DNA of 38,266 nt from contig JAJFJG010000018.1 in NCBI GenBank assembly GCA_021774265.1, positions 1-38,266 on the forward strand, in the 5' to 3' direction. Shown here piece by piece: positions 1 to 38,266 of the stretch. Within the stretch, counting starts at the first letter, position 1, and every line of letters starts with the position of its first letter. The position numbers were made by a program, and so were the translations under genes. The notes under the pieces were generated by a model. It worked only from the letters and a program-made list of their open reading frames with translations. It ran no database searches and had not been told where the DNA came from. Source of the stretch: Nitrosomonas sp. GTDB lineage: Bacteria; Pseudomonadota; Gammaproteobacteria; Burkholderiales; Nitrosomonadaceae.

Positions 1-59
1 ACCACAAAAGACATCAGCTTGAGCTGGGTCCGCATTAGAGGACGGATAAGTCGCTAGCA

Positions 60-830
60 TTATGCAGCGATTTGTTTTTGATTGTAGAACTGTTCAGCAA
101 AGTCGGCGGGTATTTGATTACCGATTTTTGCATGTCGCCTATCGCGATTATAAAACACTTCGATATAATCAAAGACAACCTGCTTAGGGCTGTTTCTTGT
201 TTTAAATTGATAATGATGCAAGCTTTCAGTTTTTATCGAACCGAAGAAGCTCTCCATTGGTGCGTTATTCCTGCAATTACCTTTACGGCTCATTGAGGTT
301 TGTATGCCGTAGTTAGCTTGCAATGCACGGTAAGCGGCACTGCAATACTGACTACCGCGGTCAGAATGATGCATCAGACCCGGGGCAGGCTTTTTCTTCC
401 AATAGGCAGCGGTGAGTGCATTTATTACCAGAGTTTGTGTCATACGACTATCCATAGACCAGCCTACAATTTCACAAGTGTACAAATCCTTGATTGCAGC
501 AAGATACAACCATCCTTCTCTGGTTGGAATATAGGTAATATCTGCCACCCAGACTTGATTAGGTTGGGTACATGAGAACTGTCGATCCAGTAAGTTCTTA
601 ACCAGTGGCAAGTGATGTTTGGAATCAGTTGTAACTCTGAATTTCTTTTTATGAGTACAACGAATTCCGTGCAACTTACGCAAACGCCTGATACAATTCA
701 AACCAACATGAATACCTTGGGCTTGTAATTCACTAAGAACCTTGAGTGGGCCATAGATGCCGCGCCCACGTGCATGGGCTGCTTTAATGGCAACAACCAG
801 GCGCACGTCTTCAAGTTTACGTGAAGACAC
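60..830 (-). CDS. IS3-family transposase OrfB (DDE integrase catalytic domain)
   Basis: A 256-residue protein in the -1 frame relative to orfA. An N-terminal HTH_21-like part (about 1-60, GRGIYGPLKVLSELQ) is followed by the rve integrase core. The DDE catalytic residues are visible: D in VWVADITYIPT (about residue 97), D in HHSDRGSQY (about 157) and E in NAPMESFFGSIKTE (about 193). The C-terminus has the usual YNRDRRHAKIG motif. The frame opens with GTG; the active transposase is more likely an OrfAB fusion made by frameshifting at 830-838. The catalytic residues are intact, so the element may still be functional. Confidence 0.92.
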   Translation of the reverse strand: MSSRKLEDVRLVVAIKAAHARGRGIYGPLKVLSELQAQGIHVGLNCIRRLRKLHGIRCTHKKKFRVTTDSKHHLPLVKNLLDRQFSCTQPNQVWVADITYIPTREGWLYLAAIKDLYTCEIVGWSMDSRMTQTLVINALTAAYWKKKPAPGLMHHSDRGSQYCSAAYRALQANYGIQTSMSRKGNCRNNAPMESFFGSIKTESLHHYQFKTRNSPKQVVFDYIEVFYNRDRRHAKIGNQIPADFAEQFYNQKQIAA

Positions 831-838
831 TATTTTGC
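830..838 (-). promoter_or_regulatory. Candidate -1 programmed frameshift site in IS3 element
   Basis: On the minus strand orfA ends GCA AAA TAG. A lysine tRNA on AAA can slip back one base onto another AAA, after which ATA GTG is read in the orfB frame. OrfB lies exactly in the -1 frame and its GTG overlaps the orfA stop by one base. IS3 elements commonly make OrfAB by such slippage. The motif is the simple A-AAA type rather than the stronger heptamer, and I did not fold a downstream stimulatory structure. Confidence 0.55.
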
Positions 839-1108
839 CAGCACGCCAGATATGTCGCGTTCCATTTTAGCAATTGCCGGTTCTCGTTCAAGTTCACGAA
901 TGCGTTGTTGCTCTGCCGTTAGCTTGGCAACCCAAAGGGTGCCTGTAAGTTTGCCATGTTTAGATTGGACTATCCATAAACGTATGGATTTCGAATCAAT
1001 GTCTAGCTGCCTGCCAGCTTGAGCCGCATTGAGGTGTTGTTCTGTAACAAGCTTTATCGCTTCTCTTTTAAATTCTTCTGTAAATAATCGGTGCGGTATT
1101 CGTTTCAT
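830..1108 (-). CDS. IS3-family transposase OrfA (helix-turn-helix protein)
   Basis: A 92-residue protein starting MKRIPHRLFTEEFKREA. It has the OrfA layout: an N-terminal helix-turn-helix (about residues 8-45, TEEFKREAIKLVTEQ then a second helix around SKSIRLW) followed by a leucine-zipper-like tail (RIRELEREPAIAKMERD). OrfA binds the IS ends. A Shine-Dalgarno sequence (CAGGAGA) precedes the ATG. The reading frame ends in GCA AAA TAG at 830-838, and the TAG overlaps the GTG that opens orfB. The run of A before the stop is a plausible -1 slippage site for making an OrfAB fusion. Confidence 0.9.
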   Translation of the reverse strand: MKRIPHRLFTEEFKREAIKLVTEQHLNAAQAGRQLDIDSKSIRLWIVQSKHGKLTGTLWVAKLTAEQQRIRELEREPAIAKMERDISGVLAK

Positions 1109-1173
1109 GGTTTCTCCTGATAAGTTGATAAAATACCATCAATTTATCCGTCCATAAAATCGGGCCTAGCTCA

Positions 1174-1429
1174 GTAATCTCAGAATAGTCAAATTTGGAG
1201 GTTACTCCACCAGTCTCCATATACCAAAGTTGTCATGCCTTTTGCGCGCTGCGACCTACTCTACTGATGTGTGAAAACTCACGATCCCATGTTACCAAGA
1301 CGCTGCTTTCTCATGCTACCGAGGCGTACGGACAATCCCTCAGACGGGGCTTCAACCCGTTAGACTTAATACTGTTACTGTGAACAATCAAACCCCTTTT
1401 GTCTTGCATTTTTCGTTATTTTGAGTCCC
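1174..1429. other. Intergenic stretch between IS3 and isocitrate dehydrogenase gene
   Basis: 256 bp without a gene I recognise. A 62-codon plus-strand frame (1195-1383) has no identifiable domain, and I do not support it as a gene. A short stem (ACGGG / CCCGT around a 7 nt loop, about 1344-1360) lies within it. The sequence may be the remains of a disrupted gene, but nothing visible names it. Confidence 0.4.
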
Positions 1430-3166
1430 TCAGACAATGTTTTGTTCCACTGCATTCAGGAAGTCATTCATATCGACGATGGATTCCGAATCAGGGTCAG
1501 TCGTCTTTCCCTTCAGGTCGCCCGTAATAATGCCCTGTGCTACCGTTTCTATCAGCGCTTCTTTTAGCTTCAATGAATAATCCTTCAGGAGCTCATTGTC
1601 CTCTCGCGTTGCCAGAATATTCAAAGCATTAGCTAGCGCGTAAATCAATGCCGATGAATTGAAGTGTGCCTCTTTTCCATCGGTTTCCAAATACCTGAGA
1701 TACAAATCATGTGCGGTGCCATGTGGGGCTTCAAACAGCATCGTACCGTCTTTGCTTTCAATGATAGAGCTGGCAGTGGCCAGGCTACCGCCCAGTGCTG
1801 CTGATATGTCCGAGAAAATATCTCCGTCTAGATTTTGCGCTGGATAAAGTGCGCTTCGGGGAGGATCGGTTATCATTTTTTTCAGTTGGCTCGAGGGGCG
1901 CATAATCATGAATGATGGCGGTGGAGTGTTTGCTTTTGCCAATTCATATCGCACATCTGTAATTACGGTACTAAATACCTCGTCATACTCCATGTATTCA
2001 CGTTTCAATCCGAAATATACTTCCTTGTCATTCACTGAGGCATCGCGAAATACCTGACTAATCCAGTCCTTGATCGCTAGACGGTCATTTGACATGAGTA
2101 GAACTGGGTCATTTTTCCGGACGCTGCGCGCATGTTTTTCTTCGCCATCGATGATAACCTTGAGGATGCCGTCTTCTTCCATTGGCATATTAAAGCTACC
2201 GTATTGATCACCGCCACCCGCACTCATGCGCGATATTGAAACCTGGTGTTTGCGGCTGGGAATACCGTATTTCTTAAGCTGTTCGACCAGTTTGTAAAGC
2301 TTTCTCCCGGTGCTGTTGTCCGGTACGCCCCAAAGTGCGCGTTTAGGCGGATTGGAGACAATTCGCGCCGCTTGCGCATCAATCAGCTCGTAGAAAAATG
2401 CTAGTTCTAATTCGTCAAATTGACTTTTATAGCTACTGGTAAAGACTTTTTCTATGGCGGTACGCATTACGCCGTCATAACCAGGAATAACCGTGTCTTT
2501 CAGGCCAAGGTACACGTCCCGTTTTTCATTGATGGCTCGTTGGAAGAAATTGTGGGCCCAGCTAGTCACAGCTTCAATGTCATTGCTGGCAAGCAGCCAC
2601 GGATCACCCTTGTTAATAAAGCGACGATGTAATTCCACCGGATTGCCACTGCTGCCTACAAAAACCAGCTTGACCACGCCGGTAGCTGCCGACAGTTCAT
2701 TGTGGCTGTCTTTGATTCCGCCACCATCCATAGTCGTCACTTTAATATCCCGGCCAATCCAATCTGGTTGTCTGACCTGCAAATTACGAAACTGGATATC
2801 CTCACGGGTAATATTGCCGCCAATGCCTTTTCGTATAGCCCCATTTGGAGATTTAGTGGCCAATTTATTCAGCTTCGCTTCAATGATATCCGGGTGATTA
2901 GCGAGCAATTCATCCAGTTGTTGGCGATTCACCGTCATACCAGCATTTTTGACGCCGACACCGTATTCTCTTAGTGCCTCAATCGCATCGACGACTGCTT
3001 GTCCATTGGTAACTAGTCGATTTTTGGCAGCGAGGTCTATTTCAATCAGCTCAATATCCAACCTGTTAACAACGAATCGCTCGAGAATCCGTTCAAATGC
3101 AATTTGCGCCATTTCATCGCCATGTAGGACGACCAAGGGTTTTTCAACTTTAATTTTGTTATTCAT
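1430..3166 (-). CDS. icd: Isocitrate dehydrogenase (NADP)-family protein with internally duplicated segment
   Basis: A 578-residue member of the isocitrate/isopropylmalate dehydrogenase superfamily, which oxidatively decarboxylates isocitrate to 2-oxoglutarate in the TCA cycle. Family signals: substrate-loop arginines in the region IRKGIGGNITRED (111-123), a DQYGSFN motif (320-326), the metal-binding aspartates in NLDGDIFSD (445-453), and the cofactor loop EAPHGTAHD (479-487). Usual dimeric enzymes are about 400-420 residues. The excess here is explained by a repeated block: residues about 148-282 and 315-444 share DPwLLaSND / DPvLLmSND, VYLGLKd / VYFGLKr, and NPPKRALW / DPPRSALY. Only the second copy runs into the DGDxxSD metal site, while the first keeps GLKDTVIPGYDG and LIDAQAA, which look like the usual catalytic Lys and Asp segments. 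ATG start with a purine-rich GAGAG about 8 nt upstream. Family membership is seen; activity and NADP preference are inferred. Confidence 0.8.
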   Translation of the reverse strand: MNNKIKVEKPLVVLHGDEMAQIAFERILERFVVNRLDIELIEIDLAAKNRLVTNGQAVVDAIEALREYGVGVKNAGMTVNRQQLDELLANHPDIIEAKLNKLATKSPNGAIRKGIGGNITREDIQFRNLQVRQPDWIGRDIKVTTMDGGGIKDSHNELSAATGVVKLVFVGSSGNPVELHRRFINKGDPWLLASNDIEAVTSWAHNFFQRAINEKRDVYLGLKDTVIPGYDGVMRTAIEKVFTSSYKSQFDELELAFFYELIDAQAARIVSNPPKRALWGVPDNSTGRKLYKLVEQLKKYGIPSRKHQVSISRMSAGGGDQYGSFNMPMEEDGILKVIIDGEEKHARSVRKNDPVLLMSNDRLAIKDWISQVFRDASVNDKEVYFGLKREYMEYDEVFSTVITDVRYELAKANTPPPSFMIMRPSSQLKKMITDPPRSALYPAQNLDGDIFSDISAALGGSLATASSIIESKDGTMLFEAPHGTAHDLYLRYLETDGKEAHFNSSALIYALANALNILATREDNELLKDYSLKLKEALIETVAQGIITGDLKGKTTDPDSESIVDMNDFLNAVEQNIV

Positions 3167-3617
3167 TCGCTCTCTCGGTATTCCTCAGGCACTAAAGGGT
3201 AATTTTAAGTTTTGGTGCTTTATCGCTTTTCAGTCGATTATCGGCTCTGCTGCAAAAAATAAGCAAGTTGGTGCATTATTTAATATTTAAGAATATCTCG
3301 CAATGTCGGATTTCAAATGGCGGCATTACCAGAGTGGCGTGTGATAATCCCGGTAAGTGCACAACTGCATCAATTCCATATCAAGCGCGACGCTGGCGCG
3401 CAGTACGCTGAAACTTACATAAGTAGTGTTTTTTTCGGGCTGCATTAAGACGCGTTTTTTCGATCAGAGCATCGGCAAGGATATTGCAAGTAACTTTCAT
3501 AGGATGCCAAAATACTGGGACTATCGCCTTTATGCTAATGTAACATTTTTCCAAGACGCAAAAACCCCTTGTCTCAAATCCAGATAATGGCTAGCAGATA
3601 CTAGATGACGGCCAAGA
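3167..3617. other. Gene-free stretch upstream of isocitrate dehydrogenase
   Basis: About 450 bp with no coding frame I can support on either strand. It should hold the promoter of the minus-strand icd gene near 3180-3290, but I could not single out convincing -35/-10 boxes. The left part is AT-rich. The part near 3600 merges into the IS6-type remnant. Confidence 0.4.
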
Positions 3618-3980
3618 TTAAAAAGATTGATGGATCCTCAAGAATCGCTGTGCCTGTACCATAGACTTGAACCGGCGCATACCTCGTACTTGGCTGGTTG
3701 GTGTTAAAGCTCGGAACGATTGTAGCATGTTGAGAAGTATCGTGAATCGTGTCAGGGACAAGTTCTCGGTGGGCGACACCGTAATTTCTCAACTTATCTG
3801 TCACTATCTTCTTGGGTTCATTTCGACATTTCTTGAGAAATTGTTTGAAGAAGCGCTTAGCAGTTTTGCCATCCCGGAGCGCCCGCAGCGAAACATCGGC
3901 CACTTCACCATCTTGCTCTATCGCTCGCCACAAATACCGTTGCTTGCCTTGATTTTTTAAAAATACTTCTACTTCATCAA
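3618..3980 (-). pseudogene. IS6-family transposase fragment, frameshifted
   Basis: Translation gives a recognisable IS6/IS26-type catalytic core: DEVEVFLKN, QRYLWRAIEQDGEVADV, then AKRFFKQFL, KIVTDKLRNYGVAHREL and PDTIHDTSQHA. After HA the expected NRAE segment carries a TAA stop (NRSEL then stop), and the rest (RGMRRFKSMVQAQRFLRIHQ) continues only in another frame, ending at a TAA at 3618-3620. The N-terminal helix-turn-helix and first catalytic region are missing, cut off at the junction with the IS66 fragment. It is a dead fragment. Its upstream edge is read-through in frame from an IS66 TnpB piece, giving a chimeric 208-codon frame that should not be annotated as one protein. Confidence 0.82.
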
Positions 3981-4149
3981 CCTTGATGCGATTATTGGAG
4001 CGATTGCAAAACACAAAAGCTGATCCTGCACAGGGCGTATACTCAAGGGATTGTTGCACTACCATCGACAAACCAGCAATACCACGACGCATATGAACTG
4101 GCTCAACCGCCAATCTGATCTTCCCCGGATTGGTAATTAATCCAGGCAT
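3981..4149 (-). pseudogene. IS66 Orf2 (TnpB) N-terminal fragment
   Basis: Starting at an ATG at 4149 the frame reads MPGLITNPGKIRLAVEP, then VHMRRGIAGLSMVVQQ and SAFVFCNRSNNRIKV. This is the conserved IS66 Orf2 sequence, which normally continues into LYWD. Instead it passes directly into IS6 transposase sequence at about 3980. Only about 57 of the usual ~115 residues remain. Confidence 0.82.
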
Positions 4150-4446
4150 TTCAGTAATTCTGCCAACCACTGGGCTGATAAATCTGCTGGCAATTCCAGT
4201 GTATGCCCTTGCGTCAAACGTAAACATAACATGCCAGATGACAAAGCTTGTGATTTGATCTCGATTGGAATCAAAGTCGGTGCAACTGAGGCTACTTGCT
4301 GGGATCTATAAATCCGCAATCAGTTCGAGAACGTTTTGGAATTCAGCTTATACTGTCGACAATAAGCCACCTTCGAAAAACCACTCGACAGCCAAGTATC
4401 TAAATGTTCTTGCTGCTGTCTGAGTAATGTCGTTTGCTATCCTCAT
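4137..4446 (-). pseudogene. IS66 Orf1 (TnpA) remnant
   Basis: One reading frame gives QEHLDTWLSSGFSKVAYCRQ, then YKLNSKTFSN, a TGA where a Trp codon is expected, and LRIYRSQQVASVAP through to LTQGHTLELPADLSAQW and LLKCLD. This is the usual IS66 Orf1 plan: an N-terminal helix-turn-helix (YCRQ...KTF.NW) and a C-terminal LELP segment. The internal stop and an unclear, frameshifted start near 4440 make it non-functional. Its stop codon overlaps the start of the tnpB piece by 13 nt, the overlap expected for translationally coupled IS66 genes. Confidence 0.78.
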
Positions 4447-4530
4447 GAAAATATTTGAGAATAATGAAGTTTATTGGAAATTCTTAGATGGTCGCGCTAC
4501 ACGCATACGATGGAGTCGTTGGACGCTTAC

Positions 4531-4628
4531 GTCAAGGTGACGAATTGTGTTGTGTGATGAGTATACAAACACAGAAATGATAATACAGAATCGGATCGTA
4601 GCTCGCCCCAGATATACTGTCAACAGAT
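4531..4628. other. Short spacer between IS66 end and pelB-like gene
   Basis: About 98 bp. The first 8 bases (gtcaaggt) would be one copy of an IS66 target duplication; its partner cannot be found because the other IS66 end is missing. No terminator for the pelB-like frame was obvious. Confidence 0.35.
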
Positions 4629-7082
4629 TTAAAAGCGAATCGAATATTGGATGCCTGCCCCCTTAAAAGGTTGATTAGTCAGGCCACCTTGGACATTACT
4701 ATAAAAAGCTTCAGCACTAAGCGTATCGGAACCAAATAATGAAATTCCCACTGCTATTCGTCCGTTATACCCCAATGCATTGGCAGGCCATACCCGTCCC
4801 GCCCAAACATCCGCAAGAACAAAGGGTCGTCGCAACACTCCCTGATCAGATGCCCCATAACGAAATGTTGTACCTAAGCCTAGTGTGCCAAATTTCGGCG
4901 CGATCAGGGTCTCAACACCTGCTACGGAAGGTCCCACTAGCCCTATCAATTCAGAAGAAAGTGTCTGCTCAAGGCTATTACTCTCCCAAGATCCTTGGAG
5001 CCTGATCTGCCAATCTTGCATGTCTGTTGTTAGCAGAGAGCTTCCAAGAATTGTCTGTAACTTATAGCCTTTACCCAAAGTGCTCCCTTGCCGAGTCAAA
5101 TAACGATGCCCATCAATATCAAAATACAAGAATATTTGCTTTGTTAAATTAGAAGATAAGCCGAATAAAACCGCATCCTTTGCACCGAGTGACCTTAGCC
5201 CCCCTGTTACTTCACTGATTTCGTTCATTCCCAGATGCAGGTGCGCCTTCAATTTATTAGTTACATTTTGGCTGACCTTAACTGCACCATGAACTAAAGA
5301 TTTATCCTCTCTAAGATTACCTCCCAGATTAACCTGAAACACTCCATCTCGCAGAGGATGTTTAAACCCTCCTGTTATATCTACCTCATTATTTACAGGT
5401 AATACGATGTCGGACCCTGAAAAATCTAGCTGAGTTTGCTTTAATTCAAGTGCTAATGCTCCGTGGAGATAAGGCGTATTAAAACGCGCTCGACTCTCAA
5501 TAATATTTAATTCTCCAAAACTTTTATAATTCAAGGCCACTGCAACTTGCTTACTTGATTTTACCGTCAATTCATCCCTGGAGTTAAAAAGGGCTGCTTG
5601 AAATGATGATTGATCATTATGTAATTTAAGAAGTTCATAGGTTAATGCCAAAGCTTCTTCATTTCTGTTTAAACGCTTAAGAGTCTCGACTTTATTCGAT
5701 GTAGAAAGCTGATCATTTTCTTTTTCAAGGATATGTGCAGCAACGGTTAGGTCATTTTCCGCTAGGGCTAAAGCAAGGCGCTGCCAAGCCGGTATTTTTT
5801 GTCTGGCGACATGATTTTCTAATAACCAAAAACGAGCAGCGGAATAATTTTCCTGAGACAAATACGCAGCAATAAGCAATTCTCGAACAGTAGGATCATC
5901 ATATCCTTTGGCAAGAAACATTTTCAAAATAGATACATCAGCATTTGCACCTTCCAAATCCCGAATCAATGCTAAATATTGGGGATGCAATAAACTCTTT
6001 ATATCCTTGTCAGGCACATTTTCAGTTTGCTTAAAGCGCAATCTTAAGTTAAATAAAACATATTTACGCACACGCCAGGCTGCATCTATATGTCCTGCTT
6101 TGCTAAGGACATCTGCATAGGTAAGCAGCCATAGATAGTCATCGGGACTGATTCGTGCTTTGCGCTCAAACCAAGGCAATGCCTCTTTATTTTGACCAAC
6201 TTTAGCCAATGCCAGACCATAAACGCCCCATAAAGATGAGTTTTTTGAGGCATCATGGCGCCATATTTTAATATAGGAACGCAGTGAGCGCCTGTCATTT
6301 TGTCCAATGAAATTCCACAACATTCCTTCTTTGGCAGTGGCAGAAATGGGATTAACTTTTAACGCTTGTTGATAATGCTTTATTGCGATTTTAGGTTTGT
6401 TTTCATGAGTGTCCAATTGGGCTCGCATCAGCCAATACATCTCTAAATTCTGAAATTGCGGTTCATTACTGATTGCCATTCTTAGAACCCGCTTCAGTTG
6501 ATCCGGTAGACCGGCCTGATTAGCAACATCCATAGAAAGCAGCAACCAACGAGGTTGATTGAAACGAGAATAAGCCTCTTCTCCGATAGCAATCGATTCC
6601 TCAGCCTCGCCCATATCTCGTTTCAACTGAATCAATCGTTCTGCAACAAGCTCATTGGCAGTTCCTGCTTTCCAGAGAGTTCGATAAGCCAACAATGCAT
6701 TCTCTGGACGCTCCAGTTTTCAGGATAATTCACTCAAAATTATCCTGAATTGTGTTTCTATTGCTGTCGCGTTATCAAGATTTAATAACAATAATGAAAA
6801 TGCCTTTTCAGTTTGGCCGTTTTTCCACATCAACTCGGCTTGATGGGTAACAGCCTCTACCTGACGAACGAAATGTGAACCGATATATTGCCACGTTGTT
6901 ATGGCATGAGTTAATTGTCCAGCATTCTCCTGAGTTTTAGCCAAAGCTTTCCAAGCTTGTAAATTTTCAGGATAACGCTCTAAATAGGATTTCAGGAAAT
7001 TAACATGATTAGATAAATTGCCTGCTTCATTATAGGCAAACAATAAGCTGCTCATTTCGTCACGGGTTAATTCCCGTATTTA
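4629..7082 (-). pseudogene. pelB: PelB-like outer-membrane TPR/beta-barrel protein, 5'-truncated and stop-interrupted
   Basis: One continuous frame runs from about 7079 to 4629, broken by a single TGA at 6720-6722 (IILSELS, stop, KLERPENALLAYRTLW). Both sides are TPR-like: helix pairs such as YLERYPENLQAWKALAKTQE before the stop, and HYQQALKVNPISATA and WFERKARISPDDYLWLL after it. From about 370 residues into the long part the sequence becomes alternating and beta-barrel-like (VNNEVDITGGFKH, FDIDGHRYLTRQG, LGTTFRYG) and ends in a C-terminal Phe (AGIQYSIRF), a normal outer-membrane sorting signal. PelB exports Pel polysaccharide through a periplasmic TPR scaffold and barrel and is about 1190 residues in Pseudomonas. 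Only about 815 codons remain, so roughly the first third is gone. A TAA at 7080-7082 precedes any good start. PgaA or BcsC homology is possible but less likely. No other pel gene is in the window. Confidence 0.62.
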
Positions 7083-7146
7083 AGCCTGATTATACAACTA
7101 AACTTTCTTTAATCTTGATGATTGACATGATCAGCGAAACAAGTTA

Positions 7147-7440
7147 ATGGACTCGCTTGTAAAGCTAAATCGTGTAATTGACTGGAATCTATTAGCCGGC
7201 CTACTTTCAGAGACGACTGCGCAAACTATAAAAAATGCATGGGGGGCCTTTGATCGAATGATGCTATTTAAGATGCTGGTATTGCAAAGAATGAATAATC
7301 AGTCAGATAATCGACCAAAAGCGGGATCGACTGAGCTTTTTGAGATTTTGAGATTTTTAGGGCTTTATTTGGCAGAAATAGTTCCCAATGCAAAGACTAT
7401 ATGGTTGTTTTTAGAGAAGAACTAAAGGACAATTATTTGA
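7147..7440 (+). pseudogene. IS5-family transposase N-terminal fragment
   Basis: The 92-codon frame starts MDSLVKLNRVIDWNLLAGLL and contains FDRMMLFKMLVLQRMNNQSD, then EILRFLGLYLAEIVPNAKTIW. This matches the N-terminal DUF772 region of IS5-type transposases. The usual 'FREEL' continuation is present only in another frame (FREELKDNY, about 7408-7440), so a frameshift ends the protein. The DDE catalytic core is absent. Residues normally between NQSD and the FLGL motif are also altered. A dead fragment bordering the truncation point of the pelB-like gene. Confidence 0.75.
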
Positions 7441-7497
7441 TAGGGTATCTGTTTTTTATATCGCGTTATGACTGATGGCGGTTAGTCCCTGTGTTTT

Positions 7498-7665
7498 CAT
7501 GCATGGGTAAAGAAACCTGGAGATTCTGATAGAGTCAGGAAAAGAGAAGTGCTTGAGACTAAGGCACGCCAGCTTTTTTATGAGTACAAACAAATTTATA
7601 TGATTATCTGCGATTATCTGATGCGTTAGGTAGGCATAGTCGGGGCATTAATATGAATAATTGAA
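7498..7665 (+). pseudogene. IS3-family OrfB N-terminal fragment
   Basis: The frame from 7498 reads AWVKKPGDSDRVRKREVLE, then ARQLFYEYKQIY. After a frameshift it continues YLRLSDALGRHSRGIN. This is the segment just after the start of IS3 OrfB proteins (typically ...YYAW.KKP... then IYGYRRLSDAL...). The catalytic domain is missing and stops follow in all frames. Confidence 0.6.
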
Positions 7666-8032
7666 TTACGAAAGATTCAGTACCCAGGAATAAGTAAAGC
7701 TGGGTATTATAAATTATTTAGCTTTCTACAACGGCAAACAGTCACACTCAAAATTACACTCCCAATCGCCGATGAAATTTAAGTATATATTTTATAGAAA
7801 GACTGCTTATAAAGGTGTCCGGTTTTAGTTGACCATTATAGTCAACAATGCCTTGCCAACTCGAGACACGTCGGTCATTCGTAATTGATTAGGCCAAATG
7901 ATTGTTTTTAATTGTTTGCATTGTTACTCCTTAATGACGCTTTATTTGTTATTATTTGTATGTAAATTAAGATGAAGAAATTAGAATTATTACTAAAACT
8001 TACCAATAAGTCATAAATACGGAAGCAAATGT
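7666..8032. other. Degenerate region downstream of hrpA
   Basis: About 370 bp rich in stop codons on both strands. It may contain further IS debris (a TGTCCGGTTTTAGTTGACC stretch near 7816 resembles an IS terminus), but no inverted partner was found. No terminator hairpin with a T-run was identified for the minus-strand hrpA gene. Confidence 0.35.
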
Positions 8033-11000
8033 CTACGGTAAAGCTTTCTCCCATAACTTTTCTAACCGTTTAACTGAAACGGGCATCGGTGTTTTTAATT
8101 CTTGGGCAAATAAAGAAATGCGTAATTCTTCAATTTGCCACCGAAACTCCATGAGGTTGTCATCGTGCAACCCCCTCTCTTGGTGCTTTTCTAAACGCTG
8201 ACAATATTGATTCCATAATATTGCCAAGCTACCGCTATGTTGTCCATCGCGCTGAGGATTATTTGTAAATTTTTGTAGGCGCATAGTCATACCCTTCAAA
8301 TAGCGCGGCATATGTTGTAAACGCTCCCAAGGAGTTTTATTAAGAAACCCAGGATAAATGAGATTTGTCAGTTGTGTGTTAAGTTCATTTCTTAATCGGG
8401 TATTACCAACTTTTGTATTTGACAGCGTCATCTTAAATGTTGAATATTCATTGCCTATGAGCTGTAGTACCTTAGCCAAGGCTTCAGTTACGGCAGGAAG
8501 TCGAGTTCGTGCACGTTGTTTCTGTAGGGTGAATTCTTGTTCATTACGCGGTAGTTCATCATCGCCAATAAACGCACGATCTGTGATGGCGGTTAACATG
8601 TCTTGTTTAAGTACTTCTGGTGCGATGAGTGTGGTAAGTTGCAAAGCTACTTGCCTTAGACCCGGTAGGTTTTTTTCTAACTGCTTCATTCGGTCTTTTA
8701 ATTCAAGTCGAATAAGTCGTCGCACACCTTCGCGCATACAGGCTTCCGCTGCATCAGGAGTATCGATTAATCGAATAGCCACTTTTTTTTCTTGATAAAC
8801 CAACGCGGGATAACCCGTAAGCTGTTTACCCATACGATTAAACGTTATTTCTTTGGGTAAATCACCAAAATCCCAGCGTATTACGTCGTCTCGTTCTATG
8901 TTTGTTTGGTCATCGCTGTCCGGTTGTGCAAAGGTGAATTGTGCGGCCTGACCAAGTTTCGTTTGAAGATGCATCAGGTCACGACTCATTGCTAATTCTT
9001 GGTCTGCGTCATCTACAATTCTATAATTCATTAATAAATGGTTTGGCAATTCTTTGCCTCCCCAGGTATCAGTAGGCAGTGCATTGCCTGTTTTTCGAAG
9101 AATAAATTTTAATAACAAGTCAGTTAACGGGATAAATAGATCACGTTCTTCTAGACAATCAAGAAATTGTGTCACTGCATCGGGTAGCGGCACAAAACTA
9201 CGTCGTATTTGTTTAGGCAATGCCTTGAAATACCAAGTAATTTTTTCACGTATCAACCCAGGAACCAAGTGGTCAAAATTGGCCGATTGCAATCGATTAA
9301 GCTGCGGTAACGGTATGGTAACAGTGACGCCATCAAGCATATGACCCGGCTCAAAACGGTAATTAAGCGAAACCTCATTGCCATCATTAAGTGACATACT
9401 TTTTGGAAACTGTTCTTCTGTAACGCTACCCGCTGCATGGCGCATGAGATATTCGCGGGTAAGATAAAGCAACTGCGGATTTTGTTGTTCCACTTGCTTA
9501 CGCCATTTCTCGAAACCCGCGCCGTTACATACGTGTTTTGGGATAATAGCGTCAAAAAAGCAATAGATTTCTTTATCATCGACTAACACATCCTGCCTAC
9601 GTGCCTTATGTTCCAATTCTTCGATATCATTAATGAGTTGACGGTTATGCGTAAGAAAAGGCGCACTAGTAACAAATTCTCCGGTAACCAATGCACTGTG
9701 TATGAACACTTCACGCGCTTCTTTTGGCTTAATCGCACCAAAATTAATACGTCGTTTCGGAACAACCGTAAGCCCGTAGAGTGTTACCCGCTCGTAAGCA
9801 GTCACTTGCGCAGGTTGCTTTTCCCAGTGTGGATCGAAGTGGTGTTTTTTACATAATCCATTAGCTATTTTTTCAAGCCAAGTAGGGTCGATCTTAGCGG
9901 CACATCTCCCATAAAGCTTGTTTGTTTCAACTAATGCCGAACAAACAATCCACTTGGCTTTTCCTTTTTTCAGTACAGAGCCAGGAAAAACAGAAAATTT
10001 GATACCACGCGCACCCAAATACTCGCTATCTTTATCCGTCTTAAAGCCAATGTTTCCTAATAAACCAGCCAATAAAGCGCGATGAATTTCATCATAGCTA
10101 GCAGCAACTTGGTTCGACCTCAACCCCAGATCTTTAACTAACACATGTAACTGGCTATAGATTTCTCGCCACTCACGCATTCTACGATGAGATATGAAGT
10201 TTTCTTGGCATTGTAAGGCCAATTTTTTATTAGATTTTTTATGTTTTAATAATCCATTAAAAAATTCCCATAATTTTAGAAAGCTCATGAAATCAGAGCG
10301 CTCATCTTGGAAAGTCGCGTGCGCTTTATCTGCCGCATTTTGTTTGTCAAAAGGCCTGTCTCGAGGGTCTTGTAGACTCAATGCAGAGGCAATGATAAGA
10401 ATTTCGGTCAGGCAATTCTCAGCTTTTGCAGCTAGTATCATGCGAGCAATTCTTGGATCAATTGGAAATCTAGCTAATTGCCAACCGATACGAGTCATTC
10501 GATTATTGTCATCCACTGCCCCCAATTCAGCTAACAACTGATAGCCATCTGAAATCATCCGTTGTTGAGGCGGTTGCAAAAATGGGAAACTCTCAACCTC
10601 GCCAATTTTTAACGATTTCATTCGCAAGATAACTGCAGCAAGTGAAGAACGCAAGATTTCAGGGTCTGTAAACTCAGGTCGTGATAAATAATCATCTTCA
10701 TCATAAAGACGGATACATATCCCACTAGCCACACGACCGCACCGCCCTGCTCTCTGATTTGCAGATGCCTGAGAGATTTTCTCTATCTGTAGCTGTTCGA
10801 CCTTGTTACGATAACTGTAACGGTTGATACGCGCTTGACCCGTGTCAATAACATAGTGAATACCTGGTACGGTCAGTGATGTTTCCGCAACATTTGTGGC
10901 TAATACAATACGGCGGGTGTTGCCTGGTTTAAAAACGCGTTCTTGGTCGGCAAAAGATAAACGTGCAAATAAAGGTAAAATCTCAATACCTGCCGCACTG

Positions 11001-11797
11001 CCCCCAGGATGATTAAAATGATGTTTACGTAATGACTCAGCTGTGTCGCGGATTTCACGTTCACCAGGAAGAAAGATTAAAATATCACCATCACCCGCAC
11101 GACTTAACTCATCAGCCGCATCTAAAATAGCCTGCTGAATATCCTGATCGACATTACCAATATTAACAGGACGATAGCGTATTTCAACTGGATATACTCG
11201 GCCAGATACTTCTATAACTGGTGCTTCATTAAAATGCTTTGAAAATCGCTCCGCATCAATCGTCGCAGATGTGACAATTATCTTTAAGTCAGGTCGTTTT
11301 GGGAGCAGTCGTTTCAAGTAGCCCAATAAGAAATCAATATTCAGGCTACGTTCGTGCGCCTCGTCAATAATGATTGTGTCATAACCCTGCAATAGGGGGT
11401 CACCCTGTGTTTCAGCCAACAAAATACCATCGGTCATGAGCTTGACATAACTATCACCACTGATTTTGTCGGAAAAACGCACCTTATAACCCACTGCGTG
11501 TCCTAATGGACTATTAAGCTCCGATGCAATTCGCGTCGCAACAGTTCGTGCTGCAATGCGTCGCGGTTGTGTATGGCCGATTACACCTGATATGCCCCGT
11601 TCTAGTTCCAGGCAGATTTTAGGTAATTGAGTTGTTTTTCCTGATCCTGTTTCACCGCAAATAATAACAACTTGATTGGCACGAATAGCATTACGTATTT
11701 CTACATGACGCTCTACAACAGGAAGATTTTCTGGATAGGTTGGCTTGGGAAGGTTAACTAGGCGTTTTTCTAGATCAGCAGGAGATACTTTTTTCAT
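8033..11797 (-). CDS. hrpA: ATP-dependent RNA helicase HrpA
   Basis: A DEAH-box helicase of about 1254 residues, close to the ~1300 of E. coli HrpA, acting on RNA and stalled ribosomes. Positions below count from a TTG two codons upstream. Walker A GETGSGKTT (50-58), DEAH (147-150), SAT (179-181), then motif V/VI regions ETSLTVPG and QRAGRCGRV (about 350). HA2/winged-helix and OB-fold parts follow. The long C-terminal half (the DUF3418-type domain) separates HrpA from the shorter HrpB. I prefer the ATG at 11797 (MKKVSPADLEKRL) over the TTG at 11803. It lies 18 nt after the GST stop and probably belongs to the same transcript as GST and the djlA-like gene. No damage seen. Confidence 0.94.
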   Translation of the reverse strand: MKKVSPADLEKRLVNLPKPTYPENLPVVERHVEIRNAIRANQVVIICGETGSGKTTQLPKICLELERGISGVIGHTQPRRIAARTVATRIASELNSPLGHAVGYKVRFSDKISGDSYVKLMTDGILLAETQGDPLLQGYDTIIIDEAHERSLNIDFLLGYLKRLLPKRPDLKIIVTSATIDAERFSKHFNEAPVIEVSGRVYPVEIRYRPVNIGNVDQDIQQAILDAADELSRAGDGDILIFLPGEREIRDTAESLRKHHFNHPGGSAAGIEILPLFARLSFADQERVFKPGNTRRIVLATNVAETSLTVPGIHYVIDTGQARINRYSYRNKVEQLQIEKISQASANQRAGRCGRVASGICIRLYDEDDYLSRPEFTDPEILRSSLAAVILRMKSLKIGEVESFPFLQPPQQRMISDGYQLLAELGAVDDNNRMTRIGWQLARFPIDPRIARMILAAKAENCLTEILIIASALSLQDPRDRPFDKQNAADKAHATFQDERSDFMSFLKLWEFFNGLLKHKKSNKKLALQCQENFISHRRMREWREIYSQLHVLVKDLGLRSNQVAASYDEIHRALLAGLLGNIGFKTDKDSEYLGARGIKFSVFPGSVLKKGKAKWIVCSALVETNKLYGRCAAKIDPTWLEKIANGLCKKHHFDPHWEKQPAQVTAYERVTLYGLTVVPKRRINFGAIKPKEAREVFIHSALVTGEFVTSAPFLTHNRQLINDIEELEHKARRQDVLVDDKEIYCFFDAIIPKHVCNGAGFEKWRKQVEQQNPQLLYLTREYLMRHAAGSVTEEQFPKSMSLNDGNEVSLNYRFEPGHMLDGVTVTIPLPQLNRLQSANFDHLVPGLIREKITWYFKALPKQIRRSFVPLPDAVTQFLDCLEERDLFIPLTDLLLKFILRKTGNALPTDTWGGKELPNHLLMNYRIVDDADQELAMSRDLMHLQTKLGQAAQFTFAQPDSDDQTNIERDDVIRWDFGDLPKEITFNRMGKQLTGYPALVYQEKKVAIRLIDTPDAAEACMREGVRRLIRLELKDRMKQLEKNLPGLRQVALQLTTLIAPEVLKQDMLTAITDRAFIGDDELPRNEQEFTLQKQRARTRLPAVTEALAKVLQLIGNEYSTFKMTLSNTKVGNTRLRNELNTQLTNLIYPGFLNKTPWERLQHMPRYLKGMTMRLQKFTNNPQRDGQHSGSLAILWNQYCQRLEKHQERGLHDDNLMEFRWQIEELRISLFAQELKTPMPVSVKRLEKLWEKALP

Positions 11798-11815
11798 TAA
11801 CAACAGTCAGACAAT

Positions 11816-12430
11816 CTATTTTTGCAATACCGTTTTAAAAAGATCAGATCGTATAAATACATTTAGCCATTTAATGACGTGCGTATACTTAGATGCAAGA
11901 AACCAATCATTATCGACGTTATAAAACTGTCGAACAAACGGCAAGATCGCCATATCGGCCAAACTGCGATGATCTCCCATTAAATATTCTTTTCGGCTTA
12001 AACGATCATCCAACTCTTGCAGAAACTCGACCGCAATATCTCGGTAGTATTCAGCCGAGTATTCTGGGTAATGTACCGCATATTTATATTTATCAAGTGA
12101 TGGTTTAAAAAAAATGTCATTTCTAGTAATAAGTTCTATTGTTTCAGCAGATGGTACATTGTCTCCATCAAACCATTTTTCTGGATCATTCATAGACAAT
12201 ACCCATTGCATAATCTCTAGACTTTCTTCAATTACTTTTCCATCTGAGAGTTGTAGAACGGGCACGGTTCCTTTGGGTGAACAATCCAGCAGTGCCTGCG
12301 GTTTATTTCGCAAATCAACTTCACAATGCTCAGCCTCAAATCTGCTAATTTTAATTGCCATACGTGCACGTATCGCAAATGGACAACGACGAAAAGTAAA
12401 TAGCAAAGGCTTTATTAGACTAGATTTCAA
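11816..12430 (-). CDS. Glutathione S-transferase-family protein
   Basis: A 204-residue GST. The N-terminal thioredoxin-like domain (about 1-80) has CPFA with Cys16 where glutaredoxin-like and omega/beta GSTs place their active residue. The cis-Pro segment is GTVPVLQLSDG, followed by the glutathione gamma-glutamyl contact ViEESLEIMQWV. The all-helical C-terminal domain includes the N-capping motif region SLADMAILPFVRQF. The first codon is TTG: an AGGAGA Shine-Dalgarno lies about 10 nt upstream and no ATG is available nearby. It sits 18 nt after the djlA-like stop. Substrate unknown; a reductase or thiol-transferase role is more likely than classical conjugation because of the Cys. Confidence 0.85.
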   Translation of the reverse strand: MKSSLIKPLLFTFRRCPFAIRARMAIKISRFEAEHCEVDLRNKPQALLDCSPKGTVPVLQLSDGKVIEESLEIMQWVLSMNDPEKWFDGDNVPSAETIELITRNDIFFKPSLDKYKYAVHYPEYSAEYYRDIAVEFLQELDDRLSRKEYLMGDHRSLADMAILPFVRQFYNVDNDWFLASKYTHVIKWLNVFIRSDLFKTVLQK

Positions 12431-12448
12431 TGAATTATCTCCTATCCA

Positions 12449-13237
12449 TCAAGCCACAGCTTGATTTTTTTCACGTTCTTTTTTTATCAGATCATAGGCA
12501 GTCTGTACTTCCTTCGCTTGCTCTGTTGCAATAGAAATCATTTCATCAGGTACGCCTTGCCCCATTAATTTGTCCGGATGGTATTGACTCATTAATTTAC
12601 GATAGGCACGTTTTATTTCTTTATCCGTATTCTTTGGCATCATACCTAATGCCTTATATGCATCTTCAATAGCATTGACTGAATTGACCTGCCCACCGGC
12701 AAAATGAGTCTGGTTCATTACCATATCGAGTAACTGCAGAAATGCGGCTTCGCTATAGCCGAGTCGACGAGCAATGTCTTTTAATAGCTCCTCTTCAGCA
12801 TTATTTAAATCACCATCCGATAGTCCCATGATAATGAGATAAACCAACAACATTTGTCTCAGACTATTAGTATGCCCGCAAATGGTCACAAACTCACTTA
12901 GCTTGGGACGAATGTCATATCCCTTTGCGGCACCTTGTTTAAATAGCGAAATGGCACGCAACCTGTGATCAGCGGTCATACCTAATCGCAATATAAACTG
13001 TTCTACATGGGACACTTCTACTTTCGTTATACGACCATCAGTCTTGGCCAACTTACCCATCAGGATAAAAACTGTTTCGATAAATACCGTTTGGCGATGA
13101 CCAGCACTGAATGGATTAACACCCGCAGAACCGAACGCTCTATAGCGATCGATGAAGCTCCCCATAAAAAAACCAAGAAAGGCCCCAAGAAACCCAAGAA
13201 CAAGAAAACCGGTAACGGCACCAATTAATTTAAACAA
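12449..13237 (-). CDS. djlA: DjlA-like membrane-anchored J-domain protein
   Basis: A 262-residue protein with the DjlA plan. An N-terminal transmembrane segment (about 5-27, glycine-rich, with GxxxG-like spacing) is followed by a TerB-like helical domain (about 45-175, with DGRITKVE and DGDLNNAEEE acidic motifs). A C-terminal J domain (about 192-255) carries the HPD tripeptide at 220-222 (SQYHPDKLMG), which activates DnaK ATPase. The protein is anchored in the inner membrane with the J domain cytoplasmic. First gene of a probable djlA-GST-hrpA transcript. Confidence 0.9.
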   Translation of the reverse strand: MFKLIGAVTGFLVLGFLGAFLGFFMGSFIDRYRAFGSAGVNPFSAGHRQTVFIETVFILMGKLAKTDGRITKVEVSHVEQFILRLGMTADHRLRAISLFKQGAAKGYDIRPKLSEFVTICGHTNSLRQMLLVYLIIMGLSDGDLNNAEEELLKDIARRLGYSEAAFLQLLDMVMNQTHFAGGQVNSVNAIEDAYKALGMMPKNTDKEIKRAYRKLMSQYHPDKLMGQGVPDEMISIATEQAKEVQTAYDLIKKEREKNQAVA

Positions 13238-13250
13238 TGAAACACCCAGA

Positions 13251-13560
13251 CTAAATTCTAAAAAGAGTAATTATAACGAAATAGATAAGAAATACACCCC
13301 AATTTCTGTGAGTTAAATGATAAGAAGCTTTTACTGCGTTAAGATTCCAATGTTGTTTTGCGTCTGCTGTGTTAGGGTTATCCATCGTTGAAAGCCAAAC
13401 TGTACCATTGATTGACCCAGTGATACACGACACGCACCATGATTGTAATACTTTCCACTACGACATGCAGAGAACATCGTAACGATAAAAATAACTTCCC
13501 ATTGCGGAGTGAACCGATAAACGCCTTGAAAGTAATATTGCAAGAAAGCTTATAGTTCCT
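13251..13560 (-). pseudogene. Possible decayed beta-strand-rich coding remnant
   Basis: Two overlapping minus-strand frames give protein-like pieces in different frames: YFQGVYRFTPQWEVIF, followed after a shift by NPNTADAKQHWNLNAVKAS and YHLTHRNWGVFL. The alternating pattern is reminiscent of an outer-membrane beta-barrel C-terminal half, but I cannot name a family. No start or ribosome site supports an intact gene. Treat as a tentative scar between the djlA-like gene and the sugar epimerase gene. Confidence 0.3.
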
Positions 13561-13611
13561 TACGTTTCTACAAATTCATAAAAGGATAAATTTTAATTGT
13601 ATTAAAAATCG

Positions 13612-14643
13612 CTATGTAACAACATTCGCTATGTACCAAGCCATAGCGTATTTTAGTCCATCATTGATCGGGTGTGTAGGCTCAAACCCGAGTAGATTAT
13701 TCGCTTTGGATATATCCGCCTGTGAATGACGAACGTCTCCTTCTCTAAAACCAACATATTCTGGACGATGCTTACTTAAGTGAGGAAATTTTTCTATTAA
13801 CAACGAACGAATCATCTCATAGAGTTGATTGAGAGAAGTTCTTTCATTAAGCGCGACATTGTAAACTTGGTTGATAGACTCGTCGTTTTCAACCAGGGCT
13901 GATAGTAGATTTGCTTGCACAACATTTTCTATGAAACAGAAATCACGACTAGTTTCTCCATCACCATTAATGTACAGAGGTTGATTCCTAATAAGTGCAG
14001 CTATCCATTGCGGTATAACAGCGGCGTATGCCCCATTTGGGTCTTGCCTGGGGCCAAAAACATTAAAATAACGCAAACCGATGGAATGAGCTCCATAACA
14101 ACGTGAAAACACATCCGCATAGAGTTCATTTACATATTTGGTAACGGCATAAGGCGAAAGTGGCTGTCCTATTACTGACTCAACCTTAGGTAACCCAGGA
14201 CTATCACCGTAAGTGGAACTTGAGGCAGCATAAACAAAACGTTTTACTCTGGCATCACGTGATGCCACCAGCATGTTTAGATATCCGGTAATATTATTTT
14301 GATTGGTTAAAATTGGATTTTCAATAGAACGCGGGACAGAACCGAGTGCAGCTTGATGCAAAACAAAGTCAACGCCTTCAATAGCTTTATGACAGTCACC
14401 TAAGTTACAAATATCTCCGTTGATGAACTTAAAATTAGACCATATATTATCCCCAACTAAGTCTCTAACTTCATCTAGGTTATGCTGATAACCTGTAGAA
14501 AAGTTATCTAAACCAATGACTTTTTGATTTTTCTTTAATAGTGCTTCCAGAAGATTAGATCCAATGAAGCCCGCAACGCCTGTTATTAACCAGCAATATT
14601 GATTTTTTTCAAGTTGCTGTTGAATATCTTGATACTTTGTCAT
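13612..14643 (-). CDS. tviC: UDP-N-acetylglucosamine 4-epimerase (TviC/WbpP type)
   Basis: A short-chain dehydrogenase/reductase-type epimerase of about 343 residues, interconverting UDP-GlcNAc(A) and UDP-GalNAc(A) for surface polysaccharide. The NAD-binding GVAGFIGSN lies about 10 residues further in than in GalE, as in WbpP/TviC. Catalytic Ser region AASSSTYGD (about 140) and Y165xxxK169 in SPYAVTKY. Downstream substrate segments are [14 protein letters not shown] and [11 protein letters not shown] choose the ATG at 14643 ([13 protein letters not shown]), which matches WbpP length (~341). A longer frame back to 14706 would overlap the upstream dehydrogenase and adds an unrelated N-terminus. 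It lies 31 nt downstream of tviB, so the two are one operon. Confidence 0.88.
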
Positions 14644-14674
14644 GCTTATAATCTCGACTATTTCAAATTCAAAT

Positions 14675-15955
14675 TTAAAGACGCCAAACACTAAAACCAG
14701 CTTCACGTAATTCTATTTGATTAAATTGTGATTTCACATCAATAAAGCAGCCATTTTGTATTATTTTAGCTGAAAAATCAGCCAATGATTTGGCTACTAT
14801 TTCTTGGTGCGAAACAGCAACAACCATGGCTTCTGCTTGTGGTAAATTTTCCCATGACTCTAACTCAATAGCATACTCATGATGTGCATCTTTCTGACTT
14901 ACGACAGGATCATGCACATGGACTTCAACGCCATAGTCTTGAAGTTCATGAATCACATCAATAACCTTTGAGTTTCTCAAATCAGGGCAGTTTTCTTTGA
15001 AAGTCAGCCCTAGGACATTTACTTTTGCACCGCGCACGTTAAACCCAGCTTTAATTATAAGTTTTATAGTTTGCTCAGCAACAAATTTAGCCATATTGTC
15101 ATTAATACGACGGCCAGCCAGAATAACCTGCGGCATATATCCGACCATCTCTGCTTTATGCGTCAGATAATAAGGATCTACGCCAATACAGTGTCCGCCT
15201 ACTAAACCTGGACGGAAAGGTAAAAAATTCCATTTTGTACCCGCAGCTTCCAAAATATCCATTGTATCAATATTAAGCTTGTCAAAAATGATCGCGAGTT
15301 CATTCATCAACGCGATATTCAAATCGCGCTGAGTATTTTCAATCACTTTTGCTGCTTCGGCCACTTTAATACTAGATGCTCGATAAACACCGGCTGTAAT
15401 CACGCGTTCATATAATTTAGCTACTTTATCCAAAGTATCGACGCTATCTCCTGACACTACTTTAAGAATAGTCGTCAATGTGTGCTTTTTATCGCCTGGA
15501 TTAATACGTTCAGGTGAATAACCCACATTAAAATCTGTTTTCCATTTCATTCCTGCATGCTTTTCTAGCACAGGTATACAAATTTCCTCAGTTACACCGG
15601 GATAAACTGTGGACTCATAAATAACAATCGCGCCTCGTTTCATATTTTTACCGACGATTTCGCTTGCACCAACAAGTGGTGCAAAGTCAGGTTGATGAGC
15701 CAAATCCACCGGCGTAGGCACTGCAACTATAATATAGTCAGCCTGAGATAGCTTTGTAGCATCAGTAGTAACAACCAGATGTTTTGCTTCCTGCATGGAT
15801 TCAGATGAAACCTCTCCGGTTGGATCAACATACTGTTTATAACTCTCTATCTTATGAACAGAAAGATCAAAGCCAATTGTTCGATCTTTCTTGCCAAACT
15901 CAACGGCCAAAGGAAGTCCCACATAACCCAACCCAACGACTGCAATTGTATCCAT
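14675..15955 (-). CDS. tviB: UDP-N-acetylglucosamine 6-dehydrogenase (TviB/WbpO type)
   Basis: A 426-residue nucleotide-sugar dehydrogenase that oxidises C6 of UDP-GlcNAc (or UDP-GalNAc) to the uronic acid with 2 NAD+. N-terminal Rossmann GLGYVGLP (8-15). Central domain with YESTVYPG (113-120) and [11 protein letters not shown]. The catalytic cysteine C256 sits in [11 protein letters not shown]. The C-terminal domain has [17 protein letters not shown]. Length and motifs match TviB/WbpO rather than UDP-glucose dehydrogenase Ugd. ATG start with GAGAG just upstream. First gene of the tviB-tviC pair, divergent from prsT across 294 bp. The pair supplies aminouronic acid precursors, probably for an exopolysaccharide. 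Confidence 0.9.
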
Positions 15956-16012
15956 AATTCTATTATCTCTCAGCTATTACCTATTAATTAAATGAATTTT
16001 AACTACATTATT

Positions 16013-16018
16013 ATTATA
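16013..16018 (-). promoter_or_regulatory. Candidate -10 box for tviB
   Basis: On the minus strand this reads TATAAT, a perfect consensus -10, about 58 nt upstream of the tviB ATG. The region 16-18 nt upstream (around ACCTGTCAA) is only a weak -35. The surrounding 15956-16249 spacer is AT-rich and must also hold the plus-strand prsT promoter, for which I see no clear boxes. Confidence 0.3.
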
Positions 16019-16249
16019 GCTATGACTAATGTTGACAGGTACTGTACAGAAGACCAGCACTGCTGTTGAAGGCTTCAGCATACCATAACCTTTTTCATCC
16101 TATATATGCTATTTAACAATGTTTTTGTCTGCTATATTAAATGCATAGATTTTCGGCGTGTGATATAACTAGAAGTATAAAACAAATCATATGATTCATT
16201 AATTTATCTTAATTTTAAGAACTGCTACTTCAATACAAAAGGTGTCTTT

Positions 16250-19036
16250 ATGCTTAATATTAGAACTAATTCAATAAAAAAAATATCGCTGATAAATTTA
16301 ATTATTGTCGTGGCGTTAAGTATTACGGCATGTGGTAATACGAAAGACACCGAGACATTAATAGCAGAGGCCAAGCAATATCAACAGTCTGGCGATAATA
16401 ATTCCGCCATTATTCAACTTAAAAATGCAATACAACAGGAACCAAATAATCGTGAAGCGCGCTTCTTGATAGGTGTAAGTTATACCGAAACGGGCGACGC
16501 GTTGTCTGCCGAAAAAGAACTTAATCGTGCGCTAGGCCTTGGAATGGATGCCAATAAAGTCATTCCTATATTGGGAGAATCTCTGTTAAAAATTGGTGAA
16601 TTTCAGCAGCTGCTAGATAAAACGGAAGATATTCCAGATATAAGTAAATCCACGGATATTCTACTTTTGCGTGGTGAAGCTCAATTAGCATTGGGAATGT
16701 ATGAAGAGGCTAAAGAATTATTTGAGCAAATACTTAGACAAGAACCTGATTCTCCTGAAGCACTCATTGGGTTGGCGAAATATTCACTTACAAAGAATGA
16801 CTTAGATTCTACTATGCGCTTCACAATGCAAGCCGTTAGAAAAAATGCAACTAATAGCGAGGCCTGGTTATTTCTAGGTAACCTCTTAAAAGCCCAGAAT
16901 AAAACTGATCAGGCGCTATCTGCTTTTGAAAATGTCATTAAGTTTGACTCAGAAAACGCAGATGCTCATATTTCTCGCGCAACAATAAAAATTGCAACTA
17001 AAGAATTTGAAGAAGCAAAATTAAATATTGAATCTGCAAAAGCAATATCACCAAATTCCTTAATCGTTGTTTATACTCAAGCATTACTTGAGTTTACTCA
17101 AGGAAATCATTCGGAGGCATTAGCTTCTATTCAGCAGGTACTCAGTGCAGCACCAGAACACATGCCAAGTGTTTTGCTCGCTGGTGCCATACAACACGCT
17201 TTAGGATCGCTAATACAGTCAGAGCAGTATTTGCGACAATATATAAAAGCCGACCCAAATAATCTTTATGCCCGCAAATTATTGGCAACGGTTCTGCTTA
17301 AGAACCAAAAGGCGCATATGGCTTTTGATGCTATTAAACCTGCTTTAGGCGTTGTAGACCAAGACCCTCAACTTTTTGCTTTAGCAGGTGAAGTTTATAT
17401 TCAAATGGGAGATTTTGATAAGGCAAATGAATATTTTAGCAAAGCGAGTATGCTGACACCGAATGACGCTGCACTGCATACAGCACTCGCTATTAGTAAA
17501 ATAGCACAAGGCGATAATGAACATGCCATCGCCGAGCTAAAAGCAGCAATTGACCTAGATGGCGATTCAACAAGAGCTGGTATTTTATTGGTAATGACTC
17601 ATATTCGACTTAAAGAATTTGATAAAGCACTAGATGCAGTTCAGATGCTTGAGAAGGAACAACCAAATAATCCACTTTTCCAAAACCTAAAAGGCGGTGT
17701 TTATTTGGGTAAGAAAGATACACCTAGTGCTCGTGCTAGCTTCAATAAGGCATTATCAATACAAGCTGATTATTTTCCAGCTGTTACTAATCTCGCTCGG
17801 CTTGATATGCAGGAGAATAATCCTGAAGCTGCAAAAAGGCGTTTTGAAGCTATTCTAGAAAAAGACAAAAAAAACCTTCAAGCAATGTATGCACTAGCTA
17901 ATCTTGCATTAAGTCAACGAGATATGGACTCGGCCACAAAATGGTTTGAGCTGGCGAGAAACAGAAATCCTGATGAACTCCAACCAGCAATTCAATTAGC
18001 CGCTTTTTATTTACGTGCAGGTGAAAAAAACAAACCACTTCTTATCTCTCAAAAACTGTTAAGCACGCATCCAGACGATATCCGTGTTTTAGAAATTTTA
18101 GCTCAGTCGCAATTGGCTAACGACAATAAAACTGCTGCATTAGAAAACTATGAAAAGATCGCGGCAAGATCACCTGAGTCAGCCGAAGTTCAATTTAGGA
18201 TCGCTTCCATTCATGCTTCAATGAATGATATCTCGGCAGCCTCTGCAGCATTAAAAAGAGCGATAGATATTAACCCTGACTTTCTTGAAGCAAAACTTTC
18301 CCAAGTGCAACTTGCCGTACAAAATAAAAATGAGAATGAAGCGCTAGAGTTAATTAAAGATATTCAGAAGAAACATAATGAGTCTCCTATTGGATATGTG
18401 CTTGAAGGTGATTTATTAGTATCACAGGACAAGACTGAACTCGCTATAGAAGCCTATGAGAAAGCAATTTCTGTTGCAGAAAACAGCGCAATCATGATTA
18501 AACTACACGACGCACTTAGCCGCATTGGGAAAGAAAAAGAAGCGAATGCTAAGATGAACAAATGGCTTACTGATAACCCATCTGATGCACAAGCACGCTT
18601 ATATTTCGCCAGTTCTTATTTAGATAAAAAACAGTATGATGCGGCTATTAAAGAATATGCAATAATTGCTCAACAGTTTCCAGACCATGCGATAACACTT
18701 AACAATTTAGCCTGGCTTTATCAACAGAAGAATGATTCTCGCGCTATTGAATATGCTGAAAGAGCTTTTCAAAATGCACCAGAAGCACCTTCTATTCTAG
18801 ATACCCTAGGCTGGATCTTATTAGAAAATGGAGATACCACACGAGCAGTAACGCTCTTAGAAAAAGCAGCCACTCTAGCACCTAACTCAGGTGAAATTCA
18901 ATATCATTTGGCCGCAGCACTGGCTAAATCAGGGGGCAAGTCCAAAGCTATAGAGCTACTTGAAAAAGTACTTTCCTCTGAGAGTACATTCACTCAAATT
19001 GAAGAAGCGAAGCGTTTATTAACGCAACTCAAATAA
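16250..19036 (+). CDS. prsT: PEP-CTERM-system TPR-repeat lipoprotein PrsT
   Basis: A 928-residue protein. A signal peptide with lipobox SITAC predicts acylation at Cys28. The rest is an almost unbroken run of tetratricopeptide repeats, e.g. AEAKQYQQSGDNNSAIIQLK near the start and WLYQQKNDSRAIEYAERAFQ near the end. Size, lipoprotein signal and TPR content match PrsT, which accompanies exosortase/PEP-CTERM exopolysaccharide loci. It is presumably membrane-anchored facing the periplasm, where it may scaffold polysaccharide or PEP-CTERM protein export. No exosortase, PrsK or PrsR is present in this window. AGGTG lies about 8 nt before the ATG. It stands alone on the plus strand, divergent from tviB and convergent with the BolA-family gene. 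Confidence 0.85.
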   Translation: MLNIRTNSIKKISLINLIIVVALSITACGNTKDTETLIAEAKQYQQSGDNNSAIIQLKNAIQQEPNNREARFLIGVSYTETGDALSAEKELNRALGLGMDANKVIPILGESLLKIGEFQQLLDKTEDIPDISKSTDILLLRGEAQLALGMYEEAKELFEQILRQEPDSPEALIGLAKYSLTKNDLDSTMRFTMQAVRKNATNSEAWLFLGNLLKAQNKTDQALSAFENVIKFDSENADAHISRATIKIATKEFEEAKLNIESAKAISPNSLIVVYTQALLEFTQGNHSEALASIQQVLSAAPEHMPSVLLAGAIQHALGSLIQSEQYLRQYIKADPNNLYARKLLATVLLKNQKAHMAFDAIKPALGVVDQDPQLFALAGEVYIQMGDFDKANEYFSKASMLTPNDAALHTALAISKIAQGDNEHAIAELKAAIDLDGDSTRAGILLVMTHIRLKEFDKALDAVQMLEKEQPNNPLFQNLKGGVYLGKKDTPSARASFNKALSIQADYFPAVTNLARLDMQENNPEAAKRRFEAILEKDKKNLQAMYALANLALSQRDMDSATKWFELARNRNPDELQPAIQLAAFYLRAGEKNKPLLISQKLLSTHPDDIRVLEILAQSQLANDNKTAALENYEKIAARSPESAEVQFRIASIHASMNDISAASAALKRAIDINPDFLEAKLSQVQLAVQNKNENEALELIKDIQKKHNESPIGYVLEGDLLVSQDKTELAIEAYEKAISVAENSAIMIKLHDALSRIGKEKEANAKMNKWLTDNPSDAQARLYFASSYLDKKQYDAAIKEYAIIAQQFPDHAITLNNLAWLYQQKNDSRAIEYAERAFQNAPEAPSILDTLGWILLENGDTTRAVTLLEKAATLAPNSGEIQYHLAAALAKSGGKSKAIELLEKVLSSESTFTQIEEAKRLLTQLK

Positions 19037-19040
19037 ATGC

Positions 19041-19292
19041 CTAACTTGACGCCTGACTAGCTGACCACTGTTCAGGCGTCAATGTTTTCATCGATAACGC
19101 ATGAATCTGCTGCTTCATTTTATCGCCTAACGCACTGTAAACTAGTTGATGTTGCTGAATCATATTTTTATCACGAAATTCGGCACTCACAATAACTGCT
19201 TGAAAGTGTTGCCCATCATCCCCCTCCACACGTACTAGCTCACAAGGCAATGATTCTTCGATGTGTTGTTTAATATATGCTGATGTAATCAT
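19041..19292 (-). CDS. BolA/IbaG-family protein
   Basis: An 83-residue BolA-fold protein. It contains VEGDDGQHFQAVIVS (the beta-strand region with the conserved His) and the C-terminal signature QIHALSMKTLTPEQW, closest to the short IbaG type. Such proteins bind glutaredoxin-coordinated Fe-S clusters and act in iron-sulphur trafficking or acid-stress physiology. It converges on prsT with only 4 nt between the stop codons, and its last codons form the terminator hairpin described separately. Confidence 0.85.
   Translation of the reverse strand: MITSAYIKQHIEESLPCELVRVEGDDGQHFQAVIVSAEFRDKNMIQQHQLVYSALGDKMKQQIHALSMKTLTPEQWSASQASS
19046..19088 (+). terminator. prsT terminator embedded in the bolA-family 3' end
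   Basis: A perfect 11 bp inverted repeat: TTGACGCCTGA (19046-19056) and TCAGGCGTCAA (19072-19082), separated by 15 nt and followed by TGTTTT on the plus strand. It begins 9 nt after the prsT stop. On the minus strand it encodes the end of the BolA-family protein, so the coding sequence doubles as the terminator for the convergent gene. The loop is long and the T-run modest, so efficiency is uncertain. Confidence 0.6.
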
Positions 19293-19340
19293 TTTGTACG
19301 CCCTCTATTCCTATTATTTTCAAATATTCTGTTAATATTC

Positions 19341-19510
19341 CTCCGGTTTAATACCGGATTAATCGATCATTCGGCCGATTGCTTTACTACACCATATCAA
19401 AATCAGCATTCGATGCCAATTGCGTCTGATTCATGATATATTCCTTCCAAACATCATCGGTAACGTTACCACTTGATGCTACCCAATATCAATTACGCAA
19501 ATTCTAGCAC
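19341..19510 (-). pseudogene. IS200/IS605-family TnpA (Y1 transposase) C-terminal scar
   Basis: Reading from about 19476 to the TAG at 19387-19389 gives YWVASSGNVTDDVWKEYI and then MNQTQLASNADFDMV. This is the C-terminal end of IS200-type HUH transposases (typically GYWVASSGNVTDEVWKKYI). An in-frame TGA precedes it where an Arg-Gly is expected, and no catalytic HUH or Tyr region remains. Downstream, TCCGG-TTTAATA-CCGGA (about 19343-19359) and a second imperfect palindrome around 19361-19380 fit the hairpin-bearing right end of these elements. Confidence 0.68.
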
Positions 19511-19807
19511 AGAGCAACATCTCGTTGCCGTGAGCCATCTTCCGCAGCAACTCTCTACATTTTATTCCGATATCTCTAAAAAATACTTCGCAAAGACAAA
19601 TAAATCTTCTCCACGCGCCCTACACCGCAATACCTCGCGGCAAGCCACAAGGCACGGGGAATTTCAAGTTTAGTCGTCGATACTAAATGATAATCGTAGT
19701 TTTATACAGTAAGGCTTCCGTGCTTGTAATCTTGCATCCATGAAGAACACTTTTCTTTGGGTTTACTCAACCTCTATTAGAGGTTTTTAAATTTCAAACA
19801 GCTCATT
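19511..19807. other. Gene-free stretch between IS200 scar and response regulator
   Basis: About 300 bp. A plus-strand 66-codon frame (19473-19673) overlaps the IS200 scar and has no recognisable domain; I do not support it. A small hairpin, AACCTCT (19769-19775) with AGAGGTT (19779-19785) followed by TTT, could terminate plus-strand transcription. It does not have a T-run on the minus strand, so it is a poor terminator for the regulator gene. Confidence 0.4.
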
Positions 19808-20791
19808 TTAAAGCCTTGAACTCCAATTATTCTTTATTGCAATCAGCTCTGGTAAAATATTCATAAATATTTTCTCCAAGTGTGGATCAAAGTGCGCTCC
19901 TGCTCCTTTCTCTATCTCCGCAGCTGCACTTTCAATTGACCAAGCCTCTTTGTAAGACCGTTTCATGGTCAATGCATCAAAAACGTCTGCAATGGCAATG
20001 ATTCGAGCAGACTCAGGAATATTCTCACCGGCCAATCCTTCTGGATAACCACTACCATCCCATTTTTCATGATGATAAAGCGCAATCTCGGCGGCCAGTT
20101 TAAACAATGGTGTATCGCCCTTAGAAAGAATGCTGTGCCCAATAACTGAGTGACTTTTCATTATTTTCCATTCATCGGCATCTAATTTTTCAGTTTTTTT
20201 CAAAATCGCATCGGGAATGCCTATTTTCCCCGTGTCATGCATGGGTGCCGCAAGCTCAATGAGCTCACAGGCTTCTGCAATCCACCCTGCTGCTTTCGCA
20301 ATAGCGCAGCTATAGGCTGCCATACGCCAAATATGCGCTCCAGTATCAACATCTTTATAGTGACCAGCTTCACCCAACATATAGACCGCAGCCCGCCGAC
20401 TCTTTTTTAATTCATTAACATGCACCAACGACAAATGCGTACGCACTCGAGACAATACAATGGGTGGCGAAACTGGCTTAATAATATAGTCTACTGCACC
20501 CACATCAAACCCATGCGACTCATCATCAACATCACTCATTGCAGTAACAAAAATAACCGGGATAGATTGCGTCTCGGGATTACTTTTTATACGTTGGCAG
20601 GCTTCATAGCCATCCATTTCAGGCATCATCACGTCTAGCAACACAAGATCCGGTTGATGCTTTGCCACAGCATCCAACGCTTCCTTACCATTCTTTGCAA
20701 AAATTAATGAGTAATCAGCATTCAAAATCTGGCGTAAGATTTGTAAATTATTGGGTTCATCATCAACGATAAGAATTTTCTTATTAGCCAT
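19808..20791 (-). CDS. Response regulator with HD-GYP domain (predicted c-di-GMP phosphodiesterase)
   Basis: A 327-residue two-domain regulator of the RpfG type. The receiver domain (1-125) has the acidic pair D10/D11, phosphoacceptor D53 in LLDVMMPEMDG, switch T83 and K105. The HD-GYP domain (about 135-310) has the metal-binding HD at H185-D186 (APMHDTGKIGIPD), HH at 240-241 and the GYP at 248-250 (WDGSGYPEGL), followed by ARIIAIADVFDAL. All key residues appear intact, so c-di-GMP hydrolysis is expected, controlled by phosphorylation. Its ATG overlaps the end of the upstream hybrid kinase gene by 8 nt, so the two are translationally coupled and almost certainly partners. Targets are not visible; the exopolysaccharide genes nearby are candidates. 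Confidence 0.93.
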   Translation of the reverse strand: MANKKILIVDDEPNNLQILRQILNADYSLIFAKNGKEALDAVAKHQPDLVLLDVMMPEMDGYEACQRIKSNPETQSIPVIFVTAMSDVDDESHGFDVGAVDYIIKPVSPPIVLSRVRTHLSLVHVNELKKSRRAAVYMLGEAGHYKDVDTGAHIWRMAAYSCAIAKAAGWIAEACELIELAAPMHDTGKIGIPDAILKKTEKLDADEWKIMKSHSVIGHSILSKGDTPLFKLAAEIALYHHEKWDGSGYPEGLAGENIPESARIIAIADVFDALTMKRSYKEAWSIESAAAEIEKGAGAHFDPHLEKIFMNILPELIAIKNNWSSRL

Positions 20792-23700
20792 GCTTGCTTC
20801 CTATATCTAGACCTAATTCTTCAGCCAAATTTTGGATTGTACGCTCTGCCTCGCGGAAACTAAAATTCTCAATGTTGTCAACGAGTATTTTTAGTTGACC
20901 CCTATTTAGCGAGCTTTTTAGCTGCTCAAGTATCGGTTCAATGTTATCAGGATTATCTGTCCCAAGTGCCGCCAACATGTCGATAAAGAGTTTTGATACT
21001 TTATTAGTATCGAAATCATGTTGCAAATTATTGTTCCTAGTATCAGCTTCTTTATTCAACTGACTAATGACTACCACTATTTCATCAATAGATTTGTTCA
21101 ATTCATCAACTAATGGCTCATACCCACTACGCTTTTCTTTTAGTGCACTATTAATTTCTGTCGCAATATTTGCGAGATATGTAATTGACAAATTACCTGC
21201 CACACCCTTTAAAGCATGGCTTATTCTCGCAGCGGTTTCAAAGTCCTTATTTTCTAACGCTTGTTTTATGAGCAGGCCATCTTGCAGATGATTCTGCGAG
21301 AAACTAATTAAGCTTTGAGCATAGCGTTTAGCATCACGCCAGTTTTTAAGTCCCTGCCGAGTATTAATACCCTTTAATTCAGGAAAATCCGTATTACTCT
21401 TTTGTGGTGAAATTTCTGATTCATCAATTACCGTGCCACTATCTTTTGGGACAACCTTGGCGATCTCTGCAAACAATTCGTTAAAATCTATCGGTTTACT
21501 GATAAACCCATCCATCCCTGCTTCAATACAATGCACTTTATCTTTTGCCAATACACTAGCACTCAAAGAAATAATGGGAATATGGGCACCCCGTTCAACT
21601 TCCATTTGCCTGATTTTTCGAGTAGCGTCTAAACCATCCATAACTGGCATTTGCACATCCATCAGAATTAAGTCATAACTTCCTTCGTTAAATTTTTCCA
21701 CCGCTTCTAAGCCATTTACTGCAACATCAAGTTGATGCCCAATCGCTTTTAAGCGAATCGAAGCCAATTCAGCATTTTCAGGGATATCTTCTGCCAGTAG
21801 AATTTTCAAGGAACGCGTAGCACGATACACCGCCTGAATGTTTCCTGTACCAGTTTTATAAGAAGGAGGGCAAGTAATCTGAGGAATAAAAACGGTAAAA
21901 TGGAATGTTGACCCAGTTCCTTCTTCACTCTCCGCCCAAATTTTTCCTTTCATACATTCGACGATTTGTCGACTAATCGTCGTCCCAAGTCCAGTGCCAC
22001 CATATTTCCGCGTTGTTGATGTATCTGCTTGAGCAAATGGTGCAAAAATTGCTTCTAAACGATCTTCTGGGATACCAATGCCTGTGTCCTTAATTTTAAA
22101 ATGCAGGAAATCTTTTTTAGTTGTAGGCTCTACCTGAAGCGTGACACTACCCTTATCAGTAAATTTTATCGCGTTACCGATAAGATTGATCAATACTTGT
22201 CTCAACCGTGCTGGATCACCAATAAAGCAATTTGACAGCGCTGAGTCATATTGCAAATTAATCGTGATATTTTTCTCTAACGCCTTAATACTTAGTGTTG
22301 ATAACGCATCATCTATTACTTGCGGAAGATTAAAAATAATCGTTTCAATATCAAACCGCCCTTCTTCTAATTTTGCAATATCGAGAATATCATTAAGCAA
22401 AGATAGTAATGATTTAGCAGATCGATTAATTGTATTAATGTGCTTATTCTGCATGTCATCTAATTTAGTTTGAAGGAGAATTTCCGAAAAACCAATAATC
22501 GCATTCATTGGCGTGCGTATTTCATGACTCATATTAGCCAGAAACGCCGTTTTGGCATGTGCCGCAGATTTAGACGCTTCTAATGCCTTATTCAGTTTCT
22601 TTTCATTCTTACGTAAATCGGCCGTTCTTTGCTGAACCTCTTCTTCCAACCCTATTCGTGCATTTTGCAATATACGATTGGCACGTTCACCAAAAAAAAG
22701 AGTGAAAATCACCCCAGCTGAAGAAAAAAACAACACCAGACCTAGCACCCCTATCATCGTCCAAGAAACGACTCTGTAGGGTCTCAATGCTTCTTCAACA
22801 TCAATCTCCGTTGTAATTCCTAGTCCTAATAAGCTATCCCAGAGCCACACGCCGTAGACAAGCACACCACGATAATCTCGATAACCGACCATGTCTTCAC
22901 CGGCCTCGCCACGGATAGCACTCGCTGCCATCCTAGTGAATGGCTGTTGATGACGCGGTATTTCTGGCAGATAACCTGTGACCATATTCCCACCAGGGTC
23001 TCTAATTTCTATTTCCAGAATACCTTTTTCGTTATATGCAATCAGACCTATGTTTCTTAGGTCATCATCAAAACGACTCTCAGATACTAATTGTCCATTC
23101 CTATTAAATGCATAGGTTTCTCCAGAATTACCGACCCGCCCCAATTGAATAACCCTGGAAAAATCATCAATTGGATCCAATCTTCTAGCTAAAGCTGAAA
23201 GTATGCTGCCATTCGCATCTCGTACTGGCGCTACTATAAAAATAGTAGAAGGTAGTTGAGAGGTTTTGGTATTCTTTTCATACAGATAAATATCCGAACG
23301 GATAGGAGGGACAAAAACTGTTTCACCTTTAAAAACACGTTCTAGCAGGTCGGGACGTGTCTCAGCAATCAAATTACGTTTACCAATATGATTGTCTCGT
23401 TTAGCACCTATATTGATAAAATCTTCATTGATGATGTAGTAGCCGGTTTCACCGAATCGATCTTGTGTTTCCTCAAAGAAATGGCGTATATCTGCTAATT
23501 CACCGGATTCAAGCAACTCTTTTTTATTCGGTGGAACATTCAATAAACGCGTAATATCCTTAACAAGAGCAGCATTCTCACCCACCTGAGTCATGTATTT
23601 TTTTTTATCAGATATCCATATTTTCAATCCTTCCGTCGTTGTTTGCAGAATAGAAGATAACGAGTTACGGGTATCTTTTAAAATCTCACGTTTATTGTAA

Positions 23701-23819
23701 TCGAGCACCTCATTAGTTAAATATCCAACAAGGACAAGGAAAAAAATAAGCGCGCATATCATTACATTCCGGAAAAAACGACTTCCAAAGCGAAAAAAAC
23801 TTCTTGTTGTCTTTTTCAT
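20784..23819 (-). CDS. Hybrid sensor histidine kinase with Cache-like sensor, REC and HPt domains
   Basis: A 1011-residue inner-membrane sensor. TM1 is about 17-36. A ~310-residue periplasmic sensor follows, with Cache-like features (IFIVAPVRDANGSILSALAR, then a second sub-domain GETYAFNRNGQLVSESRF). TM2 is about 353-377, followed by a short coiled coil. HisKA carries H432 (NMSHEIRTPMNAIIGFSE), and the ATPase has N box LINLIGNAIKFTD and G boxes DTGIGIPEDR and GGTGLGTTIS. The receiver (about 671-790) has phosphoacceptor D721 (LILMDVQMPVMDG). A C-terminal HPt carries H868 (ISHALKGVAGN). All four phosphorelay stations look intact, so the route H432-D721-H868 can pass to D53 of the HD-GYP regulator encoded next. 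Ligand unknown. ATG start; the upstream spacer is AT-rich. Confidence 0.93.
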   Translation of the reverse strand: MKKTTRSFFRFGSRFFRNVMICALIFFLVLVGYLTNEVLDYNKREILKDTRNSLSSILQTTTEGLKIWISDKKKYMTQVGENAALVKDITRLLNVPPNKKELLESGELADIRHFFEETQDRFGETGYYIINEDFINIGAKRDNHIGKRNLIAETRPDLLERVFKGETVFVPPIRSDIYLYEKNTKTSQLPSTIFIVAPVRDANGSILSALARRLDPIDDFSRVIQLGRVGNSGETYAFNRNGQLVSESRFDDDLRNIGLIAYNEKGILEIEIRDPGGNMVTGYLPEIPRHQQPFTRMAASAIRGEAGEDMVGYRDYRGVLVYGVWLWDSLLGLGITTEIDVEEALRPYRVVSWTMIGVLGLVLFFSSAGVIFTLFFGERANRILQNARIGLEEEVQQRTADLRKNEKKLNKALEASKSAAHAKTAFLANMSHEIRTPMNAIIGFSEILLQTKLDDMQNKHINTINRSAKSLLSLLNDILDIAKLEEGRFDIETIIFNLPQVIDDALSTLSIKALEKNITINLQYDSALSNCFIGDPARLRQVLINLIGNAIKFTDKGSVTLQVEPTTKKDFLHFKIKDTGIGIPEDRLEAIFAPFAQADTSTTRKYGGTGLGTTISRQIVECMKGKIWAESEEGTGSTFHFTVFIPQITCPPSYKTGTGNIQAVYRATRSLKILLAEDIPENAELASIRLKAIGHQLDVAVNGLEAVEKFNEGSYDLILMDVQMPVMDGLDATRKIRQMEVERGAHIPIISLSASVLAKDKVHCIEAGMDGFISKPIDFNELFAEIAKVVPKDSGTVIDESEISPQKSNTDFPELKGINTRQGLKNWRDAKRYAQSLISFSQNHLQDGLLIKQALENKDFETAARISHALKGVAGNLSITYLANIATEINSALKEKRSGYEPLVDELNKSIDEIVVVISQLNKEADTRNNNLQHDFDTNKVSKLFIDMLAALGTDNPDNIEPILEQLKSSLNRGQLKILVDNIENFSFREAERTIQNLAEELGLDIGSKHG

Positions 23820-24112
23820 AAATGATATCTAAGGAAAATTATTAAATTGACTCTACCATACCTATTAATCACATTTTATAGACTTACGTGAATCTTGTTC
23901 TTATTTTTATATTCTTTAATCAAAAATCAAAAATATTATAGATATTGAGACGAGGTAGAGATTAAACATTCTTAACTTAATTAAAATGAAAATTCTTAGA
24001 ATTCTACGAGTTTGGCTTGTCAGGCTTGAGAGCAAGTATATTCACTATGATCTCTTATCTGTTTTCTGGCACATCAAACACCAGTGTAACCGGATGCGTT
24101 TACCGCACGGTT
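23820..24112. other. Spacer upstream of hybrid kinase
   Basis: About 290 bp, very AT-rich in its first half, presumably carrying the minus-strand promoter of the kinase gene. The part beyond about 24000 encodes a short stop-broken continuation of the neighbouring IS3 scar, possibly OrfB. No convincing promoter boxes were picked out. Confidence 0.35.
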
Positions 24113-24426
24113 TCAATCAGAACGTATTTCACAGCGACTCCTGAAATAGGCCGCACACTTTTTTATGAAGCCACGCTCCATTCTGACTTCCGCTAACTCA
24201 CATTTTAGTCTGGTTAGCCCCAGTTCACGTTCAGTTAATATTTTGTTGTGCTTGCCAATTCCGGCATGGTCATCCCGCCTATCAGCATAAAACCAATTCT
24301 TAAAAGTTTTGTTTGGTAAAGATAAACGCTTTACCGCTTCTACAAATGTTAGACCGCTTTTTTGAAAAACAGTACCGATTGTTGATGAAATTCAGGACTG
24401 TGCTACGTAACGGTTAACTTCTTCAT
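24113..24426 (-). pseudogene. IS3-family OrfA remnant
   Basis: From an ATG at 24426 the frames read MKKLTVT, stop, HSPEFHQQSVLFFKK. After a shift they continue SGLTFVEAVKRLSLPNKTFK, NWFYADRR, then LTERELGLTRLKCELAEVRM and ERGFIKKCAAYF, ending at a TGA at 24113-24115. This is the OrfA helix-turn-helix plus leucine-zipper pattern (ENARLKRELAEVKMERDLLKKA in intact members). At least one internal stop and one frameshift are present. It is a different IS3 subgroup from the element at 20-1173. Confidence 0.72.
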
Positions 24427-24517
24427 TTTATGAGTCAATTCTATAAAACGTTGGACTCAGAAGCATACATCACGCTCTCCAACCAACAATTAAGAGTGAC
24501 ATAACCTAAATTTATTA

Positions 24518-25633
24518 TCAAAATTTTTCAGAGTCACTAAATGCAAAGATGATAAATCGTAGCATACCAACGAAAGTCAGAGACCATATCAGCAGCACAA
24601 GCCAGCTCCAATATTGAGAAATAATCACCAAAGATTCGAAATCTGTAGCATTTGTCAGAAGCATTGTGCTGGCCATGTACATCCCCATAGGGAAAACTCT
24701 GCTCCATGAGGAAATTTCAAAAGCATAATGTTGCCTACCAAACGTCAACCTCAACCATGGAAAGATTTTTACCCATATTGGCATTGGATCTGCGGTGTCT
24801 AAGCGGATTAATTTGCGAGCATCCATGATCAAGAGATAAGGAATCCACAATGTGGCAGTGATCCATATAAAAACAGTCATGTACAAAACGATTTCCCGGA
24901 TATTTTTCCATGCTGGTAGTTCTGGCATTCGAGTAATGAACTCGGAGCCTGCCAACGCTAAAATCGCTGCTGCTCCCATGCAAATCCAGTAAGGCGCGCT
25001 CCAGTCTTTAGGCTCAAACCGTCCAAATAAAAGGCGATAAAGCAATGGTACTATAATAATTAGATACAGAACGAAGCCTAGAACCCAAAGTCCCACCATA
25101 ACAAAATAACTATAGTCGGGATGTTTATCCGTCGTATCCAGAATACGCATACCCAATATAGATATAGATATTATGCTGACAACAATTAGCAAAGTCGTGC
25201 CGTTTATGATTTCAAGTATGCTGAATTTCCCCTTCATGGCAATGAAATTGAGCAAGATGAAATAGATGCATATAAGCCAGCCAGTCATGGCCATAAGCCA
25301 CAACAAAATTGCCAACCCTGTTGCCTGGCAAAAAATCGTAAGCTGAGTTCCGATGGTATTGGTCCCAACTACGAATGTCAAAAAAAGAAATGCACGTTGA
25401 AGGATTTTGAAGTCTGCCACTAAATTCGGTAGGAAAAATACGACCCGTGCAACTAGAATGGAACATAAAGTCAGATATAACAAAAGATTAACTGCGAACA
25501 ATAGCCTTGCTACACCGGGAGAACCCAGTATTTCAAAAGCAATCGACACGATGCCAGTGGCCATTACCATGGCAAAATTTGCCGGATAAAAATCTCTTAT
25601 GCTGTTTTTAATAACGACATTGTATTGTTTCAT
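24518..25633 (-). CDS. TDT-family (TehA/SLAC1-fold) transporter
   Basis: A 371-residue integral membrane protein with about ten hydrophobic segments, beginning FYPANFAMVMATGIVSIAFE. This is the typical TM1 of the tellurite-resistance/dicarboxylate transporter family (TehA, Mae1, SLAC1 channel fold). Near the C-terminus WSRVFPMGMYMASTMLLT is the usual TM9 signature. Members conduct or export small anions (sulphite, nitrate, chloride, dicarboxylates) or affect tellurite resistance; the substrate cannot be read from sequence. ATG start with a weak ribosome site. It stands alone, with an IS3 scar downstream and a long gene-free region upstream. Confidence 0.82.
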   Translation of the reverse strand: MKQYNVVIKNSIRDFYPANFAMVMATGIVSIAFEILGSPGVARLLFAVNLLLYLTLCSILVARVVFFLPNLVADFKILQRAFLFLTFVVGTNTIGTQLTIFCQATGLAILLWLMAMTGWLICIYFILLNFIAMKGKFSILEIINGTTLLIVVSIISISILGMRILDTTDKHPDYSYFVMVGLWVLGFVLYLIIIVPLLYRLLFGRFEPKDWSAPYWICMGAAAILALAGSEFITRMPELPAWKNIREIVLYMTVFIWITATLWIPYLLIMDARKLIRLDTADPMPIWVKIFPWLRLTFGRQHYAFEISSWSRVFPMGMYMASTMLLTNATDFESLVIISQYWSWLVLLIWSLTFVGMLRFIIFAFSDSEKF

Positions 25634-26081
25634 ATAGGGCTAACGAAAGTAATAGAACAGGAAAGGGCTATGTTGAAACAAAAGCTTATATTGTCAATAA
25701 TAAAGCTTCATTGTATATATACTAGATAATTATTATCTGTAGACATATAGCACAAAACGAGACACGTTATTTTCCTTGTTGCATATATTCTATGGCTAAC
25801 AAATTATGTTTTTTAGCCTAGGAGCTATAATAATACCTTTATAATCCGTTCGATATAAAAACTGTCTTAGTCATATTAACATTGAGCTTAAGTTCAAGTT
25901 GCTGACGCTGAGACTCCATATTGGATAATGCACCTACCAACAACAAGGAAGGCTAGCCCCAATATTGCACCAGCATATTAAATTTCGATCTGTAGCCCAT
26001 ATGTTTATTGACTTTTGTAAGATTGACTGAAAATACAGCTTGTACTCAATACATAATTTTTTGGCTTTTAACGGAAGAAAT
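25634..26081. other. Gene-free AT-rich stretch upstream of the transporter
   Basis: About 450 bp with no supported coding frame on either strand. The part nearest 25634 should contain the transporter promoter. Short open frames here are broken and match no domain I know. Confidence 0.4.
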
Positions 26082-26101
26082 CTCGGGAGCTTGCTCCCGA
26101 G
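26082..26101 (+). repeat. Hairpin 1: 8 bp stem with CTTG tetraloop
   Basis: CTCGGGAG (26082-26089), loop CTTG, CTCCCGAG (26094-26101): a perfect GC-rich stem closed by G-C over CUUG, a very stable RNA tetraloop. Related in sequence and structure to hairpin 3 at 26164-26185. No T-run follows, so it is not a classical terminator. It lies between no supported genes. Confidence 0.7.
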
Positions 26102-26123
26102 TCAAATTAGATAAAAGTATAGT

Positions 26124-26206
26124 AAAAATTCCGTTTGACCGAAGGTCAATCAGACCGGCGTAAACTCGGTCGCTTGCGGCCGAGTAGTCGGGCTGAAGGA
26201 ATTTTT
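26124..26206 (+). ncRNA. Candidate structured RNA element (nested hairpins 2 and 3)
   Basis: AAAAATTCC (26124-26132) is exactly complementary to GGAATTTTT (26198-26206), closing an outer stem. Inside lie hairpin 2, TTGACC-GAA-GGTCAA (26135-26149); a weaker stem CCGGC/GTCGG (26155-26159 with 26187-26191, one G-U); and hairpin 3, ACTCGGTCG-CTTG-CGGCCGAGT (26164-26185, one G-U pair). The outer stem ends in a T-run on the plus strand. The element could be a small RNA, a REP/BIME-like repeat or an ssDNA hairpin of a mobile element. The structure is read directly from the sequence; a function is not known. Confidence 0.45.
26164..26185 (+). repeat. Hairpin 3: 9 bp stem with CTTG tetraloop, paralogue of hairpin 1
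   Basis: ACTCGGTCG, loop CTTG, CGGCCGAGT. Aligned with hairpin 1 over 21 bases, 17 are identical. The four differences fall at two paired positions (G-C becomes T-G wobble, A-T becomes C-G), so pairing is kept in both. Confidence 0.65.
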
Positions 26207-26827
26207 TAATTTTGACCTCTTCTGAATTTAATGCAAATACTTGCAACGCTGCAGAATAACTGCGATTTTGGTCGCGAGCACGTTCAATTCAAAACAGATC
26301 GGGTTTTAAATTCCAGAAACTGGTGAAATGTTGAGGCTAGTTGTATAAAGGCGCATTAATGATACTGTTTTAAATATTCGGCAGTTGATCATCCAGTTGC
26401 GGTGACAATAATTAATGGCGAAACGAAAATTAAAAGTCTTTGATGGCTTTTTCCATCTGTGTTGCGGGCTTAGGGTAATGACGTCAAGTCGCCAGAAAAT
26501 AACTCCAACAACATATTTACTAACTGTTTTGAATCTGTAGTTTGAGCGGTTTTTTTATATTCCGTTTGAATATCCTGATGCGTAAATATGTATTTTTGAT
26601 TAAATCGGCTCGAATGTATTCCAAACTATCCCTTTCTGGTGTTGATAGCTAAATTCACTCACTGAAATCAATGGCAACGGTGACACAGTGATTTTACAAT
26701 GCTGGGTAAATACAACCTTCAAAATGTTCTAAATTTCTTGCTTTATTGGATAGCTTGCTAAGTTCAATCAACTATTGAATTGAATATCATCGACATTTAG
26801 GAGTGCGTCGATTATAGTGTAATTAAT
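26207..26827. other. Mostly gene-free stretch upstream of the YfcH-type gene
   Basis: About 620 bp. Apart from one minus-strand frame without a start codon (listed separately at 26470-26625), I see no coding potential. The right end carries the ribosome site and presumably the promoter of the plus-strand epimerase gene. Confidence 0.4.
26470..26625 (-). pseudogene. Unidentified protein fragment without a start codon
   Basis: A 51-codon frame bounded upstream by a stop reads SSRFNQKYIFTHQDIQTEY, then KKTAQTTDSKQLVNMLL and ELFSGDLTSLP before a TAA. The composition is protein-like and helical, with no ATG near its start. I do not recognise the family; it may be a C-terminal piece of a lost gene or chance. 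Confidence 0.22.
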
Positions 26828-26834
26828 AAGGAGG
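26828..26834 (+). promoter_or_regulatory. Strong Shine-Dalgarno of the YfcH-type gene
   Basis: AAGGAGG lies 6 nt before the ATG at 26841, a full consensus match, and fixes this start. Confidence 0.75.
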
Positions 26835-26840
26835 CAGCCC

Positions 26841-27740
26841 ATGAGAGTTCTGATAACAGGTGGCACCGGATTTATTGGCCAGACATTATGTCCGGCGCTG
26901 CTTGCGGAGGGTCATACACTGACTATTTATAGCCGCTACCCTGATAAAGTCAAAGCCATTCTTGGCGATCAGGTTACACCACTCAATTCCTTGAAGACAC
27001 TGTCCGAGTCGGATCATTTTGATGTCATTATCAATCTTGCTGGCGCACCGATTTTTGGTCAACGGTGGTCAGATGAACGCAAACAAATCCTCCTACACAG
27101 CCGTATAGATATCACTCAGGATTTAGTGCAATTTATAATACGGGCACATACCAAACCTGAGGTTTTCCTAAGTGGCTCGGCAATAGGTTTTTATGGTAAT
27201 CAAGGCGACAAAATACTAGATGAAACATCATCTGGCCACGATGATTTTGGTCACCAGCTATGTGCGAAATGGGAGAATGAGGCAAAAAAAGCTAAAGAAT
27301 ATGGCGTTCGGGTATGTCTACTACGTACTGGCTTAGTTATTGGTAAAAATGGTGGTTTCTTAAAACCAATGATATTACCGTTCAAGTTGGGGTTGGGTGG
27401 ACGGCTGGGTAGTGGCAAACAATGGATGCCCTGGATACATATTGACGACCATGTCGCTATCTGCAAAAGATTGATTAATAATCATGATTTTGGAGGAGAG
27501 TTTAATTTAACCGCACCAAACCCAGTCACCAATAAAATATTTTCTCAAGCGTTGGCAAAGACCCTCCATCGCCCCGCTTTCCTGCCCGCCCCAACATGGA
27601 TACTTAAGTTCATACTGGGTGAAATGTCTGAATTATTGTTGGGCAGTCAACGCGTTATTCCTAAGCGAATGTTGGATGCTGGTTACCCATTCAAATTTAC
27701 TGAATTGGAAGCGGCATTAGGCCATGTTCTATGTGAATAA
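26841..27740 (+). CDS. TIGR01777-type (YfcH) NAD(P)-dependent epimerase family protein
   Basis: A 299-residue atypical SDR. N-terminal cofactor motif GGTGFIG (7-13). NLAGAPIFGQRWSDERKQIL follows, with GAPI and RW characteristic of the YfcH family, then SGSAIGFYGNQGD, and R-TGLVIGKNGG. In the middle, GGRLGSGKQWMPWIHIDD is the family hallmark. The C-terminal DUF1731 segment ends in the VIPKRMLDAGYPFKF motif. Usual family length is about 300. The physiological reaction is not established for the family; some members are linked to cell division. It is a monocistronic plus-strand gene among minus-strand neighbours. Confidence 0.9.
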   Translation: MRVLITGGTGFIGQTLCPALLAEGHTLTIYSRYPDKVKAILGDQVTPLNSLKTLSESDHFDVIINLAGAPIFGQRWSDERKQILLHSRIDITQDLVQFIIRAHTKPEVFLSGSAIGFYGNQGDKILDETSSGHDDFGHQLCAKWENEAKKAKEYGVRVCLLRTGLVIGKNGGFLKPMILPFKLGLGGRLGSGKQWMPWIHIDDHVAICKRLINNHDFGGEFNLTAPNPVTNKIFSQALAKTLHRPAFLPAPTWILKFILGEMSELLLGSQRVIPKRMLDAGYPFKFTELEAALGHVLCE

Positions 27741-27888
27741 AATACTAACTTGTAATGCCATTATCTCGAAATAATAAATCTGTATTTTTCATTACGCTAT
27801 CCTCCATCTGGAACATCAGCGAACTCAAAATAACCAGGCGTATCGCATAAAGCTGTTTTCACTATAGAGCTTGATTCTAGGTTATTTT
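27741..27888. other. Spacer between epimerase and phosphoketolase scar
   Basis: About 150 bp without coding potential. No clear terminator for the epimerase gene. Confidence 0.35.
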
Positions 27889-28191
27889 CTATATTGTGGC
27901 GACTTTAATATAACGGAAATTTTCTGGTTTGAATAACTTTTTCATACCCGCTACATTTTGATAGATTTCGTTGTATATTCCTTTCAAGCAGGTATTGGCC
28001 ACTAGGTCTAGCCAACGTGACCCGGAGTGATGTAAATGACGTTTAAGTCCTGCGCTCATAAATAAAATCAAATCCGGCATGGCGCCGCAATGGCCAAGCA
28101 ATCTTGGTTTAATGTGCTCAAGTGTTAAGAATTGTTTTAATAACGGACTATCCAACAGATAAATTTGACCGAATATTATTAAGTTTTGCTC
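27889..28191 (-). pseudogene. Decayed N-terminal piece of a second phosphoketolase gene
   Basis: The frame reads NLIIFGQIYLLDSPLLKQ, then [19 protein letters not shown], and ends LVANTCLKGIYNEIYQNVAG and MKKLFK. It aligns to residues about 31-130 of the intact phosphoketolase encoded at 30811-33204 ([38 protein letters not shown]). An internal deletion removes the GPGHGGPG loop needed for cofactor/substrate binding. The homology starts two codons after the glgP stop and in the same frame as glgP, and ends abruptly near KKLFK. It is a fragment left by duplication and deletion, not a gene. Confidence 0.85.
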
Positions 28192-30762
28192 TTAAGAATT
28201 CTCGGCTAACACTACCTCCCCTGACCACCACAAGATTAGATTATTTTCCGCTGGCGTATGAGCATCTGGATGGTACGCTACAATACGTGGTGTAAAATCG
28301 GTATAATGACGCGCCGTTTTCACATTACTTTTAAAGAGATACCCGTTCAAAGCGCCCGGAATACTGCTGAGGCGTTGCATGATTTCGCAGACACCCGCTT
28401 CCGTTTCTGTTGTTGGATCTGCATATACTTGTAGCTGGACAAAATCTGGTAAAACTTCCCCTAGATAGATCTGCACTTCAAATGTCCAACCATTATTTTC
28501 TTCAGACACCAACAGATCACCCCAATGCACTGCCTGCCAATGTTGATTTAATTGCTTATCCCAGTGACGTAGTGCTTTTGCGACTTGGCCTCCCTGAGCC
28601 GTTCGACGCTGGAAGGCGGTGGCTGCGGGAAGGTATAGCTTCTCGACATATTCACGCGTCATGCGATTAGTACTGAACTGTGGTGCCAGGCGAGACATAC
28701 TGGCGCGCATACGCGCGACCCAAGCACGCGGAACGCCGCTTTTGTCGCGGTCATAGAACATCGGGACAATCTCATTTTCCAACAGGCAATAAAGTTGTTC
28801 GGCCTCTACTGCATCCCATTCCGGTTCCGTATGTTCCTTGCCATCACCCAATGCCCAGCCAACTTCCGGTGTGTAGGCTTCGGCCCACCATCCATCCAAT
28901 TCCGAGAGATTCAAGCCACCATTAGCCAGCACTTTCATGCCGCTGGTGCCGCTGGCCTCCCAGGGCCGGCGTGGCGTATTGAGCCACACATCCATGCCTT
29001 GCACCATTTCCTGCGCCAAGGCAATATCATAATCTTCAAGAAATACCACCTGATTACGAATCTCTGGCCGGGTGGCAAACTGCGCCCATTTCTGAATTAA
29101 ACACTTGCCTTCGTTGTCGGCCGGATGAGCCTTGCCGGCAACAATGATCTGTACCGGCCGTTGCGGATTAGTCAACAATCGAATAAGTCGTTCAGGATCA
29201 TGTAACAACAGATCGGGCCGCTTGTAAGCTGTAAAACGTCGCGCAAATCCAAGCGTCAACACATTGCAATCCAAAACCTGATCAACTTGATTGACGATAT
29301 TCTCTGCTGTACCACGTTGCGCCAATTGCAGTCTAAGTCGTTGACGAGCACGGCGTACCAGGTCATTACGCTCCTGACCACACAGTGTCCAAAGAGCCTC
29401 ATCGTCTAATGCTTCAATTGCAGTAGCAAGGGCAGCTTCCGTGCCAAGCCAACGATCCTTACCGCAGCTATCTGTCCAAATTTTATCCGACCACGGTGAG
29501 TCCCATGAAGGTACATGTACACCGTTAGTCACATAACTCACAGGAACTTCACGCTCAGGCCAGTGGGGGTACAAATCTTTAAAAATTCCCTGACTGACTT
29601 TACCATGCAGGCAGCTTACTCCGTTGATTGTTCCGCAGGTCCGTGCTGCCAGATAAGCCATATTGAAGGGTTCATCGCTATTTTTCCCGTTGCATCGCCC
29701 AAGCGCTACTAACTCTTCAGGCGTTACATTCAAGCTCTCGGCATATACCAAGCCATACTTCGCAAGCAAGTCGCTTTCAAAAATATCAAAACCCGCAGCT
29801 ACCGGTGTGTGTGTGGTAAACACATTACCTGATCGGGTTGCCCAAAGCGCTTCCCATAAATCTACTTGCTGTTGCTCCATGAAAAATCGAGCCCGTTCCA
29901 GCGTAACAAATGCAGCATGGCCTTCATTCAAATGACAGATATCGATATCCAGACTCAGTGCTTCAACTAATCGCCAACCACCGATCCCCAACGCAATTTC
30001 CTGCACCAGGCGCACTTCCTTGCCGCCACCATACAATTTACCGGTGATACCGCGATCCAATGGACTGTTCAAGAGGCTATTACTATCAAGCAAATAAAGA
30101 TTAACGCGCCCTACTTGCGCTTGCCAAACTTGCAAACGCACAATGCGCCCGGGCAACTCGATGGGGATGTGTAGCAAAGCACCATTACGAGCCAATACGG
30201 GACGTAGTGGCAAGCTGCTGGAATCATTATAGGGATAGATTTCCTGCTGCCATCCTGTTTCATCCAGCATTTGCCGAAAATAACCTTCTTGATACAGCAA
30301 GCCAATCGCAGTAAGCGGTACGGCCAGGTCACTAGCGGCTTTTAGGTAGTCGCCTGCCAGTACGCCCAAACCGCCCGCGTAGAGTGGCAAGGCTTCACCT
30401 AAACCAAATTCCATGCTGAAATAGGCAATCCCCTTGAGTTCAGCTTCAGCATGTTCTTCACCGAACCAACCAAGACAGTTGCGGTAATCATTGCGTGCGG
30501 CGGTCAAACGATCAAGGTGTTGTTTAAACTCTATGTTTTGATTTAATTCTTCGAGCCGCTCGCGGCTCAGGTTTTGCAAGACAACGACCGGATTTTCATT
30601 TTGCTCCCATAACTTTGCATCCATTGTTTTCCATACCGTGTCTCCGGCATGACTCCAGGTCCAGCGCAAGTCCGTTGCCAAATCTGCAATCACTTCCACC
30701 AGCGGGATCAGATCAGCGGGCAGATCCTGTAAATAACGCACCATTAAACGAGGCATTTTCAT
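28192..30762 (-). CDS. glgP: Alpha-glucan (glycogen/starch) phosphorylase
   Basis: An 856-residue GT35 phosphorylase of the shorter, TIGR02094-type branch that starts with a DUF3417 domain (about 1-120, TDLRWTWSHAGDTVWK). It releases glucose-1-phosphate from polyglucose. The catalytic part has SMEFGLGEALPLYAGGLGVL (116-135), NEGHAAF (279-285), a TNGVH motif (412-416), ARRFTAYKRPDLLL (507-520) and the PLP-binding Lys610 in WEASGTSGMKVLANGG, followed by LNLSELDGWW. ATG start with GGGAGA about 12 nt upstream. Lies 48 nt after the phosphoketolase stop, last gene of the ATPase-ackA-xfp-glgP cluster; a small stem CTAAC/GTTAG sits in the 48 nt gap. Intact. Confidence 0.92.
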   Translation of the reverse strand: MKMPRLMVRYLQDLPADLIPLVEVIADLATDLRWTWSHAGDTVWKTMDAKLWEQNENPVVVLQNLSRERLEELNQNIEFKQHLDRLTAARNDYRNCLGWFGEEHAEAELKGIAYFSMEFGLGEALPLYAGGLGVLAGDYLKAASDLAVPLTAIGLLYQEGYFRQMLDETGWQQEIYPYNDSSSLPLRPVLARNGALLHIPIELPGRIVRLQVWQAQVGRVNLYLLDSNSLLNSPLDRGITGKLYGGGKEVRLVQEIALGIGGWRLVEALSLDIDICHLNEGHAAFVTLERARFFMEQQQVDLWEALWATRSGNVFTTHTPVAAGFDIFESDLLAKYGLVYAESLNVTPEELVALGRCNGKNSDEPFNMAYLAARTCGTINGVSCLHGKVSQGIFKDLYPHWPEREVPVSYVTNGVHVPSWDSPWSDKIWTDSCGKDRWLGTEAALATAIEALDDEALWTLCGQERNDLVRRARQRLRLQLAQRGTAENIVNQVDQVLDCNVLTLGFARRFTAYKRPDLLLHDPERLIRLLTNPQRPVQIIVAGKAHPADNEGKCLIQKWAQFATRPEIRNQVVFLEDYDIALAQEMVQGMDVWLNTPRRPWEASGTSGMKVLANGGLNLSELDGWWAEAYTPEVGWALGDGKEHTEPEWDAVEAEQLYCLLENEIVPMFYDRDKSGVPRAWVARMRASMSRLAPQFSTNRMTREYVEKLYLPAATAFQRRTAQGGQVAKALRHWDKQLNQHWQAVHWGDLLVSEENNGWTFEVQIYLGEVLPDFVQLQVYADPTTETEAGVCEIMQRLSSIPGALNGYLFKSNVKTARHYTDFTPRIVAYHPDAHTPAENNLILWWSGEVVLAENS

Positions 30763-30810
30763 GAGTTTTATGTCTCCCTTACAGACTAACTGTTTGTTAG
30801 CACTTGTGAA

Positions 30811-33204
30811 TTATTGGTAAGGCCATTTCCAATTGGTGATTTCAGGCATATCTTCACCGTGGGTGGTGATGTATTGGCGGTGTTCGATGAGCTTGTCACG
30901 GACAAATTGCTTTACATATGCGCTGACACAACTGAATCTTGGCACCCGGTCGACCACCTCACCGATCAAATGAAAACGATCCAGATCGTTGAGTACGACC
31001 ATATCGAATGGCGTGCTGGTGGTACCCTCTTCTTTGTATCCGCGTACGTGTAGATTTTTGTGGTTGTTACGACGGTAAGTCAATCGATGAATCAACCAGG
31101 GATAACCGTGGTAAGCAAAAATAACCGGTTTGTCGGTGGTAAACAAGGCATCGAAATCCTTGTCAGATAGGCCATGCGGATGTTCTTCCCGTGGTTGCAG
31201 CGTCATTAAATTTACGACATTAATCACGCGTATTTTGATATCCGGAACATGCTGGCGCAATAAATCCACCGCAGCCAGCGTTTCAAGAGTAGGGACATCG
31301 CCTGCGCAAGCCATTACCACATCCGGTTCGGCATCCTGATCATTACTCGCCCACGCCCAAATACCGATACCTGCCAAACTATGCTTAACCGCAGCATCCA
31401 TATCGAGCCACTGCAGCTGCGGTTGTTTACCTGCGACAATCACATTGACAAAGTCACGGCTACGCAAGCATTTGTCAGTAATAGCTAACAACGTATTGGC
31501 ATCGGGTGGCAAGTAAACACGAATGATACTGGCCTTCTTATTGACAACATGGTCAATGAAACCGGGATCCTGATGTGAAAAGCCGTTGTGGTCTTGCCGC
31601 CAGACATGAGAAGTCAATAAATAATTCAATGAAGCGATGGGCTGACGCCAAGGGATTTCTTTACTCACCTTAAGCCATTTCGCATGTTGATTAAACATTG
31701 AATCAACAATATGAATGAATGCTTCATAACAAGAGAACAAGCCGTGACGACCGGTGAGCAGATACCCTTCCAACCAACCCTGGCAGGTGTGTTCGCTAAG
31801 AATTTCCATTACGCGACCATCCGGCGCAAGATGGTCGTCTTCAGGCAGCGTTTCCGCCATCCAGGTGCGATTAGTTACTTCGAACAAAGCACCGAGACGA
31901 TTGGATTTAGTCTCGTCCGGCCCCATTACCCGGAAATTTCGGGCGTCCTCATTAAGCTGCATGACATCGCGCAACAAAGTGCCCATTACACGGGTCGCTT
32001 CACCCATGACCTGTCCAGGCTTGGGTACCTCGACAGCATAATCACGAAAATCCGGCATGTTTAAATCTTTGAGCAACAAACCACCGTTAGCATGCGGGTT
32101 AGCACCCATCCGGCGTACGTCTTTGGGCGCCAATTCCACCAGCTCTGGCATCAGTGCGCCGTTCTCGTCGAATAGCTCTTCTGGCTTGTAACGCTTCATC
32201 CATTGTTCAAGCAACTTGACGTGTTCTGGCTTTGTCGCCATCTCGGCGAACGGCACCTGGTGCGAGCGCCAATAACCTTCGGTTTTCTGTCCATCGACTT
32301 CCTCAGGGCCGGTCCAACCTTTTGGGCTACGCAGGATAATCATCGGCCAGCGCGGGCGGGCAGCGACACCGTTACTACGAGCTTCGCGTTGAATCGTTTT
32401 TATTTCTGCAATAATGGTATCTAGCGTGGCCGCCATAAGTTGATGCATTGTTTCGGGATCCGATCCTTCAACAAAATAGGGTTTATAGCCATAACCAATA
32501 AACAAATTTTCTAACTCTTCATGACTTATGCGCGCCAACACCGTTGGATTCGCGATCTTATAACCATTCAAATGCAGAATAGGCAAAACTGCGCCATCAT
32601 GAATCGGGTTTAAAAACTTGTTTGAATGCCACGCGGCGGCAAGGGGTCCGGTTTCTGCTTCGCCATCACCAACTACACAGCAAGCAATCAGATCAGGGTT
32701 GTCAAACACAGCGCCATAGGCATGTGCAACAGAATAACCAAGTTCTCCACCCTCGTGAATTGATCCTGGTGTTTCGGGCGCACAATGACTTGGGATGCCA
32801 CCTGGAAATGAAAATTGTTTAAATAATTTTTTCATACCCGCTTCATTTTGTGCCACATTTGGATAAATCTCGCTATAGGTTCCTTCCAACCAGGTGTTGG
32901 CCACCAGGCCTGGGCCGCCATGACCCGGGCCTGTGATGTAAATAACGTTTAAATCCTGTTCTTTGATAACGCGATTGCAATGCGCATAAATAAAATTCAA
33001 ACCTGGTGTGGTGCCCCAATGGCCGAGTAACCTTGGTTTGATGTGTTCAAGCGTTAAAGATTGTTTCAATAACGGATTATCCAGTAGATAGATTTGACCG
33101 ACAGATAGATAATTCGCCGCACACCAGTAAGCGTTGATTTTGCGTAACGCCTCAGTAGACAGAGGACCGTATTGATCAGTTGATATGATTGCATTTTCTA
33201 GCAT
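30811..33204 (-). CDS. xfp: Xylulose-5-phosphate/fructose-6-phosphate phosphoketolase
   Basis: A 797-residue TPP-dependent enzyme, the usual family length. It splits xylulose-5-P (or fructose-6-P) with phosphate into acetyl phosphate plus glyceraldehyde-3-P (or erythrose-4-P). The N-terminal domain has [18 protein letters not shown] (61-78), [15 protein letters not shown] (91-105) and the TPP/Mg motif [16 protein letters not shown] (179-194). The substrate-binding [18 protein letters not shown] and [10 protein letters not shown] follow in the second half, and the C-terminus has the typical [13 protein letters not shown] end. An AAGGAG-rich ribosome site precedes the ATG by a few bases. It lies 123 nt after ackA, with a stable hairpin in that leader. 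A decayed partial copy is downstream of glgP. Confidence 0.95.
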
Positions 33205-33205
33205 T

Positions 33206-33216
33206 CCCTTCTCCTT
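33206..33216 (-). promoter_or_regulatory. Strong ribosome binding site of xfp
   Basis: On the minus strand AAGGAGAAGGG ends one base before the ATG context GAATG; the AAGGAG core is about 7 nt upstream of the start and fixes it. Confidence 0.65.
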
Positions 33217-33246
33217 CCGATTAGGAATCTGTATGTGTTTTTATTT

Positions 33247-33272
33247 TTTATCGTGAAAAGAATCACGATAAA
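33247..33272 (-). repeat. Hairpin in the ackA-xfp intercistronic leader
   Basis: A perfect 10 bp stem, TTTATCGTGA (33247-33256) with TCACGATAAA (33263-33272), and a 6 nt loop. On the minus strand it is followed by A-rich rather than T-rich sequence, so it is unlikely to terminate. It lies about 45 nt upstream of the xfp start and could mark an mRNA processing or stabilising site, or a regulator operator. Confidence 0.55.
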
Positions 33273-33327
33273 GCTATTACTTTCTGATGCCTAAACAAAT
33301 AATAATTATGATTAACACTTATCTTTT

Positions 33328-34539
33328 TTACCCACAATACGGGCTTCCACTTAGGACTCGAATGGTGTGCTCGGCAATGATGGACTCCTCATTCGTTGGA
33401 ATCATCCAGGCAGATACTAAACTATCCATTGTGCTGATTCGAGGTCCATCTATTGAATTAGTCACTTCGTCAACGTTGAGTCCCAGCCAAAACGCTTCCC
33501 GACAAATTCGTTCACGAATAACGGCAGAATGTTCGCCAATGCCTGCCGTAAACACTAGCGCATCCAACCCACCTAAAGCCGCGGCCAATGAACCCAACTC
33601 ACGGCCTGCGCAGTACACAAACAAATCGACGGCTTCTGCTGCTTGCTGGCTGTCGTCACCTAAAAGCTCTCGCATATCACCACTAATTCCCGACACGCCA
33701 AGCAACCCTGATTTGTGACTCAACAAATCTGAGACAGCATCAACATCCATGCCTTTTTCTTTTATCAAATAAATCACAATCGCAGGATCAAGCGCACCGC
33801 ATCGCGTTCCCATAGGCAATCCATCCAGTGGGCTGAAGGTCATGGTGGTGGCAACACTTTTGCGAGACTTCATCGCACACATGCTTGCGCCATGACCAAG
33901 GTGAGCAACGATCACACGTCCATCAGCGGCATCACCTAAATATTCAGGTAGTATATTAGCGATATACTCATACGATAATCCGTGAAAACCATATTTTAGT
34001 ATCCCTTGTTTCTGAAGCTCTCTGGGCAGGGAAAATTGCTGTGCAATTAAAGGTTGGCTTCGATGAAAGGCAGTATCAAAGCAGGCAATTTGGGGTATCT
34101 CAGGGTATTGTTGAAGCAAGGCTTCGATCGCCACTATCTGATAAGGTTGGTGTAACGGTGCTAATGGGATTAGTTCTTTCAGACTAGATAATATCTCCTT
34201 GGTTATCGATACTGGAGCTGAAAATTTTTCTCCACCATGCACGACACGGTGACCAACAGCTGTAAGTGGTAATTCATCTAGGCAATGACTAACCCAGTCA
34301 AACAAAACAGCCAATGCATCTTCATGGTTATGAGTTTTTATAATGTCAGCAAGAAATTGTTCCGCTATCTTTATTATCTCACCCGCACCGTTATGAGCGG
34401 TGAAATGGGCTTGATGTCCAATTCCGGCTATTTCACCGCGATATATCGTGCGTAGCGAAAAGCTCTTTTCGACTAAATCAATAATAGCGAACTTGATACT
34501 CGATGAACCAGTATTGATAATAAGTATTGCACCTGGCAT
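33328..34539 (-). CDS. ackA: Acetate kinase
   Basis: A 403-residue ASKHA-fold kinase that converts acetyl phosphate and ADP to acetate and ATP. Signature 1 is ILIINTGSSSIKFA at the N-terminus. Further family motifs: GHRVVHGGEKF, CFDTAFHR, KYGFHGLSYEYI, VIVAHLGHGASMCA, MTFSPLDGLPMGTRCGALDP and FTAGIGEHSAVIRE. All family blocks look intact. AAGGAAG precedes the ATG. It starts 24 nt after the ATPase stop and is followed by xfp, whose product acetyl phosphate is its substrate. Confidence 0.95.
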   Translation of the reverse strand: MPGAILIINTGSSSIKFAIIDLVEKSFSLRTIYRGEIAGIGHQAHFTAHNGAGEIIKIAEQFLADIIKTHNHEDALAVLFDWVSHCLDELPLTAVGHRVVHGGEKFSAPVSITKEILSSLKELIPLAPLHQPYQIVAIEALLQQYPEIPQIACFDTAFHRSQPLIAQQFSLPRELQKQGILKYGFHGLSYEYIANILPEYLGDAADGRVIVAHLGHGASMCAMKSRKSVATTMTFSPLDGLPMGTRCGALDPAIVIYLIKEKGMDVDAVSDLLSHKSGLLGVSGISGDMRELLGDDSQQAAEAVDLFVYCAGRELGSLAAALGGLDALVFTAGIGEHSAVIRERICREAFWLGLNVDEVTNSIDGPRISTMDSLVSAWMIPTNEESIIAEHTIRVLSGSPYCG

Positions 34540-34563
34540 ACCTATAGCTTCCTTATTAAATAT

Positions 34564-37428
34564 TTAACCTCTTCTGGTGTTATTTCTCTTGTTTATGTGT
34601 CGCATAAAATACTTCTCTAACTCAACTAGGAATAATACGGAAGAAGCAACGAGCACAATACGGAACCATATATTAAAGTCGATTGCAGTTGTGCCAAATA
34701 AGGATTGCATTGGTGCAAGGTAGGTAAAACCAAGCTGAAAAATGATAAGTATACCAATGGCGATAAGTACATAACGGTTACCTGTTAAACCTTCCCAATT
34801 AAGTACCGACGCGGTGATATAACGAGAATTGAATAGATAAAAAATCTCGAACATAACCAGCGTATTCACCGCTACTGTACGTGCATACTCAATACTGACG
34901 TCGCGTTCCATCTCCCAAAGAAAAAGCCCGAATGTTCCACTCATTAAGATGATCGAGACAAAAACAACGCGCCAAATAAGGTAAGGTGTCAGTAGCGGTT
35001 CGTGAGAATCGCGGGGCGGACGTTGCATGACATTCTGTTCTGGTGGCTCAAATGCCAGTACTAGTGCTAAGGTGACCGTCGTAATCATATTTACCCAGAG
35101 AATTTGCACTGGTGTTAAAGGGAGTTGTTGAAACCCAAGCAAGATAGCAGCAAGGATAATCAATGCCTCACCACCACTGCTTGGTAAAATGAAGAGAATA
35201 GCCTTCTTGAGATTGTCGTAAACCGTTCGACCTTCTTCTACGGCATGCGCAATGGACGCAAAGTTGTCATCGGCTAGTACCATTTCTGCAGCTTCCTTGG
35301 CTGCTTCGGTTCCATTTTTCCCCATGGCGGTACCTACGTCGGCACGTTTCAAAGCCGGTGCGTCGTTTACACCATCCCCTGTCATGGCTACGATCAAGCC
35401 GTGTTCCTGTAACAGTCTGACTAAAAGCAGCTTGTGCTCAGGATTGACACGCGCATACACATCAACATCCTGTACGCGTTGCCGCAGCTCATCCTCACTC
35501 ATTAAGTCAAGTTCCTGCCCAGTGAGTACGTCATCAACATTGATAAGTTTTAATTGCCGTGCAATTGCACGGGCGGTAGCACCATGATCACCGGTAATCA
35601 TCTTCACGCGGATTTTTGCTCTACCACATAATTGCACCGCCTCAATAGCCTCTACGCGGGGCGGATCGATCAACCCGAACATACCCAGCATAATTAAGCC
35701 ATTTTCAACATCACTAAAGCTGAGTTCTGTCTGTTCGGAGCTTACCGGCTTAACAGCAATTGCCAATACTCGTTGACCTTGCTGTGCCATTTCTTCAATA
35801 CAGGCTAACCAGTAATTTATATCCAGTGGCTGATCGCCATCGCCAGCTCTCTGATGAGAGCACATTTCTAATACACGTTCAGGGGCACCTTTGAGAAAGA
35901 TGAAGGCATTGTCGATGTGACCATGATGCAGCGTTGCCATGAAGCGATGCTCAGATTCAAAAGGGATGAGATCCTTACGGGGATATTGTTTTGTTTCTAC
36001 CTCAATATCCAGACCTGCTTTTAAACCAGCCACCAGAAACGCCCCTTCCATAGGGTCGCCATGCACACGCCATTCATTGTTATTCTGTTCTAGCGAGGCA
36101 TCATTGCAAAGTGCTGCTGCACGTAACACCTCCAGAAGTAACGGATGTTCATCTGGAAGCACGTCTTTATTTGTCAGGGAAATTGCGCCATGAGGATCAT
36201 AGCCTGTGCCACCAAGCTCAAATTGATTGTCGGTGGTAACTATCGTACGCACGGTCATTTGATTGCGAGTCAGCGTGCCGGTTTTATCTGAGCAAATAAC
36301 CGTCACAGCCCCCAACGTCTCGACAGCTGGAAGTTTGCGGATAATCGCGTTACGCTTGGCCATACGCTGCACACCAATAGCCAGTGTGATGGTCATGATG
36401 GCGGGTAAACCCTCGGGTATCGCGGCCACTGCCAAGCTGACCGCAGCCAAAAACATCTCAGTAGCACCATAATCGCGAAGTAATACGCCAAATGCAAAGG
36501 TGGCTACAGCGATTATCAAGATAGCCACGGTAAGCCAACGACCAAATTGAGACATCTGGCGCAACAACGGCGTCGTCACAGATTCAACATCAGCAACTAA
36601 TGTACTGATATGACCAAGCTCAGTTTGTGCGCCGGTCGCAACCACTACACCGGCTCCCTGTCCATGGGTCACAAGAGTGCCCGAATACGCCATGCAATGC
36701 CGATCGCCGATTGTAGTCTCCCTCGTGACGGGCTCTGTGGTTTTTTCTATGGCCACCGATTCACCTGTTAGTGCCGCTTCCTGAATTTGCAGTCCCTTGA
36801 CTCGGAGCAGCCGTAGGTCTGCAGGCACTTTATCGCCCGGCTGCAATAAGACAATATCACCGGGCACCAATTCTTCAGCTTGTATGCTCATTTGTCGGCC
36901 ATCACGCATAACCATTGCATTTGGAGAAAGCATTTGCCGTATTGCCCTCAAAGCGTTCTCGGCCTTACCTTCTTGCACGAATCCGATCGCAGCATTAATA
37001 AGCACCACGCCAAGGATCACACTGGCATCCACCCAGTGACCCAACATGGCAGTGATAGCGCTCGCAGCGATCAATACATAGATCAGAACATTGTGGAATT
37101 GGTAGAAAAACCGTATCAGTGGGCCGCGTGTTCTTGCTTCAGGAAGGCGATTCGAGCCAAACTTAGCAAGCCTGTCAGTCACCCCGTCTCTGGATAGACC
37201 GTCTGTGGTTGTATCGAGCAATACTAAGACTGCCTTAGCGCTTTTGATATGCCAACTTTCTTTTGTAGAAGTCAGGTCATCTGGCTGACTAATTGGCTTT
37301 TTAAATGCTTTGTAGTAATTGCTACGTGTGGCCACAGCACCCACAACAGCCAGAATGATAAGTATAGAAATAACGGTCACCCACTCCATGGCCGTAACAT
37401 CAAATTGCCAAGTAGTGTTTTCATTCAT
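34564..37428 (-). CDS. P-type cation-transporting ATPase (P2-type, CtpF/SERCA-like)
   Basis: About 954 residues. Positions here count from a GTG five codons upstream of the preferred ATG at 37428. An extra N-terminal hydrophobic segment (about 21-38, [18 protein letters not shown]) precedes the usual cation ATPase N-terminal domain ([15 protein letters not shown]). TGES is at 226-229 (actuator), PEGLP at 343-347 in M4, and phosphorylation site D386 in [15 protein letters not shown]. Downstream are [11 protein letters not shown] in the nucleotide domain, the hinge [17 protein letters not shown], and the C-terminal six-helix unit. M4/M5/M6 residues resemble Ca2+ or Na+/Mg2+-type pumps, but the ion cannot be fixed from sequence alone. 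First gene of a minus-strand cluster with ackA 24 nt downstream. Confidence 0.9.
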
Positions 37429-37584
37429 CAGTATATCTTTCACTTGTTATGTTTCATTCACCTTATGTAGTTCCACCCAAAAGTTCAACCACCAACACAT
37501 GGATCATAGTCTTAATTGCTGTATGTGGATATATGGATTTAGGCAATAGAGTCAATGCCAATATCCACTAGGTATTAAACTATC

Positions 37585-37701
37585 TGAGCTAGGCTCGATT
37601 TTATGGACGGATAAGTTGATGTTATTTTATCAACTTATCAGGAGAATCCATGAAACGAACACCTCGCCGATTATTTACAGAAGAATTTAAAAGAGAAGCG
37701 A

Positions 37702-37702
<1 letters not shown>
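37585..37702 (+). mobile_element. 5' end of a second copy of the first IS3 element, interrupted
   Basis: TGAGCTAGGCTCG followed by GGACGGATAAG, then an AGGAGA ribosome site and ATG at 37650 with the first 18 codons of orfA (MKRTPRRLFTEEFKREAM). Over about 118 bp it differs from the element at 20-1173 at roughly seven positions, so it is a sister copy in opposite orientation. At 37702 the match stops and another IS3 element begins (TGAATCGTCCCGG). The fused short frame ends at 37739. Confidence 0.85.

Positions 37703-38266
<564 letters not shown>

Follow-up and report, generated by a model that had tools for sequence, protein, structure and literature searches.

Results

A hairpin cluster inserted in a MITE-like repeat

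We analysed a 38,266-nt stretch of DNA (hereafter, the window) from a Nitrosomonas genome assembly of 3.42 Mb in 220 contigs. In the window, a SLAC1-family channel gene (24518-25633, minus strand) and a NAD-dependent epimerase gene (26841-27740, plus strand) delimit an intergenic gap, 25634-26840, in which we found no ORF of at least 90 aa, in agreement with an initial sequence-only reading that had described 1.2 kb without a supported protein gene. A further copy of the epimerase gene, 84% identical and with one internal stop, lies elsewhere in this genome (G000:C2:16679-17569). The gap holds a MITE-like host repeat, termed repeat A (25953-26340), with terminal inverted repeats CTAGCCCCAATATTGCACCAG / CTGGTGAAATGTTGAGGCTAG, which is interrupted by a 139-bp element (26072-26210, plus strand) at distances of 425 and 612 nt from its neighbouring genes. 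A 12-copy alignment of the host repeat sets the limits of the element, ambiguous by one base, and a six-frame translation reveals no transposase ORF within it; the extent proposed initially, 26082-26206, was thus slightly short.

The element is largely made up of paired segments, all given here on the plus strand. The left-end hairpin H1, CTCGGGAG-CTTG-CTCCCGAG, occupies 26082-26101. Further along, an outer stem pairs its 5' arm AAAAATTCC (26124-26132) with its 3' arm GGAATTTTT (26198-26206), and encloses the internal hairpin H2, TTGACC-GAA-GGTCAA (26135-26149), as well as a middle stem, TCAGACCGGC / GTCGGGCTGA (26150-26196), which carries at its end the right-end hairpin H3, ACTCGGTCG-CTTG-CGGCCGAGT (26164-26185). 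The hairpins with their CTTG loops, the third hairpin and the 9-bp outer stem had all been placed exactly to the base by the sequence-only reading. H1 and H3 are identical at 17 of 21 aligned bases and their four differences amount to two exchanged base pairs (G-C to T-G and A-T to C-G), such that pairing is preserved in both hairpins, as first observed. The termini of the element, CGGAAGAAAT... and ...GGAATTTTTTAAT, do not form inverted terminal repeats. Its predicted RNA fold (26060-26230) is better than those of 200 out of 200 dinucleotide shuffles (z -4.4), and the same holds for the single-stranded DNA fold (26066-26216), with z -5.3 for the plus strand and z -4.5 for the minus strand.

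Target site and empty sites

Repeat A measures about 250 bp without its insert, has CTAG at both ends and is present in five of 85 genomes of the genus (G000, G075, G019, G004 and G076); its YTAR ends would fit a mover of IS5 type. To the left of the element lies TTTAA (26067-26071, plus strand), the target site, whose last four bases constitute the candidate left cleavage site C_L, TTAA (26068-26071). All 12 aligned copies of repeat A (11 of the 29 other places found, plus L003; L013 was left out) run through TTTAAC without the element and hence constitute paralogous empty sites. At L013 (G004), a copy of the related IS200 lies behind the left half of repeat A, at the same TTTTTAA place as the window element.

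The window copy appears, from its junctions, to have inserted without clear target duplication, with a small doubt caused by the TTTTAA that flanks it on both sides. An orthologous empty site was found for copy L202 of genome G094: in G062, the two flanks are 94% and 93% identical, about 132 bases are absent and replaced by one base, and there is no duplication. In both L202 and L203, TTTAA is not repeated on the right. For L203 no empty site could be identified, as no genome among the matches listed had both flanks adjacent, and the same applies to the window copy via the flanking epimerase gene in G075, where the upstream region is not alignable.

The element shares its ends with an IS200-type insertion sequence

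A scan with the TnpA of the related IS as query retained 79 of 114 loci, many of them in Gammaproteobacteria. Among the 49 loci whose match spans the query end to end or nearly so, the left-end hairpin pattern was detected in 34, the right-end pattern in 38 and both in 27. The left search pattern consists of TAA, a spacer and AAATCTCGG...; the 34 left ends that it caught display TTTAA in 32 cases and TTAA in all 34, the latter figure being partly built in because the pattern demands TAA and AAAT. The order and orientation of H1 and H3, together with the TTTAA target, are the same in an IS200-type element of Nitrosomonas and many Gammaproteobacteria.

The agreement extends to the bases themselves. 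In L024, L025, L037 and L038, the stretch AAACTCGGTCGCTTGCGGCCGAGT, which comprises H3 and the bases 5' of it, recurs directly behind the tnpA stop codon with 24 of 24 bases identical. The related IS usually has AAATCTCGGGGGCTTGCCCCCGAG as its left-end hairpin, and at L146 the 25 bases GAAATCTCGGGAGCTTGCTCCCGAG (left hairpin plus 5' bases) are identical to those of the window. When 42 Y1 loci, mostly IS200-type with a few RAYT-type, were compared by BLAST, one locus (L107) showed both end hairpins, with the H1-like one preceding and the H3-like one following tnpA (E 3e-4 and 3e-5), the other matches being single hairpins or weak. It was this locus that directed us to the IS group, and visual inspection of L117 revealed an identical arrangement. 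The two hairpins, initially described as paralogous, are more than a local duplication: H1 and H3 match the left- and right-end hairpins of one IS family.

The sequence-only reading had proposed to look for a RAYT or IS200-type transposase elsewhere in the genome, and 12 Y1 matches do exist there; all are partial or contain stops, and our search of the genome revealed no intact IS bearing these ends. Ten of the 12 loci were read and none carries H1 or H3, which led us to reject these genes as the source, and a BLAST comparison of four element copies with all 12 loci gave weak matches only (best E 0.045). One relic of the right end of this IS group is present in the genome (L007). A tblastn search with eight Y1 pieces from this genome found no autonomous copy beside the element copies (20 loci, about 1.5 kb on each side); when the window was included, the sole match was a Y1 (IS200/IS605) transposase remnant at 19426-19488 on the minus strand, 6.6 kb from the element.

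Guide tetranucleotides and predicted cleavage sites

Elements of the IS200/IS605 group are described as having end hairpins that are bound on single strands, with guide tetranucleotides 5' of each hairpin (PMC6006769, PMC5934647). According to the available text of PMC5934647, the IS608 cleavage sites pair with these 5' tetranucleotides (C_L TTAC with AAAG, C_R TCAA with GAAT), and the pairing order used here derives from these two cases plus two base pairs named in that source. In the window, the candidate left guide G_L, AAAT (26078-26081, plus strand), lies directly 5' of the foot of H1 and predicts TTAA, as found. The candidate right guide G_R, TAAA (26161-26164, plus strand), directly 5' of the foot of H3, predicts TAAT for the right cleavage site C_R, again as found: TAAT (26207-26210, plus strand) forms the last bases of the element, where the insertion ends against the host repeat. 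The window copy hence fits the guide rule on both sides, at the very limits of the insertion.

The other copies are less regular. The C_R position is occupied by TAAT in L204 and L206, TGAT in L202 and TCAT in L203. The predicted left site was found in five of ten copies and the predicted right site in three of 12, or three of the seven with guide TAAA (the match in L209 is too distant to count). For the IS group itself, 40 of 57 right ends obey the rule, one of the misses lying at a contig end. These ends divide into a first set (31/37, against 18.5 on average in shuffles, none of 10,000 shuffles being as high) and an added set of 28 loci (hairpin caught in 20, absent in 8) with 9/20, in which the Pseudoalteromonas copies fail the rule. 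With guide AAAA the rule holds in 31 of 35 cases, and with other guides in 9 of 22. Overall, the data on the commonest guide appear to support the rule, and support from the other guides is weak. Within the IS200-type group L123-L201, right guide and right cleavage site covary in part, with the pairs AAAA/TTAT, TAAA/TAAT (Shewanella, Arenicella, Pseudoalteromonas neustonica) and GAAG/TCAC (BP7.bin34); in P. denitrificans and some others, guide and site do not vary together.

A dispersed repeat of Nitrosomonas

The element occurs as scattered copies in genomes of the genus. In the genome of the window, BLAST (query 26060-26230) located seven places, five of them with H1, and a covariance model gave six matches, two of which fall on one palindromic locus. 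Within the genus, BLAST matches with E <= 0.01 occur in 23 of 85 genomes, many of them corresponding to the H3 hairpin alone. The homologues and genomic copies for which the sequence-only reading had proposed a covariance-model search do exist: our model R1, built from seven full copies, matched at least 30 places in at least 16 of the 85 genomes (E <= 0.01; one palindromic locus counted on both strands), these counts being lower bounds because only the best 39 first-look candidates per genome were scored, and the genome of the window itself contains about five copies. The other 69 genomes gave no match to R1 at this threshold among the candidates scored. Weak places in G059, G060, G063 and G064 share their flanks and look like one decayed ancestral copy. 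In an order-level sample of 300 genomes (eight from the genus; 11 candidates scored per genome), all six places of the genome of the window were recovered and at least three genomes matched, all of them Nitrosomonas, with no match in about 292 genomes outside the genus among the best 11 candidates of each. When the window was searched again with a model, no additional copy emerged, the only hits being three weak ones (E 0.04 to 0.5).

Copies come in several forms. Ten are full (the window copy, L202, L203, L204, L206, L207, L208, L209, L211 and L226), others are halves consisting of H1 and the linker (e.g. L003, L004, L019 and L035), and a third form retains the termini only, with H1 fused to the H3 side (L021/L212, L028, L225 and L227). 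We also observed that a long perfect palindrome replaces H2-H3 in L002/L218, that the right end of L218 (G000:C219, 1501-1624) looks as if copied inverted, and that L014 and L027 contain palindromes built from the left end.

The gene surroundings of 21 copies were inspected with simple stop-to-stop frames of at least 130 codons. In this raw count (L208 and L226 seem to represent a single insertion), 14 copies, the window copy not among them, have the stop-side end of a gene within 80 nt, and two have a start-side end. In L202, L203 and L222, the TAA of the target is the stop codon of the adjoining gene.

Covariation of the internal helices

The covariation that the sequence-only reading had proposed to look for in an alignment was observed among the ten full copies (alignment A3). 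Overall, 87.0% of cells are paired. Both partners have changed in 14 of 42 pairs, a count that averages 8.9 +/- 1.8 in shuffles (reached in 4 out of 500) and amounts to five or six in slid versions of the structure. These controls take no account of relatedness, and seven of the ten sequences had served to derive the structure. Both-sided changes occur in all five helices. They affect 4/9 pairs in H3, 3/6 in H2 (90% of cells paired), 4/10 in the middle stem (83.8%) and 2/9 in the outer stem (82.6%), six of whose nine pairs depart only by unpaired cells. H2 and the middle stem thus covary even though the related IS ends that were read do not possess them.

Discussion

The hairpin cluster is very probably a 139-bp non-autonomous IS200/IS605 element, i.e. 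a palindrome-associated transposable element (PATE). The observations behind this reading are the ends and target shared with the IS group, insertion without visible duplication, dispersal in the genus and covariation. Like the IS200-type, tnpA-only insertion sequences (NF033573; L107, L117, L124, L141 and others), the element combines a TTTAA target with CTTG-loop hairpins in the same order and orientation. It differs from them by the lack of tnpA, which excludes an IS200/IS605 insertion sequence proper, by the lack of the long hairpin behind the left end and by a longer tail after H3. This tail (25 nt, versus 9-10 nt in the IS) and the absence of H2 from the IS ends speak against the PATE reading, as do the guide rule, which only 40 of 57 right ends of the IS group obey, and the fact that our search of this genome revealed no intact cognate transposase gene.

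We infer that the mover would be the TnpA of this IS group, acting along a single-strand pathway and cutting at the positions given above. H1 would be the left-end and H3 the right-end hairpin, and they may share a loop and differ by exchanged base pairs because, as we propose, one small HUH/Y1 transposase TnpA reads both. Acting in trans, TnpA would bind the two hairpins in single-stranded DNA and cut on the left after TTTAA and on the right after TAAT, at sites determined by base pairing to the tetranucleotide that precedes each hairpin on its 5' side. The excised product would be a single-strand circle, reinserted 3' of another TTTAA without duplication of the target. At the present locus, the element would have entered an older MITE-like repeat between the SLAC1-family channel and epimerase genes.

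Other origins have to be weighed against this one. A conventional MITE, mobilised by a DDE transposase and recognisable by inverted repeats and a target duplication, could be invoked as the surrounding repeat A resembles that kind and the window copy has TTTTAA at either side, but the element has no terminal inverted repeats, the empty site orthologous to L202 shows no duplication and the ends match those of an HUH element, which leaves this explanation with hardly any probability. It is nearly as improbable that the element belongs to the REP/BIME or REPIN repeats, which a domesticated RAYT transposase (TnpA_REP) would have spread. Such repeats are likewise intergenic palindromes, whose presumed mover is a Y1 HUH protein akin to the IS200 TnpA (PMC8266576, PMC3733652, PMC6006769), and the element shares with them short palindromes that are mostly intergenic and present in several copies. 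Longer Y1 proteins, possible RAYTs, occur in genomes of the genus too, and the 14 of 21 copies within 80 nt of a stop-side gene end recall REP ends, which often provide the stop codon (PMC3733652). However, features described for REP/BIME/REPIN in the available text of these sources (PMC8266576, PMC3733652, PMC6006769), namely a GTAG tag, hairpin pairs in inverted order and a large number of copies, are absent from the Nitrosomonas element: AAAT precedes H1, TAAA precedes H3 and GTAG is found only 3' of H3, the two hairpins stand in direct order with both CTTG loops on one strand, and the genome holds about five places. Moreover, the hairpins match IS200 ends, and the TnpA concerned (L094, from the Nitrosomonas genome G094) scores 135.7 bits as an IS200/IS605 transposase (NCBIfam cut-off 55), as opposed to 20.8 bits as a RAYT (cut-off 80). 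We rejected the REP/BIME reading, one of three offered initially, on tag, hairpin order and copy number; by contrast, the proposal of a substrate for an HUH element held, as end hairpins, target and insertion pattern match an IS200/IS605 TnpA element.

The third of those readings, an undescribed small RNA, found no direct support, and a related explanation, in which selection acts on a structured RNA (small RNA or two-way terminator) that arose by exaptation and owes no more than its origin to the mobile ends, seems to us doubtful while being the most credible of the alternatives. In its favour are the both-sided pair changes in all five helices, including the two that IS ends lack, the T that follows the outer stem, the many copies just behind genes, three of them with the target TAA as stop codon, and a precedent in Borrelia (PMC2775950), where free-standing IS605 stem-loops are described, some of them conserved as RNA. 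On the other side, Rfam returned no match at the gathering score and three weak sub-threshold ones (tfoR, S15 leader and a ciliate snoRNA), and a simple terminator scan, blind to the outer stem because of its loop limit, found in the element H1 on the minus strand only. The comparison of G-U with A-C is indecisive, with 36 versus 22 cells (P 0.04, the cells not being independent) and 22 versus 17 pairs (P 0.26). The window copy, furthermore, is remote from the nearest genes, and the 69 genomes of the genus without a model match (best 39 candidates each) count against such a function. It is a little less credible still that a transposase-less IS200 element carries the internal module (outer stem, H2 and middle stem) as cargo, and that this module works as a conserved RNA or a two-way terminator. 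If true, it would constitute a mobile regulatory RNA able to land on stop codons, which is possible because the target TTTAA contains TAA.

Returning to the non-autonomous IS200/IS605 element, its kind is already known (PATEs; PMC3119063). As described in the available text of that source, the PATEs of Haloquadratum walsbyi are also too short for a transposase, lack inverted terminal repeats and target duplication, carry near-terminal palindromes resembling those of IS605-type elements and include terminal-only forms produced by deletion between the two palindromes. Unlike them, the Nitrosomonas element is bacterial, is related to a tnpA-only IS200-type element, numbers about five copies in its genome and has a conserved structured module between its end hairpins. 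The Borrelia stem-loops, as presented in PMC2775950, are likewise IS605-type hairpins without a transposase at gene ends (there, the 3' ends of lipoprotein genes), but they are single hairpins, some of them beside one gene family, whereas in Nitrosomonas a whole two-hairpin element occupies unrelated places. Among the papers listed, which we screened by title and abstract opening, none described such an element in Nitrosomonas, and an earlier description may exist. New here are the element family, seen only in Nitrosomonas, and the unexplained structured module between its end hairpins.

What had been a hairpin cluster without explanation can now be described as a mobile element whose transposase group, target and ends are named. 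It extends the transposase-less derivatives of IS200/IS605 by a bacterial example, seen so far only in Nitrosomonas. Its nested insertion and the orthologous empty site provide well-defined junctions at which single-strand transposition can be examined, and the covariation within the internal module raises the question of whether such elements carry an RNA function.
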